From Gemmatimonadaceae bacterium (GTDB lineage Bacteria > Gemmatimonadota > Gemmatimonadetes > Gemmatimonadales > Gemmatimonadaceae), in the NCBI GenBank assembly GCA_019752115.1, contig JAIEMN010000010.1, positions 62,001 through 126,000 of the forward strand: 64,000 bases of DNA, given 5' to 3'. Under the pieces are notes generated by a model. It did not search any database. It was not told where the DNA came from and saw only the letters and a list, made by a program, of their open reading frames with translations. The position numbers and the translations under genes are program-made. This document shows, piece after piece, positions 1-64,000 of this stretch (its first letter is position 1; every line of letters starts with the position of its first letter).

Positions 1-849
1 GGGGGGGCGGTCCCCGGCGCGCGGCCGCAGCCGGAGGACGACGCGACGCGCCAGGCGCGCCACGATATTCTCGCCACGCTGCTCGGGGCCTATGCCGACG
101 GGGAGCTGCCACTCGAAACCATGACGCAGGTCGAGGCGCACCTCCTGGGGTGCGACCGCTGCCGTCGGGAGGTGCGCATTCAGCAGGCGCTGGCCGACCG
201 GGTGGCGACGCTCGCGGTCGCGCCCGTCTCGCCGGCGTTGCTCTCCAAGGTCCGCGCAGTGACGAGCGCCATGCCCGCGCCCGCGCCGGTGCCCGCAGCC
301 CCGGCGCGCGGTTCACGGCGCGTGTGGTGGGCGGCGCTGGTCGGATGCGCGGTGATCAGCCTCGCGGTGGCGCAGACGTGGCCGCGGTGGCGCGCGGGCG
401 GGGCGAGTACGCCCGCGCCCGTCGTCCTCACGGCCGAACCCACCGTGGTCGCCGCCGTGGCCGCCGATTTCCGCCGGGCGAGTGGTCGTGACCTGCCGGG
501 GCGCGCGCGCGACCTCGACGCCGTGCGCGCGGCGGTGGCGTTTCCGGTGTGGCCGTTGCTCCGCGATGATCTCCGTCTGGTGGGGGCGTGGACGACCGAG
601 CTCGATGGGGAGCTGGCGGCGGTGCTCGCGTACCGATGGCACGATCGCGTGATCATGCAGTACGCCCTCTCCGACGCCGCGCTGTTCCGTGCGGTGGACA
701 TCCGTCGCGCCTTTGGCGCCGGTCAGCCGATCGCCGCGCAGGATGGCAACGTGGGCGTCGTGGGGTGGACCGAAGCGCAGGGCGGTGCGTTTCTGGTTGG
801 TGACGTGACGTGGCGCACGTTGCAGGGGCTTCAGCCGGTCGCCCGTTGA
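1..849 (+). CDS. Zinc-finger anti-sigma factor (5' end outside window)
   Basis: The reading frame is open from the first base, so the gene starts upstream; the ATG at 121 lies inside the conserved zinc-finger region and is unlikely to be the real start. Residues coded at 61-170 resemble the anti-sigma zinc-finger fold, with an HxxxCxxC motif (His at 139, Cys at 151 and 160). A single membrane segment is coded at about 320-380, followed by a C-terminal domain of about 150 residues that is probably periplasmic. The family binds an ECF sigma factor in the cytoplasm and releases it on an envelope signal. The partner sigma gene would be expected just upstream, outside the window. The C-terminal domain is not recognised further. 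Confidence 0.8.
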   Translation, partial: GGAVPGARPQPEDDATRQARHDILATLLGAYADGELPLETMTQVEAHLLGCDRCRREVRIQQALADRVATLAVAPVSPALLSKVRAVTSAMPAPAPVPAAPARGSRRVWWAALVGCAVISLAVAQTWPRWRAGGASTPAPVVLTAEPTVVAAVAADFRRASGRDLPGRARDLDAVRAAVAFPVWPLLRDDLRLVGAWTTELDGELAAVLAYRWHDRVIMQYALSDAALFRAVDIRRAFGAGQPIAAQDGNVGVVGWTEAQGGAFLVGDVTWRTLQGLQPVAR

Positions 850-1045
850 CGCCTCCGCTGGTGTGGTGCGCAGGCCGACGACGGGGTGACGACGTGCGAA
901 CCGCGTGATCACGCTGCGCTTCTGGAAAGGCTGTGACACCAATCAAACGGTTCGAGTTGCGCACGCCGTGCGCACGCCGCCAATTGGGGGCGTGTTTCCC
1001 ACCACCGATCTTCCCGGGCGACGGAACGTCGCCCACCGCGTCCGC

Positions 1046-2389
1046 ATGCTGATGCTTGGCGCTGGCCTAGCTGTCGCTGCCCCACGGGCGCCGCTCGACG
1101 CGCAGGTCGCGCCGCCGCGCGACTCGACGTCCACGGCGACGTCGCTCGATTCGCTGGCCGCGCGTCTGGCGCGGACCGAAGAGGCGCTGCGATTGCTCCG
1201 CGAACAGCTGGCGACGGAATCGGCCGCGCAGGTGCGCCTGCGTTCCCGCGCGCAGCTCGAGCTCTCGGCGCGCCTCGTCATGAACAGCTTCCGCTCGTCG
1301 GGCAATCTGCAGGGCGGCGAATCGCCGGTCTTTGCCTCCCCCGACCGCGCCCGCGATCCCGAATACGGATCGGCGGGACGGTCCAATCTGGGGGCGTCGT
1401 TTCGCCAGACCCTCATCGGCGCGACGGCCACGATCGACAGCGTGCTCGGTGGCACACTCGCCGCCGATCTGGAAGTCGACTTCTTCGCGCGCGCCACCGA
1501 CGCCAATCCGCCGCTCTTTCCGGAACCGCGGCTGCGCACGGCGCGCGTCTTTCTGACGCGCCCCAAGACCGACATCATGCTCGGCACCGAGACACCGCTG
1601 ATCTCGGATCTCAATCCGATCAGTTCGGCGGGCGTGGGCATTCCGGTCTTTGCGACGGCGGGCAATCTGTGGAACTGGCTCCCGCAGCTGCGCGTGACGC
1701 GCGAGGTGTGGTCGCGCGCGGGGGCGCGCGCGGTGTCGGTCGCGCTGCAGGGGGCGCTCATGGCGCCGTATGCGAACGAACGCCATCTCGCCAACCTGAC
1801 GGGGCCCGACGCCGCGGCTCTCACCGGCAAGCCGGCGGTGGAGTCGCGCGTGCGCGTGCGTTGGGGGACCGAGCATGATGTCGTGGCCGCGCAGGGCGTT
1901 CACACGCGCGGTGGGGAGATCGGCGTCGGCGTTCACAGTGGAGCGCTCCGCGTCGCCGGCGATTCGTCGCTCCATTCGTGGGCCGTGAGCACCGATCTCC
2001 GGGTGCCGTTGGGCACGCGCGTGGAACTGCGCGGCGAGGGCTATCGCGGGCGCCTCATCCGCGGCCTGGGTGGTGGCGCCATTGGGCAGAACTTCGGTAC
2101 GCTGGGCGTCAGCGAGCAACCCGGCGTCCCGCTCACCGATACCGCCGGGTGGCTGCAGCTCAACGCCCAGATGACCCCCATGCTCATCGCCGGCGGCGGC
2201 TGCGGCACCGATCGCGTGCATGAGCGCGCGGTGGATCGCCGCCGCAATACCGCCTGCGCCGTCCATACGCAGTGGCGCCCCACGCAGCCGCTCTTCATCT
2301 CGTTCGAGTGGCGCGAATTCCGGACGCGCTATAACAGCGGGCTCGCGCGCGGCCGTCAGCTCAATCTCGGCCTGGGCATCGAGCTGTGA
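1046..2389 (+). CDS. Outer-membrane porin, DcaP-like
   Basis: The ATG at 1046 was chosen because it begins a signal peptide (MLMLGAGLAVAA, cleavage near DAQ); an in-frame GTG at 905 would place about 47 implausible residues before it. After the signal comes a coiled-coil-like stretch (SLAARLARTEEALRLLREQL), common at the N terminus of trimeric porins, then a long beta-rich barrel with many alternating residues, ending in LGLGIEL. The pattern IMLGTETPLISDLNP and following residues resembles DcaP-like porins, which form trimeric channels for small anionic solutes. It overlaps the next gene by four bases, so they are likely co-translated. The substrate cannot be read from the sequence. Confidence 0.6.
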   Translation: MLMLGAGLAVAAPRAPLDAQVAPPRDSTSTATSLDSLAARLARTEEALRLLREQLATESAAQVRLRSRAQLELSARLVMNSFRSSGNLQGGESPVFASPDRARDPEYGSAGRSNLGASFRQTLIGATATIDSVLGGTLAADLEVDFFARATDANPPLFPEPRLRTARVFLTRPKTDIMLGTETPLISDLNPISSAGVGIPVFATAGNLWNWLPQLRVTREVWSRAGARAVSVALQGALMAPYANERHLANLTGPDAAALTGKPAVESRVRVRWGTEHDVVAAQGVHTRGGEIGVGVHSGALRVAGDSSLHSWAVSTDLRVPLGTRVELRGEGYRGRLIRGLGGGAIGQNFGTLGVSEQPGVPLTDTAGWLQLNAQMTPMLIAGGGCGTDRVHERAVDRRRNTACAVHTQWRPTQPLFISFEWREFRTRYNSGLARGRQLNLGLGIEL

Positions 2390-3087
2390 CGCCGGTCCGT
2401 CGGCTCGCACGGCGCCTCCTTGGCGTGCTGGTCGCGGGCGCCGTCCTGCTCGGGCCTCGTGCAACGCTCCGGGCGCAGGGGGCGGTGCGCGGTACGGTGA
2501 AGGTGCTCGACAAGTCGGGCGCCCCCGCGGCGGACCTGAGCGACGCGATTGTCTTTCTCGAGTCGGACAATGCGCCGCGTCCAACCGGGTTGATGACGGC
2601 CTCCGTCGCCATGCGCCTGCGCGAGTTCGAGCCGCATGTGCAGATCGTGGCCGCCGGCGGCAGTGTCGCGTATCCGAATCAGGATCCGTTCAGCCACAAC
2701 GTTTTCTCCAACTCGTCGCTCGGGGCGTTCGATCTCGGGCTCTATCGCACCGGCAAGACGCGGTCGGCGACGTTCCCGCGTGCGGGCGTGTACGCGATCT
2801 ATTGCAACATTCACGCGCGCATGGTGAACTACGTCGTCGCCGTGAAGACCGCGCATGTGGCGCGCGCGTCGGCCACCGGGGCCTTTGTGCTGGAGAATGT
2901 GCCGGCGGGCTCGTGGCGGCTGCACGTCTGGCATGAACGCGCGCCGGAACATGTCGAGACGGTGCAGGTGCCGGCGGATGGCGTGAACGCCCTCGCGATC
3001 GCGCTCGACGGGCGTGGCTTTGTGGCGAAGCCGCACACCAACAAGTTCGGCCAGCCGTACGCGACCACCCGTGCCGATCGGTACTAG
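2386..3087 (+). CDS. Exported cupredoxin, methylamine-utilization (MauL)-like
   Basis: The GTG start overlaps the porin stop by four bases. An N-terminal signal peptide (about residues 1-31, ending RAQG) sends the protein to the periplasm. The plastocyanin-like domain has type-1 copper ligands in the right order: His104 (SHNVF), then Cys140, His143 and Met146 in YCNIHARM. The last 80 residues resemble a carboxypeptidase-regulatory-like beta sandwich (GAFVLENVPAGSWRLHVWHE). Proteins of this kind are often annotated as methylamine utilization protein although no methylamine pathway is present here. It sits between a porin and a sensor kinase, which suggests copper binding or electron transfer linked to sensing; that role is inference. 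Confidence 0.7.
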   Translation: MTPVRRLARRLLGVLVAGAVLLGPRATLRAQGAVRGTVKVLDKSGAPAADLSDAIVFLESDNAPRPTGLMTASVAMRLREFEPHVQIVAAGGSVAYPNQDPFSHNVFSNSSLGAFDLGLYRTGKTRSATFPRAGVYAIYCNIHARMVNYVVAVKTAHVARASATGAFVLENVPAGSWRLHVWHERAPEHVETVQVPADGVNALAIALDGRGFVAKPHTNKFGQPYATTRADRY

Positions 3088-3120
3088 GCGCCCGTCGCGC
3101 ATGGGTCGCCCGCCCGCCCG

Positions 3121-5277
3121 GTGATGCGTCTCCCGGCGCGCACGTTCGTGGGCACGCTGCTCCTGCTCGCCGCGGTGCTGGCGGCGGTGCTTGGCACCGC
3201 GCTCGTGGGGGCCCGTCGGGCCGCCGCCGCCTCGGCCGAGCGTGGGTTGGAGCAGGCGGCGGATCTCGTGGCGCAGCTGCTCGCTGGGCGCTCACGCAGT
3301 CTGGCCGGCGGCGCGCGCGTGTTCGTGCAGGGGCCCTACTTCCGCACGCTCGTCGCCGAACGGCGGCGTGATGACATTCTCGATCAGACATTCGAAGCCG
3401 CCGAGCAACTCGAGGCGTCGTGGGTCTTCATCACCGACGCCGCCGGGGTCCTGGTTGCCAAGTCCGACGAACCGTCGGCCTCCGGTGATCAGCTGGCCGG
3501 TGTGCCACTGATTGCCGGCGCCCTGCGGGGGCAGGCGACGACCGGGTTCGGCGGATCGGGCGATTCCTTGCTGTTCCTTGCCACCGCGGTGCCGATCACC
3601 GCGCCCGGTGGCAGCGCCTTTGGGGTACTGGTGGCCACCAGCCGTCTCGACTCCGCCATGGCGGCGGACATTGCCGTCGCGACGGGCGCGCATGTGGTGT
3701 TCTATCTGCGCGATGACGCCGGGCGATCGCACGTGACGGCGGCCACCATGCCGCTCGATTCCGTATCGCGCGTGTCGCTCGCGCGGGCGCTCGACACGGA
3801 TACGCTCGCGAGCGCGCGTCCGGCGACCGGAACACGCCTCACCCCGCAGACCATCGCCTTGGGCGACAGCAGCTGGTTCTCCTATCCCAGCGCGCTCAAC
3901 ACCGCCGGCGGGACCGAAGTCGGCGGCTATCTCGTCCTGCGCCCGGCGACCGGGTCGCTGGCCGGGTCGACCTGGTTTCGCAACGCGTTGCTGGTGGGCA
4001 TCGTCCTCGCGGTGCTGCTGGCCGGAGGCGCCACGCTGCTGGTCGATCGCGCGGTGGCCGCTCCCCTGCGTCATGTGCGATGGGATGTGCAGCGGGTCGC
4101 CGAAGGCAATCCTGCGGCGCAGGCCGCGCCCGACGGCGCCGCGCCCGAAATCACGGCGCTCGCGCAGGATCTTGCCGCGTGGCGTCGCACGCTCGAGGAG
4201 CGCGATCGTCTCGCGCAGCTGGCGGCGGCCACGGCAACGATGGCCGCGCCCGCCGACAACGCGCCCGCCGCCGATCTCCCGCGCACCCGCGGGCGACGCA
4301 GTGAGACCGCGCTCGCCTTGCCGCTCCCCGTCTCACGCGGCGGCGACGCCGGACCGCTGCATCTCGAGGCGGGGGATTGGCTCGTGCACCGCTATCATAT
4401 CGAAGCGCGACTTGGCGGCGGGCCGACGGGCGTGATGTATCGCGCCTTCGATCGGGCGCGACACGAAACGGTCGCGCTGAAGCTGGTGCGCCCCGAACTG
4501 CTCAGCGCCGACGTGGCCGCGCGCGAGGCAGCGCTGCACGTCATCCGGCAGGTGGGGGCGCTGGGGCAGACGCATCTGGCGCGGGTGCACGATGTCGGCG
4601 ATGCGCTCGACACTGTATTCATCAGCAGCGAGTGGGTGCGCGGGATCAGCCTGCGAACGGCGCTGGACGAACATCACGGGCTCGAGGCGCGCGCGCTCGT
4701 CGCGGTGGCCCGTCAGCTGTTGTACGGACTCGCGGCGCTGCATGGGCGCGAGCTGGTGCACGGCGATCTCAAACCGGAGAACGTCCTGCTCGGTGCCACC
4801 GGGCGCGTGACGATCACCGATGCCGGCGTGGCGCGGCTGCTCCGGGTTGGCGAAGCCCCCGCCCGCACCCGCGGTGATGACGAGGCGCCGATGCCACCCA
4901 GTCTCCATGTGAGCGGTCGGGTCATGGGCGCCGCCGTCGGGGCGCCCGACTATATGGCACCGGAACAGCTCATCGGCGCACCGGCCTCCGCGGTGGGCGA
5001 CGTGTACGCCGTGGGGATCATGTTGCACGAGGCGCTGCGCGGACGCACGCCCTTTGGGCGACAAACGCCGCTCGACGGCCTCGCGGCCAAGCTGCGCGAT
5101 ACCCCGGGGCTGGGGACCCCGGTGGTCCCGCTGACGGTCCCGCCGCTGGAGCGCGTGGAGGCGCCCGCCTCCCTGGAGCAGTGGATCGCCTCGCTGATCG
5201 CCGCCGAACCGCGCGAGCGACCGGCCACCGCGCGTCAGGCGCTGGCGCAGCTCGACGCGCTGTTCCCGGCGGAATAG
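3121..5277 (+). CDS. Membrane receptor Ser/Thr kinase with periplasmic sensor and HAMP
   Basis: Translation starts at GTG 3121 or the adjacent ATG 3124. Order of parts: first membrane helix (about residues 8-30), a periplasmic region of about 250 residues resembling a double-Cache sensor, second helix (about 287-310), a HAMP-like linker, then a Hanks-type kinase domain (about 420-715). Kinase landmarks are the glycine loop LGGGPTGVMY, Lys454 (VALKLV), the catalytic loop HGDLKPEN with Asp549 and Asn554, the metal-binding Asp567, and MAPEQ. The usual HRD is HGD and the usual DFG is DAG, so activation may differ from standard RD kinases, although the catalytic residues are present. The neighbouring porin and cupredoxin genes are probably in the same operon. 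Confidence 0.8.
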   Translation: MMRLPARTFVGTLLLLAAVLAAVLGTALVGARRAAAASAERGLEQAADLVAQLLAGRSRSLAGGARVFVQGPYFRTLVAERRRDDILDQTFEAAEQLEASWVFITDAAGVLVAKSDEPSASGDQLAGVPLIAGALRGQATTGFGGSGDSLLFLATAVPITAPGGSAFGVLVATSRLDSAMAADIAVATGAHVVFYLRDDAGRSHVTAATMPLDSVSRVSLARALDTDTLASARPATGTRLTPQTIALGDSSWFSYPSALNTAGGTEVGGYLVLRPATGSLAGSTWFRNALLVGIVLAVLLAGGATLLVDRAVAAPLRHVRWDVQRVAEGNPAAQAAPDGAAPEITALAQDLAAWRRTLEERDRLAQLAAATATMAAPADNAPAADLPRTRGRRSETALALPLPVSRGGDAGPLHLEAGDWLVHRYHIEARLGGGPTGVMYRAFDRARHETVALKLVRPELLSADVAAREAALHVIRQVGALGQTHLARVHDVGDALDTVFISSEWVRGISLRTALDEHHGLEARALVAVARQLLYGLAALHGRELVHGDLKPENVLLGATGRVTITDAGVARLLRVGEAPARTRGDDEAPMPPSLHVSGRVMGAAVGAPDYMAPEQLIGAPASAVGDVYAVGIMLHEALRGRTPFGRQTPLDGLAAKLRDTPGLGTPVVPLTVPPLERVEAPASLEQWIASLIAAEPRERPATARQALAQLDALFPAE

Positions 5278-5313
5278 CGCGCCGCCCCCCCAGAAGGCCG
5301 CCGGACTCGGGAG

Positions 5314-5331
5314 GCGCGGAATAATCCGCGC
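5314..5331 (+). terminator. Short hairpin after the receptor kinase gene
   Basis: Seven-base arms (GCGCGGA / TCCGCGC) with a four-base ATAA loop lie 37 bases after the kinase stop. There is no T-tract, so this is only a possible terminator. Confidence 0.35.
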
Positions 5332-5399
5332 GCCCGCGCCCTCTCCCTCGCCGTGACGACGTTGGTGCGTCGTTGGAGACCCTTCGAGGAGAGGCTTGC

Positions 5400-6725
5400 A
5401 TGAGATCCACCATTCGGCGCGGCACCCGGCCGCGGACGCTCGCGATGCTGCTGGCGTGCTCCGGGACCATTGCGCTCACCGCCTGCGGCGGCAGTGGCGA
5501 TACCGCCGCGGCGCCGGTCGTGGCTGCTTCCATCAGTGTGACGTCGGCGGCCACGGGGCAGCTCGTGTCCTTCGGCGAGACGCGCACGCTGTCGGCATCG
5601 GTACTCGACGCCAAATCGGCGGTGATCGCCTCGCCCAGCGTCACATGGACGACCAGCAATGCCAACGTGGCGACGGTGGCGGGCGCCGGCGCCTCCGCCG
5701 TGGTGACCGCGACCGGCAATGGGACGGCCACCATCACGGCCACGAGCGGCGCGGTCTCGGCGACCGCGGTCGTGGAAGTCGCGCAGAAGTTCGCCACGTT
5801 GACGGTCTCCGCCGCGAGCGCCTCGCTCGGCATCGGGGCCACGACGCAGCTCACCGCGCTGGCCAAGGACGCGCGGGGGAACACGATCACCACCGCCACC
5901 GGCTTCAAGTACAGCACGAGCGACCGCACGAAGGCGTTGGTGGATACCGCGTCCGGCCTCGTCACGACGATCGCGCCGGGCTCGGCGACGATGACCGCCA
6001 CGCTCACGCGCGATGGCGTCACGGCGTCGGGCACGGCCGGGATCACCGTGAATGCGCCGGCCGTCGGCGCCGCCGCGGCTACCGTGCAGGCGAATAACTC
6101 CAACGCGTTCGCCCCGTCATCGGTGACCGTCGCCGAGGGGGGGACGGTCACGTGGACCTTCGGGACGGTGGAGCACAACGTGGTGTTCCAGACTGCCGGG
6201 GCGCCCACCAGCATCCCGGTCACCTCGAGCGCCAGCGTGCAGCGCACCTTCGCGTCGGCGGGCACCTTTGCCTACGTCTGCTCGCTACACGCCGGTATGT
6301 CCGGCACGGTGAACGTGGCGGCGGCGTCGCTCTTTGCGCAGATGAATGGCGCGAATGAGCGCCCCAACGCCAACACCTCGGGGGCGAATGGCGCGGCAAT
6401 CTTCACACGGAGCGGCAACACGGTGTCGTTCACCGTGGCCTATCAGGGCATCGCGTCCAACCCAACCGGCCTGCATATCCATGCGCCGGCCAACGCGACG
6501 CAGACCACGGGCATCGCGGTGGACCTGCTCCGCACTACGCAGATGGGACCGAGCGGCGTGCTCACCGGCACGTTCACCACGACCGACATTCGCTCGGTCG
6601 CCGGACAGCCGGCCGTGTCGCTCGATTCGCTCATGACGCTGATCCGCACCGGCAATGCCTACGTGAACGTCCACAGCAGCGCGTTTCCCGGCGGTGAGAT
6701 CCGCGGACAGACCGGCAACCCGTAA
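5400..6725 (+). CDS. Lipoprotein with Ig-like repeats, cupredoxin and CHRD domain
   Basis: The ATG at 5400 follows a good ribosome binding site (GAGGAGAGG at 5386-5394). The signal peptide ends in a lipobox (IALTAC), so the protein should be lipid-anchored. Two bacterial Ig-like (Big_2-type) repeats cover about residues 40-215. A cupredoxin domain follows (about 220-310) with copper ligands His (VEHNVVF), Cys, His and Met (CSLHAGM). The C-terminal part (NGANERPNANTSG to GGEIRGQTG) is a CHRD domain. It stands alone between a hairpin and a terminator. Together with the cupredoxin at 2386 it suggests envelope copper chemistry, but no catalytic role can be assigned. Confidence 0.8.
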   Translation: MRSTIRRGTRPRTLAMLLACSGTIALTACGGSGDTAAAPVVAASISVTSAATGQLVSFGETRTLSASVLDAKSAVIASPSVTWTTSNANVATVAGAGASAVVTATGNGTATITATSGAVSATAVVEVAQKFATLTVSAASASLGIGATTQLTALAKDARGNTITTATGFKYSTSDRTKALVDTASGLVTTIAPGSATMTATLTRDGVTASGTAGITVNAPAVGAAAATVQANNSNAFAPSSVTVAEGGTVTWTFGTVEHNVVFQTAGAPTSIPVTSSASVQRTFASAGTFAYVCSLHAGMSGTVNVAAASLFAQMNGANERPNANTSGANGAAIFTRSGNTVSFTVAYQGIASNPTGLHIHAPANATQTTGIAVDLLRTTQMGPSGVLTGTFTTTDIRSVAGQPAVSLDSLMTLIRTGNAYVNVHSSAFPGGEIRGQTGNP

Positions 6726-6737
6726 GCGCCTACTCCG

Positions 6738-6759
6738 CCTGACTCGACGTGGAGTCAGG
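6738..6759 (+). terminator. Hairpin after the cupredoxin-CHRD gene
   Basis: Perfect eight-base arms CCTGACTC / GAGTCAGG with a six-base loop begin 12 bases after the stop codon at 6725. There is no T-run. It may end transcription of the plus-strand gene. Confidence 0.45.
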
Positions 6760-6786
6760 TGGATGCTCTCTCCCGTGGAGGGCCGT

Positions 6787-6870
6787 CGAGCCGTGGGTTA
6801 TGGAGGAGGGAAATGTGCACCGGGTCCGACCACCCGGCCGTGCAGGACCCGACTCCATAACCCCGGCTCG
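6787..6870. other. 84-base structured element between convergent genes
   Basis: Outer arms at 6787-6804 and 6854-6870 pair over 16 positions, with one small asymmetric bulge. Inside, CCGGGT (6820-6825) pairs with ACCCGG (6832-6837) and TGCA (6816-6819) with TGCA (6841-6844); an alternative pairing GGGTCC / GGACCC also exists. It lies between a plus-strand and a minus-strand gene that converge. It could be a two-way terminator, a small RNA or a miniature repeat. No known RNA family was recognised. Confidence 0.5.
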
Positions 6871-6893
6871 TCGCGCGTCCGGGCGCTCCTTGA

Positions 6894-7904
6894 TTAGAGG
6901 AACATCGCGTCGGCGATGGCCGCGACTTCTTCCGCATCCCGCCAGGCCGCTTCCAGCGCTTCGAGCTCGCCCTGCATCGCCTGCCGCTCGGCGTCTTCGT
7001 TCATCGCAATCTCGAGCGCGAGGCGCTCGGTCGGCGTGAGCCCCAGCACCCCCACGCTGTCATCCCAGAAGATCGCATTCTTGCGCCGCCGCTCGCGCCG
7101 CAAGTGGCTGCTCGCACGAATGAACCGCTCGGCGTCGCCGGCATCGGTGATACGGCGCGTCGCTTCCTGGATCTGCTGTGCGCTCCCACCGCGCTGATTG
7201 AGCCGCGCCAGCAACGGGCTCGCGGCCTGCACGGCCTCGCTCGCCGGCAGATCGGTCACCCCCTCGGTGTGCGCGATGCGCAGCGTCCACGGGGCGTCCG
7301 CGTCGGCCGCCAGAATCTCGAGCCGCGCGATGTGACTCAGCCGCAGCGGACGCAGCAAACCGTCCGGTGTGCGGACGTGCGCCATCACGTGATCGTATTG
7401 CAGCCGGGCCTCGATCTGCTCGAGCGGACGGACGACCCGATCGCGAATGCGGCGCACCCCGGTCAGGGTGAACCCGAGTTCGGCGAACGACGCGGTGGCC
7501 CCCACCATCATCGCGGCCCCCGTGCGCGCGAACTGACTGGCCGACTGTGCCGGCGATGGCATGCGCAGGCGACGCCGGGTGAGACGCGAGCCATACCGCC
7601 ACGCCGCGAACTCGGGGCGAAGCGGGGTGCCCACCCGCACCAGATCAAGCCGGGCGGGCAGGGTGGCCAGCCCGATGTTGTCGGTACTCACCCGCACGGT
7701 CGTACCGCGATACAACCGCTCGCACTGCTCGACCGCCTCCCAGCGCTCGTCGAGCGGCGAGAGATTCCAGTTCCGGCACCGCGTGCAGATCACCCACAAG
7801 CGCCCCCGCCGACTGTCGAAGGCCAGGCGACGCCCTACGGGAAAACTCTCCAGCACCTCGTTGGAGCCGAGCTTGTCGTGGCAGAACAGACAGGTCGAGA
7901 ACAC
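6894..7904 (-). CDS. Zinc-ribbon protein of unknown function
   Basis: This 336-residue protein begins with a four-cysteine zinc-ribbon arrangement (C5xxC8 and C40xxC43) typical of a small metal-binding or nucleic-acid-binding module. No signal peptide is seen, so it is probably cytoplasmic, although a moderately hydrophobic stretch lies in the middle (FARTGAAMMVGATASFAELGF). The C-terminal third is charged and predicted helical (RLALEIAMNEDAERQAMQGELEALE). I do not recognise the family beyond the zinc ribbon. It is transcribed alone on the minus strand, divergent from the Rieske gene. Confidence 0.6.
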   Translation of the reverse strand: MFSTCLFCHDKLGSNEVLESFPVGRRLAFDSRRGRLWVICTRCRNWNLSPLDERWEAVEQCERLYRGTTVRVSTDNIGLATLPARLDLVRVGTPLRPEFAAWRYGSRLTRRRLRMPSPAQSASQFARTGAAMMVGATASFAELGFTLTGVRRIRDRVVRPLEQIEARLQYDHVMAHVRTPDGLLRPLRLSHIARLEILAADADAPWTLRIAHTEGVTDLPASEAVQAASPLLARLNQRGGSAQQIQEATRRITDAGDAERFIRASSHLRRERRRKNAIFWDDSVGVLGLTPTERLALEIAMNEDAERQAMQGELEALEAAWRDAEEVAAIADAMFL

Positions 7905-8213
7905 GGAAGCGCTCCAGCGCCCGGCCTGCGGCGCTTCAGGGTGACGAGTCGAGCGAAGGGTCCGCGGGGATCGCTCCAGGGCCGGACCACGGCACGGAAC
8001 GGTCCACGGGCGGCATGCCCGCCATGGCGATCAAGGGCCAATGTGCATCACAACGACGGCCTCGGCATCGGGCCGCTGATGAGAAACCCCTGAGGGACGC
8101 ATGAAGATCCGATGAAACAGGGGGTGCGGAACGGCGGCGCCGGGTGCTACCGTTCGTCTGCGGTTGGTCCCTGCTGTGCGCCTCACTCCCGACGTCCACC
8201 TGCACGCTTCGCC
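7905..8213. other. Divergent intergenic region
   Basis: About 309 bases separate the starts of two divergent genes, so promoters for both should lie here. A box TACCGTTCG at 8148-8156 resembles the TAnnnTTCG elements seen before other genes in this window, but no matching upstream TTG is found at 20-21 bases. A GC-rich inverted repeat (GGGCGG / GCCCGCC) lies near 8010-8030. No convincing small gene was seen. Confidence 0.3.
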
Positions 8214-9677
8214 ATGGAATCGATGGACACGCTCCCGCCCACCGAATCGCCGTCATCCGATCACGCCGCAAGCGGGTGCGCGGCCTGCTCCCGCCGTCAG
8301 TTCCTCGCGTCGGCCTCCGTGCTGTCGCTGAGTGCGCTCGCGGTCGCCTGCGGCGATGGCGTCATCAGCGAGCCCGACGTGCGCCCCGAGTTCCCAAATA
8401 CGACGTTCACCATCAACCCCGATACGACGCCGGGGCTGCAGCAGATCGGTGGGCGTGCCGTGATCACGAGCGGGAGCGAATCCCCGGTGCTCATAGAACG
8501 GGTGGGGACGCGGCAGTATCGCGCGCTCTCGCTGATCTGCCCGCACAAGGGCACCATCGTGGAGGTGCAGTCCTCGGGCTTTACCTGCCCGAATCATCTG
8601 GCGCGCTTCGACAGCAACGGTACTTGGCTGGGCGGCCAGCAGACGACCAACCTGTCGCCGGTGGGCGTGATCGTGAACGCCGACGGCACCATCACCGTGG
8701 GCGGGGCGCCGCTGCCGCCGGCGCTGGCGCTCGGGGCGACCACCGCGGTGTTCAGCACCCTGGTGGCCGACACCAGCATTGCGGCGCAAACGGTGGCGGT
8801 GGCGAACAGTGGGGGCAGCATTCTGAGTGGCCTGCAGGTCTCGCTGGCGTATGCCAGCAACCAGCCGAGCGGGTGGCTCAGTGTGTCGCTCGATCAGGCG
8901 AGCGCACCGGCGACGCTCACGCTTCGCGCGGTCCGGGGGACGCTCCCGGTCGGCACCTACAACGCCACGGTGACGCTCACGGCGCCCGGCATCACCAATG
9001 GGCCCCAGCAGGTCGCCGTCTCGCTCGTGGTGCGCGATCCGAACGCGGTAGCGGCCCTGCAGGTGTCGGCGGCCACGGCGGCCTTCACCGGGGCGGTGAA
9101 CAGCACCGTCGCGGCGCAGACGTTGCAGCTCACCAATGGCGGGGGCGGCACCATCAGCGGGCTCGCGACGAGCGTCTCGTACGGGGCAGGCGCGACCGGG
9201 TGGCTCTCCGCCACCCTCAGTCAGACGACGGTCCCCGCCACGCTCACCCTGCGCCCGGTGTTGACCGGCCTGGCCGCCGGGACCTACACCGCCAACGTGA
9301 CCATCAGCGCCCCCGGCATCGCGGCGCGCACGGTGGCCGTGACCCTGTCGGTGACCGCCGCCGGCCTCCGGGTGACGCTCGCCAGCTGGCCGGCCCTGGC
9401 CAACGTGGGTGGTGTCGCCGGTAGCGTCGGGACGGTGAACGGCGGCCCCGTGGCCGTGGCCCGCACGGGCCCCTCGAGCTTCCTGGCCTTCTCGATGCGC
9501 TGCCCGCACGCCGGGACCACGGTGAACGTGGTCAACAACAGCAGCTTCCGGTGCCCGAACCACGGGGCCCTCTTTGACGGCACCGGCGTCTGGCAGCCCA
9601 GCCCGCAGCGCACCACGGACCTCCAGCGCCTGACGGTCAGTTACACCCCCGGCGACACCGTGCTGTACGTGACCTGA
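8214..9677 (+). CDS. Tat-exported lipoprotein with two Rieske [2Fe-2S] domains
   Basis: The ATG at 8214 gives 487 residues. A twin-arginine motif (SRRQFL, residues 26-31) precedes a hydrophobic stretch and a lipobox ending at Cys46, as expected for a folded iron-sulfur protein anchored in the envelope. The first Rieske site is C109-P-H111 with C125-P-N-H128; the second is C430-P-H432 with C447-P-N-H450. Between them are two related repeats of about 100 residues, resembling BACON or Ig-like beta sandwiches. Rieske centres carry single electrons, and two in one exported chain with such a spacer is unusual. No cytochrome b or oxygenase subunit gene is adjacent, so the partner is unknown. Confidence 0.8.
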   Translation: MESMDTLPPTESPSSDHAASGCAACSRRQFLASASVLSLSALAVACGDGVISEPDVRPEFPNTTFTINPDTTPGLQQIGGRAVITSGSESPVLIERVGTRQYRALSLICPHKGTIVEVQSSGFTCPNHLARFDSNGTWLGGQQTTNLSPVGVIVNADGTITVGGAPLPPALALGATTAVFSTLVADTSIAAQTVAVANSGGSILSGLQVSLAYASNQPSGWLSVSLDQASAPATLTLRAVRGTLPVGTYNATVTLTAPGITNGPQQVAVSLVVRDPNAVAALQVSAATAAFTGAVNSTVAAQTLQLTNGGGGTISGLATSVSYGAGATGWLSATLSQTTVPATLTLRPVLTGLAAGTYTANVTISAPGIAARTVAVTLSVTAAGLRVTLASWPALANVGGVAGSVGTVNGGPVAVARTGPSSFLAFSMRCPHAGTTVNVVNNSSFRCPNHGALFDGTGVWQPSPQRTTDLQRLTVSYTPGDTVLYVT

Positions 9678-9700
9678 GCCGTCCCGCCCGTCGCCCCCGG

Positions 9701-9732
9701 TTGAACCCGCCTCCAGCTCCGGCTAACTTTCG
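9701..9732 (+). promoter_or_regulatory. Promoter-like TTG-N20-TAACTTTCG before the argS operon
   Basis: TTG at 9701-9703, a 20-base spacer, and TAACTTTCG at 9724-9732. The layout matches the Bacteroidota-type -33/-7 promoter (TTG, about 19-21 bases, TAnnTTTG). It lies 54 bases before the start at 9786. Confidence 0.5.
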
Positions 9733-9738
9733 GAGCTG
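9714..9738. repeat. Inverted repeat spanning the -7 box
   Basis: Arms CAGCTCCG (9714-9721) and CGGAGCTG (9731-9738) flank a nine-base spacer that holds most of the TAACTTTCG box. It could be an operator, or the terminator of the preceding Rieske gene since a T-rich stretch (TTTGGCTTT) follows. Confidence 0.45.
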
Positions 9739-9785
9739 TTTGGCTTTACCTAGCGTCACCCCTGAATTCGCCCCCGCATCGAGCC

Positions 9786-10064
9786 ATGCCGACATACGAG
9801 TTCCGCGCCCCTGACGGCACGATCATCGAGCGCGTCTTCAAGATCAGCGAAGTCCCCGAGTCCATCGACCTGCCCGACGGGCAGGGCGTGGCCACGCGCA
9901 TCATCTCCGGCGGCGCCGGGCTGCTCTTCAAGGGCACCGGCTTCTACATCACCGATTACGGCAAGGACGGCAAGAAGGATCAGCGTCCCGCCGCCTCGTC
10001 CGACACGAAGTCCGAATCCAAGAGCGAGGCCAAGCCGGCCGCGCCGGCCGCCAAGGCCGAATGA
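9786..10064 (+). CDS. FmdB-like small protein lacking zinc-ribbon cysteines
   Basis: The 92-residue product starts MPTYEFRAPDG and contains the hallmark GGAGLLFKGTGFYITDY of the FmdB family. FmdB proteins normally carry two CxxC pairs forming a zinc ribbon. Here no cysteine is present at all: residues aligning with the first pair are APDG and the second pair is replaced by LPDGQG. The tail (from about residue 60) is a low-complexity Lys/Ala/Ser stretch. Family function is poorly defined, often annotated as regulatory. It is the first gene after a promoter-like site and precedes argS by 37 bases. Confidence 0.7.
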   Translation: MPTYEFRAPDGTIIERVFKISEVPESIDLPDGQGVATRIISGGAGLLFKGTGFYITDYGKDGKKDQRPAASSDTKSESKSEAKPAAPAAKAE

Positions 10065-10101
10065 CAGCCCTCGTGCTGTCTCTTTCCATGAGCCACAACC
10101 C

Positions 10102-11754
10102 GTGACCCACGCCGACGCCCTGCGCGCCGAGCTCGCGCGCGCAGCGCGTTCGCTTGGCGCGCCCGACGACGTTTCGCCCATCCTCGAGCGCCCGCGGGAC
10201 CCGTCGTTCGGCGACTGGGCCACCAACCTCGCCATGACCCTCGCCAAGCCGCTCGGCAAGAAGCCGCGCGACGTGGCCGAGGCGCTCATCGCCGCGCTCG
10301 ACCAGAGCGCCGTCGGCGTCGTGTCCGCCGAGATCGCCGGCCCGGGCTTCATCAATCTGCGGCTGGATCCGGGCTTTCAGGCGCGCGGCATTCTGCAGAT
10401 CCTCGCGAACCCCGAGCAGTGGGGGCGCTCGAACACGGGCAACGGTACCCGCGTCGTGGTGGAGTTCGTGTCGGCGAACCCCACCGGCCCGCTGCATGTC
10501 GGTCATGGCCGTCAGGCGGCGCTCGGCGATGCCATCTCCACGCTCCTCGAGTGGACGGGGTGGACCGTCGATCGCGAGTTCTACTACAACGACGCCGGCG
10601 CCCAGATCGCCAACCTTGCCAAGAGCACGCAGGCGCGCGTGCGGGAGCTCGGTGGCGCGCCGCTCGAGATCCCGGAGGGCGGCTATCACGGCGACTATAT
10701 CCGCGAGATCGCCGAGCGCTACGTTGCGCAGCATCCCGAGGATGCCGCCGGCAACGATCTCGACGCCATGCGCCAGTTCGCCGTCGCGGCGCTGCGGCAC
10801 GAGCAGGACCTCGATCTGCAGGCGTTCGGCGTGCAGTTCGACACGTACTATCTCGAGAGCTCGCTCTACACCGACGGGCGCGTGGACAAGACGGTCGAGG
10901 CGCTCAAGCAGAGCGGCTACACGTACGAGGAAGAGGGGGCGCTGTTCCTGCGCACCACCGCCTTCGGCGATGACAAGGACCGCGTGATGAAGAAGAGCGC
11001 GGCCAAGGGCGGAGACTACACGTACTTCGTCCCCGACGTCGCCTATCACGTTACCAAGTTCGAACGCGGCTACACGCGCGCGATCAACGTGCAGGGCGCC
11101 GATCATCACAGCACCACCACCCGCGTGCGCGCCGGGCTGCAGGCCCTGGGGATCGGGATCCCGCAGGGGTACCCCGACTACGTGCTGCACCAGATGGTGA
11201 CGGTGATGAAGGGCGGCGAGGAAGTGAAGATCTCCAAGCGCGCCGGCTCGTACGTGACGGTGCGGGATCTGATCGACGAAGTCGGCCGCGATGCGGTGCG
11301 CTACTTCTACCTCATGCGGAAGGGCGACTCGCAGCTCGTCTTCGATGTGGATCTCGCCCGCAGTCAGTCGGAAGAGAATCCGGTCTACTACGTGCAGATG
11401 GCGCACGCCCGCATGTGCGGCATCTTCCGCGTGGGCGAGATCGACGCCGCGTCGGTCACCGGGCAGGGTGTCGATCTCAACGTGCTGGTGGAGCCGGCCG
11501 AACAGGAGCTGGTGAAGCAGCTGCTCGACTTCCCGTCGATGGTGAAGGGCGCCGCCGACAATCTCGAGCCGCACCGCATCGCCGGGTGGCTGCTCGAGAC
11601 CGCGCGCGCGGCGCACACGTGGTATCACAAGCATCATGTCCTCGGGGAGCCCGAGGCCATTACTCAGGCGCGCCTCGTCCTGGCGCGCGCCACGCAGCTC
11701 GGCATTGCCGCCGGGTTGCGCATTCTTGGACTGTCTGCGCCGGAGCGCATGTGA
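10102..11754 (+). CDS. argS: Arginyl-tRNA synthetase
   Basis: Class I aminoacyl-tRNA synthetase that charges tRNA-Arg in the cytoplasm. The 550-residue length is normal. The N-terminal Add1-type domain (about 1-105) is followed by the HIGH-type motif GPLHVGHGR, the KMSKS-type motif KISKR, and a helical anticodon-binding domain that includes AHARM and the usual C terminus LGLSAPERM. The start is GTG 10102; an upstream ATG at 10088 runs into a stop after five codons. The last codons overlap the next gene start by four bases. Confidence 0.95.
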   Translation: MTHADALRAELARAARSLGAPDDVSPILERPRDPSFGDWATNLAMTLAKPLGKKPRDVAEALIAALDQSAVGVVSAEIAGPGFINLRLDPGFQARGILQILANPEQWGRSNTGNGTRVVVEFVSANPTGPLHVGHGRQAALGDAISTLLEWTGWTVDREFYYNDAGAQIANLAKSTQARVRELGGAPLEIPEGGYHGDYIREIAERYVAQHPEDAAGNDLDAMRQFAVAALRHEQDLDLQAFGVQFDTYYLESSLYTDGRVDKTVEALKQSGYTYEEEGALFLRTTAFGDDKDRVMKKSAAKGGDYTYFVPDVAYHVTKFERGYTRAINVQGADHHSTTTRVRAGLQALGIGIPQGYPDYVLHQMVTVMKGGEEVKISKRAGSYVTVRDLIDEVGRDAVRYFYLMRKGDSQLVFDVDLARSQSEENPVYYVQMAHARMCGIFRVGEIDAASVTGQGVDLNVLVEPAEQELVKQLLDFPSMVKGAADNLEPHRIAGWLLETARAAHTWYHKHHVLGEPEAITQARLVLARATQLGIAAGLRILGLSAPERM

Positions 11755-12695
11755 GCGATACCACCGCGGTAACCCCGAGCCCCGTCCTCGTCGTTGGCTC
11801 GGTCGCCCTCGATTCCGTCGAAACGCCGTTCGGCAAGGCCGACGACGTGCTGGGCGGCTCTGGCAACTACTTCTCGAGCTCCGCGTCGCACTTTGCGCCG
11901 GTGCAGCTCGTGGGCGTGGTCGGTGACGACTATCCCATGGAGAAGCTCGAAGCGCTGCGCGCCCGTGGTGTGGACCTGAGCGGCGTTGAGAAGGCGGCCG
12001 GTACGAGCTTCCGCTGGCGCGGGCGGTATCGCCACGATCTCAACTCGGCCGAAACGCTCGAAACGCACCTCGGTGTCTTCTCGCACTTCCGGCCGAAGAT
12101 TCCTGATGCCTTCAAGGCGTCGCCGTTCGTGTTCCTGGCGAACATCGATCCGCGGCTGCAGCTGCAGGTGCTCGAGCAGGTCGAGAAGCCCCGCCTCGTG
12201 GCCTGCGACACGATGAATTTCTGGATCGAGTCGCGCCGCCCGGAACTCGTGGAGCTGCTCAAGCACGTCGATCTCGTCACGCTCAACGATGGCGAGGCGC
12301 GCCAGCTCACCGAGCAGAGCAACCTGATCAAGGCCGCGCGCTGGATCATGGAGAAGGGACCCAAGCACGTGCTCATCAAGAAGGGCGAGCATGGCGCGTT
12401 CATGTTCACGCCCGACAGCATCTTCTTCGCCCCGGCGTATCCGCTCGAGAGTGTCTTCGACCCGACCGGGGCCGGCGACTCGTTCGCCGGTGGCTTCATC
12501 GGCTACCTCGCCCGCACCGGCGATCTGTCGGAGCGCAACATGCGCCGCGCGGTGGTGGTGGGCTCGGCGATGGGCTCGTTTGCCGTCGAGAAGTTCTCCA
12601 ATACGCGGCTGCTCGAAATCACGCGTGACGACATCGAGCGTCGCGTGCAGGAATTCCGTCAGCTCGTGGCGTTCGACACGGAGCTCGGCTCGTGA
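11751..12695 (+). CDS. PfkB-family carbohydrate/nucleoside kinase
   Basis: The GTG at 11751 overlaps the argS stop and gives 314 residues starting MSDTTAVTPSPVLVVGSVAL. Ribokinase-like features are the N-terminal GSVALDSVETPFG strand-turn, the glycine-rich GGSGNYFSSSA, and the C-terminal signature DPTGAGDSFAGGF with the catalytic Asp in GAGD. The family phosphorylates sugars or nucleosides such as ribose, fructose derivatives or adenosine. Substrate cannot be decided; the position between argS and purM could fit adenosine or nucleoside salvage, which is inference. Confidence 0.85.
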   Translation: MSDTTAVTPSPVLVVGSVALDSVETPFGKADDVLGGSGNYFSSSASHFAPVQLVGVVGDDYPMEKLEALRARGVDLSGVEKAAGTSFRWRGRYRHDLNSAETLETHLGVFSHFRPKIPDAFKASPFVFLANIDPRLQLQVLEQVEKPRLVACDTMNFWIESRRPELVELLKHVDLVTLNDGEARQLTEQSNLIKAARWIMEKGPKHVLIKKGEHGAFMFTPDSIFFAPAYPLESVFDPTGAGDSFAGGFIGYLARTGDLSERNMRRAVVVGSAMGSFAVEKFSNTRLLEITRDDIERRVQEFRQLVAFDTELGS

Positions 12696-13750
12696 GCACG
12701 CCGGCCGCGAACGATCGTCCGCTCGACTACCGGAGTGCCGGCGTCGACATCGACGCCGCCGACGACGCGAAGCATCGCCTCGCCAAGCTCGTGCAGAGCA
12801 CACTCACGTCGGGGGCGCGCGGCGCCTTCGGCGGCTTTGGTGGCATGTTCCGGGTACCCGATGGGTATCGCTCGCCGCTGCTCGTCGCGAGCGCCGACGG
12901 GGTGGGCACGAAGATCAAGATCGCCATCGAAGCCGGTCGCCATGACACCATCGGCCACTGCCTGGTGAATCACTGCACGAATGACATTCTCGTGCAGGGG
13001 GCCATTCCGCTCTACTTTCTCGACTACGTGGCGTTCGGCAAGCTCGAGCCGCCCGTGGTGGAAGGCGTGGTGGGCGGTGTGGCCGCCGGCTGCCGCGAGA
13101 ACGAGTGCGCGCTGATCGGTGGCGAGACGGCGGAAATGCCCGGCGTGTACACGCCTCCCGACTACGACCTGGCCGGCTTCATCACCGGCATCGTCGAAGA
13201 AGATCAGGTGCTCGGCAGTGCGCGCGTGCGCGAGGGCGATGCGCTGATCGCCCTGGCCGGAGACGGCCTCCACACGAACGGTTATTCGCTGGCGCGTCGC
13301 ATCATCAGCGATCGCCTCAAGCTGGGCGTGCATGACCCGTTTCCCGAGGCGGGCGGCGCCAGCGTGGCCGACATGATGCTCAAGGTGCATCGCTCGTATC
13401 TGCAGTGCCTCAAGCCCGTGCTCGGCCATATCCACGCCATGGCGCACATCACCGGCGGCGGCCTTCCCGGCAACCTCAACCGCGCGCTCCCTGAAACACT
13501 CGATGCCGCGGTCGACACATCCACGTGGACCATCCCGCTCGTCTTCCGGGTACTCGCGGAAGCGGGGCAGGTCGCCCCGCTCGAGATGTTCCGGGCGTTC
13601 AACATGGGGGTGGGCATGGTCGTCATCACGGCGCAGGAGAACGTGTCGCACATCACGGCGCGGGCCGCCGCATGCGGTATCGCCGCATGGGAGCTCGGTC
13701 GCGTGGTGAAGGGCACCGGCGCGGTGCGGCTCGACGGAGTCGTCGCGTGA
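12692..13750 (+). CDS. purM: Phosphoribosylformylglycinamidine cyclo-ligase (AIR synthetase)
   Basis: ATP-dependent closure of FGAM to AIR in de novo purine synthesis. The 352-residue protein starts at GTG 12692, overlapping the previous stop. Diagnostic segments are DYRSAGVDIDAAD, ADGVGTKIKIA, VNHCTNDILVQGA, GGETAEMPGVY, GDGLHTNGYSL and the C-terminal HITGGGLPGNLNR with FNMGVGMV. These match the PurM fold over the full expected length. It sits inside the overlapped argS-to-rib run. Confidence 0.95.
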   Translation: MSTPAANDRPLDYRSAGVDIDAADDAKHRLAKLVQSTLTSGARGAFGGFGGMFRVPDGYRSPLLVASADGVGTKIKIAIEAGRHDTIGHCLVNHCTNDILVQGAIPLYFLDYVAFGKLEPPVVEGVVGGVAAGCRENECALIGGETAEMPGVYTPPDYDLAGFITGIVEEDQVLGSARVREGDALIALAGDGLHTNGYSLARRIISDRLKLGVHDPFPEAGGASVADMMLKVHRSYLQCLKPVLGHIHAMAHITGGGLPGNLNRALPETLDAAVDTSTWTIPLVFRVLAEAGQVAPLEMFRAFNMGVGMVVITAQENVSHITARAAACGIAAWELGRVVKGTGAVRLDGVVA

Positions 13751-14763
13751 CGTCCCGCGTGGGGCGTCCCCTCGTTCTCGCGTTGAGCGCCGCGGCCATC
13801 GTTGGTGCGTCGCCGCTCTTCGGCCAAACCACGAGCGGCGCCTGCGCGACGTCGCCGGCGACCTTGTCGGGCGCTGATGCCTGCCGCAAGGCGCTCGATC
13901 TGTTCGGCTTCGTGATGCCGCAGGTTGGCGTGGCGCTCTCGAGCGGCAACCCCGTACTGGGCGAAGGCGGCACGTTGGGTGGCTGGGGCAAGCGCGCCAT
14001 CTCGGTGCGCGCCACGGCGGTGGATGGCTTCCTCCCCAAGAACGCGGTGCCCATCAACGTGACGGGCGGCGCCGTGGCGAGTGACTTTGGGGCCTCGCGC
14101 ACGCCGGTGCCGGTACCCACGGCGGAAGCAGCGATCGGCCTGTTCGCCGGCATGCCGGCCGGGCTCACGAACGTGCTGGGCGTCGATGCGCTCATCGGCG
14201 CGACGTATCTCCCCACGGTCGATGAGAACGATCTGTCGCTCAAGCCGTCGGGATCGAACCTCGCGTTCACCTACGGGGTGCGCGTCGGGGCGCTGCAGGA
14301 ATCGAGTCTCGTGCCGGGCGTGAGCGTGAGCTACATGCGGCGCAAGCTGCCCACCATGAACGTCGCGTACACGCCGAACGACGACCAGCTGACCATTAGC
14401 GATCTCTCGAGCACGTCGAATGCGCTGCGCCTCACCGTGAGCAAGCGCATCGCCATCCTCGGGCTCTCCGGTGGCGTTGGGCGAGATGAGATCGAATCCA
14501 CGGCGTCGATGGGCGGCAGCGTGAAGGAGACCGTCCTCGGCACGCCGGTGACCGCCTCGGTGGCGCTGCCCAACATGCGGCAGAAGATCACGCGCAACAC
14601 CGCGTTCGTCAGCGCGTCCTTCGGCATCGCCATGCTGCGCATCGTGGGCGAGTTCGGCTGGAGCAGTGAAGGCGACGCACAGGGCGGGCTCAACACCTTC
14701 GGTGGCCATCGGGCCAACGAAGGGTTCCGCTACGGGTCGATTGGTCTCGCCACCCGCTTCTGA
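13747..14763 (+). CDS. Predicted outer-membrane beta-barrel protein
   Basis: GTG 13747 overlaps the purM stop by four bases and opens a signal peptide (VLALSAAAIVGASPLFGQ). The 338-residue product has alternating hydrophobic strands, several GV(R/S)V and SVSYMRRK-type strands, and ends in a terminal phenylalanine (GLATRF), the classical recognition signal for outer-membrane barrel insertion. I do not recognise the family. It overlaps the start of ribD, so the two are translated together although no functional link is obvious. Confidence 0.65.
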   Translation: MTSRVGRPLVLALSAAAIVGASPLFGQTTSGACATSPATLSGADACRKALDLFGFVMPQVGVALSSGNPVLGEGGTLGGWGKRAISVRATAVDGFLPKNAVPINVTGGAVASDFGASRTPVPVPTAEAAIGLFAGMPAGLTNVLGVDALIGATYLPTVDENDLSLKPSGSNLAFTYGVRVGALQESSLVPGVSVSYMRRKLPTMNVAYTPNDDQLTISDLSSTSNALRLTVSKRIAILGLSGGVGRDEIESTASMGGSVKETVLGTPVTASVALPNMRQKITRNTAFVSASFGIAMLRIVGEFGWSSEGDAQGGLNTFGGHRANEGFRYGSIGLATRF

Positions 14764-15835
14764 CGACGAGCGCTTCATGCGCCTCGCCCTCGCGCTCGCC
14801 GAGCGCGGGGCGGGGCAGGTGTCGCCCAATCCCAAGGTTGGCGCGGTCATCGTGCGCGATGGGCAGGTGGTGGGCGAGGGCTGGCATCAGCGCTATGGCG
14901 ATGCCCATGCCGAGGTGAATGCGCTGGCGCACGCTGGCGAGCAGGCCCGCGGCGCCACGGCCTACGTGACCCTTGAACCGTGTAATCATCACGGTCAGAC
15001 GCCGCCGTGTAGTGAAGCGCTCCTCGCCGCCGGCATTCGCCGGGTGGTGTATGCGGTGGCCGACCCCAATCCGATCGCCAGCGGCGGCGCCGCCCGGTTG
15101 GCGGCGGCCGGCATTGAGGTGCTCGGCGGCGTCTGTGAGCGCGAGGGCGCGCTGCTCAACGCGCCGTTCCTGCACGCCGCCCGCGGCGCGGACACCCCGT
15201 TCGTCACACTCAAGCTGGCCACGTCCATCGATGGGGCCATCGTCGATGCCACGCGCCAGCGCGGCTGGATCACCGGGCCGCCGGCGCTCACCGCCGTGCA
15301 CCATCTGCGGGCCGACGCCGATGCCATCGGGATCGGCATCGGCACGGCGCTGGCCGATGACCCCCTCCTGAACGTCCGCCTCGCCCCGGCCCCCCGTGTG
15401 GCCCCCCGGCGCGTCATTTTCGACCGCCGCGCCCGGCTGCCGCTGGAGTCGCAGCTGGTGCGCACGGCGACCGAGATCCCGGTCACGGTCATCACCGACG
15501 GCAGCCAGCCCTCCCGTGAGGCGGCGCTGGCCGACCGGGGGGTGCAGATCCTCGTCGCCCCCTTGGTGGCCGACGCCTTCCGGACACTCCGCCAGCAGGG
15601 CATCCGGCATCTGCTCGTCGAGGGCGGCTCGGTGGTCGCCTCCGACCTTCTCGATGCCGGCCTCGTCCACCACCTGATTATCTTTCAGGCTCCGGTCATT
15701 CTGGGGACGGGCGCCGTTCCGGCGTTCGCCGCTTACCCGTCGCAGGGCGCCGCCGTGGCGCCCCGGCTCCGGGTGCTCGAGCGCCGCGTGTACGGCGACG
15801 ACCTGATGACCCGCTACGCTGTTTCCGGAGACTGA
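14741..15835 (+). CDS. ribD: Riboflavin deaminase/reductase RibD
   Basis: Bifunctional enzyme of riboflavin synthesis: deaminase then reductase on the pyrimidine intermediate. The deaminase zinc site is visible as HAEVNAL and EPCNHHGQTPPCSEAL, followed by the reductase domain (VTLKLATSIDG, HLRADADAIGIGIGT, LLVEGG). TTG 14741 is preferred because it keeps the DDERFM segment conserved in the family (364 residues); ATG 14777 is the alternative and gives 352. Either start overlaps or nearly abuts the outer-membrane gene. No FMN riboswitch is seen upstream. Confidence 0.92.
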   Translation: MVSPPASDDERFMRLALALAERGAGQVSPNPKVGAVIVRDGQVVGEGWHQRYGDAHAEVNALAHAGEQARGATAYVTLEPCNHHGQTPPCSEALLAAGIRRVVYAVADPNPIASGGAARLAAAGIEVLGGVCEREGALLNAPFLHAARGADTPFVTLKLATSIDGAIVDATRQRGWITGPPALTAVHHLRADADAIGIGIGTALADDPLLNVRLAPAPRVAPRRVIFDRRARLPLESQLVRTATEIPVTVITDGSQPSREAALADRGVQILVAPLVADAFRTLRQQGIRHLLVEGGSVVASDLLDAGLVHHLIIFQAPVILGTGAVPAFAAYPSQGAAVAPRLRVLERRVYGDDLMTRYAVSGD

Positions 15836-15842
15836 TTCACCG

Positions 15843-16469
15843 ATGTTCACGGGGCTCGTGGACGATGTCGGCCTCATTACCGAGGTCGCCGATACGCCGG
15901 CTGGGCGCGAATTGCGCATTGTGTGCCGGTACACTGACCTCGCGGATGGCGAGAGTATCGCCGTGAACGGCGCGTGCCTCACGGTGCGCGAGCACGGCGT
16001 CGCGGATGGCGCCGGCTGGTTCACTGTCGGCGCCGTCATCACGACCCTCGGCCGCACGACCATCGGCGGCTGGACCGCGGGCACCCGGGTCAATCTCGAG
16101 CGGGCCATGCGCCTCGGCGATCGCCTCGGCGGCCATCTGGTACTCGGCCACGTCGATGATCTGGGCACCGTGCTGCGCACCGCCGAGCATGGCGATGCCT
16201 GGCTCATCGATCTGGAACTCCCGGCCCCCCTTCGGCCGCTCACCGTCGACAAGGGCTCCATCGCCGTGAATGGCGTGAGCCTGACCGTCAACGAACTGCT
16301 CCCCACCGGGGTGCAGCTCTCCATCATCGAATACACGCGGCGGCACACGTCGCTCGGCACGCTCACCGCCGGCGATCAGGTCCACGTCGAAGTCGATGTG
16401 CTGGCCAAGCACGTCGAGCGACTGCTCGCGCCCTATGCGGGTGCCGCTTCTTCTGGAGTACGCGCATGA
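15843..16469 (+). CDS. ribE: Riboflavin synthase alpha chain
   Basis: Dismutates two 6,7-dimethyl-8-ribityllumazine molecules to riboflavin. The protein starts MFTGLVDDVG, matching the conserved MFTGI(V/I)E start, and shows the two-fold repeat expected of the family: SIAVNGACLTV in the first half and SIAVNGVSLTVNE in the second, each with its own barrel. Length 208 is typical. It lies seven bases after ribD and overlaps ribBA by four bases. Confidence 0.95.
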   Translation: MFTGLVDDVGLITEVADTPAGRELRIVCRYTDLADGESIAVNGACLTVREHGVADGAGWFTVGAVITTLGRTTIGGWTAGTRVNLERAMRLGDRLGGHLVLGHVDDLGTVLRTAEHGDAWLIDLELPAPLRPLTVDKGSIAVNGVSLTVNELLPTGVQLSIIEYTRRHTSLGTLTAGDQVHVEVDVLAKHVERLLAPYAGAASSGVRA

Positions 16470-17710
16470 CGCAGGACCCGCAGGATCAGGACGTTGAGGC
16501 GACCGAGCCGGTCTTCGGCACCGTCGAGCAGGCGCTCGCCGATATCGCGGCCGGCAAGTTCGTCGTCGTCGCCGATGATGAGGACCGCGAGAATGAGGGC
16601 GATCTCGTCTGCGCGGCCGAAATGGTCACGCCCGAGATGGTCAACTTCATGCTCGACGCCAAGGGCATGATCTGTCTCGCGATGACCAACGCCTGGGCCG
16701 ATCGCCTGGGGCTGGTCATGCAGACCGATCACAACACCGAGGCGATGAGCACCGCGTTCACGGTGAGCATCGACGCCGCGGCGAGCTACGGCGTCACCAC
16801 CGGCATCAGTGCGAGCGATCGCGCCACGACCATTCGCGTCGCGGTGAGCCCCGAAGCCACGCGCAGCGACCTGCGCGTGCCGGGGCACATCCATCCGCTG
16901 CGCGCCCGCGATGGCGGCGTGCTGCAGCGGGTTGGGCACACCGAAGCCGCGGTGGACCTCGCGCGTCTGGCGGGCCGTCGCCCGGCCGGCGTGATCTGCG
17001 AGATCCTCAACAAGGACGGCACCACCGCGCGCCGCCCGCAGCTCGAAGTGTTCGCCAAGCAGCACGGGCTCACGTTCATCACGATTGCGCAGCTGGTGGC
17101 GTATCGCCTCCAGCACGAGCGCCTCGTGCATCGGGTCGCCGACGCGCGCCTCCCCACTGAATGGGGCGAGTGGCGCATCGTGGGCTACAAGAACGACGTG
17201 GACAAGCGCGAGCACATCGCCATCGCCTACGGCGACGTCACCAACGGCGAGGACGTGCTCGTGCGCATGCACAGCAAGTGCCTCACCGGCGATGTCTTCC
17301 ATTCGCAGCGCTGTGACTGCGGCTGGCAGCTCGAGAAGGCCATGCAGATGATCCAGGCCGAGGGGCGCGGCGTCATCGTGTACCTCGACCAGGAAGGGCG
17401 GGGGATCGGCCTGCTCAACAAGCTCAAGGCGTACGAACTGCAGGATAAGGGCGCCGACACCGTCGAAGCGAACGAGAAGCTCGGCTTCAAGCCCGATCTC
17501 CGGAACTACGGCATCGGCGCGCAGATCCTGCTCGACCTGGGCGTCAAGTCCATCCGCATCCTGACCAACAATCCGCGCAAGCTCGTCGGGCTCGATGGCT
17601 ATGGCCTCGTGCTCAAGGATCGCGTGCGCATCGAGGCGCCGCCGTCCAGTGAGAACGCTTCCTATCTTGAGACCAAGCGAACCAAGCTTGGACACCTCTT
17701 CGCCATCTGA
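16466..17710 (+). CDS. ribBA: DHBP synthase / GTP cyclohydrolase II fusion
   Basis: Supplies both precursors of lumazine. The N-terminal half is 3,4-dihydroxy-2-butanone-4-phosphate synthase ([30 protein letters not shown]). The C-terminal half is GTP cyclohydrolase II with the zinc site [16 protein letters not shown] and the downstream [16 protein letters not shown]. Length 414 is normal for the fusion. ATG 16466 overlaps the ribE stop. Confidence 0.95.
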
Positions 17711-17717
17711 GATCATT

Positions 17718-18209
17718 GTGGCTGAGTTTTCCGGAGAACCGCGGGGCGAAGGTCGGCGCATCGTCGTCGTCGCGAGCCGCTTCAACGAGGGCATCACGAC
17801 GGCGCTCGCCGAGGGCGCGGTGAGCGCGCTCGTGGGCAAGGGCGTCGCGCTCGACGACATCGACGTGCTGTGGGTGCCGGGCGCGTGGGAACTGCCCGTC
17901 GCCGTGCGTCGCGCGCTGTCGTCGGGGCGCTACGATGCCGCGGTCGCCGTGGGCGCCGTCATTCGCGGCGATACGCCGCACTTCGACATCGTGGCCAACG
18001 AATCGTCGCGCGGGCTCATGGAAGCGTCACGGGATTTTGACGTCCCGGTGACGCTCGGCCTCCTCACCACCGACAACATGGCGCAGGCGGAAGCGCGCGC
18101 CGGTGGGGCGCACGGCAACAAGGGCGAAGACGCGGCGTTGGCCGCGCTCGAGATGCTCGATCTCTTCGATCGCGCCCTCCCCGCAGAGTTCGACGGAGAC
18201 GACGCGTGA
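17718..18209 (+). CDS. ribH: 6,7-dimethyl-8-ribityllumazine synthase
   Basis: Condenses the two precursors made by RibD and RibBA. GTG 17718, seven bases after ribBA, gives 163 residues. Family landmarks are VVASRFNEGIT near the N terminus, VPGAWELPVAVRR, AVGAVIRGDTPHFD and PVTLGLLTTDNMAQAEARAG. The protein should assemble as a pentamer or icosahedral shell in the cytoplasm. It overlaps nusB by four bases. Confidence 0.95.
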   Translation: MAEFSGEPRGEGRRIVVVASRFNEGITTALAEGAVSALVGKGVALDDIDVLWVPGAWELPVAVRRALSSGRYDAAVAVGAVIRGDTPHFDIVANESSRGLMEASRDFDVPVTLGLLTTDNMAQAEARAGGAHGNKGEDAALAALEMLDLFDRALPAEFDGDDA

Positions 18210-18730
18210 CCAGCGAATCGAAGCCCAACCTCCACGACGACGCGTTCTGGGAAACGCCCATGCAGGAGCCGCTGGCGCCGGTGGTGGGCCGTCGGTCCGG
18301 GCGACGCGCCTCGAAGGCGGAGCGTGTCGAAACGCGTGGCCGTGCCCGGGCGCTGCAGGCCGTGTATGCGGCCGACATGCGCGACCTCAGCCAGCTCACG
18401 CGGATCGCGCTCACGGTGTTCGACGATCTCGCCATCGACAGCGATGAACGCGCGTTCGCCGAAAAGCTCGTCAACACGGTCGCCATGCGCGGCGCCGAAC
18501 TCGATGCCGCCATCGCCGAGGTCACGGCGAACTGGCGCCTCGAGCGCCTCGGCGCCATCGAACGCAGCGTGCTGCGCGTGGCGGCGGCCGAGCTCGCGCG
18601 CGGCGATACGCCGGTCAAGGTGGTGCTGCAGGAAGCGGTGCGCCTCGCCGAACGGTATGGCACCGAACGCAGCGCGCGCTTCGTGAACGGCGTGCTCGAC
18701 GCGTACGCGCGTCGCCTCGGCAAGCTCTGA
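18206..18730 (+). CDS. nusB: Transcription antitermination factor NusB
   Basis: Small RNA-binding helical protein that acts with NusE on rRNA boxA antitermination. GTG 18206 overlaps the ribH stop. The NusB core begins at about residue 40 (RARALQAVYAADM) and continues with AEKLVNTV, LGAIERSVLRVAAAEL, PVKVVLQEAVRLAERYGTERSARFVNGVLDAYA. The first 35 residues are a charged extension not needed for the fold. The ribH-nusB pairing is common across bacteria. Confidence 0.95.
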   Translation: MTSESKPNLHDDAFWETPMQEPLAPVVGRRSGRRASKAERVETRGRARALQAVYAADMRDLSQLTRIALTVFDDLAIDSDERAFAEKLVNTVAMRGAELDAAIAEVTANWRLERLGAIERSVLRVAAAELARGDTPVKVVLQEAVRLAERYGTERSARFVNGVLDAYARRLGKL

Positions 18731-18744
18731 CCAGCGCACGCCAG

Positions 18745-19857
18745 GTGCGCATCGCCGTCGTCAACTGGCAGTGCCGCGAGAATCCCCTCGCGGGCGGTGC
18801 CGAGATTCACCTGCACGAGATCTTCGGGCGCCTGGCCGCGAAGGGGCATGAGGTCGTGCTCCTCTGTGGCGGATGGCCGGGCTGTCCGCCGCGCGCCACG
18901 CTCGACGGCATCGAGGTGCATCGCGTGGGCACCCGCCAGACCTTTCCGTTCCTGGCGCGCCGGTACTGGCATACGCATCTCGTGGATCGGGGCTTTGATG
19001 TGCTGGTCGAAGACATCAACAAGGTCCCCATCTACACACCGACCTGGCGTGGCCCGAAGCTGGTCGGCCTCGTCCCGCATCTGTTTGGCGGGACCGCCTT
19101 CCAGGAGCTCGTCGCCCCGCTGGCCACTGCCGTGTGGCTCGCCGAGCGGCCGCTCCCCTGGTTCTACAAGCGCTACGCCTTTGAGGCGATCTCGGAGAGC
19201 ACCAAGGAAGACCTGATCCGCCGGGGGATCCCGGCCGACCAGATCCGGGTGATTTTTCCAGGGATCGACAGTACCGGGTATACGCCTGATCCCTCCCAGC
19301 GAGCGGATCGCCCCACGTTTGCCTATTTGGGTCGCCTGAAGAAGTACAAGGGCGTAGATCTCGTCATACAGGCCTTCGCCGCGGCGGCCATTCCAGAGTC
19401 GGTACTGGAGATCGCCGGGGCGGGGGAGTTCCGGCCGGAGTTGGAACGGCTCGCGGGAACCCTTGGGGTGGCCTCGCGGGTACGGTTTTTAGGTCGGGTT
19501 GACGAGACTGCCAAGTGCGCCCTGCTGCGACGAGCCTGGGCGTTTGTCTTCGCTTCACCAAAGGAGGGCTGGGGCATCACGAATCTGGAGGCAGCGGCGA
19601 GCGGAACTCCGGTGATCGCGTCGAACTCTCCGGGAATTCGCGAATCGGTGAAGCACGGCGAGACGGGATATCTCGTGCCTCACGGTGACGTCGCGGCCAT
19701 GGCGGAAGCCATGCGGCACCTCAGCAACGAGCGAGGGCTCGTTGAAGACCTGGGGATTGCCGCGCGGCGCTTTGCCGAGGGGTTCACCTGGCAGAACGCC
19801 GCGGACCAAACCGAAGCCCATCTCCGTGAGGTGATGGGAAGGGAGGAAGGTCGCTGA
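18745..19857 (+). CDS. Family 4 glycosyltransferase
   Basis: GTG 18745 gives 370 residues with the GT-B fold. The N-terminal glycine-rich loop (ENPLAGGAEIHLHEIF), the acceptor-domain strand PGIDSTGY, and the donor-domain block FASPKEGWGITNLEAAASGTPVIA (EX7E-type) match GT4 enzymes that use nucleotide or phosphosugar donors. The product would act in the cytoplasm on a lipid or sugar acceptor, for example in cell-envelope glycan synthesis. It overlaps the next gene by one base, so it is at the head of the hibernation-factor/PTS operon; the reason is unclear. Confidence 0.85.
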   Translation: MRIAVVNWQCRENPLAGGAEIHLHEIFGRLAAKGHEVVLLCGGWPGCPPRATLDGIEVHRVGTRQTFPFLARRYWHTHLVDRGFDVLVEDINKVPIYTPTWRGPKLVGLVPHLFGGTAFQELVAPLATAVWLAERPLPWFYKRYAFEAISESTKEDLIRRGIPADQIRVIFPGIDSTGYTPDPSQRADRPTFAYLGRLKKYKGVDLVIQAFAAAAIPESVLEIAGAGEFRPELERLAGTLGVASRVRFLGRVDETAKCALLRRAWAFVFASPKEGWGITNLEAAASGTPVIASNSPGIRESVKHGETGYLVPHGDVAAMAEAMRHLSNERGLVEDLGIAARRFAEGFTWQNAADQTEAHLREVMGREEGR

Positions 19858-20168
19858 TGGAGATCATCCTGCACGCGCACCACGCGGACGTGACCGACAC
19901 GCTCCGCGCTCAGGCCGAGTCGGCTGTCCGCCGCATTGCCGCCCGCATTTCCAAGGTGGCCAATGCGATCGTACGATTCGTCGGCGACGGGCCCACCCGT
20001 CGTGTCGAAATCGTCCTGCGTGGCACCCGACATCGCGAGCTCTTCGCTCACGCCGATGCGCGCGCCTTCGCGCCAGCGCTGACCACTGCGGTCCAGCGCC
20101 TTGAATCCCAAATCGCCCGAGCCCGCCGCACCCGTCGCGCGCGCCGGGACGGAGACCGCACCGGGTGA
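19857..20168 (+). CDS. hpf: Short ribosome hibernation-promoting factor
   Basis: The 103-residue product MEIILHAHHADVTDTLRAQAES has the beta-alpha-beta-beta-beta-alpha pattern of HPF/YfiA proteins, which bind the small subunit in slow growth. It lacks the long C-terminal dimerisation domain and ends in an arginine-rich tail. ATG 19857 shares one base with the upstream stop. Location directly before hprK recalls the hpf-PTS gene linkage seen in many Gram-negative bacteria. Confidence 0.8.
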   Translation: MEIILHAHHADVTDTLRAQAESAVRRIAARISKVANAIVRFVGDGPTRRVEIVLRGTRHRELFAHADARAFAPALTTAVQRLESQIARARRTRRARRDGDRTG

Positions 20169-21139
20169 GTCGTCGCCTGACCGTCGGGACGCTCTACGAG
20201 CGCATGAAGGACGCGCTCGAATTGGAGCTGCTCGGCTCATCTACCGGTCTCGAACGCGAGATCACGAGCCCCGAGGCATCCAGCCCGGGGCTCGTCCTCG
20301 CCGGGTACATCAATCGCTTTCCGTACCAGCGCATTCAGGTGCTCGGCGAAACCGAGATCACCTACCTGCAGTCGCTCGATGAGGCGACGCGCGCGGCGCA
20401 CCTCGAACAGTTCTTCGGCTTTCCGATCCCCTGCGCGTTCGTCACCAAGGGGCTCGAACCGCCCGAGCCGTTCATGCGCCTGGCCGAAGCGGCTGGGCTC
20501 ACCGTCCTGCGCTCGCGGCTCAAGACGGCTGAGTTCTATCGCCTGATCAAGCCGTTCCTCGCCGATCAGTTCGCGCCGACCACCACCATGCACGGCTCGC
20601 TCGCCGACGTGTACGGCGTGGGGCTCTTCTTCATGGGGCGCAGCGGCATCGGCAAGTCGGAGTGCGTCCTGGACCTCGTCGAGCGCGGGCATCGCCTCGT
20701 GGCCGATGACCTCGTGTTCGTCTCGCGCCGCGGCAACGACGTGCTGATCGGCAAGGGGCACGAGCTCCAGCGCCACTTCATGGAGATCCGCGGCGTCGGC
20801 CTGCTCGACGTGCCCGCCATCTTCGGCATTCATGCCGTGCGCCAGCAGAAACGCCTCGAGGTGGTGGTGGTGCTCGAGGAGTGGGACGCCAACGCCACGG
20901 TCGACCGCACCGGGCTCGACGTGCAGACCATGGACATCCTGGGCGTCGAGGTCCCGAAGATCACGGTGCATCTCAATCCCGGGAAGAACATCACGGTCAT
21001 CGCCGAAGTCATCGCGATGAACCACCTCCTGCGGTATTATCGCGGGTACGACGCGGCGACCGCTTTCAACGAACGCCTCATGGGGCGGATGCGGCGGCGC
21101 TCCGACGCGCAGCAGTACCTCCAGGAGGACGACGAATAG
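20165..21139 (+). CDS. hprK: HPr kinase/phosphorylase
   Basis: Phosphorylates and dephosphorylates Ser46 of HPr, coupling sugar transport to metabolic state. The 324-residue protein has an N-terminal MurF-like domain and a C-terminal kinase domain with the P-loop GRSGIGKSE starting near residue 158. The HprK signature EIRGVGLLDVPAIFG and DDLVFVSR follow. GTG 20165 overlaps the hpf stop. Its target HPr is coded seven genes downstream in the window and carries the matching serine, so regulation within the operon is plausible. Confidence 0.93.
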   Translation: MSRRLTVGTLYERMKDALELELLGSSTGLEREITSPEASSPGLVLAGYINRFPYQRIQVLGETEITYLQSLDEATRAAHLEQFFGFPIPCAFVTKGLEPPEPFMRLAEAAGLTVLRSRLKTAEFYRLIKPFLADQFAPTTTMHGSLADVYGVGLFFMGRSGIGKSECVLDLVERGHRLVADDLVFVSRRGNDVLIGKGHELQRHFMEIRGVGLLDVPAIFGIHAVRQQKRLEVVVVLEEWDANATVDRTGLDVQTMDILGVEVPKITVHLNPGKNITVIAEVIAMNHLLRYYRGYDAATAFNERLMGRMRRRSDAQQYLQEDDE

Positions 21140-21525
21140 TGAGCGAGCAGCAGGTCCGGGCCATCGTGGCCGGACACGGGACCTTCGCCGCGGGCATCAT
21201 CTCGGCGGTCGAGCAGATCGCGGGGCGGGGCGACCGGCTGATCGGCGTGTCCAACGCCGGGCTGTGCATGGAAGACATCCAGGGGAGCCTCGTGCGCGCC
21301 ATCGACGAAACGGGGGCCCGGGTCGTCTTCACCGACCTTCCCGCTGGCAGCTGCACCATGGCCGTCCGGCGCCTGCTCCGGGAGCGCCCCGGCGTCGTGC
21401 TCGTGACCGGCGTGAACCTCTCGCTCATCCTCGACTTCGTGCTGCAGGACGACAAGGACCCCGTCGCCGCCGCGCAGGCAGCCATCGAGCGCGGGAAGCA
21501 GTCCATGGTCGCCCACGGCGTCTGA
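21139..21525 (+). CDS. PTS mannose-type IIA component
   Basis: GTG 21139 (sharing one base with the hprK stop) gives 128 residues. The active-site histidine is His13 in AIVAGHGTFAAG, matching His10 of ManX-type IIA domains, and the segment FTDLPAGSC fits the family loop. It accepts phosphate from HPr and passes it to IIB. IIA is a separate protein here rather than fused to IIB. Confidence 0.9.
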   Translation: MSEQQVRAIVAGHGTFAAGIISAVEQIAGRGDRLIGVSNAGLCMEDIQGSLVRAIDETGARVVFTDLPAGSCTMAVRRLLRERPGVVLVTGVNLSLILDFVLQDDKDPVAAAQAAIERGKQSMVAHGV

Positions 21526-21555
21526 CGCCCCGCCGCATCACCGGTTTTTCTACGC

Positions 21556-22050
21556 ATGGCCATCGCGCTGTATCGCATCGACGACCGCCTCATTCACGGC
21601 CAGGTCGTGGTCGGGTGGGGGCAACCGCTCGAGCTTCGGTTCATCGTGCTCGTCGACGAAGACGTCGCGGCGAGTGAGTGGGAGCAGGAGCTCTATCGCA
21701 TGGGCGTGCCGCCCGAGATGGCGGTGCATTTCTGCACCGTCAGCGAAGCCGCGCAGCAGCTGCCCGACTTTCAGGCGTCGGCCGAGCCCGGGCTCGTGCT
21801 GGTGGGTGACATCGGGACGATGAAGCGTCTGGTGAGCGCCGCCGCCGGCCGGATCCAGACGGTTAACGTTGGCGGGGTGCATCATCAGCCGGGGCGCACC
21901 GGCCGGTTGCGCTACGTGTTCCTGACGCCCGCCGAAGAGGCGGGGCTGCGGGAGATCGCGGCACTCGGCGTGGACGTGACCGCGCAGGATGTGCCGTCGG
22001 CGCGTCCGGTGCCGCTCGCCGAGTTGCTGACGTCCACGCACGTCGGCTGA
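21556..22050 (+). CDS. PTS mannose/fructose/sorbose-type IIB component
   Basis: The 164-residue protein begins MAIALYRIDDRLIHGQVVVGW, the hallmark of mannose-family IIB, with His14 as the phosphorylated residue. NVGGVHHQPGRTGRLRYVFL matches the conserved GGxH region. It receives phosphate from IIA and delivers it to sugar bound in the IIC/IID channel. It lies 30 bases after IIA and nine bases before IIC. Confidence 0.92.
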   Translation: MAIALYRIDDRLIHGQVVVGWGQPLELRFIVLVDEDVAASEWEQELYRMGVPPEMAVHFCTVSEAAQQLPDFQASAEPGLVLVGDIGTMKRLVSAAAGRIQTVNVGGVHHQPGRTGRLRYVFLTPAEEAGLREIAALGVDVTAQDVPSARPVPLAELLTSTHVG

Positions 22051-22059
22051 CCTCGTACG

Positions 22060-22773
22060 ATGGACTGGCTGGCGCCGCTGCTCGATGCGTTCCCCCTCGC
22101 CCTGATTGCCGGGGTGGTGGGGCTCGACGTCGTGAGCTTTCCGCAGGCGATGATCTCGCGTCCCATCGTGGCCGCGACGATCGGCGGCGCCTTTGCGGGG
22201 GTGCCCATCGCCGGCCTCATCTGCGGCGCGGTCCTCGAGTGTCTGGCGCTGGAGGCGCTGCCGGTGGGCGCCTCGCGCTATCCGGAGTGGGGGAGTGCCT
22301 CCGTCGCCGCCGGCGCGATTGCCGCGGGCGGGGCGCCCGGGGGCGTCTTCCCCAACGCCGGTGCACTCGCGGTGAGCGTGGCCGTGGGGATCGGGGCCGC
22401 CTGGCTGGGCGGGTGGACCATGGTCAAGCATCGCCAGCTCATCGCGCGCTTTGCGCGCCCGCGTCTCGACCAGCTGGCCGCTGGGCAGCGGAATACGGTG
22501 ATCGGCCTGCAGGTGTTCGGCATGACCGCCGATCTCATCCGCGGCGCACTCGTGGGGGGCACGGTCTTTCTGCTCGCGTCGCCCATTGCGACGCGCGTGC
22601 GCGCCGGCTTTGACCTGCGCGACGACATTGTGCGCGCCGCGATCGTCACCGGTGTGGCTGGTGTCGCGGCGGCCGCAGTCTGGAAGGACTTCCACGCCAT
22701 CAGCGGGACGCGTCGCCTCTTTCTGGTCTCGCTGGCCGTGGGCACGCTCCTCGTGATCGGGTGGATGCGATGA
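22060..22773 (+). CDS. PTS mannose-type IIC permease
   Basis: This 237-residue membrane protein has about six to seven hydrophobic segments and starts MDWLAPLLDAFPLALIAGVVGLD. The glycine-rich region PIAGLICGAVLECLALEALPVGASRYPEWG fits the sugar channel subunit of mannose-family systems. It acts in the inner membrane with IID. The protein is slightly shorter than the typical 260 residues, and the sugar is unknown. Confidence 0.88.
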   Translation: MDWLAPLLDAFPLALIAGVVGLDVVSFPQAMISRPIVAATIGGAFAGVPIAGLICGAVLECLALEALPVGASRYPEWGSASVAAGAIAAGGAPGGVFPNAGALAVSVAVGIGAAWLGGWTMVKHRQLIARFARPRLDQLAAGQRNTVIGLQVFGMTADLIRGALVGGTVFLLASPIATRVRAGFDLRDDIVRAAIVTGVAGVAAAAVWKDFHAISGTRRLFLVSLAVGTLLVIGWMR

Positions 22774-23627
22774 GCCGGCTCACCGAACGCTTTACGGCGC
22801 TTTTCCCGACCTTCACGAACACGCTGAACTCCGCGTTCACCGTCGAAGGGCCGGCCGCACTGCCCCCCACGCGCCCGCTGACGGCCAGCCGGCGTAACGC
22901 CATGCTGCTCCGCTGCCTCGCCATCCAGGGCTCGTGGAACTACGAAATCCTGTCGGGCAACGGCATCGGCTTCTGCGTGGAGCCGGCGCTGCGCGACCTC
23001 CCCGGCGGCATGGACGGCCCGGCCTATCGCGAGGCGCTGGCCCGGCAGTCGGTCTACTTCAACGCCCACCCGTATCTGGCCGCGTTGGCGGTCGGCGCGC
23101 TGGCTCGGGTCGAGCTGGAGGAAGTGCCCGCCAACCGGATCGAGCGCTTCCGGACGGCCCTCTGCGGCCCCCTGGGGAGCGTCGGCGACCGGCTCGTCTG
23201 GGCCTCCTGGCTGCCGGCCTGCTCGCTCCTGGCCCTGCTCCTGTTCGGCGTCGGTGTCTCACCACTGGGCGTCATCCTCGGGTTCCTGCTGGTCTACAAC
23301 ATCGGCCACTTCGGGCTGCGCATCTGGGGGCTCTCCGCCGGCTGGAATTACGGTCTGCGTGTGGCGCAGGCGCTCGGCCATCCGGTGCTCCAGCACGGGC
23401 CTCGCTACATTGGACGGATATCAGCGGTCCTGGGGGGATTGGCCCTGCCGCTGGCGGTCCATCGGGCCATTGGCGGAGGCGACCCGCTCGCGCCCGTCCC
23501 GGTGGGTGTCGCGGTAGCGACCCCGCTGTTTGCGGTACTCCTCGTGCGACTGCAGGGACGTGCCGAGGGGTGGCGCGTGGTGCTGCTGCTGCTGGCGGTT
23601 GTGATCCTTTACTCGGTGGTGCGTTGA
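22770..23627 (+). CDS. PTS mannose-type IID component
   Basis: ATG 22770 overlaps the IIC stop; an in-frame ATG at 22761 is an alternative. The 285-residue product shows the family stretch LRCLAIQGSWNYEILSGNGI and FNAHPYLAALAVGALARVE, followed by C-terminal membrane segments. IID forms the transmembrane complex with IIC and is unique to mannose-type systems. It overlaps HPr by one base. Confidence 0.9.
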   Translation: MSRLTERFTALFPTFTNTLNSAFTVEGPAALPPTRPLTASRRNAMLLRCLAIQGSWNYEILSGNGIGFCVEPALRDLPGGMDGPAYREALARQSVYFNAHPYLAALAVGALARVELEEVPANRIERFRTALCGPLGSVGDRLVWASWLPACSLLALLLFGVGVSPLGVILGFLLVYNIGHFGLRIWGLSAGWNYGLRVAQALGHPVLQHGPRYIGRISAVLGGLALPLAVHRAIGGGDPLAPVPVGVAVATPLFAVLLVRLQGRAEGWRVVLLLLAVVILYSVVR

Positions 23628-23893
23628 TGGCGGAACGATCCGTACAAATCGTGAACAAGCATGGCCTGCACGCCCGACCGGCCGCGGAAATCGTCAAGAC
23701 CGCGTCCAAGTTCGCGTGCGACATCACCATCTCGCGCGATGACCTCGAGGTGAATGGCAAGAGCATCATGGGGGTCATGATGCTGGCCGCCGAATGCGGC
23801 GCCACCATCACGCTGCGCGCCACCGGGGCCGACGCCGATGCGGCGCTCGATGCGCTCGCGGCGCTGGTCGCGTCGCGCTTCGGAGAGAGCTGA
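23627..23893 (+). CDS. ptsH: Phosphocarrier protein HPr
   Basis: The 88-residue protein has the catalytic His15 in KHGLHARPAA, phosphorylated by enzyme I, and Ser46 in NGKSIMGVMML, the site modified by HPr kinase. Presence of both, together with hprK upstream, supports dual control of this carrier. The start ATG overlaps the IID stop by one base; enzyme I begins immediately after the stop. Confidence 0.95.
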   Translation: MAERSVQIVNKHGLHARPAAEIVKTASKFACDITISRDDLEVNGKSIMGVMMLAAECGATITLRATGADADAALDALAALVASRFGES

Positions 23894-25642
23894 GTGCAGT
23901 CGGTGCTCCGCGGCATCCCGGCATCGCCGGGGATCGTCGTGGGCCCGGTGCACCTCCTGCGATGGGAGGTGCCCGAGGTCAGGCCGCGGATCATTGCCGA
24001 TGCCGACGTGCAGGGCGAGATCGAGCGCTTCCACAGCGCCCTCGAGAAGGCGCGTGAGCGCCTGCGCCTCCTGCGCACGCGCGCCGAAGCCCAGGTGGGC
24101 GCCGAAGAGGCAGCCATCTTCGATGTGCAGCTGTCCATTCTCGACGACCGCGAACTCGCCAACAGCACCATCGCGCTCATCCGCCAGAATCTGGCCGCGG
24201 AGAAGGCGTTCGATATCGTGCTGCTCGAGTGGCGCCAGCACTTTGCGCGGCACGCCGCGCCCATGCTGCGCGAAAAAGTCGGCGATCTCATGGACGTGCA
24301 GATCCGCGTCCTGTCGATCTTGCTCGGCCTCCCCGATCACGATCCCGTCGATGTGCCGCGCGGCGCCAACGCGATTCTCGTCACGCACGATCTGACGCCG
24401 TCGCTCACGATGCAGCTCGACCGCGAGTGCATCTCGGCCATCGTCACCGAAGCCGGCACGGCCACCGCGCACGTCGCGATCCTCGCGCGCTCGCTCGGCC
24501 TGCCCGCCATCGTGGGCGTCCGCAACGCGCTCAATGCGATGCGCGGCGGCGAAACCGCCATCCTCGATGGTCTCGAGGGGACGCTCATCGTGGCGCCCAC
24601 CGAGCTCGAAATCGCCGAAGCGCAGAATCGCCTGGCCGAAGAGGAAGGGCGCGCCGACGTGTTGCGTGAGGTGGCCCAGAGCGAGGCCATCACGCTCGAT
24701 GGGGTGCGTCTCATCGTGCGCGCCAACGTGGACATCCCGGATGAGGCGGAACTGGGCGCCAAGAGCGGCGCGCAGGGCGTGGGGCTCATGCGCACCGAGT
24801 TCCTCGTCGTTGGGCGCGCCAGCATGCCCGACGAGGAGGAGCAGTACAAGGCCTACAAGCGCGTCATCACCGCCTTCCAGGGGCAGACGGTGGTGATCCG
24901 CACCTTCGACATCGGGGGCGACAAGCTCCCGATCGGCGGCTTCCCCACCGAGGCCAATCCGTTCCTCGGCTGGCGCGCCATCCGCATGTGTCTGGACCAG
25001 AGCGATCTGTTCAAGGTGCAGCTTCGCGCGCTGCTGCGCGCCGCCGTGCACGGCGATCTGCGCGTGATGCTGCCGCTCGTGGTCACGGTGGACGAGGTCC
25101 GTGAGACCCGCCAGCTCATCGAGGAGTGCGTCGCCGAGCTCGCTGAGCGACGGGTGCCGTTCCGCGCCGATGTGCCGCTCGGCGTCATGGTCGAAACGCC
25201 GGCCGCCGCCATCGCCTGCGACACGCTCGTACGCGATGTCGACTTTCTGTCGATCGGCTCGAACGACCTCGTGCAATACACGCTGGCCGTGGACCGGGGC
25301 AATGCCAACCTCGCCCCCCGCTACACGCCCTTCCATCCCGCGGTCCTGCGCCTCATCGCGCAGGTGCAGGCCACCGGGGCGAACAACGGCATCGAAGTCT
25401 GCGTCTGCGGCGAAATGGGCTCCCAGCCGCTGGCCGTCTTTGCGCTCCTCGGGCTCGGAATTCGTCAGCTCAGTGTCGCCCCCCGTGCCGTAGGCGATGT
25501 GAAGCGCGTCCTTCGCAGTGTACGGGTCTCGGCGGCCGAAGAAGCCGCCCGAGCCGCGTTGGCGGCCAGCACCGCCCGCGAGGCCGAGACGCTCCTGCGT
25601 CGACGCCTCCGCGCCGAGCTCGATCACCACGCCAAGTCCTGA
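23894..25642 (+). CDS. ptsI: PTS enzyme I
   Basis: Phosphoenolpyruvate-protein phosphotransferase, 582 residues, starting at GTG 23894 directly after the ptsH stop. His193 in GTATAHVAILARS is the phosphorylated histidine. The PEP-binding barrel shows GVGLMRTEFL, VIRTFDIGGDK, GIMVETPAA-type GVMVETPAAA, SIGSNDLVQYTLAVDRGN and VCGEMGS with the catalytic cysteine. It starts the phosphate relay to HPr and the upstream IIA/IIB. A GC-rich hairpin follows the stop. Confidence 0.96.
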   Translation: MQSVLRGIPASPGIVVGPVHLLRWEVPEVRPRIIADADVQGEIERFHSALEKARERLRLLRTRAEAQVGAEEAAIFDVQLSILDDRELANSTIALIRQNLAAEKAFDIVLLEWRQHFARHAAPMLREKVGDLMDVQIRVLSILLGLPDHDPVDVPRGANAILVTHDLTPSLTMQLDRECISAIVTEAGTATAHVAILARSLGLPAIVGVRNALNAMRGGETAILDGLEGTLIVAPTELEIAEAQNRLAEEEGRADVLREVAQSEAITLDGVRLIVRANVDIPDEAELGAKSGAQGVGLMRTEFLVVGRASMPDEEEQYKAYKRVITAFQGQTVVIRTFDIGGDKLPIGGFPTEANPFLGWRAIRMCLDQSDLFKVQLRALLRAAVHGDLRVMLPLVVTVDEVRETRQLIEECVAELAERRVPFRADVPLGVMVETPAAAIACDTLVRDVDFLSIGSNDLVQYTLAVDRGNANLAPRYTPFHPAVLRLIAQVQATGANNGIEVCVCGEMGSQPLAVFALLGLGIRQLSVAPRAVGDVKRVLRSVRVSAAEEAARAALAASTAREAETLLRRRLRAELDHHAKS

Positions 25643-25646
25643 GGCC

Positions 25647-25668
25647 GGGGGGAGGGACCACTCCCCCC
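25647..25668 (+). terminator. Hairpin after ptsI
   Basis: Perfect eight-base arms GGGGGGAG / CTCCCCCC with a six-base loop start five bases after the stop codon. There is no T-tract, as with several hairpins here. Confidence 0.5.
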
Positions 25669-25695
25669 TCAATCCTCCCGCCTGACCCCTACCCG

Positions 25696-25728
25696 TTGCC
25701 GCCAGGCAACGGTCCCAACTAGCCTTCG
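25696..25728 (+). promoter_or_regulatory. Possible metK promoter, with an overlapping hairpin
   Basis: TTG at 25696-25698, a 21-base spacer, and TAGCCTTCG at 25720-25728 resemble the other promoter-like sites. The TTG lies inside a perfect hairpin, CCGTTGCC / GGCAACGG (25693-25700 and 25705-25712, four-base loop). No SAM-riboswitch core was recognised in the leader. Confidence 0.35.
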
Positions 25729-25763
25729 CTCTCATCCCCCAACCTTCACCCCGAGAAAATCGC

Positions 25764-26936
25764 GTGGCTGATCGCCATCTCTTCACGTCGGAGTCCGTGA
25801 CCGAAGGGCACCCGGACAAGATCGCGGACCAGATCTCCGATGCCGTCCTCGACGCCATCCTGGCGGAGGATCCCGCGGCCCGTGTGGCCTGTGAAACGCT
25901 GGTGACCACCGGCCTCGCCGTCATTGCCGGTGAGATCACGACGTCGGCCTACGTGCACCTGCCGGAGATCGTGCGGCGCACCATCGACGGGATCGGCTAC
26001 AACGACGCGACCTTCGGCTTCGACTCGAAGACGTGCGCCGTGATGAGCACGATCGACCGCCAGTCGCCGGACATCGCGCAGGGCGTGGATACGGGCGGGG
26101 CGGGTGACCAGGGCATGATGTTCGGCTACGCGACCGACGAAACGCCGGAGCTCATGCCGATGCCCATTCAGCTCGCGCATGCGCTCACGCACCAGCTCTC
26201 GGTGCTCCGCAAGGACGGCACCTACTCGTGGCTCCGCCCCGACGCCAAGGCGCAGGTGAGCGTCGTGTACGAAGGCGACACGCCCATTGCCGTGGACACG
26301 GTGGTCGTCTCCACGCAGCACGACGAGAAGGTGAGCAACACCAAGATCCGTCGCGCGGTCCTCGATGACGTCATCCACGCGGTGATCCCCGAGGCAATGA
26401 TCGGGCGCCGCATGAAGACGCACATCAACCCGACGGGCCGGTTCGTAATCGGCGGTCCGCAGGGCGACGCCGGCCTCACCGGCCGCAAGATCATCGTGGA
26501 CACCTACGGCGGCATGGGCCGCCACGGCGGCGGCGCCTTCTCGGGCAAGGATCCGAGCAAGGTGGACCGCTCGGCGTGCTACGCCGCCCGCTGGGTGGCC
26601 AAGAACATCGTGGCGGCCAAGCTGGCCAAGCGCTGCGAAGTGCAGGTGGCGTACGCCATCGGCGTGGCGGAGCCGGTGAGCGTGTACGTGCAGACGTTCG
26701 GGACGGGTGCCGTGCCCGACCGGGTGATCGAGGCGGCGGTGAACGAGGTGTTCGACCTCACGCCGCGCGGCATCACGCGCGACCTCGAGCTCCGTAAGCC
26801 GATCTACCAGGCCACGGCCGCGTACGGCCACTTCGGCCGCACGCCGGAAACGATCGGCCGTGGCAAGAACGCCCGCACGACGTTCACTTGGGAGCGCACC
26901 GACCGGGTCGCCGCGCTGAAGAAGGCGATCCGCTAA
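25764..26936 (+). CDS. metK: S-adenosylmethionine synthetase
   Basis: Makes S-adenosylmethionine from methionine and ATP. GTG 25764 gives 390 residues. Family signatures are [20 protein letters not shown] near the start, [12 protein letters not shown], and [19 protein letters not shown]. The three-part fold and length are typical, with C-terminal TFTWERTD. It is a single-gene unit, closed by a strong hairpin. Confidence 0.97.
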
Positions 26937-26956
26937 GTCGCATCGCCCGGTGGTCC

Positions 26957-26991
26957 CACGCGGTCCCGTGCCCAGCGCACGGGACCGCGTG
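26957..26991 (+). terminator. Strong hairpin after metK
   Basis: Fifteen-base perfect arms (CACGCGGTCCCGTGC and its complement) with a five-base loop lie 20 bases after the metK stop. No T-tract follows. Confidence 0.65.
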
Positions 26992-27026
26992 TGCATTCGG
27001 GCGGTTCGTGGGGTACCATTGGCACT

Positions 27027-27545
27027 ATGGTCGAAGTCACCGTTTCCCGTCTCGGGCTCGACAGCACCACGAACTCCTACGTGGTCATCCTTCGCGAACG
27101 CGGCGGGCGACGGCTGCTGCCCATCTGGATCGGCCAGCCTGAGGCGGAGTCGATCGTGATGCACATGAACGACATCAAGCGTGAGCGTCCCATCACGCAC
27201 GATCTCTGCAAGGCGCTCATCGTCGGGCTCGGCGGCACGCTTCGGCGCGTGACCATCACACACGTGCAGAAGAACACCTACTTCGCCACCATGCATGTGG
27301 ACGGGCCCGCCGGCCTCGTCGAAGTGGATGCCCGCCCGTCCGACAGCATTGCCATCGCGCTGCGCTGCGCGGCGCCGATCTTCGCCCCGGAGTTGCTCCT
27401 CACCGCGGTCGAGGAGAGCGACGCCGACGAGGACGAGGGCACCGGCGCCGCCGAGCCGCCGAGTGCCTCGGAGCTCAGCGCTGACGAACTGAAGCGGTAT
27501 CTGGGTAGTTTGCGACCGGAAGATTTTGGGCGATTCACGCCCTGA
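27027..27545 (+). CDS. Bifunctional nuclease (BFN/DUF151) family protein
   Basis: ATG 27027 starts MVEVTVSRLGLDSTTNSYVVIL, the classical N terminus of the family. RLLPIWIGQPEAESI and DARPSDSIAIALR are conserved blocks. Members in plants have RNase and DNase activity; in bacteria the role is mostly undefined. The last 40 residues form an acidic, alanine-rich tail (ESDADEDEGTG). No signal peptide is seen, so it is cytoplasmic. Length is 172 residues. Confidence 0.85.
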   Translation: MVEVTVSRLGLDSTTNSYVVILRERGGRRLLPIWIGQPEAESIVMHMNDIKRERPITHDLCKALIVGLGGTLRRVTITHVQKNTYFATMHVDGPAGLVEVDARPSDSIAIALRCAAPIFAPELLLTAVEESDADEDEGTGAAEPPSASELSADELKRYLGSLRPEDFGRFTP

Positions 27546-27570
27546 ACTCGTCGTTCGCCAGCCCCTCCGT

Positions 27571-28761
27571 ATGCGCCGTCTGGTTCTCTGCGCCCTGACC
27601 GCTGCCGCCTGCGCCGTGCAGGCGGCGACCGCTCAGTCTCCGCGCTCCATCGAAGGCCGTGTCCGTCGCCCCATGCCCGGTCGTGGCGACTCGACCGGCA
27701 TGGGCCCGGCCGCGAACGTGTGGGTCACCTTGCATCGCCTCGGCAAGGACAGCGCGGGGCCCATCGACTCTGTGCGCGCCGATGCCAATGGCCACTATCG
27801 GCTGCAATGGCGCCCCTTCGGTGCGCCGGAGGCCGTGTACTTCGCCTCAGTCACCTATGGCGGCATCGCCTACTTTGCGCCACCGGCCAAGAGTGAGCAC
27901 GCGTCAGGCGACGATGGCGAGATCACCGTCTTCGACACCACGTCGCGACCGTTTCCGCTGAGCGTGAAGGGGCGGCATCTCATCGTCGGCAAGCGCGACA
28001 CCGGCAACGTGCGCACCGTCATCGAGGTCTTCGAACTCTCGAACGACAGCCTGCAGACGATCATCGCCACCGGCACCACGACCCCGACGTGGAGCGTGCG
28101 CATCCCCGGGGCGGCCACGAATGCCCGCGTGAATTCGGATGAGGTGTCGCCGCAGGCGTTTCGCGTGCAGAATGGCCGCGCCGAGATCTTTGCCCCCGTA
28201 CCGCCCGGCGTGAAGCAGGTCTCGTTCACGTACAGCGTGCCGGAGAGTGCCTTTCCGCTCGCCTTCACCGCCGAGGCGGGGGCGGTCGTCTTCGAGATTC
28301 TGCTCGAAGATCTGGACGCGACCGTGCAGGCCATGGGCTTCACGCGCGTTGGCGAAGTCACGCTCGAGGGGCGCCAGTTTCAGCGCTTCCTGGCGCAGGA
28401 CGTCAAGCCCGACACGCGCCTCGCGGTGGATGTCCCCACCGCGAACGCGCCGGCGAGCGGCGCCCTGCAACGCTACGGCATCGTCATTGCCATCGGCTTT
28501 TTCGTGCTGCTGCTGGTGGGGCGCCGCATGCAGCGCAGCGCGAACGCGCGCGTGAACGCGCCGCTCCCCACGCTGCGCACCACCGTGCGCGATGACGACA
28601 CCGAGCCCGAGCGGTTGCGCGATGCCATCCGCCAGCTCGACGCCGCGTGGGCGAAGCAGACCGCACCCACCGAGCACCTGCAGCGGACTTACGAGGCGCG
28701 CCGGCAGGAGCTCGAGGCGGCGCTCGCGCAAGCGCTTGCCGAGTCCGGAACGGCACGGTAG
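27571..28761 (+). CDS. Exported, membrane-anchored beta-sandwich protein of unknown function
   Basis: ATG 27571 opens a signal peptide (MRRLVLCALTAAACAVQA, cleavage near TAQ). A carboxypeptidase-regulatory-like domain follows (SIEGRVRRPMPGRGDS to DANGHYRLQW), then beta-rich regions that resemble exported domains ending before a single membrane helix (YGIVIAIGFFVLLLVGRRM, about residues 305-325). A cytoplasmic tail of about 65 residues is charged and probably coiled-coil (ERLRDAIRQLDAAW). I do not recognise the family. It immediately precedes the riboswitch promoter but should be a separate unit. Confidence 0.6.
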   Translation: MRRLVLCALTAAACAVQAATAQSPRSIEGRVRRPMPGRGDSTGMGPAANVWVTLHRLGKDSAGPIDSVRADANGHYRLQWRPFGAPEAVYFASVTYGGIAYFAPPAKSEHASGDDGEITVFDTTSRPFPLSVKGRHLIVGKRDTGNVRTVIEVFELSNDSLQTIIATGTTTPTWSVRIPGAATNARVNSDEVSPQAFRVQNGRAEIFAPVPPGVKQVSFTYSVPESAFPLAFTAEAGAVVFEILLEDLDATVQAMGFTRVGEVTLEGRQFQRFLAQDVKPDTRLAVDVPTANAPASGALQRYGIVIAIGFFVLLLVGRRMQRSANARVNAPLPTLRTTVRDDDTEPERLRDAIRQLDAAWAKQTAPTEHLQRTYEARRQELEAALAQALAESGTAR

Positions 28762-28766
28762 CTTCG
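28736..28766 (+). promoter_or_regulatory. Promoter-like TTG-N20-TAGCTTCG before the riboswitch
   Basis: TTG 28736-28738, a 20-base spacer and TAGCTTCG 28759-28766. Transcription would begin about where the riboswitch P1 stem starts (28769), which supports the call. It lies inside the last codons of the preceding gene. Confidence 0.55.
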
Positions 28767-28768
28767 AA

Positions 28769-28989
28769 GGGTCGCCCACAGGGGGCGATGACAACTGATT
28801 TCGAGCGCGGGACACGGAAGCCGGTGCAACGCCGGCGCGGCCCCGCCACTGTAACGGATCCGATTCCCTTCACGGGAAACGGCGTGCGCGTTGGAAGCCA
28901 CTGGTTGCAATACCGGGAAGGCGAAGCGCACCTGACGGGCGGCACTCTTCGGAGTGGCGCGCGACACATCCGGAGCCAGGAGACGACCC
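28769..28989 (+). ncRNA. Cobalamin riboswitch
   Basis: The conserved core reads GGAAGCCGGTGCAAC then GCCGGCGCGG and the signature CCGCCACTGTAAC (GCCACTG at 28845-28851). A downstream conserved box GGAGCCAGGAGAC sits at about 28972-28984. P1 closes GGGTCG (28769-28774) with CGACCC (28984-28989). This is the adenosylcobalamin-class aptamer arrangement. It precedes btuF and a strong intrinsic terminator, so ligand binding should lower expression of the uptake genes. Confidence 0.92.
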
Positions 28990-29070
28990 ACGCTCTTTCT
29001 TTGACGAAGACCCTCGAGGGGGGGCTCGTGCAATCGTGTCGTCGCCTTCGCGCGCCGGCATGCGTGCTCG

Positions 29071-29106
29071 GGCGTCTTCTCGTGGGAGAGGACGCCTCTT
29101 TTGTTT
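29071..29106 (+). terminator. Riboswitch-controlled intrinsic terminator overlapping the btuF ribosome binding site
   Basis: Eleven-base arms GGCGTCTTCTC (29071-29081) and GAGAGGACGCC (29086-29096) with a GTGG loop and one G-U pair, then TCTTTTGTTT. The 3' arm contains GGGAGAGGA (29084-29092), which is the best ribosome binding site for the TTG at 29101. The same hairpin could both end transcription and block translation. Confidence 0.8.
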
Positions 29107-30072
29107 CCTCCCCCACGATTTGGACGCCGCGCGGTACGGTTGGGAGTCCTGGCGCTGCTGGGAATCGCCACCGCCTGCGCGGAATCGAAATCGACCGACG
29201 GGGCTGCGCGCGACCGCGCCGCCACCGATGCAGCGCCATTGGCGCCCGCTGATACCGACGACTTCGGTGCGCCGCTCCCGCGCGACGCGAGCGCCGCCGC
29301 ACGCGTCGTGTCGCTCAATCCGGCCGCCACCGAGATCATCTACGCCATCGGCGCCGAGTCGCATCTCGTGGGCCGTTCGCGCTGGGATGCATTTCCCGAC
29401 GCCGCAAAGGAACTGCCGTCGCTCGGCGATGGCATCAAGCCGAATGTCGAGGCGGTCCTCGCCGCCAAGCCCACACTGGTGGTGCTCTACGCGACCGCCG
29501 ACAATCGCCCGGCCGCTGACGCCTTCGCGCGCGCCGGGGTGAAGACGCTCGCGGTGCGCGTCGATCGCATCGCCCAGTTCCATACCCTCGTGCACACGCT
29601 TGGCGTTGCGCTCGGTGAACCCGCGCGCGCCGCCCTCGTGAGCGACTCCGTGAAGGCCACGCTGGCGCGGGTGCAGGCGACGGTGGATCGCCTCGTGCCG
29701 GCCGCGCAGCGCCCGACCGTGGTGTGGCCGGTGTGGCTCACGCCCCCCATGGTCATCGGCGCCGGCAGCTATCTCGACGAACTGCTTACCATCGCCGGTG
29801 CCACCAACGTCTTTCACGACCAGCCCGGCCCGTCGCCGCAGGTGAGCGTGGAGGAGATCATCACGCGCAATCCGTCGCGGGTGGTCACGAGTGAGACGCG
29901 TGCGCGCGAACTGCGCGCGTCGCCCTCGTGGGGGGCGTTGCCGGCGATCAGGCAGGGCGCCATCGCGCTCGATGATCCCAAGCTCGCGGGGCGTCCGTCG
30001 GTCGTGCTCGGCATGGCCGCGGTGCAGCTCGCGCGCGCACTGCATCCGCAGTGGGCCGACTCCATTCACTGA
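29101..30072 (+). CDS. btuF: Cobalamin-binding ABC lipoprotein BtuF
   Basis: Periplasmic substrate-binding protein of the B12 importer. TTG 29101 is favoured because it follows a strong ribosome binding site and gives a lipoprotein signal (FGRRAVRLGVLALLGIATAC, Cys26). The mature part has the class III binding-protein fold: RVVSLNPAATEIIYAIGAE at the start and SVEEIITRNPSRVV in the second lobe. About 323 residues. The acidic low-complexity stretch after the lipid cysteine is a linker. It is the first gene downstream of the cobalamin riboswitch. Confidence 0.9.
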   Translation: MFPPPRFGRRAVRLGVLALLGIATACAESKSTDGAARDRAATDAAPLAPADTDDFGAPLPRDASAAARVVSLNPAATEIIYAIGAESHLVGRSRWDAFPDAAKELPSLGDGIKPNVEAVLAAKPTLVVLYATADNRPAADAFARAGVKTLAVRVDRIAQFHTLVHTLGVALGEPARAALVSDSVKATLARVQATVDRLVPAAQRPTVVWPVWLTPPMVIGAGSYLDELLTIAGATNVFHDQPGPSPQVSVEEIITRNPSRVVTSETRARELRASPSWGALPAIRQGAIALDDPKLAGRPSVVLGMAAVQLARALHPQWADSIH

Positions 30073-30079
30073 GTCGATC

Positions 30080-31096
30080 ATGACGCCCGCGCGCTCCTCG
30101 ATCCCGACCCCCTCGCGCTTGCCGCTCGCCTGGAGCGCGGGCGTCGCGCTGCTCGCGCTCGTTGGGGTGCTGGCGCTGGCCTTCGGGTCGGCGTCGCTCC
30201 CCATCGCGCAGGTCATCCAGGCGCTGCAGGGGCAGGGAGACGCGGGCACCGTCGCGATCGTGCAATCGCTGCGCGCGCCACGCGTGGTGCTGGCCATGCT
30301 GGTGGGCGCCGCACTCGCCATGAGTGGGGGCACCTTGCAGGGCACGCTGCGGAATCCGCTGGCGGAGCCCTATCTGCTCGGCGTCTCGGGCGGCGCCGCG
30401 GTCGGCGCGGTGCTGGCCATGGTGCTCGGGCTGCACGCGCCGCTGGCCATCACCGGGAGTGCCTTTGCCGGCGCCGCGATGGCTACGCTGCTCACGACCG
30501 CGCTGGCGCGCGTGGCGGGCGGCGCGGGCGATACGCGCCTCCTCATCATGGCGGGCGTCATTGTGGGGGCGTTCGCGAACGCTGTCATCATGGTCGCGCT
30601 GGCCGACGCGCCCGCCGAGCAGGTGCGCGGTGCACTCTGGTGGATGATGGGCTCCGTGGCCGATGCGTCGTGGGGGAGCGTGGGGCGCGCGGTGGTCGCG
30701 ATGCTGCCGCTCGCCGGCTGGCTCGTGTGGCGGGCTCGTGATCTCGACGTGATCGCGCTGGGGGCCGAGCCGGCCATGGCCCTCGGTGTTGACGTGGAAC
30801 GTACGGCGCAGTGGCTCTTCCTCGCCGGCTCGTGGCTGGCAGCGGCCACGGTCGCGTCGGCGGGGCTCATCGGCTTCATCGGTCTCGTGGTGCCCAATCT
30901 CGCGCGGGCGATGGGCGCCACGCGGCATCGCCCCATGCTGCTCCTGTCGGCGCTCTACGGCGCGGTGCTGCTGGTGGCCGCCGATCTCGCGGCGCGCACG
31001 CTGCGCGCACCGGTGGAGCTGCCGCTGGGCGCGGTGACCGCGCTGGTGGGCGTACCGTTCTTTCTGCTGCGCTTGCGTCGGGTCGCGGCCTCATGA
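30080..31096 (+). CDS. btuC: Cobalamin ABC transporter permease BtuC
   Basis: ATG 30080 gives 338 residues of the FecCD permease family with about nine to ten membrane helices. Typical segments are LRAPRVVLAMLVGAALAMSGG, GTLRNPLAEPYLLGVSGGA, and GLIGFIGLVVPNLAR with the coupling region. It forms the inner-membrane channel that receives B12 from BtuF. It overlaps btuD by four bases. Confidence 0.9.
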   Translation: MTPARSSIPTPSRLPLAWSAGVALLALVGVLALAFGSASLPIAQVIQALQGQGDAGTVAIVQSLRAPRVVLAMLVGAALAMSGGTLQGTLRNPLAEPYLLGVSGGAAVGAVLAMVLGLHAPLAITGSAFAGAAMATLLTTALARVAGGAGDTRLLIMAGVIVGAFANAVIMVALADAPAEQVRGALWWMMGSVADASWGSVGRAVVAMLPLAGWLVWRARDLDVIALGAEPAMALGVDVERTAQWLFLAGSWLAAATVASAGLIGFIGLVVPNLARAMGATRHRPMLLLSALYGAVLLVAADLAARTLRAPVELPLGAVTALVGVPFFLLRLRRVAAS

Positions 31097-31917
31097 GCGC
31101 GCGCCTGCCGGCCCCCGCGTTGCGCTTCGATGGGATCACGGTGCGCTATCCGCGTCGCGACGAACCCGCGCTCGATGGCGTGTCGCTCGAGGCGCGCCCG
31201 GGGCGGATCACCGCCGTGGTGGGGCCCAACGGGAGCGGCAAGAGCAGTCTGGTGCGCACGCTGCTCCGGCGCGTGCCCTTGGCGAAGGGCGAAGTGTTCG
31301 TCGGCGACCAGGCGCTGCGTTCGGTGGACGCGCGATCCCTGGCCCGGACGGTGGCGATCGTGCCGCAGCGCGAAGAGCCGCTGCTGCCCATGCCGGTCGC
31401 CGAGTTCGTGATGCTGGGGCGTCATCCGTGGCGGCGGGCCTTCGGCGCGCCCTCGAGCGCGGATCACGAGGCGGTGGAGCGCGCACTGGTGCGGGCGGGC
31501 ATGGCCGATGCTGCCGCGCATCTCACCGATTCGCTGTCCGGTGGTGAATGGCAGCGGGTGCGTATCGCCCGCGCGCTGGCACAGGATGCGCCCGTGCTCG
31601 TGCTCGATGAGCCCACCACGTTCCTCGATATCGCGCACGAAATGGCGGTCTTCGAGCTCGTCGATACCCTCGCGGCCGAGGGGCGCACCGTGCTGCTGGT
31701 GAGTCATCAGCTCAATCTCGTCGCGCGCTTTGCCGGGCACATCGTGCTGCTGCACAAGGGCCGGGTGGCGGCGGCGGGTGCAGCCGCGGATGTCATGCGT
31801 GGCGAGGTACTCGAGCAGGTGTATGAGTGGCCGCTGGTGGTGACGCGCGATCCCGCCGTGGGCGCACCGGCTCTGCTGCCGCTGCGCGGTGGCGCCAACC
31901 GGCGGAGCGAGCCGTGA
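31093..31917 (+). CDS. btuD: Cobalamin ABC transporter ATPase BtuD
   Basis: ATG 31093 gives 274 residues. Walker A GPNGSGKSS, Q-loop PQREEPLLP, ABC signature LSGGEWQR, Walker B VLVLDEPT and the switch histidine in LLVSHQLN are all intact. It powers BtuC in the inner membrane. The C-terminal 40 residues are longer than the core fold. It overlaps the TonB receptor gene by four bases. Confidence 0.92.
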   Translation: MSARLPAPALRFDGITVRYPRRDEPALDGVSLEARPGRITAVVGPNGSGKSSLVRTLLRRVPLAKGEVFVGDQALRSVDARSLARTVAIVPQREEPLLPMPVAEFVMLGRHPWRRAFGAPSSADHEAVERALVRAGMADAAAHLTDSLSGGEWQRVRIARALAQDAPVLVLDEPTTFLDIAHEMAVFELVDTLAAEGRTVLLVSHQLNLVARFAGHIVLLHKGRVAAAGAAADVMRGEVLEQVYEWPLVVTRDPAVGAPALLPLRGGANRRSEP

Positions 31918-33926
31918 TCCCGCTGCTGCCGCTCGCGCAGCTGGCCTCGGTACTCTGTGTGGTGGACGCCGTCACCGGCGCGCCGCTCGTGGGGGCCGCG
32001 GTGCGTGTCGGCACCAGCACGCGCGTGTGGCGCGCCAGCTGTGAGGCGGTGCGGGCCTCGGGCGATTCGGTGCAGGTCCGGCGCGCGGGATATCAGCCAC
32101 GCGCCATCGCCTGGCGGGCATCGGGCGACACGATCGTGCTGGCACTCTGGCCGATGGGCCGCGCGCCGCAAACGCTCGCTGCCCAGCGCGTCGTCGCGCC
32201 CGCGGCTCGCGCGGGGGTGGCCACCGCGGTCTCGCAAGGCGCCGCCGATGCGCGCATGCGTGGGGCCGGCTCAACCAGCGCGCTCCTCACCCTGCTCCCC
32301 TTCACGCAGCTTCGCACGGCGCGCGGCGAAACCGGAGTCTCGTTGCGCGGCGCGCGGCGCGAGCAGGTCGTGATGACACTCGATGGCCTGCCGCTCAACG
32401 ATCCCGCGACCGGCGTCGCCGATGTGAGTGACATTCCGCTTGCGGCCCTCGGGTCGGCCACGGTGGCGCCGGGTGCCGACCCCGTCGGTGCCGGGCTCGG
32501 CGCCTCGGGCGGCGTGATCGCCCTCACCACACGCGCGCAGCAGCTGGTCAGTCTGCAGCGTGGTGCCTTTGGCGCGACGCAGATGGAGGCCGCGACGGCT
32601 GGCACGGTGGGCACGGCCCGCTGGCACGCCGCGGCCACCTGGCGCCGCGCGCAGAACGATTTTGCCTTTGTGAATGATGCCGGGGTGACGCCGGTCCGCG
32701 AGGTGCGCACCAACAACGATGAAGCGCGCGCGGCGCTCAGCGCGGGCGTGGTGCAGGGCGCCACGCAGCTGGCGCTGCTCGCGTCCACCAGCGAACGCGG
32801 CATGGTCGGCCCGGCGAACGTGCGCAGCTACGATCACGATCGCGCACGCACCGACCGGATCACGCTGCGCCTGCAGCAGGGGATGCACGCGTCGCTCGCG
32901 AGTGTGGGCGTGCGGCATTTCACGCTCGCCTATCGTGACCCCACGCGCCCCGCGCTCGACAGTCGGGCGCAGGCGTGGGCGGCCGATGCCGACTGGCGCG
33001 GCACGCTGGGGCCCGGTACCTGGCGCGCGGGCGCCGGCGCCGACGGGCTCACCGCCACCGGTAGCATCACGCAGCGGCGCACGCGGGGCTTCGCCGCCTA
33101 CGGCATCGAACGCGCGCTCACCACGCGCGGGCAGCTGGACGTCGGGGTGCGCACCGATGCGGTCGAACGGCTCGGCGTCCAACCCACCGGCTCGCTCGGC
33201 CTCACGTGGTCGCTCGCCACGGTCGGGGGCGTGCAGCTCGGCGCGGTGATGCGCGGCAGCCAGGCGGTACGCGTCCCCACGCTGTACGACCTCTACTTCA
33301 GCAGCCCCCAGCGGCTTACCGTCACGACGCTGGCGCCGGAGCGCGTCACGCTCGACGCCAGCACCGGCATCACCGCGCGCACCGGCGCAGCCGAGCGGTC
33401 GCTGAGCGGCGAAGTGCTGGCGGTGTCGCGTACCACACGCGAGGCGATCATCTGGTTCCCAGGCAACTTCGGGTGGAGCCCGGCGAACGTGGGGCGCGAA
33501 ACGCTGCGTGGACTCGAGACGCGCGCCGCCGCTGTGTGGGGCGCCTGGCACGCCGATGGCTGGCTGACCCGCTACGACGCCCTGCTGCACACCAACGGGT
33601 TGCGCATCCCCACGCCGTACGTCGCCCGCGTCGCCGCTGGCGTGCGCGCGCAGCACGAGCATCGGCTGGCCACGCTCAGCGCGAACGCGCGCTACGTGGG
33701 CCGCCGCCCGTACACCGCGGGGCCGCGTGACCCGTTCTTCGAACTTCCCGCCGTGTGGCTTGTCGATGGAGCCGTCAGCCATCACCGGTCGGTGCATCGC
33801 ACCGATGTGCTGGTGACGCTCGCGCTCGACAACGCCACCGATGCGCGCTGGCAATCAGTGCGCGGTTTCCCGATGCCCGGACGCAGTTGGTCGCTGGGCA
33901 TCACCGTCGAGCCGGTCCGTCGCTGA
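31914..33926 (+). CDS. TonB-dependent receptor, probable B12 receptor (BtuB-like)
   Basis: GTG 31914 overlaps the btuD stop; 670 residues. An N-terminal carboxypeptidase-regulatory-like segment (CVVDAVTGAPLVGAAVRVG) is followed by a plug domain (VSLRGARREQVVMTLDGLPLNDP, GASGGVIALTT) and a 22-strand-type barrel. The outer-membrane protein would take up cobalamin using TonB energy. The N-terminal signal peptide is atypical (MIPLLPLAQLASVLC), with no positive residues, so an alternative start or export route is possible. Substrate is inferred from the riboswitch and btuCDF context. Confidence 0.82.
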   Translation: MIPLLPLAQLASVLCVVDAVTGAPLVGAAVRVGTSTRVWRASCEAVRASGDSVQVRRAGYQPRAIAWRASGDTIVLALWPMGRAPQTLAAQRVVAPAARAGVATAVSQGAADARMRGAGSTSALLTLLPFTQLRTARGETGVSLRGARREQVVMTLDGLPLNDPATGVADVSDIPLAALGSATVAPGADPVGAGLGASGGVIALTTRAQQLVSLQRGAFGATQMEAATAGTVGTARWHAAATWRRAQNDFAFVNDAGVTPVREVRTNNDEARAALSAGVVQGATQLALLASTSERGMVGPANVRSYDHDRARTDRITLRLQQGMHASLASVGVRHFTLAYRDPTRPALDSRAQAWAADADWRGTLGPGTWRAGAGADGLTATGSITQRRTRGFAAYGIERALTTRGQLDVGVRTDAVERLGVQPTGSLGLTWSLATVGGVQLGAVMRGSQAVRVPTLYDLYFSSPQRLTVTTLAPERVTLDASTGITARTGAAERSLSGEVLAVSRTTREAIIWFPGNFGWSPANVGRETLRGLETRAAAVWGAWHADGWLTRYDALLHTNGLRIPTPYVARVAAGVRAQHEHRLATLSANARYVGRRPYTAGPRDPFFELPAVWLVDGAVSHHRSVHRTDVLVTLALDNATDARWQSVRGFPMPGRSWSLGITVEPVRR

Positions 33927-33975
33927 TCACCGCGCTCACTTCTCGAATGGGCATGTGCCCGACAGGTCTATCCGT

Positions 33976-35121
33976 ATGATCCTGCAGGACTCCACCGTGA
34001 TTCGTCGCGCTCTGTCCGGGGCGTCGCTGGCTGCTGTCGCCTTGGCCGCGGCGTGCGGAAGCGATTCGCCCACGCTCGTGCAGCCCGGTCCGCCTACGGG
34101 CATCGTGGTGCTCGACGGGTTCATTCAGCCCGGCTACACCTTGGTGGGTGACACTGGCACCGCCACGACCAAGATCAACCTCGGCAGCACCACCGAGTTC
34201 GACGCCGGTGGCTTCTCCCTCCTGCGCGACACCCTGCTGGCGGTGTCGAGCCGCGGCGCGGGCGACCTCCTGTACATCACCGACGTGAAGTCGGGGGCCG
34301 TGCGCCGCGTGCAGCTCCCCAGCAAGAGCAACCCGGGCCGGGCGCGCCTCTTTACCGGCACCGGCGGCAACACGCTCATCGCTGCCGCGCTGCGCGATTC
34401 CGGCAGCATTGCCCTCGTTACGATCGCGGCCGGCAACGCGACCAGCACGCGCATCGCCAACGCTGGCAACTGCCCCACGGATGTCTTCAAGTACGGCACG
34501 GACACGTGGATTGTGGACGCCAACGCCAACTGCAAGGTGAACTACACGGTGCAGGGCGATGTGCGCCTCATTCGCGTGCCGGCCATGGGCACCACGCGTG
34601 ATACGCTCGTACTCACCGGGCTGCGTGGCTCGGGCGCCGGCGCCATCGTGCAGGGCGACGTGGCCTACGTGAGCGCCGGCGGCGACGCCAGCTTCGCGAG
34701 CTTCCCGTACACGCTCATCGCGAGTGGCGCTATCGCCAAGGTCGATCTCAAGAACCGCCGCGTGCTCCTGACCAAGCCCATGCCCACCGGCACCTACGGC
34801 GCCGGCGTGAAGCTTGGGCTCGATGGCTTCCTCTACGCGAGCCTGTACGAAAATCTCAGCACGTTTACCAATCGGGTGGTGAAGCTGCGCACCGATGACC
34901 TGTCGTTCGTATCGAATGGCACGACGTCGTGGCTCAACCTGACCAATAGCAGCGGCGCCGCCGTAACCTGTGGAAGCGCCATGGCCGACGCCCTCGGCCG
35001 CCTGCATTGCATCGCCAACGGCACCGGCTCGGTCACGTCGCTCATCGTGTTCAACGCCGGCTACGTGGAGACGCGCCGGGTGACGGCGGGGCAGGGCGGG
35101 GTGGATATGGCGCTGCGGTAG
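33976..35121 (+). CDS. Surface-lipoprotein candidate with beta-propeller, BtuG-like
   Basis: ATG 33976 starts a lipoprotein signal (ALSGASLAAVALAAAC, Cys27). The 381-residue mature region has repeated strands typical of a YncE-like beta-propeller, such as DLLYITDVKSGAVRRVQLP, GDVRLIRVPAMGTTRD, GAIAKVDLKNRRVLLTKP and DGFLYASLYENLS. It lies 50 bases after the BtuB-like gene and is the last gene of the B12 operon. In Bacteroides, BtuG is a propeller lipoprotein that caps BtuB and binds cobalamin very tightly. Gene order and fold suggest a similar role here, but sequence similarity to BtuG could not be checked. Confidence 0.6.
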   Translation: MILQDSTVIRRALSGASLAAVALAAACGSDSPTLVQPGPPTGIVVLDGFIQPGYTLVGDTGTATTKINLGSTTEFDAGGFSLLRDTLLAVSSRGAGDLLYITDVKSGAVRRVQLPSKSNPGRARLFTGTGGNTLIAAALRDSGSIALVTIAAGNATSTRIANAGNCPTDVFKYGTDTWIVDANANCKVNYTVQGDVRLIRVPAMGTTRDTLVLTGLRGSGAGAIVQGDVAYVSAGGDASFASFPYTLIASGAIAKVDLKNRRVLLTKPMPTGTYGAGVKLGLDGFLYASLYENLSTFTNRVVKLRTDDLSFVSNGTTSWLNLTNSSGAAVTCGSAMADALGRLHCIANGTGSVTSLIVFNAGYVETRRVTAGQGGVDMALR

Positions 35122-35159
35122 CAGCGCCGCCGGGTGCGGCGGAATACCGGCGAACGGGC

Positions 35160-35167
35160 TAGCTTTG
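35160..35167 (+). promoter_or_regulatory. TAGCTTTG box before kinase 1
   Basis: The box ends 46 bases before the GTG start of kinase 1. The same eight bases end exactly 46 bases before kinase 2. It matches the TAnnTTTG -7 pattern; no clear TTG is present 20 bases upstream. Confidence 0.45.
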
Positions 35168-35213
35168 CCGAGTCCATCCCGTATTCGCGCAGGCTTGACC
35201 TCGCCGTCAGACC

Positions 35214-37717
<2,504 letters not shown>

Positions 37718-37721
<4 letters not shown>

Positions 37722-37815
37722 CCGACCTCCGCACCCAGCTCCAATCCACGCTCGGCGACAGCTACACCCTCGAGCGTGAGCTGGGTGGTGGCGGCATGTC
37801 GCGCGTGTTCGTGGC
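37718..37815 (+). repeat. Near-identical repeat, copy 2 (kinase 2 start)
   Basis: This is the matching copy of the 98-base block at 35214-35311. Confidence 0.8.
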
Positions 37816-40150
37816 CCACGAGAATGCGCTCGGCCGCACGGTGGTGGTGAAGGTCATTGCCCCCGAGCTGGCCGAGGGCGTCAGCGCCGATCGCTTTGCG
37901 CGTGAAGTGAAGCTGGCGGCGCGGTTGCAGCAGGCCAACATCGTGCCCGTGTTGAGCACGGGCAGCTCGGGCTTGCTGCCGTACTACACGATGCCGTTCG
38001 TAACCGGGGAGTCGCTGCGCGCGCGGCTGTCGAATGGGGCGCCGCTCACGGCTTCGCAGTCGCTCAGTATTCTGCGGGACGTGGCGCGCGCGCTGGCGTA
38101 CGCGCATTCGCAGGGCGTGGTCCATCGGGACATCAAGCCGGAGAACATCCTGCTGTCGGGTGGCACGGCGGTGGTGACGGACTTCGGGATCGCCAAGGCG
38201 CTCAGTGCGTCGCGCACCATTGGTGACGGTGGCACCGCTGCGGTCACAAGCGCTTCGCTCACGCAGGTTGGCGGCTCGATCGGCACGCCGTCGTACATGG
38301 CGCCCGAACAGGCCGTGGGCGCCGACGTCGATCAGCGGGCCGACATCTACGCGTGGGGCGTCCTGGCCTACGAGCTGCTCACGGGCACCCATCCGTTTGC
38401 GGGCAAGGCGAACTCGGCGCAGATGATCGCGGCCCACCTGTCGGAAACGCCGGTGCCGCTCACCCAGCGAAGCACGGCGGTGCCCGACTCGCTGAACGGC
38501 CTCGTGCTCCGCTGCCTCGAGAAGGACGCGGCGCATCGGCCGGCGAACGCGGAGGAGGTGCTGCAGATCCTCGATGGCGTGGCGACGCCCGGCGGAGCCA
38601 CGGGGGCGCGTGCCGGTGGCACACCGGCGCCGACTGCCCGTCGGGGCCGCAGTCTGCTGCTCGCCGGCGGCGTCCTCGTGGCCGCGGTGGCGGCGGCGAT
38701 CCTGCTGCGGCGCGGGGGCAGTGGGTCGTCGCCCTCGCGCACGGCCGCCGCCGTGAACGCCACCGCGAGCGCACCGAACCGGTCGATCGCAGTGCTGCCG
38801 CTCGCCAATCTGAGCGGCGACAAGGCCGACGATTTCTTTGGCATCGGGTTGGCTGAGGAGATGACGCGCGCCCTCTCCAAGACCGGTGTGCGCGTCATTG
38901 GCCGGTCGAGCGCCGGGGCGCTGCAGGCGCGCGGTCTGGATGAGAGTGCCATCGCGCGTGAACTGGGGGTGGGCTCACTGCTCACCGGCAGCGTCCAGCG
39001 CGCGGCGGGGCAGGTCCGGGTGAATGTCTCGCTCGTGTCGGCCAGCGATGGCGCGGTGACGTGGACCGAGAAGTATGATCGGCCACTCACCAACGTCTTT
39101 GCGTTGCAGGACGAAATCGCGCGGGCGGTGGCCACCAAGCTGCTGGGCGCGTTGGACGGCGTGCGTGCGGCGACGGCGACGCGCGTTGAGACCGCCGACC
39201 CTGAGGCCTACGCGTTGTACCTGCAAGGACAGGTGATGTTCGGGCGTCGTACGGCACAAACCGTACGGCAGTCGATCGCGCTCTTTGAACGCGCGGTGGC
39301 GCGGGACCCGCAGTTCGCGCGCGCCCATGCGGCATTGGGGTTAGCGCTGGCGTCTATCCCGTTCTACGAGCAGGGCACTGCCCGCATCACGGCACCGATG
39401 GCCATTGCCGCGGCGCGCAAGGCGATTGCCATCGACTCCACGGTGGCCGAAGCGTGGGGCGCGATCGCCTCGGCGCAGATGGGCGTCTTCGATAATCGCG
39501 TGGCGGACGCGAACTACCGACGCGCGCAGGCCCTCGATTCCAGCGTAGCCATCCTCTGGGGCTGGCACGCACTCAATCTCGTCCACATGGGACGCTTCGA
39601 GGAGGCGCGTGACCATGCGGCCCGGGCGCAGGCGGCCGAACCCGCGTCGCTGATCGCACGGACCTGGGGGGCCCAGCTGCTGATGACCGAGCGCCGCTAC
39701 CGCGAGGCCGACTCCGCCGCGCGCTCGATCCTGTCGATGGACTCCACCTATGCGTTGGCATGGGATGTACGAGGGGAGGCGCTTAGCTACCTCGGCCGAC
39801 ACGACGAGGCCATCGTCGCGCTGCAGCACAACCTGGAGCAGCTGCCGAGGAACCTCCCCAATCAGACTGAAGGCGTGCTCGCCTATGTGTACGCGCGTGC
39901 CCGCCGCCCCGCCGACGCGCGACGCGCCATGGAGAATCTGCGCGTGAAGAATGGCGGCGAAATGCCTGCCATGGGGGTGCTGGCGGCAACGCTGGAAGTG
40001 TTGGGCGATCATGCGGCCGCCGTGACGCTGATCGAGCGGGCCGTCAAGCAGCCCGACAGCTGGCTGCAGATGTACAACCGCGCCGAACGCTACGATGCGT
40101 TGCGCAAGGATCCGCGGGCCGATGCGATCATGAAGAGCATCGAGCAGTGA
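37718..40150 (+). CDS. Ser/Thr kinase 2 with FlgO/TolB-N-like and TPR domains
   Basis: GTG start overlapping the kinase 1 stop, 810 residues. The kinase domain has [25 protein letters not shown] and [11 protein letters not shown] membrane helix lies at about 311-331 ([18 protein letters not shown]), then [20 protein letters not shown] begins the TolB-N/FlgO-like domain, followed by TPR-like repeats. Same architecture as kinase 1 but divergent beyond the first 33 codons. The array pauses here: the next two genes are on the other strand. Confidence 0.88.
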
Positions 40151-40172
40151 GCAACCGGTAGCCTGCGGCTGC

Positions 40173-40964
40173 TCACCCTACCCGATGGACCGCGTACCAC
40201 AGTGACGGCAGAGCGGCGGTCCACGCGAGCAGAAACCGATTGAGGCCGAACAGCACCGCCGTGGCGGCGTGGAACGCAAACGCCGCGACCATCACGGCAA
40301 TACAGGCGACCGGATCGAGCCAGGCCACCGGAGCAAGGCACTCAAAGCCAATCACGCAGGCTGACGCCACGCGGAGCACGAGCGCGTGCCGCGGGATCTG
40401 TCGCGGTACCCACGCCGGAACACCATAGGCCGGCAGCGCGAGAAACGCTGCCAGCGCGTCCCCTCGCCACCAGGTCGGTTCTTTCGCCTTCACGAGGCCG
40501 GCGCGCACGTATGACAGCGTGAGCTGCGCCGCGATGTACAGGACCCCGCCCTCGTGCACCACCTCGGAAACGGCGGGAAGCTGCGCCACGGCGAGCCCGC
40601 CCAACACGGTGAAGAGCATCGCGTCGCTGCCGCCATTCACGTTCCCGCGAAAGCGGAGCGCGGCGAGCCAGCTCGTCCACGCCATCAGCACCGCGGCCAG
40701 GCAGCCGAGGCCCGTGCCCGGGGCCAGCGCCAGCACGAGGGCGCCCGCGAGCTGACCGAAGAGGACCACGGTGAAGCCGCGTGCGCGTAGAACCCCGCGC
40801 CACGCACCCCACGCTGCTGACAGGAGCGGCGCCGACCAGATGCCACGGTCAGCCCAGCTGGCGCGGAGGACCAGGAGTTCGAGGGCGTTGATGGCGGCCG
40901 CCACCGCTGCCGCGCGGCACATCCACACGATGGTCGAGGCCAGCAGGGGAGCGCTTCCACTCAT
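40173..40964 (-). CDS. HTTM-domain-like membrane protein
   Basis: The 263-residue protein has about six to seven hydrophobic segments and resembles the membrane part of HTTM / vitamin K-dependent carboxylase-like proteins (GNVNGGSDAMLFTVLGGLAVAQL, LTLSYVRAGLVKAKEPTWWRGDALA). The catalytic extracellular part of true gamma-carboxylases is absent, so no carboxylase activity can be claimed. It overlaps its upstream partner (40961-41446) by four bases. It ends 22 bases from the kinase 2 stop, convergent. Confidence 0.65.
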   Translation of the reverse strand: MSGSAPLLASTIVWMCRAAAVAAAINALELLVLRASWADRGIWSAPLLSAAWGAWRGVLRARGFTVVLFGQLAGALVLALAPGTGLGCLAAVLMAWTSWLAALRFRGNVNGGSDAMLFTVLGGLAVAQLPAVSEVVHEGGVLYIAAQLTLSYVRAGLVKAKEPTWWRGDALAAFLALPAYGVPAWVPRQIPRHALVLRVASACVIGFECLAPVAWLDPVACIAVMVAAFAFHAATAVLFGLNRFLLAWTAALPSLWYAVHRVG

Positions 40965-41446
40965 GTCGACACGCCCGAGGGCGGGAAGGGCAGGCGGCTC
41001 GTCTCGTAGAGCACCTCCGGACGGCTGTCCTTCGGGTGTCGCAGCACCAACCGCAGCTGCCAGCCGTGCGGCGCGGGACGGGTGGCGGCCCCCTCGGCAG
41101 CCACCGCGGCTTCCGCGAACGCCAGCACCAGCGGAAACGATTGGCTGTCTGGGCTCGGGGGCTCCTCCGCATCGAGGAGCTCACGGCACCACGCCTCGAC
41201 GAGCGTCTGCGCCGCCAGCGTGTGCGTGCCCGCCGGGTTGAACACGAGGTGCCACCAGCGGCGGCGGGGGGGCGTGACGGCGGGGCGCCAGTCGCCGGCC
41301 ATTCCGGCGGTGGGGAAGCGTCGGACTTCCAACGCGGGCGTCGGTCGCACCGCGTCAAAGAACGTCCACGACGGGAAGAGCAGACCGAGCAGGGTGCGGG
41401 TCGGAGTCGTCACGTCGGAGAATCTACGCGAGGGGCGCCAGCGCAT
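40961..41446 (-). CDS. Unknown protein paired with the HTTM gene
   Basis: A product of up to 161 residues; the ATG at 41446 is used here, and GTG at 41413 (150 residues, starting at MTTPTRTLLGLLFPSWTFFD) is a good alternative because no ribosome binding site separates them. The stretch LLFPSWTFFDAV recurs in small partners of HTTM proteins. There is one weak hydrophobic stretch but no clear membrane helix. Its start is divergent from kinase 3 (GTG 41482), so a shared promoter region is only 35-70 bases long. Confidence 0.5.
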   Translation of the reverse strand: MRWRPSRRFSDVTTPTRTLLGLLFPSWTFFDAVRPTPALEVRRFPTAGMAGDWRPAVTPPRRRWWHLVFNPAGTHTLAAQTLVEAWCRELLDAEEPPSPDSQSFPLVLAFAEAAVAAEGAATRPAPHGWQLRLVLRHPKDSRPEVLYETSRLPFPPSGVST

Positions 41447-41481
41447 GGCAGCAACGCGGTTGGGGCTGCATCTTGTGAACA

Positions 41482-43712
<2,231 letters not shown>

Positions 43713-43716
<4 letters not shown>

Positions 43717-46331
43717 TCGACCGCCTCACCGCCGCCCTCGCTGACCGCTACCGCCTCGACCGCGAACTCGGCGCCGGCGGTATGGCCACCGTCTACCTCG
43801 CGCACGACGTCAGGCACGACCGCGACGTCGCCATCAAGGTTCTGCACCCCGACTTGGGCGCCGCGCTGGGCGGCGAGCGGTTCCTCACCGAGATCCGCAC
43901 GACCGCGCGCCTGCAGCATCCGCACGTCCTGCCGCTGCTCGACAGTGGGAGCGCGGACGGCCTGCTGTACTATGTCATGCCGCTGGTGACCGGTGAGACG
44001 CTGCGGGCGCGGCTCGATCGCGAACGCCAGCTCCCCATCGCCGACGCGGTCCGCATTGCGCGCGAAGTGGCCAGCGCGCTCGACTACGCCCACCGCCAGA
44101 ACGTCATCCACCGCGACATCAAGCCGGAGAACATCCTCCTGCACGATGGCTCGGCGCTCGTCGCCGACTTCGGCATCGCCCTCGCCGTGCAAAGCGCCGG
44201 CGGCCAGCGCATGACGCAAACGGGGCTCTCGCTCGGCACGCCGAACTACATGAGCCCCGAGCAGGCGATGGGCGAACGCACCATCGACGCGCGCAGCGAC
44301 CTCTATGCGCTCGGGGCGGTCACCTACGAAATGCTGGTGGGCGAAGCCCCGTTTACCGGGCCGAGCGTGCAGGCCATCATCGCGCGCGTGCTCACCGAGG
44401 AGCCGCGCGCTATCGGCGTGCAGCGCAAGGCGGTGCCGGCAGGGGTCGAGTACGCTGTGCTGCGCGCGTTAGAGAAGTTGCCCGCCGATCGCTTCGAGTC
44501 CGCTCGCGAGTTCATCGACGCGCTCGGGAGCGAGGCGCCCGTCGCTCGCGGGCGCGGGGCGGGGGCGTCCGCGGGCCCCGAAGCCACCGGTCGCGGTCTT
44601 CGGGCGCTCACGCTGGTGTCGGTGATGGTGGCGCTCGTGTCCATGACGGTGGCCTGGTGGGGGTGGCGCGCGCGGGGCGTCGCGCCGAACGCGCCGGTCG
44701 TGAGTTTTTCGGTCCCGCTCAGCGACGGCGTCCAATTGCAGGCCCTCGCCATTTCTGCGGACGGCCGCCAGTTCGCGTACATCGCCGATTCCGCCACGAT
44801 TCCACGGCTCCGGGTGCGTTCGCTGGACTCGAACGGCACCAGGGCCATTGGGGCCGCCGATGGCCTGCGCTATGGGGGCGTCGCCTTCTCCCCCGACGGG
44901 AAATGGGTCGCGTTTGTCAATCGTGGGCGCTTGATGAAGGCGCCGCTGTCCGGCGGACCGGCGCAGCCCATCGCTGATCTCGATGGCGCCAACGGGATCG
45001 TCTGGACCCGCGACAATACGATCGTGTTGGGCGGCATCGGCGCGCGTGGCAAGGGGCTTCGCATCGTCTCGGCGAACGGCGGGGACATTCGCCCGCTCAC
45101 GACGGCCGCCGCTGGCCCAAGCGGTCATCTGCATATGTGGCCGGTGGCGCTCCCTGACGGTCGGCACATCGCCTTCACGGATTTTGGCCCCGGTGGTGGC
45201 GAGGACGATCTGCTCAGCGTCACCTCGCTCGAGAGCGGCGAGGTCGTCAACTCGACGATTGTCGGGCAGGCGCTTGGGTATGGAGCGGGCCGGTTGCTGT
45301 ACAAGGCGATCGGCGAGGAGGCCTTGCTCAGTGTGCCCTTCGATCCGTCGTCGCCGCGGGCGCCGAACGATGCCGAGGTGGTGTCGGTCGGGTCATGGAA
45401 TGCCGCCCTGAGCGAAACGGGCGTGCTGGTCGCGGCGAGTGGTGGTCGGACGTCGCGCGCCCTCTGGGTGAGCGCTGATGGGCGTACCGTCTCGGCGATC
45501 CCTGGGCTCGACTCGGTGACGCGCGGCGCCGATCCACGACTGTCGCCGAACGAAGCGCAACTGGCCTTCACGAACGAGGGGGGCGACGGACGCACGGTGG
45601 GCGTGTCGGTCTATACCCTTGCCAACGCGACCATCAGTCGATTGGGGACCATGGGCCAACGTCCCGAGTGGACGCCCGACGGCTCGCGCGTGCTCTATCA
45701 GTCCACGCGGACCGATGTGAAAGCGGCGTCCGGCCTGCTCTGGCAACCCGCCGACGGAAGTGGCACCTACGAAGTGCTCGGCAATCGGACCATGCGCGCC
45801 GACGGCTCGGTCTACTCCGCGGTGATGTCTCCGGACGCCGCGTGGCTGCTCTTTCGGGCCAACAGCGATGGCGGGCTCAAGGTCGTGCGACTCGGGACGG
45901 ACGAACCGTCTCGGGTCTTTGTCGATGCCGGCCAGTCGGCGACGATGGCGCGCTTCTCCCCCGACGGCCGCTGGGTCGCCTACGTGACCGGAGAGACCGC
46001 TCGACGCGAGGTCTACGTCCGTCCGTTCCCCGGACCGGGCCCCGTCATCACGATCTCCGCGGGCGGCGGGACGGAACCGATCTGGTCGCGAGACGGCACG
46101 CAGCTCTTCTATCGCGCGGGCCGCCAGATGATCAGCGCCCGTGTCGAACACACGCCTACCTTTCGCGTCGTGTCACGGACCACGCTCTTCGAGGGCGACT
46201 ATCTGGCCTCGCCAAACTACGCGCAGTACGATGTGGCCCGGGACGGGCGATTCCTGATGCTCAAACCGACCGGTGCCCCCACGCAGATCAATGTGCTGGT
46301 GAACTGGCCGCAGACACTGAGAACGAAATGA
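43713..46331 (+). CDS. Ser/Thr kinase 4 with TolB-like propeller
   Basis: ATG 43713 overlaps the kinase 3 stop; 872 residues. The kinase has LGAGGMATVYLAHD, Lys42 (VAIKVL), [30 protein letters not shown] membrane helix at about 300-320 is followed by a periplasmic PD40/TolB-like propeller with repeats such as FSPDGKWVAFV, and ALPDGRHIAFTD. Its kinase domain is closest to kinase 7 (PIADAVRIAREVASALDYA identical). The ligand of the propeller is unknown. Confidence 0.88.
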
Positions 46332-49003
46332 ACGACGTGCTCGCGCGCCTTACCGCTGCCCTCGCCGATCGCTACCGCGTGATCCGCGAACTCGGCGCCG
46401 GCGGCATGGCCACCGTCTACCTCGCGCACGACGTCAGGCACGACCGCGACGTCGCCATCAAGGTCCTCCACCCGGACCTGGGCGCCGCCCTCGGCGGCGA
46501 GCGGTTCCTCACCGAGATCCGCACCACCGCGCGCCTGCAGCATCCGCACATCCTGCCGCTCCTCGACAGCGGCGCGGCGGATGGTTTGCTGTACTACGTG
46601 ATGCCGCTGGTCACCGGCGAAACGCTGCGCGCCCGGCTCGAGCGCGAGCGCCAGCTCCCGATTGAGGACGCGCTGCTGATCGCGCGCGAGGTGGCCGACG
46701 CGCTGCACTACGCGCACGCGCAGAACGTCATCCACCGCGACGTCAAGCCGGAGAACATTCTCTTGCAGGGCGGGCACGCCCTCGTTGCGGACTTTGGTAT
46801 CGCGCTCGCCGTGCAACAGGCGGGCGGCCCCCGCATGACGCAAACGGGCTTGTCGCTCGGCACGCCGAGCTACATGAGCCCCGAGCAGGCCATGGGCGAG
46901 CGCACCATCGACGCGCGTTCTGATATCTATGCGCTGGGCGCGATCACCTACGAGATGCTCACCGGTGAGCCCCCGTTCACCGGCGCCACGATGCAGGCGG
47001 TCGTGGCCAAGGTGCTGAATGCCGAACCCGAACGGCCGTCCCTGACGCGCAAAACCCTCGCGCCGCCGGTGGAGCGCGCGGTCCTGAAGGCGCTCGCGAA
47101 GCTGCCGGCCGACCGCTTCGCCACCGCCGCCGCCTTTGCCGACGCGCTGCGCGACGGGTCGGCGTTTACTGCCAGCACCAGCGAAGCGCCAAGCATGGGC
47201 GGCAAGCGCGCGCGTCTCGATGGCCGCATCATGCTCGCGGCCGGCATCCTGCTCGGCGCGGTCGCCGCGACCGCGCTGACCAGTGCGTTACGGACGTCGC
47301 CCGGGACCCTGTCCACCGCGACCAGCAAGCAATTCACATTTACGGGGAAGGCGGGCGTTCCGGCCCTGAGTGCTGATGGGGCGGTACTCGCATACGTCCT
47401 ACGCGAGTGCGATCAGGCGGACAACGACGGCTTCAGCGATGAGGAAGCGCTCGACAGCGGCGTGCCCTGTCGATCGGCGCTTGTAGTGCAGGATACCGGC
47501 GGCAGTGAGTCGGCCCGCGTCATCGATAACGCGAAAATCATTTGGGATGTGCGTTGGCTGCCGAATGGCACCTCGATGATCGTGTCGGCAACGCTCGATT
47601 CGGCACGGCGCGGGATTTTCGTGGTGCCTCGACTTGGCGGCGCAACGCGCCAGGTCACGACACCCGGAACGTTTGATGTCGATCCGACTGGCGATTCGTT
47701 ACTCTTCATTCCGAAGAACGGCACGACGCTGGCGTCCGCTTTTGCCTACATCCTATCGCTCGCCACCGGTCAAGCGACCGATAGCCTGAAGCTGCCGTCC
47801 CCAGAAGTATGGGCGGTGGCGTGGTCGCCGAATGGATCGTTGCTGGCGATCAACACCGGGGCGAAGATCTTCATCGCCCGTCGTAACGGTGCGCTCGTCG
47901 ACTCGATGCGAAATGATGGGCGATCGGTCATCCGGTGGACGCCGAACGGCGAGGCCCTCGTGCGGTTTATGGCCGCGCCCGGACGAGAGGATGACTGGGT
48001 CAAGGTTTCCGTAACCCGCGATGGGCACTTCTCCGGCGCGTCGTCGAACATCATGCCGCGCTTGCAGGCACTGTATCGAGGCGACTTTGATCTCGCGCGA
48101 CGAAGCGCTGGACTCGCCTACATCTCCGGTGATGCGCTGGCTGATCAGTGGGTTTTCGGCGTTGGCACCACCACGGCGATGCCGCCGCGTCGCGTCACTT
48201 CGGGGACGTCATGGTACGCCGATCCGGCCATCAGCGACGATGGTCAGACCCTCTATTTCCTGCGTGGCAATGGTAGCGGTGACAACCTGTATCGTATCCG
48301 CCTCGGCGCCAGCCCGTTGAAGGAGGAGGCCGTGAGCACCGGAGCGGGGGCCGGCGTTGGGTCGCACTCGCCGCTCTCTCCAGACGGATCACGGATCGTG
48401 TTTCAGCGCATCGAAAGCGGGAAGAACGTGCTGTACGACGTGGCGACCGCCACGCAGCGCATTACCAACCGGGACAGCGCCGGCGCGACATGGCCCCGGC
48501 GCGTCGTCCCGTTTGGTGCGAGTGGACTGGCGGCGATTGGGCGGGACTACCAGAGCCTGATGGTTCTCGATTCGACCAAAGCAATGGTGCGCACCGTGCG
48601 AGCCCCCGATAGTCTGCGCGTCGTGAAGCACACCGTGAGCCCCGACGGCCGCTCGGCCGCGCTGTTGGTGTCCACCCCGACCGGCTCCGCCATTGGCGTC
48701 TCTTCGCTGGCGCGCTGGGACTTTCGCCCACTTGTGCTGTATTCGGGCTCGCTCGCGAATACCACGCTCAGCTGGACCAAGGACGGCTGGGTGTACTACG
48801 GGCGCTGGGAGCCCCGCGGCCCCGCACTGTATCGGGTCAACGCGACCGGTACGGTCCAGTCACCGGAGCGTGTGATGTCGGTGCCGGCGCAGTGCCGGGT
48901 GGAGAGCATTATTGTCGCGACGGGCAGCGCCGTCGGCGCGTGCGTGGCGAGCCAGTACCGAGGCGATGTGTATCTGGCCGCGATTCCCGGGTTGACGCGA
49001 TGA
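46328..49003 (+). CDS. Ser/Thr kinase 5 with TolB-like propeller
   Basis: ATG 46328 overlaps the kinase 4 stop; 891 residues. Kinase motifs match kinase 4 closely, with HRDVKPENILL and DFGIALAV. A membrane helix lies at about 301-322 (MLAAGILLGAVAATALTSAL). The propeller region is divergent from its neighbours and includes the acidic loop ECDQADNDGFSDEEA near its start, which could bind calcium or another metal; that is inference. PD40-like repeats such as SPLSPDGSRIVFQR follow. Confidence 0.87.
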   Translation: MNDVLARLTAALADRYRVIRELGAGGMATVYLAHDVRHDRDVAIKVLHPDLGAALGGERFLTEIRTTARLQHPHILPLLDSGAADGLLYYVMPLVTGETLRARLERERQLPIEDALLIAREVADALHYAHAQNVIHRDVKPENILLQGGHALVADFGIALAVQQAGGPRMTQTGLSLGTPSYMSPEQAMGERTIDARSDIYALGAITYEMLTGEPPFTGATMQAVVAKVLNAEPERPSLTRKTLAPPVERAVLKALAKLPADRFATAAAFADALRDGSAFTASTSEAPSMGGKRARLDGRIMLAAGILLGAVAATALTSALRTSPGTLSTATSKQFTFTGKAGVPALSADGAVLAYVLRECDQADNDGFSDEEALDSGVPCRSALVVQDTGGSESARVIDNAKIIWDVRWLPNGTSMIVSATLDSARRGIFVVPRLGGATRQVTTPGTFDVDPTGDSLLFIPKNGTTLASAFAYILSLATGQATDSLKLPSPEVWAVAWSPNGSLLAINTGAKIFIARRNGALVDSMRNDGRSVIRWTPNGEALVRFMAAPGREDDWVKVSVTRDGHFSGASSNIMPRLQALYRGDFDLARRSAGLAYISGDALADQWVFGVGTTTAMPPRRVTSGTSWYADPAISDDGQTLYFLRGNGSGDNLYRIRLGASPLKEEAVSTGAGAGVGSHSPLSPDGSRIVFQRIESGKNVLYDVATATQRITNRDSAGATWPRRVVPFGASGLAAIGRDYQSLMVLDSTKAMVRTVRAPDSLRVVKHTVSPDGRSAALLVSTPTGSAIGVSSLARWDFRPLVLYSGSLANTTLSWTKDGWVYYGRWEPRGPALYRVNATGTVQSPERVMSVPAQCRVESIIVATGSAVGACVASQYRGDVYLAAIPGLTR

Positions 49004-51687
49004 GCGACGTGAGCGAACGACTCGCGGCGTCGCTGGCCGACCGGTACCGTATTGAGCGCGAACTCGGCGCTGGCGGCATGGCCACCGTGTACCTCGCGCA
49101 CGACGTCAAGCACGACCGCGACGTCGCCATCAAGGTGCTGCACCCCGACCTCGGTGCCGCGCTTGGTGGCGAACGCTTTCTCACCGAAATCCGCACCACC
49201 GCGCGCCTGCAGCATCCGCACATCCTGCCGCTCCTCGACAGCGGCGCGGCCGACGGTCTGCTGTACTACGTCATGCCGCTCGTCACCGGCGAAACGCTCC
49301 GCGCCCGGCTCGACCGCGAGAAGCAGCTCCCCATCGACGACGCGCTGCTGATCGCCCGCGAGGTCGCCGATGCCCTCGGCTACGCCCACGGGCTCGGCGT
49401 GATTCATCGCGATATCAAGCCCGAAAACATCCTGCTGCAGAACGGCCACGCGCTGGTGGCCGACTTCGGCATCGCGTTGGCCGTGCAAAGTGCCGGCGGC
49501 CAGCGCATGACGCAAACCGGCCTGTCGCTCGGCACGCCCCAGTACATGTCGCCGGAACAGGCGATGGGCGAGAAGACGCTCGACGCGCGCTCGGATCTCT
49601 ACGCGCTGGGTGCGGTGGTGTACGAGATGCTCACCGGCGAGCCGCCGTTCACCGGCCCCACCGTGCAGGCGATCGTGGCGAAGGTGTTGAGCAGCGAGCC
49701 CGAACCCATCGCCACCATTCGCAAGGCGGTGCCGCCGCATGTCGCCGCCGCCGTGCACACCGCGATTGAGAAACTCTCCGCCGATCGCTATGCCAGCGCT
49801 GCCGCGTTCGTGCAGGCGCTCAACGACACTGGCACCAGCCGTCTGTCGTCGCGTTCGGGTGCCCACGTCAGTGGACGCACCGCCACGCGGTGGCGCACGC
49901 TGGCGCTCGCGACGTCGGCGGCGTGCGTGGTCGCCGTCGCCGCCGTCGGCTGGATGGCCACCCGACCCACGCCGCCGAGCGGGCCCACCGAGTACGACGT
50001 GGTGCTCCCCGACAGCGCCGCGATGTCGCTCGCGACACCCTTTGCGGTGTCGCCGACCGGAGACTTCGTGGTGTATCCGGCGGCCGCGGATCCGACCGCT
50101 GCCGATCCCTCCCGTACCACGTTGTGGTATCGGTCGCTCCTCGACGGCACCAGCCGTCGCGTGACGGATGATGCCCCAGCTTTCGCGCCGGCCATCGCCC
50201 CCGATGGACAATCCCTTGCTTACGTTGCCACGCGCGCCACAAGCAGCGGCGGCCAGCCGGGCAGTGGGGGGACGGCTGGGCTGTCGATCGAACGCATACC
50301 CATGGCGGGCGGCAAGCCCACGGTGCTCGCGCGGGCGAAGACCATCTCGCACCTCTTCTGGAAGGACGCGCAGCATCTGGTGTCCATCGAGGATATCGGA
50401 CGCAGCGCCCGGATCGTGGATGCGGACGCCGGCGTCTCGGTGCTCCGGTCCATTGGTTACTGCGAGCTCAGTTCGCCGCTGCCCGACCCGGGTACCCTCA
50501 TGTGCGGAGGGGGATCCAATCGGATGGCGGCTCGAGTGGAGATGCAGGCCGACACGACCAAGCCGGTGGAGGGCTTCTTCTTTCGCCGCGAGAGCGACAG
50601 CTCGTTGGTCTATGGTTCGCAGTTCACCGTGATTGATGAGCGGTACGTGGTGTACGCGAATCAGCAGGGGGATCTGCAGGCCGCGCGCGTGGATCTCGTC
50701 AAACGGACCATCGGGCGCCCCGTGCGTATGCTGTCGGGATTGTCGCTGCGCGACTACTCGGCCGCCGCGAGCTACCGCATCGCCGACAACGGGACGCTGG
50801 TGTACGCCGTGGGGGCCAACCACGCGGTGGGGCAGCTCGTACGGCAGAATGCGCAGTCGATCGACACGCTGCCGGTGGGGCGCGCGGCGTTTCAGTTGTG
50901 GCGCATGAGTCCCGATGGCAAGCGGCTGGCCGCGACGGTCGAGGTACTCGAAGGACAGGAACTGCGCGTGTACGATCTGCAGACGGGCCGCTTCGACGTG
51001 CTCGCGAGCGCCCCAAACATTCGGCAACCCCTCTGGAGCCCAACCGGCGATCGCTTGGTATACGCGCTCTGGACGAGAGATCGCACGCTCGAGCTGTACC
51101 TGCGCCCGCTCAACGCGAGCGAGGCGCCGCCGCCGCTCGTGCGTGGCGGAAGTTTCGAGCCCAACGACTGGCTGCCGGATGGCCGCGTCACGCTGAGTGA
51201 CTGGGCGACTAAGGTGGTCGCGATGAACGTCGAGCAGCGGTCCACCACGACCACCACGCTGGTCACCGATGCCCTCTACGGGGCGGTGTCGCCAGACGGT
51301 AAGTGGATCGCGTACTCGCAGCCCGACGAGAACGCGATGTGGCTCGAGCCGCTGCCGCGTACGGGGAAACGGTATCCGCTGCACAGCGGATCCAATGCCG
51401 ACGATCCGCACTGGCTTTCGGCGACAGAGCTCGTCTTCAAGAGCTACGAGCCGTGGGGGTTCGATCGCGTCACGATCACCGCCTCGGCCGAGAACCCCGT
51501 CGGTCCGATGCGGCGGTGGTTCAATTCCACACGCGCACTCGACACGCCCGGCGCGTCGTCGCAGCTGAGCGTGGATGGTCGGGTGATCTATCTGCAGGCG
51601 GACATCGAGGCGCCCGTGCGGTCGCTGCGTGTGGTGCCGAACTGGGTGGCCAAGATGAAACAGGCGGTGGACGCCGTGAACAAGTGA
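49000..51687 (+). CDS. Ser/Thr kinase 6 with TolB-like propeller
   Basis: ATG 49000 overlaps the kinase 5 stop; 895 residues. The kinase shows [50 protein letters not shown]. Its kinase domain shares the segment DALLIAREVADAL with kinase 5. A membrane helix at about 300-320 precedes the propeller, with blades such as FAPAIAPDGQSLAYVA and AVSPDGKWIAYS. A 13-base gap separates it from kinase 7. Confidence 0.87.
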   Translation: MSDVSERLAASLADRYRIERELGAGGMATVYLAHDVKHDRDVAIKVLHPDLGAALGGERFLTEIRTTARLQHPHILPLLDSGAADGLLYYVMPLVTGETLRARLDREKQLPIDDALLIAREVADALGYAHGLGVIHRDIKPENILLQNGHALVADFGIALAVQSAGGQRMTQTGLSLGTPQYMSPEQAMGEKTLDARSDLYALGAVVYEMLTGEPPFTGPTVQAIVAKVLSSEPEPIATIRKAVPPHVAAAVHTAIEKLSADRYASAAAFVQALNDTGTSRLSSRSGAHVSGRTATRWRTLALATSAACVVAVAAVGWMATRPTPPSGPTEYDVVLPDSAAMSLATPFAVSPTGDFVVYPAAADPTAADPSRTTLWYRSLLDGTSRRVTDDAPAFAPAIAPDGQSLAYVATRATSSGGQPGSGGTAGLSIERIPMAGGKPTVLARAKTISHLFWKDAQHLVSIEDIGRSARIVDADAGVSVLRSIGYCELSSPLPDPGTLMCGGGSNRMAARVEMQADTTKPVEGFFFRRESDSSLVYGSQFTVIDERYVVYANQQGDLQAARVDLVKRTIGRPVRMLSGLSLRDYSAAASYRIADNGTLVYAVGANHAVGQLVRQNAQSIDTLPVGRAAFQLWRMSPDGKRLAATVEVLEGQELRVYDLQTGRFDVLASAPNIRQPLWSPTGDRLVYALWTRDRTLELYLRPLNASEAPPPLVRGGSFEPNDWLPDGRVTLSDWATKVVAMNVEQRSTTTTTLVTDALYGAVSPDGKWIAYSQPDENAMWLEPLPRTGKRYPLHSGSNADDPHWLSATELVFKSYEPWGFDRVTITASAENPVGPMRRWFNSTRALDTPGASSQLSVDGRVIYLQADIEAPVRSLRVVPNWVAKMKQAVDAVNK

Positions 51688-51700
51688 ACTCCGCGCACGA

Positions 51701-54346
51701 ATGACCGACACCATCAGCCGCCTCGCGTCGGCGTTGTCCGACCGCTACCGCCTCGACCGCGAGCTTGGCGCCGGTGGCATGGCGACGGTCTACCTCGCGC
51801 ACGACCTCAAGCACGAGCGCGACGTCGCCATCAAGGTCCTGCACCCCGACCTCGGTGCCGCGCTTGGTGGCGAACGCTTTCTCACGGAAATCCGCACCAC
51901 CGCGCGACTCCAGCATCCGCATATCCTGCCGCTGCTGGACAGCGGCGCGGCTGACGGCCTCCTGTACTACGTCATGCCGCTCGTGACCGGCGAGACGCTC
52001 CGTGCGCGGTTGGATCGTGAGCGCCAGCTCCCAATTGCCGACGCCGTCCGCATCGCGCGCGAGGTGGCGAGCGCGCTCGACTACGCGCACCGCCAGAACG
52101 TCATCCACCGCGACATCAAGCCGGAGAACATCCTCCTGCACGATGGGTCGGCGCTCGTCGCCGATTTCGGCATTGCGCTTGCGGTTCAGACCGCCGGCGG
52201 CCAGCGCATGACCCAGACGGGGCTGAGCCTGGGCACGCCGAACTACATGAGCCCCGAACAGGCGATGGGCGAGCGCACCATCGATGCGCGCAGCGATCTC
52301 TATGCCTTGGGAGCGGTCACCTACGAAATGCTGGTGGGCGAGGCCCCGTTCACCGGGCCGAGCGTGCAGGCAATCATTGCCCGTGTGCTCACCGAGGAGC
52401 CGCGCCCGATCGGCGTGCAGCGGAAGGCCGTTCCGGCCGGGGTGGAAGACGCCGTGCTGCGGGCCCTCGAGAAGTTGCCGGCCGATCGGTTCGAGACGGC
52501 CAAGGAGTTCATCGAGGCGCTCGGCAGCGAGGGGACCCGATCGGCTTCGCGAACGACCACGGCCACGTCGGGTGCTCCGGTATCACGCGGTCCGCTCATC
52601 GCCGCCACGCTACTCGCCATCGCCGCCGGCACCGCGGGCGTTGGCTGGTGGCGCGCCGCCCAGGGCAGGGTGGAGGGCGCGACGAAGGCGATCCAATACA
52701 CGGTCGATCAACCCGAGGGCGCGCAGCTCACGGTAGGCTACGCGTCGATCGATATCTCGTCGGTGGCGAAACGCATCGTCTTTGTCGCGCGCGACAGCGC
52801 CGGTATGACACACGCCTATGTACGGGCCTTCGACGACGTACGGGCCCGCCGCCTCGAGGGCACCGACGGGGCCACGCAACTCTTTCTGTCTCCCGATGGG
52901 ACGTGGGTCGCGTTCGCCGCGAACGGGAAGCTCAAGAAGGTGCCGACGGCTGGCGGAAACGTGGAGTTTCTCGCCGACCTGCGCAATCCGCGCGGTGGCG
53001 ACTGGTCGACCGATGGCCACATCTACGTGGGCGACGCGGGCCCGATCATTGTCGTGCCCGAGAACGGCGGGACGGTGAAGCCGTTGCGGCCGCTCGTGCA
53101 GACCGGCCGACAGTCGCAGACGCCGCATCTGCTCGACGACGGCGAGACCATGCTCTTCGTCGACTGGGGAGGCAATGTCGGCAATTCGCGGCTCATGGCC
53201 TACTCGCGCTCGACCGATTCGGTCACGTCCCTTGGGCTCGTCGGGTCACGCATCCTGGGAGTGCAGGACGGCACGCTCGTGTACGCGAACGAGCGCGGGG
53301 CGATTTATGGTGTGCCGTTCGACGGGAAGCGACGCGCCGTGTCCGGCGAACCACGGTTGATGATGCAGGGGGTCGCGAGCGATATCGGTATTCTCGCCGC
53401 CGCACTCGCCGATGACGGATCGCTGATCTACCGCTATGGAGACACCAAATCGGCGCTGACCCTCGTCAGTCCAAACGGCTCGGCTCAAGTACTGACCGCG
53501 GGACTCGAAAGCGCCAGCGAGCCGCGACTGTCGCCCGATGCCACGCGCATTGCGGTGACGGTCGGCCTCGCGTCCGATGTGGTCGTCTATGATCTGCGCG
53601 CACGGGCATTGACCCGCTTCAACGAACGCCAGTCGTCGCCGATGGAGGTGGCGCGCCCCGAATGGACGCCCGACGGGGAGCGGCTGCTGATGCGCGCGTT
53701 CAGTGGGACCGACAAGTCGACGATCGTCTGGCGTGCGGCGAATGGTGCCGGTGGGATGGAGCTGCTGCATCGCGATGCGAAGATTGCGCTCTGGGAAGGG
53801 GTGGTCTCTCCCGATGCGCAGTACCTGATGTACCGTATCGGTTCCGGCTCTTCTGCGGATCTGCGGTATCGCAAGATCGCCGGTGACACCGCCTCAAAGC
53901 CCTTCGTCGCGACGCCCGCCGGCGAGGAGACGCCGCGATTCTCTCCCGATGGCAAGTGGGTAGTGTACGCCTCGGACGAAGCGGGCGCGGGCCTGGATGT
54001 GTACGTGCGCGCGTTCCCCGATGGAGCCGTCGCCTATCGCATTTCCGAGTCCGGCGGCCAGCAACCGGTGTGGTCGCGCGACGGTCGGTCGGTGTACTAC
54101 GTGCCGCGTGATGGCATGTTGGTGCGTGCGACGATTGCCACGACCGCCGGCGTCAGCGTGGTCGCGCGTGACACGCTCGTGCGCAGTGGCTTCGATCTCC
54201 CGCCGTTCCGCGGGCACGCCAACTTCGACGTCATGCCCGACGGTCGCCTCGTCCTGATCCGTCCGATGGAGAACTCACAACGCATCGTCGTCGCCCACGG
54301 CTGGTTCGATGCCGTCCGCGCCGAGTGGGCGAAGGCGGCCAAGTAG
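51701..54346 (+). CDS. Ser/Thr kinase 7 with TolB-like propeller
   Basis: ATG 51701, 881 residues. The kinase has [36 protein letters not shown] and GTPNYMSPEQ. A membrane helix at about 297-318 (GPLIAATLLAIAAGTAGVGW) is followed by a propeller with blades such as FLSPDGTWVAFAANG and RFSPDGKWVVYAS. It is the last kinase of the array; the hydrolase gene follows after three bases. Confidence 0.88.
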   Translation: MTDTISRLASALSDRYRLDRELGAGGMATVYLAHDLKHERDVAIKVLHPDLGAALGGERFLTEIRTTARLQHPHILPLLDSGAADGLLYYVMPLVTGETLRARLDRERQLPIADAVRIAREVASALDYAHRQNVIHRDIKPENILLHDGSALVADFGIALAVQTAGGQRMTQTGLSLGTPNYMSPEQAMGERTIDARSDLYALGAVTYEMLVGEAPFTGPSVQAIIARVLTEEPRPIGVQRKAVPAGVEDAVLRALEKLPADRFETAKEFIEALGSEGTRSASRTTTATSGAPVSRGPLIAATLLAIAAGTAGVGWWRAAQGRVEGATKAIQYTVDQPEGAQLTVGYASIDISSVAKRIVFVARDSAGMTHAYVRAFDDVRARRLEGTDGATQLFLSPDGTWVAFAANGKLKKVPTAGGNVEFLADLRNPRGGDWSTDGHIYVGDAGPIIVVPENGGTVKPLRPLVQTGRQSQTPHLLDDGETMLFVDWGGNVGNSRLMAYSRSTDSVTSLGLVGSRILGVQDGTLVYANERGAIYGVPFDGKRRAVSGEPRLMMQGVASDIGILAAALADDGSLIYRYGDTKSALTLVSPNGSAQVLTAGLESASEPRLSPDATRIAVTVGLASDVVVYDLRARALTRFNERQSSPMEVARPEWTPDGERLLMRAFSGTDKSTIVWRAANGAGGMELLHRDAKIALWEGVVSPDAQYLMYRIGSGSSADLRYRKIAGDTASKPFVATPAGEETPRFSPDGKWVVYASDEAGAGLDVYVRAFPDGAVAYRISESGGQQPVWSRDGRSVYYVPRDGMLVRATIATTAGVSVVARDTLVRSGFDLPPFRGHANFDVMPDGRLVLIRPMENSQRIVVAHGWFDAVRAEWAKAAK

Positions 54347-54349
54347 CCG

Positions 54350-55465
54350 ATGCGTAACGCGGCTCTCACGGCGCTCGCCACGACGGTACTCAACATGACG
54401 GCGATGAGCGGCGCCTCCGCCCAGCGCCCCGCCGCCCCCGCCGCCAGCTACCCCCGCGACACCATCACCGCGCGCCTCGCCGAGCTCCGCCGCATTCACA
54501 CCCCGAATGGCATCGAGACGCTCGAGCCGCTCGAGATCAACGGTAGCCGGCAGTGGATCTCCATACGTGGACTCGACCGGAACAACCCGGTGCTCTTCGT
54601 GCTGCACGGCGGACCGGGGAGCTCGCTGATGGGCATGTCGTGGGCGTATCAGCGGCCTTGGGAAGACTACTTCACCGTGGTCAACTGGGATCAGCGGGGC
54701 TCCGGAAAGAGCTTCTCCGCCGCCGACTCGGCGCGTCTCGGCCCCACCATGACGGAGCAGCAACTCGCAGACGATGCCGCCGCCGTCATGGCCCATGTGC
54801 GCAAGACACTCGGCGCGCGCAAGATGGTGGTCCTCGCCTTCTCGCACGGCACGATCTTCGGGCCGCTCCTGGTGAACCAGCACGCCGAATGGGTATCGGC
54901 GTATGTCACCATCGGTGAGGGAAGCGCCGAGAACGAGCGCGAGATGTTCCGCAATCTATTCGAACTGGCAACCGCCAAGGGGGATACGGCCACGCTCCGC
55001 CAGCTCAACGCCATGCGTCCGTATCCGCCGGTGGGGCGTGAGCCCACGACGCGCGAACTGCTGGCCATGCGCGCCATCGTGCAGCGGTATGGTGGGGCCT
55101 GGTACGGCAAGACGGACCTGAGTCTCTACAGTCGCATGTGGGACTGGGCGCCGGAATTCTCCCTCGACGAAGTGGCGAACATCAGCCCGGCCGTCGCGTG
55201 GACCAATCGCCACCTCATCGACGGGCAGGGCGGTCACAAGGGCGCCAGCGAGACCGACTATCGGGTCCCCGTCATCATGCTGCATGGCCGCCATGATCTG
55301 ATGGACACCTACAGCGGGGCGAAGGCCTACTTTGACCGCATCCGGGCGCCCAAGAAAGAATTCATCACCTTCGAGCACAGCGCGCATTTCCTGATGTTCG
55401 AGGAGCCCGGGCGGCTGCTCGTCACCCTGGTGCAGAAGGTCCTGCCGCTGGCTACCGGGCGCTGA
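54350..55465 (+). CDS. Exported alpha/beta hydrolase, proline-iminopeptidase-like
   Basis: ATG 54350 opens a signal peptide (NAALTALATTVLNMTAMSGASAQ). The fold has the oxyanion motif LHGGPGSS, the NWDQRGSGKS loop of proline iminopeptidases (family S33), the nucleophile elbow LAFSHGT in which the usual first glycine is Ala, and candidate acid and base residues in HGRHDLMD and FEHSAHFLM. Substrate is unknown. It starts three bases after kinase 7 and is probably co-transcribed with the array. Confidence 0.8.
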   Translation: MRNAALTALATTVLNMTAMSGASAQRPAAPAASYPRDTITARLAELRRIHTPNGIETLEPLEINGSRQWISIRGLDRNNPVLFVLHGGPGSSLMGMSWAYQRPWEDYFTVVNWDQRGSGKSFSAADSARLGPTMTEQQLADDAAAVMAHVRKTLGARKMVVLAFSHGTIFGPLLVNQHAEWVSAYVTIGEGSAENEREMFRNLFELATAKGDTATLRQLNAMRPYPPVGREPTTRELLAMRAIVQRYGGAWYGKTDLSLYSRMWDWAPEFSLDEVANISPAVAWTNRHLIDGQGGHKGASETDYRVPVIMLHGRHDLMDTYSGAKAYFDRIRAPKKEFITFEHSAHFLMFEEPGRLLVTLVQKVLPLATGR

Positions 55466-55547
55466 GCGTCCGCCGAACGCGCTGCCCGCCCGCGCCGTAT
55501 ACTAGCGCAGTCGGCCTCCCGCCTCGTCCCCCCAGCCAGCCCTCACC

Positions 55548-56699
55548 ATGGCCCAGCTGCCCGCCGGACTCCCCGCTCGGACCCCGCTCGCCCGCTCGCT
55601 GACCCTCGGCGCCCTTAGTCTCGCCCTGACCGCCCCCGCGAGCCTGTTTGCGCAGGGGCAATGCAAAGGCCGCCCCAACGAAGGCACCCCCGTCTGCGAC
55701 ACCATGCCCCTGCCGGCGCCCTTTGCGCCCACCGGCTGGAAGACGACGGGGCTAGATCACTTCACCATGCGCGCGGTCGACTACAAGAAGGAAGCCGCGT
55801 ACTACATGGCGCTGATGAACTGGAAGCTCCGCAGCGACGACGGCCAGCAGGCGGTGCTCGACGTCGGCGATGTCGGCACCGTCGTCATCAAGGGCGGCTA
55901 CACCCCACCGCCGCCACCGCCCCCGCGTCCGGCGGCGGACAGTGCCGCCGCCGCAGCGGCTGGTCGAGGTGGCCGTGGCGGTGGCCCGCGTCGTGCGCCC
56001 AATGTGATCTGGGATTCCTACGCGTGGGTGATCTCCCCCTGGAACGCGAAGACCGTCGAGGCCGAGCTCAAGAAGCGCGGACTCAATCCCGTGGCCGACA
56101 ACGACGGCCCGGCCGGATGCGAGGCGTTCCATGTGAAGGATCCGCAGGGCTATGATCTCGTGCTGACGAACGGCTGCTACGCCAAGGGGCGCAAGAGCGC
56201 CAAGGCCATCACCTGGAGTGAGCCGGCGCCGTTCGCCAGCACCAACTGGAAGACGGTGTGGCTCGACCACATCTCGTTCGGCGTAGGCGACTACAAGCAG
56301 CAGGTCGCGTTCTACCAGGCGCTGATCGGCTGGAAGCCCACCGGCGACGAAGGCAGCCAGAACGAAGTGTGGATGTGCGACGACTGCGGCAACATCCTCA
56401 TTCGTGGCGGCAACTCGCGGAGTCCGAATTTCGACAAGAACGCGCCACCGCGTGCCGCCGTCGATCACGTCTCCTTCGGCCTCGAGCCGTTCGATCCCGT
56501 GACCACCGCGAATGATCTCAAGTCGCGCGGCCTCACCGCTTCGCCCGACATCGGCATTCCCGGCGTGGACGCCGCCGCCCACATCGGCGATGCCAACGTG
56601 AACTACAAAAGCTTCCACACCAACACGCCGAACGGCTACAACCTGCAGATCAGCAACGCGAACAAGAAGAACCGCACGGTCATCATCGCGAAGCCGTAA
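55548..56699 (+). CDS. Exported protein with two VOC (glyoxalase-like) domains
   Basis: ATG 55548, 383 residues. A signal peptide (about residues 1-36, ending LFAQG) is followed by two glyoxalase/VOC-type domains: first around LDHFTMRAVDYKKEAAYYMALMNW, second around WLDHISFGVGDYKQQVAFYQALIGW. A Pro/Ala/Gly-rich insert (PPPPPPPRPAADSAA) interrupts the first domain. VOC proteins bind metals and act as glyoxalases, dioxygenases or binding proteins; the exported location is unusual. A hairpin follows. Confidence 0.75.
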   Translation: MAQLPAGLPARTPLARSLTLGALSLALTAPASLFAQGQCKGRPNEGTPVCDTMPLPAPFAPTGWKTTGLDHFTMRAVDYKKEAAYYMALMNWKLRSDDGQQAVLDVGDVGTVVIKGGYTPPPPPPPRPAADSAAAAAAGRGGRGGGPRRAPNVIWDSYAWVISPWNAKTVEAELKKRGLNPVADNDGPAGCEAFHVKDPQGYDLVLTNGCYAKGRKSAKAITWSEPAPFASTNWKTVWLDHISFGVGDYKQQVAFYQALIGWKPTGDEGSQNEVWMCDDCGNILIRGGNSRSPNFDKNAPPRAAVDHVSFGLEPFDPVTTANDLKSRGLTASPDIGIPGVDAAAHIGDANVNYKSFHTNTPNGYNLQISNANKKNRTVIIAKP

Positions 56700-56714
56700 G
56701 CGTCCGAAGTGATC

Positions 56715-56753
56715 AACGGGCCCGCGCCGGATATCGTCCGGCGCGGGCCCGTT
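56715..56753. terminator. Strong bidirectional hairpin between convergent genes
   Basis: Perfect 17-base arms (AACGGGCCCGCGCCGGA and its complement) with a five-base loop lie between the VOC gene and the minus-strand DUF3592 gene. It should end transcription from both sides. Confidence 0.7.
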
Positions 56754-56777
56754 GCCGTTGCGCTGGGCGCGGTGATG

Positions 56778-57221
56778 TCAGGCCGTCAGGTACCACGCGG
56801 CGCCCGCCGCGATCAACAGCACACTCACCACCACCTGTGCAATTGACTCGAACGTCGGCCCCGGCTCGAGCACCGCACGCTGCGGGGCGTCGCGATCGTA
56901 GTACACCGTCACCGTGGTGCCGACGGGGTACCGCTCCAGGGTCCGTGTCGTTTGCAGCAAACTGATCCCGGTCCACCGCACGGTGGTGGTTTCGTACATC
57001 TTCCCGTTCACCTCGTACGCCACGCGCACCGCGGGCTCCAGATCCTGAGCCCGCGGCACGGTAGGAGACGCCGGCAACGACAGCACACGGCGCTCACGCA
57101 CCCGACCGGACGTGCGCGGCCACCAGCGGGTCGAGAGTGCCACACGGAACGGCAGGCCGGTCCAGAGCAGACACGTGGCACCAAACCCCATCAGCCACTC
57201 AGCGGCCTGCCGCTCGGTCAT
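56778..57221 (-). CDS. DUF3592-like membrane protein
   Basis: The 147-residue protein has an N-terminal hydrophobic segment (LMGFGATCLLWTGLPF), a central beta-rich part with YEVNGKMYETTTVRW and RYPVGTTVTVYYDRDAPQRAVLEPG, and a C-terminal membrane helix (VVVSVLLIAAGAAWYL). This matches DUF3592 proteins. It overlaps the gene upstream by four bases (57218-57221), so the two are co-expressed. Function is unknown. Confidence 0.75.
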   Translation of the reverse strand: MTERQAAEWLMGFGATCLLWTGLPFRVALSTRWWPRTSGRVRERRVLSLPASPTVPRAQDLEPAVRVAYEVNGKMYETTTVRWTGISLLQTTRTLERYPVGTTVTVYYDRDAPQRAVLEPGPTFESIAQVVVSVLLIAAGAAWYLTA

Positions 57222-57868
57222 TCCTTGCCCATCTTCCCCATGATCATCTTCGGCGCGTCTTCATTGAACGAGTACGCACCCTTGGGGCAATGCAGATCCG
57301 GATTCGTCGGCGAATAGATCCCCGCCGGATTGTTCTTCCAGAGCCACACGTGCAGATCGTAGTGCACGAGACCATCCGGCATGATCGGCTTGTGACCGGC
57401 CATCGGCCCTTCGAGGTCATGCCCGAAGATCGACGGCCGCGTCTTGCCCGCGGCTTCCACCGGCACGAACCACTCGGCGGCCACGAGCTGCAGCTTGTCG
57501 CCCACCGGCTCGTAGATCAGCACCTGCGGCTTGGTCGGATCGAGCTTGGGGCCGATCAGCTGGCCATTGAGGAAGTGCACGCCCATGCCACCGGCCACGT
57601 ACTTCATCGCCCCCTCACCGCCCCCTTTGGGATACTCGACGCACCCCAGGGTGGAGAGATAGCCATCGTGCACGGCAACAATCGGATCCTTGTACTTGTC
57701 GAGCAGCGCGCGGAGCTTGGCCTGCTCGGCCGTCAGCGTGGGACCGCTGCTGCGACTGGGTGGTGCCGCGGGTTTCGCGCTTTGGGCCAATGCCGCTGAG
57801 GTGGTGACAGCAGCGAGGAGGGCAGTGGTGACCAGCCGGAGGGCAACGCGAGACGGACAGGCGTGCAT
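57218..57868 (-). CDS. Exported protein of unknown function
   Basis: The ATG at 57868 begins a signal peptide (VALRLVTTALLAAVTTSAALAQ), giving 216 residues; an in-frame GTG 22 codons earlier would add an unlikely leader. The mature protein has a compact, conserved-looking core: HDGYLSTLGCVEYP, GGMGVHFLNGQLIGPKLDP, QVLIYEPVG, and HYDLHVWLWKNNPAGIY with several histidines that could bind metal. I do not recognise a named family. It pairs with the DUF3592 gene. Confidence 0.55.
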   Translation of the reverse strand: MHACPSRVALRLVTTALLAAVTTSAALAQSAKPAAPPSRSSGPTLTAEQAKLRALLDKYKDPIVAVHDGYLSTLGCVEYPKGGGEGAMKYVAGGMGVHFLNGQLIGPKLDPTKPQVLIYEPVGDKLQLVAAEWFVPVEAAGKTRPSIFGHDLEGPMAGHKPIMPDGLVHYDLHVWLWKNNPAGIYSPTNPDLHCPKGAYSFNEDAPKMIMGKMGKE

Positions 57869-58035
57869 GGTGGTGGCCCGGAAGGGGGAGGGGGCGGGTA
57901 CAGAGAGTGTGCACGCAAATTCCGCATGCCGCAATGCGATTCGTCGTGCGAATCACGGGTCCAGGGGGCGAAACGAACATGCCGACGGGGGATCGAGCGA
58001 CCCCCCGTCGGCTGTCGTGGATACCGGCCGATTCG

Positions 58036-60075
58036 CTACGCCCGTGCCAACGGTCGCGCGCCCCGGTGCTCCCGCCGCCGTTCGCGGCCGCCCTCCCGCG
58101 GGGCCGAGGCCCCATCGCGCCGGGCCAAGGGTCGGCTGTCGCCCGAGGCGGTCTTCACGCGGAACCGCTGGACCAGCGCCCGGAGCATCGCCGCCTGTGC
58201 ACTCAGCTCCTCGGCGGCACTGGCCGATTCTTCGGCGTTGGCCGCCAGGCCTTGGGTGAGGTTGTTCACCCCATCGGTCGCCGCGTGCATCGTGCGCAGT
58301 TGGTCCTGCTGACGGAGCCCGTCGTCGGCGATCGCCGCGACCAGCGAGGCGACTGACTCGATCCCGGTATCGATCTCGCCCAGCTGCGCATGCACCGAAT
58401 GGGTGAACGCCGTGCTGCGCGCGGCCGTATCCTGCGTGGCGGTAATGAGGGCCGAGGTCTCGCGAGCGGCATCGGCCGCCCGAATGGCGAGCGTCCGCAC
58501 TTCATCGGCCACCACCGCAAAGCCGCGACCCGCATCACCGGCGCGTGCCGCTTCGACCGCGGCATTGAGCGCCAGCAGGTTCGTTTGGAACGCGATCTCG
58601 TCGATCGATTTGACGATCGCCGCCGTCCGCGAGGCCGACGCCACCATCTCGTCCATGGCCGCCGTCAGTGACGTGATCGACGCGTTGCTCTCGGCGACCT
58701 GACCACGCACCTCCACGGCGACGCGTCGCGCGTCCAGAATGCGCTTCGCTGCCGTGGTCGCCAACGCCTCCTGCTCGCGCGTCGAGCTCGTAATCGCTTC
58801 GACGCTCTCCGCCTGCTGCGAGGCGCTCTGGGCCATCTCCTGACTGCCCCCCGCCACCTCGCGTGAGGCCCCCGCGATCTGTTCGGCGGCCACCTCGACC
58901 TCATGGAGCGCATCGGCGACGTTTCCGATCGCCGTGTTCACGGCGCGCACCAGCCGGTCATGATCCCCCGCATACGCGCCGGTGACGCGTTCCGACAGGT
59001 CGTGCGCCGCCACCCGCTCCAGCATCTCGAGCGTGGCCAGCACCGGAGCCCGTGCGGCGGTCTGCGCGGCATTGAAGCCCTCGAGAAGTCGGGCGTAGGC
59101 GCCACGAAACGCCTCCGCATTGGCCTGCGCCGACAGCTGCCCGTGGCGTGCAGCCTGCACCAGCTGCTCCGCCTCGGCGAGCTGCGCCTGCAGGGTCGCG
59201 CGTGACCGGTCGGTGGCATCAGCCGCAGCCGCTGCTTCGGCCGCCACGCCATTGAGCGCGTCGGTCAGGATGCCGAGTTCATCGCGCGACTGCACCGGTA
59301 GCGGCGCAATCACCGGGTGCGCGACCGGCTCCAGCACCCCGTTCGCCATGGCTTCGGCCCCGCCGTGTACCGAGGGGAGCAGGTGCTCGCGCAACTGCTG
59401 CAACCGGGAGACCAGCGTCGCGACGCCGGTCGACAGGTAGCGGGCAATCGCGTAGCCCATCCAGCTCGAGACGAGCAGCGCGAGGCAGGCGACACTCATG
59501 AGCACAACGCGGATGCGCGCGTAGAGCGCGCTGTTCTCGGCATACGCCTCACCGGCGACCCGCACCTGCAGGTCAATGAGGGCGCTGATGCGTTCCGAGA
59601 CCGGATCGATCGCCGGATAGAGTTCGTGCTCTGCGAACAGCACCAGACCGGCCCGGTCGTTGGCCTGCAAGAGCGCCATCGCGTGCTCGGTGGCCGCATT
59701 GGCGCCAGATCGCACCGCTTCGACCTGTTTGATGAGCGCCTGTTCCTCGGGCGTCAGGTACGTGGCGAGATACGCCCCCCATGCACTGTCGATCGTGGCG
59801 CGCGCCGCCTTGATCGTCGCCAGCGCTTGGTCAGCGGGTACCGACCCCGCGCGCGCCTTGTGCACGTTGTCCACGATCGCGACCGCATACGCATCCGCGA
59901 CCACCTTCAGCTCGCGGAGCGGAACGACCCGATCATCGTAAATGGTTTGGGTGCCGGCGCGGAGTTGCGCCATGGCATAGATCGACAGGCCACTCAAGGC
60001 CAGGATCATCATCGCCACACTGGCGAATCCGGCACGCACGCGCGTGCCGATGCGAAGACTGCGAAACATGCCCAA
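58036..60075 (-). CDS. Methyl-accepting chemotaxis protein
   Basis: The 679-residue receptor has a first membrane helix (about residues 12-35), a periplasmic four-helix-bundle-like sensor rich in charged helices, a second helix ([21 protein letters not shown]), a HAMP region, and the signalling hairpin [23 protein letters not shown]. It signals to CheA/CheW in the cytoplasm. The start may be M1 or M3 (MGMFRSL). The C-terminal tail is basic ([16 protein letters not shown]) and has no obvious CheR-docking pentapeptide. No chemotaxis genes are next to it. Confidence 0.9.
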
Positions 60076-60279
60076 TCCGCATCAAACGGTGGGGATTGCG
60101 GCGGAGCGTCGTCGGCGAGCGACCTCGCTCGCGGGTACTGACGCACTCCACTCAGCCATGAGCATCGGCGGATGTGGGACGAACTGAAGTGATCCGCGCG
60201 GATGTGATGAACATGACGTACCGCTCATGCACGATGCGCGCGTGTGAATTCCCGCCGCGAGGCGATCGCGACCGCGGCG
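60076..60279. other. Intergenic region with hairpin
   Basis: About 204 bases between two minus-strand genes. A hairpin with GCGAGCGA (60115-60122) and TCGCTCGC (60125-60132) may end the dehydrogenase transcript or sit in the chemoreceptor leader. No gene is seen. Confidence 0.3.
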
Positions 60280-62340
60280 CTACCGCGGCGCTCCACCCGA
60301 CGCAATCCGCGCCTGATCCAGCACATACGCCTGAATCAGCTTCAGCTGCGCCGGTGTGAGGTCCTTCGCGAACGACGGCATGCCGAGGGTGCGGCGCGCT
60401 CCACCGAGCACGATCGAGTCGAGCATGGCGTGCGTCGACGCCACCGATCGCCGGAGATCGGGCACCGCGCCACCCTTCACCAGATTGGACGTGAAGCTGT
60501 GGCAGCGGCTGCAGTACGAAATGAACAGCGCGTTCCCTTCGGCGAGATCGGCCGGGGTGGCCGCCACCGTCACGGTGGGCGCCGGAATGGGCTCGCGCGG
60601 CGCCGGTGGCGGCGGCAGCGTGGCCTTCCCACCGAGCGCGAACACGAGGAGCCGCCCGGGCCCCGCCTTGGCGCCGGCATCCGAGTAGATCGCCGGGGGC
60701 CCCGTGACCACGGCCACATACTGCGTATCGCCCACCGCGTATGTCATCGCCCCGGCGGCGATCCCCACCCCCGCATCGAACTCCCAGAGCTTCTGTCCGT
60801 CCGTGGCCCGATAGGCAGCGAAGAGGCCGTCCACGCGCCCCTGAAACACCAGGTTGCCCGCCGTGCTCAGCGTGCCGCCGCTGCGTACGATCGGGTGCGG
60901 TACGCGCCACACTTCCTTGCCGGCCACCGGATCCCACGCGATCAGCCGGCCCGTGGGGTGCGTGGCGGCGATCTTGGCCTGCAGCGGGCCGCGATAGCGC
61001 ATGTCACGGCCCAGCGTGCGGTCGGTGGGGCGCAGCACGAACTTGGGATCCACGATGTGCAGATCTTCACCCTCATCGACCACCGCGAGATACGCGAGCC
61101 CAGTCGTGGGATTGAACGACACCGGATTCCAGTTGTGCGCGCCAAAGTTGGCCGGCGTGACGATCGTGCCTTGCGTGGAGGTCGCGATGGCCGACGGCAC
61201 GATGAGCGGCCGCCCCGTACTGTCCATGCCGGTTGCCCACGTCATACTGGCAAACGGCTTGGCTGAGAGGAGTTTGCCGGTGGCGCGGTCGATCACGTAG
61301 AAGAACGCGTTCTTGTTCGCCTGCATGAGCACGTGACGCACCGTGCCATCAATCGTGAGGTCGGCCAGCACGATCGGTTGCGTGGCATCGTAGTCCCACG
61401 CATCACCGGGCGTCGTCTGATAGTGCCACACGATCTCGCCCGTGCTGGCCTTGAGCGCCACGATCGACGAGCCGTACAGGTTGTCGCCCACGGTCGTGCC
61501 GCGGAGCTCGGGGTACCATGGCGAGGGATTACCCGTCCCCACATAGACCAGATCGAGCGTCGGATCATACACAATGGGATCCCACGGACTCGCGCCGCCG
61601 CCGCCCTTCCACCACTCGCCGGACCAGGTCGCCGCCGCGCGTTGCAGCGCCGCCGACTCCTGCGGCTTGGCCGGATTGCCGGGCACCAGATATGCCCGCC
61701 ACGCCATCGCGCCGGTCATCGCATCGTAGGCGGAGACGTACCCGCGGACCGCATACTCGGAACCGGCGTTGCCAATGATGACCTTGCCCCCCGCGATGCG
61801 CGGCGCTCCGGTAATGGAGTACGGGGAATCCACCGGCGTGGTCTGCACGCTCCACACCGGATTACCCGTGCGCTCATCGAGCGCCACGAGTCGCCCATCC
61901 ATCGTGCCCACATAGACGTGCCCGCGATAGAGCGCGACGCCGCGGTTCACCACGCCGCAGCACATGAACTTGTCGTGGTCCTTGGGGGCCTTGGGGTCGT
62001 AGCGCCACTTCTCGGCGCCGGTCTTGGCGTCGAGCGCGTACACCACGCTCCAGGTCCCGGTCAGGTACATCACGCCATCCTTCACCAACGGCGTCGCCTC
62101 AAGGCCATGCAGCGTCTGCATGTCCTTCTGCCACGCGAGCCCCAGCGACTTCACGGTCGTGTCGTTCACCTGGCGAAGCGGGCTGTGTCGCTGCTCGGCG
62201 TAGGTCCGGCCGTGGGTCAGCCAGTTGGCGGTGTCGGCGTCGGCGGTCCGCAGAGTGGCGTCGTCAACCTCACGGGCCCGCGTGGTGCACGCGGCAAGTG
62301 AAGCAGCGGCGAGCGCGAAGAGACACAGGACAGAGCGCAT
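60280..62340 (-). CDS. PQQ-dependent dehydrogenase with C-terminal cytochrome c (quinohemoprotein)
   Basis: The 686-residue protein carries a lipoprotein signal (SVLCLFALAAASLAAC, Cys18). The eight-bladed PQQ propeller shows the adjacent-cysteine disulfide C127-C128 (FMCCGVVNRG), the catalytic-type Asp in GDAWDYDATQP, and several propeller strands such as NPVWSVQTTP. A heme c domain at the end has C610xxC613H614 and a possible axial Met654 (LGMPSFAK). This resembles type II quinohemoprotein alcohol dehydrogenases. Substrate is unknown and no PQQ synthesis genes are in the window. Confidence 0.85.
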   Translation of the reverse strand: MRSVLCLFALAAASLAACTTRAREVDDATLRTADADTANWLTHGRTYAEQRHSPLRQVNDTTVKSLGLAWQKDMQTLHGLEATPLVKDGVMYLTGTWSVVYALDAKTGAEKWRYDPKAPKDHDKFMCCGVVNRGVALYRGHVYVGTMDGRLVALDERTGNPVWSVQTTPVDSPYSITGAPRIAGGKVIIGNAGSEYAVRGYVSAYDAMTGAMAWRAYLVPGNPAKPQESAALQRAAATWSGEWWKGGGGASPWDPIVYDPTLDLVYVGTGNPSPWYPELRGTTVGDNLYGSSIVALKASTGEIVWHYQTTPGDAWDYDATQPIVLADLTIDGTVRHVLMQANKNAFFYVIDRATGKLLSAKPFASMTWATGMDSTGRPLIVPSAIATSTQGTIVTPANFGAHNWNPVSFNPTTGLAYLAVVDEGEDLHIVDPKFVLRPTDRTLGRDMRYRGPLQAKIAATHPTGRLIAWDPVAGKEVWRVPHPIVRSGGTLSTAGNLVFQGRVDGLFAAYRATDGQKLWEFDAGVGIAAGAMTYAVGDTQYVAVVTGPPAIYSDAGAKAGPGRLLVFALGGKATLPPPPAPREPIPAPTVTVAATPADLAEGNALFISYCSRCHSFTSNLVKGGAVPDLRRSVASTHAMLDSIVLGGARRTLGMPSFAKDLTPAQLKLIQAYVLDQARIASGGAPR

Positions 62341-62403
62341 GCGCGGGCAGTGTTAGGGACGCATTCACCAACAGCGGGTCGGCCGTCGGCCGCCCATCTC
62401 CGG

Positions 62404-62411
62404 CGAAGCTA
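62404..62411 (-). promoter_or_regulatory. TAGCTTCG box upstream of the quinohemoprotein gene
   Basis: Read on the minus strand the bases are TAGCTTCG, the same as the box before the cobalamin riboswitch. It lies about 63 bases before the start codon. A TTG is only about 10 bases upstream, so the -33 element is not convincing. Confidence 0.35.
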
Positions 62412-62472
62412 CGCGCCGGTCCAACACGGCGCGACCCATCGGAGCGCCTCGCCGCTCGCGCCAGTCGCGCCG

Positions 62473-62949
62473 CTAGGCACCCGGTGGCTTCCACTGGAAG
62501 TTCGACGCGTGGTGATGCACGATCCGCCATTCACCACCCACCTGGCGCAGCACAAACGTCCGTCGCGCGAACGACAGGGGCTCGGTGATCGGCGTTGGCG
62601 GAATCGCGCGCAAGTGCGCCGTGACGATGACGACGTCGCCCACCACCTGCGCCTCGACGGCCGATTGGGTGATCGTGATTGGACCGGTCCGGCCTTTGAA
62701 GACGTCGGCAAACGCCGCGCGGATCTGCGCCGTCCCCGTCAGCCGGTACGGGGCATCGCCCACCGGCATGAAGACCGTCGCTGCCTCGTCGAAGGTCCGC
62801 ACGATGCGGTCGAGATCGGCGAGTTCGTTCGCGCGCACGAACTCGCGCACGGTCGCCATTGCGCCGGCAGTGTCCGCGACGGGTTGCGCCTGCACGATCG
62901 GCGCCAGGATGGCGACGCTGAGCAGCAAGGAAAAGAGTCGTCGTGTCAT
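62473..62949 (-). CDS. NTF2-like (SnoaL/DUF4440-type) exported protein
   Basis: The ATG at 62949 gives 158 residues with a signal peptide (MTRRLFSLLLSVAILAPIVQA). The mature part (AGAMATVREFVRANELADLDRIVRTF, FMPVGDAPYRLTG, GEWRIVHHHASNF) is a single cone-shaped NTF2-like domain as in SgcJ/EcaC-family proteins. Such domains bind small molecules or act as isomerases. It follows the frameshifted RCC1 gene in the same direction, and its reading frame joins the shifted RCC1 frame without a stop, which should not be read as a fusion. Confidence 0.75.
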   Translation of the reverse strand: MTRRLFSLLLSVAILAPIVQAQPVADTAGAMATVREFVRANELADLDRIVRTFDEAATVFMPVGDAPYRLTGTAQIRAAFADVFKGRTGPITITQSAVEAQVVGDVVIVTAHLRAIPPTPITEPLSFARRTFVLRQVGGEWRIVHHHASNFQWKPPGA

Positions 62950-63067
62950 GAGGACGGCACGGAGCAGGGTGACCCCTCGCCAGTCGTGAGCGGCTCGCGC
63001 AGCATCAGGCGCTTTCCGGCGCCTCCAAAATGCATGACGCTGGAGTGGCGTGACGATCGACCGCTCG

Positions 63068-64000
63068 CTAGTTGGGGAGCAGCAGCTGCGTCGGGACGTA
63101 GGCGTTCTTCGGCGTGCCCCCCCCCACCACCAGAGCGTTCCGTCGCGTTTCGCGGCGAAGGTCGTATGGCCCACGGTCCAGAGCGCCTCGAGATCGGTGA
63201 TGAGCGGCTTCTTGGGAAGCGGTTGGTAGAACCCATGTGTCCCGATACCGATCTGTCCCCATCCGTCGTGGCCCCACATGCGCAGCGTCCGGTCGCTAAG
63301 GAGCGCGGCCACGTACCCCTCACCGACCGTGATGGACTTCACGCCAACGACGCCTTTCACCGGTTTCGGGGTGAACTGGTTGTCATTGCCATCGGGAGTG
63401 TTGCCCCAGAAGATGCCGTCGCCCATCGTCGCGCTCTGATCGCTCCCCCACATCCACACGGCCCCATCGCTCGTCACCGCGCCGGAGAAGCCAAAGTTGG
63501 TCGTGCCAGCGGCGCCGATATCCACCGCAGCGGGGAGCCCCGCCACCAGCACCGGCTGCGCGCTGCGCGGCAGCGTGGCCGGGTCCGCACCGAGCTGCCC
63601 GTTCTTGTTCTCCCCCCACGCGTACACCTGGCCCGTGCGCGTCAGGGCGAGGTCGTGATCACCGGCGGCCACCACCTTCACCACGTCGCGCAGCCCCGCC
63701 ACCGGTTGCGCCTGCAGTTGCGAGCTTCCCGTCGGCCCGCTCCCCCAGGTGAGCACCGTGCCATCGCGCCGAAGCCCGAGCGCGTGTGTCGACGCCGCCG
63801 AGAGCTGCACGAGATCATTCGGCAGGGCCGTCTTTACCAGAGTGGTGGATCGGAGCGGATTGTTCGGCGTGCGGCTTGAGCCCGCACCGCTCCCAAACTC
63901 ACCACTGTCGTTCATCCCCCACGCGTAGATCGATCCGTCGTCGAGCAGCGCGAGAAAGGCGTTCTTCAGGCGCGCGAGCTGTTTCACCGGCCCCGGGAAG
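63068..64000 (-). pseudogene. RCC1-repeat protein, frameshifted and cut by the window end
   Basis: The frame continues past 64000, so the 5' end is missing; the GTG at 63987 is inside a repeat. Repeats of the RCC1 type are clear: ALLDDGSIYAWGMNDSGEFG, GLRRDGTVLTWG, ALTRTGQVYAWGENKNGQLG, AVTSDGAVWMWGSDQ. In a run of nine C at 63117-63125 (nine G in the coding strand) the frame shifts. Ten G would give LWWWGGGTPKNAYVPTQLLLPN and a natural stop at 63068-63070. As written, the frame instead runs into unrelated sequence. Either a sequencing error, a true mutation or a phase-variable tract is possible. Confidence 0.65.

Follow-up and report, generated by a model that had tools for sequence, protein, structure and literature searches.

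A predicted BtuG-like propeller lipoprotein paired with a BtuB-like receptor in a cobalamin-riboswitch operon of Gemmatimonadaceae

Does a lipoprotein gene lying directly behind a btuB-like receptor gene in a Gemmatimonadaceae bacterium encode a lid that captures vitamin B12 for that receptor? In Bacteroides, BtuG2 is described in excerpts of PMC6143338 as a seven-bladed surface lipoprotein with femtomolar affinity for B12, and excerpts of PMC10404256 describe how it binds B12 on its negative face, caps BtuB and releases it to the receptor as loop EL8 moves inward. Trp194, Trp272 and Tyr316 are among the pocket residues of BtuG2. Two papers present BtuG, or lipoprotein-capped TonB-dependent transporters, as exclusive to Bacteroidetes, and in the partial, open-licence literature covered no report of BtuG-like proteins outside Bacteroidetes was found.

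The operon and its terminal lipoprotein gene

The DNA analysed, called the window, is the whole stretch of 64,000 nucleotides at 62001-126000 of contig C10, and the locus in question comprises the following features:

28751..29005, + strand: cobalamin riboswitch RF00174 (cmscan 60.6 bits, gathering 31.5)
29070..29097, + strand: terminator-like hairpin in the gap between riboswitch and btuF (12-pair stem, T-rich tail; pattern match only)
29101..30072, + strand: btuF, lipobox-bearing periplasmic B12-binding protein (Peripla_BP_2, 2.2e-29)
30080..31096, + strand: btuC, permease (FecCD, 2.7e-82)
31093..31917, + strand: btuD, ATPase (ABC_tran)
31914..33926, + strand: btuB-like TonB-dependent receptor P0002 (Plug and barrel domains in Pfam, Foldseek)
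33976..35121, + strand: predicted BtuG-like beta-propeller lipoprotein P0001 (lipobox, AlphaFold2 model, Foldseek)
34099..35118, + strand: predicted propeller domain, residues 42-381 of the lipoprotein (27 strands in the model)

The riboswitch is the sole Rfam match in the window and the sole cobalamin riboswitch found genome-wide, and the hairpin behind it is a possible candidate for its expression platform. The coordinates of btuF are those of the longest open reading frame and its true start may be further in. Matches of the transporter genes to NCBIfam models point to cobalamin import while staying below the respective cut-offs: btuF matched the BtuF model NF002894 (4.9e-27), the top matches of btuC were BtuC models, and that of btuD was the corrinoid ABC ATPase NF007082. 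Four-base overlaps join btuC to btuD and btuD to btuB. The lipoprotein gene follows btuB after 49 bases, or after 70 bases if translation starts at the GTG at 33997, which stands behind an AGGA-like site and reads as an equally plausible start, and a terminator scan found no plus-strand terminator-like site between the two genes. The open reading frame was confirmed as real and its product of 381 residues carries a signal peptide and the lipobox LAAAC with Cys27 (codon 34054-34056), leaving a mature lipoprotein of 355 residues with a pI of 9.1 that contains 24 acidic and 30 basic residues. The riboswitch score, the btuFCD matches, the lipobox and the short gap thus bear out the initial annotation, which had placed a lipoprotein directly after a BtuB-like receptor under cobalamin-riboswitch control.

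Other observations concern the surroundings of this operon. Just 5' of the riboswitch, positions 27526-28761 encode a 411-residue protein of unknown function that is present in nearly all loci of the window's type (type A, below) reaching that far, with related sequence also upstream in another family of the class, f7 (L131). Behind the operon, two serine/threonine-kinase-like proteins are encoded in tandem (35214-37721 and 37718-40150), and their identical N-terminal stretches of about 30 residues suggest a recent duplication or conversion of the 5' end. Elsewhere in most genomes of the genus, for example at G021:C1:2076857-2077070, there is a second, higher-scoring cobalamin riboswitch of about 107-125 bits, which the window genome does not have.

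Predicted folds of the lipoprotein and of its receptor

Sequence comparison did not connect the lipoprotein with any known family. Its best Pfam match, GTP_EFTU_D4, had an E-value of 0.11 and was discarded as chance; no NCBIfam family matched, no PDB sequence matched at E-values up to 10, and DUF5074 (PF16819) did not match at E-values up to 1. When the family profile A2 was compared with PDB sequences, only four chance matches were obtained and BtuG was not among them. The protein also stays outside the BlastP threshold of 1e-10 by which, in the available part of PMC6143338, BtuG proteins were delimited, and on sequence we would not class it as a member of the BtuG family.

At the level of predicted structure a different result was obtained. 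From an alignment of 25 sequences (the window protein and those of 24 related loci), AlphaFold2 produced a model with a pLDDT of 85.5 and a pTM of 0.84, containing 27 strands over residues 42-380, and the strand list of this model can be read as seven blades, the last of which is closed by the C-terminal strand. The beta-propeller proposed in the initial annotation is therefore upheld by prediction. Superposition on BtuG, the check that had been suggested there, also favored the proposal. A Foldseek search of 350,542 PDB chains gave 1556 matches, of which ranks 1-11 were all BtuG (BtuG1/2/3-type chains or 3dsm; E 1.7e-9 to 1.9e-8), with NirN and XusB behind them. In VIA-align, ranks 1-8 were again BtuG (Z 27.3 to 25.8, 298-307 residues, 3.2-3.4 Å), the best being BtuG1 (8blw_B), which superposed over residues 38-381 with Z 27.3 and 3.2 Å for 307 residues. 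Identity to BtuG in these structural matches is 8-10%, and as the first non-BtuG structure, 1ri6 from E. coli, reached Z 25.8, the lead of BtuG over lactonase-like propellers in VIA-align (27.3 versus 25.8) is modest.

This small lead bears on the possibility that the protein is a generic YVTN/lactonase-like propeller, for instance a corrinoid enzyme or a scaffold, that merely belongs to the same regulon. The presence of 6-phosphogluconolactonase-like proteins among the propellers with Z 24-26 would fit such a protein, but an unbiased search puts BtuG at every leading rank, and together with the gene pairing described below this makes a generic function distinctly unlikely.

The score of the receptor against TIGR01779, the NCBIfam model of the B12 receptor, was 57.4 bits and so remained far from the equivalog cut-off of 599.7, and phmmer found no PDB sequence at 1e-8. 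A model made from 21 sequences (pLDDT 76.9) retrieved BtuB at all Foldseek ranks from 1 to 14, headed by BtuB3 of B. thetaiotaomicron from the BtuB3G3 complex (8p97_A, 4.9e-30) and followed by E. coli BtuB. VIA-align gave Z-scores of 36.0 for BtuB1 of BtuB1G1 (8blw_A), 35.1 for E. coli BtuB and 35.0 for FecA, so that the order of BtuB and FecA in that comparison is nearly tied. A receptor closest to BtuB, the btuFCD genes and the cobalamin riboswitch all speak against the idea that the pair captures another ligand such as a siderophore, in the way XusB serves XusA; XusB chains do occur in the Foldseek list from rank 13 down, and we consider such a role extremely improbable.

Conservation and exchange of the receptor-propeller pair

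Of 61 genomes in a set of relatives that includes the window genome, 25 carry a lipoprotein of the kind encoded in the window (type A), and 24 of these 25 are among the 30 genomes of the genus. By profile, the count for the phylum is 31/395 genomes. The receptor was detected at E-values below 1e-40 in 23 of the 30 genus genomes, all 23 of which also have the lipoprotein, and the lipoprotein gene of the 24th genome (G009) sits at a contig start. A tblastn search of 36 wide loci gave a lipoprotein match in 27, and in 26 of these btuB lies directly upstream on the same strand, with 0-192 bases between the match ends; the 27th begins at a contig end. Even at 23% identity, in L131 from another family of the class, the order btuF-btuC-btuD-btuB-propeller is kept; in L132, near a contig end, the same order lacks only btuF, and in L133 and L134 the lipoprotein, detected by profile only, again adjoins btuB. 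As it is shared by different genera and by a further family of the class, this gene order exceeds what chance would produce. One locus (L034 5167-6968, in G026) has a btuB interrupted by a change of frame or a stop next to an intact propeller gene, reflecting either an assembly error or a pseudogene.

Type A is missing from 6/30 genomes of the genus. In G001, G004, G021 and G022 a divergent btuB is followed by a different propeller-like lipoprotein (type B), and the type-B locus of the first three also shows a riboswitch and btuFCD. G004 in addition retains a type-A locus (L138) with btuF, btuC and btuD (68-74% identity) and the riboswitch, from which receptor and propeller are both missing together. 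In the remaining two genomes without type A the contig ends within btuD (L139) or just past btuF (L140). A search for type B in G019 gave no match; among the matches listed, type B was absent from G017 and from the 19 type-A genomes of the genus that appear there (0/19).

Beyond the genus, a profile of three type-B proteins gave matches in 114/390 Gemmatimonadota genomes, the weakest of which may be other propellers. For 60 of these matches, drawn largely from the head of the list, regardless of neighbours and not exhaustively, the flanking genes were inspected, and every one of the 60 had at least one btu gene match nearby. Directly upstream of the propeller gene, on the same strand and within 600 bases, btuB was found in 46 of them; in four, a partial btuB match lay at a distance of 716-1631 bases, eight had btuD directly upstream with no btuB found, and two were arranged otherwise. 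The eight loci in which the propeller follows btuD (L247, L253, L255, L259 and L263-L266) belong to members of one order; in L255, where the arrangement was checked against the list of open reading frames, the next gene is presumably RecO-like. A cobalamin riboswitch was present in 13 of the 15 type-B loci searched for RNA families. The survey of B12 loci in the phylum that the initial annotation had called for therefore yields two kinds of B12-linked propeller lipoproteins, and the proposal that a BtuG-like, BtuB-paired lipoprotein exists outside Bacteroidota gains support from fold, operon, conservation of the pair and recurrence throughout the phylum.

Type B also supplies a sequence connection. 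A 36-member type-B profile matched PDB sequences of BtuG1 (3e-11), BtuG3 (1.9e-5) and BtuG2 (1.1e-4). Its better match was the archaeal YVTN surface protein 1l0q (2.2e-21), so that the relationship may be with YncE-like propellers in general. That a generic YVTN protein ranks first in this profile fits a generic propeller, but tight pairing with btuB and replacement jointly with btuB argue for a partner of the receptor. Type A and the 36-member type B aligned over 332 columns including the lipobox (probability 99.4, E 1e-21), and this alignment, the btu context and the match of type B to BtuG1 together place the window protein in a Gemmatimonadota group of B12-linked propeller lipoproteins, whose type-B branch provides the sequence link to BtuG. 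DUF5074 gave weak matches below the cut-off in some type-B and family f7 relatives (1.4e-5, 2.6e-4 and 0.0074) and in 4 of the 36 type-B members.

Some further observations were made on these loci. A survey of 298 genomes for DUF5074, tried as a route to BtuG-like loci, was abandoned, as only one of the 30 loci taken (L171) lay beside a BtuB match. Two type-B propeller matches stand in tandem behind btuB in L215 and L216 (G294 and G275). Several loci among L217-L229, from class-level relatives, seem to have an open frame that continues upstream of the propeller, and the stretch ahead of the propeller in L222 (7543-8544) looks Ig-like by eye.

Membrane side, cobalamin supply and known systems

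Among 24 scanned type-A N-termini a lipobox was found in 23, the missing one being cut by a contig start, and one pick (L029) looks wrong. The strict Bacteroidetes export signal C-X-K-(D/E)2 is absent from the window protein, which reads C-G-S-D. An acidic residue at positions +2 to +4 after the cysteine occurs in 22/23 type-A propellers versus 8/21 BtuF proteins (Fisher p 5e-5, ignoring that the sequences are related and not independent), and by eye also in 5/5 SusD-like proteins of the window genome. We are not aware of any export signal described for this phylum. In Bacteroidetes, surface signals contain acidic residues near the cysteine according to excerpts of PMC5080379, and the acidic pattern leans towards a location of the propeller at the cell surface. 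Conservation of the loops by face amounted to 0.565 versus 0.550, a difference attained in 105 of 338 circular shifts, and to 0.596 versus 0.550 (p 0.04) if one 29-residue loop is left out, which makes for a weak preference for one face. Acidic, basic and aromatic residues number 7, 6 and 9 in the loops called top and 5, 6 and 2 in those called bottom. The window genome has five SusD-like matches (L174-L178), four of them over the Pfam cut-off, and other lidded receptors may thus exist in the phylum.

A lipoprotein on the periplasmic side of the outer membrane could instead pass B12 from BtuB to BtuF, or aid the folding or signalling of BtuB. Such a location would agree with the lack of the strict export signal, with the lipoprotein nature of BtuF from the same operon and with the 8/60 type-B loci in which a propeller adjoins btuFCD and no btuB was detected. 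Against it stand the acidic residues that set propellers and SusD-like proteins apart from BtuF, albeit in related sequences, and a fold nearest to that of surface-exposed BtuG, and we regard it as unlikely.

Need for a scavenging aid is suggested by several observations. No match to CbiC was found in the window genome, in a search whose control was positive in 7/14 genomes, and the B12-binding domain has four matches there. In the part of PMC10581226 available, Gemmatimonadota cultures are reported to require cobalamin, and genomes of the phylum to contain btuB while genes of the de novo pathways were not found. A protein that helps to scavenge B12 would make sense in such an organism.

Fold, lipid anchor and gene context are shared with BtuG, and sequence, charge and form of the export signal differ; taken together, the lipoprotein most likely works like BtuG, and we think it probable that it is a B12-capturing lid for BtuB. 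Counted against this are the identity of 8-10%, the basic character of the mature protein in contrast to the negative B12-binding face of BtuG2, the weak face conservation, the missing strict export signal and the 8/60 type-B loci with btuD before the propeller and no btuB found. By analogy with the Bacteroides complexes, surface side, B12 binding and lid mechanism would then be as follows. Low intracellular cobalamin would, from what is known of the family, release the riboswitch, and the operon would then make the BtuFCD importer, the outer-membrane BtuB and the lipoprotein. Lipid-anchored at the outer membrane beside BtuB, as in the solved BtuBG complexes, the seven-bladed propeller would act as the lid, one face of which captures corrinoids and passes them to BtuB, with TonB-driven import as the last step.

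The finding is larger than a single odd gene, as the arrangement of BtuB and propeller is recurrent and, in the partly available literature found, had not been described for the phylum. Lid-assisted B12 uptake may accordingly be much wider than thought. Evenly balanced, in our judgement, is the broader proposal that lidded B12 transport characterises Gemmatimonadota throughout the phylum, with at least two divergent BtuG-like classes, each swapped jointly with the BtuB that matches it. The capped receptor would then either predate Bacteroidota and Gemmatimonadota or have been transferred between them, and would not be an adaptation to the gut. If true, the conserved pair would take the strategy beyond the gut to environmental Gemmatimonadota that require B12, provide a non-Bacteroides system in which it can be tested, and mean that divergent lids were missed by the sequence searches used so far.

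Among known systems, the predicted fold is alike over the whole domain to BtuG1, BtuG2 and BtuG3 of B. thetaiotaomicron (8blw, 8bmy, 8okv, 8p97) and to 3dsm of B. uniformis, and the likeness extends to a lipoprotein signal and to the place of the gene next to btuB in a B12 operon headed by a riboswitch. The window protein differs from BtuG in its low identity, its basic mature form, its phylum, the lack of the strict Bacteroidetes export signal and the lack of a DUF5074 match; to DUF5074/YncE-like propellers, only its relatives show weak matches. With the xenosiderophore lipoprotein XusB and its partner XusA it shares the design of a propeller lipoprotein serving a TonB-dependent receptor, but XusB follows only from the 13th Foldseek rank on and the context of the window locus is B12. 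SusD and SusC likewise combine a lipoprotein lid with a TonB-dependent receptor, SusD being a helical lid for glycans and not a propeller.
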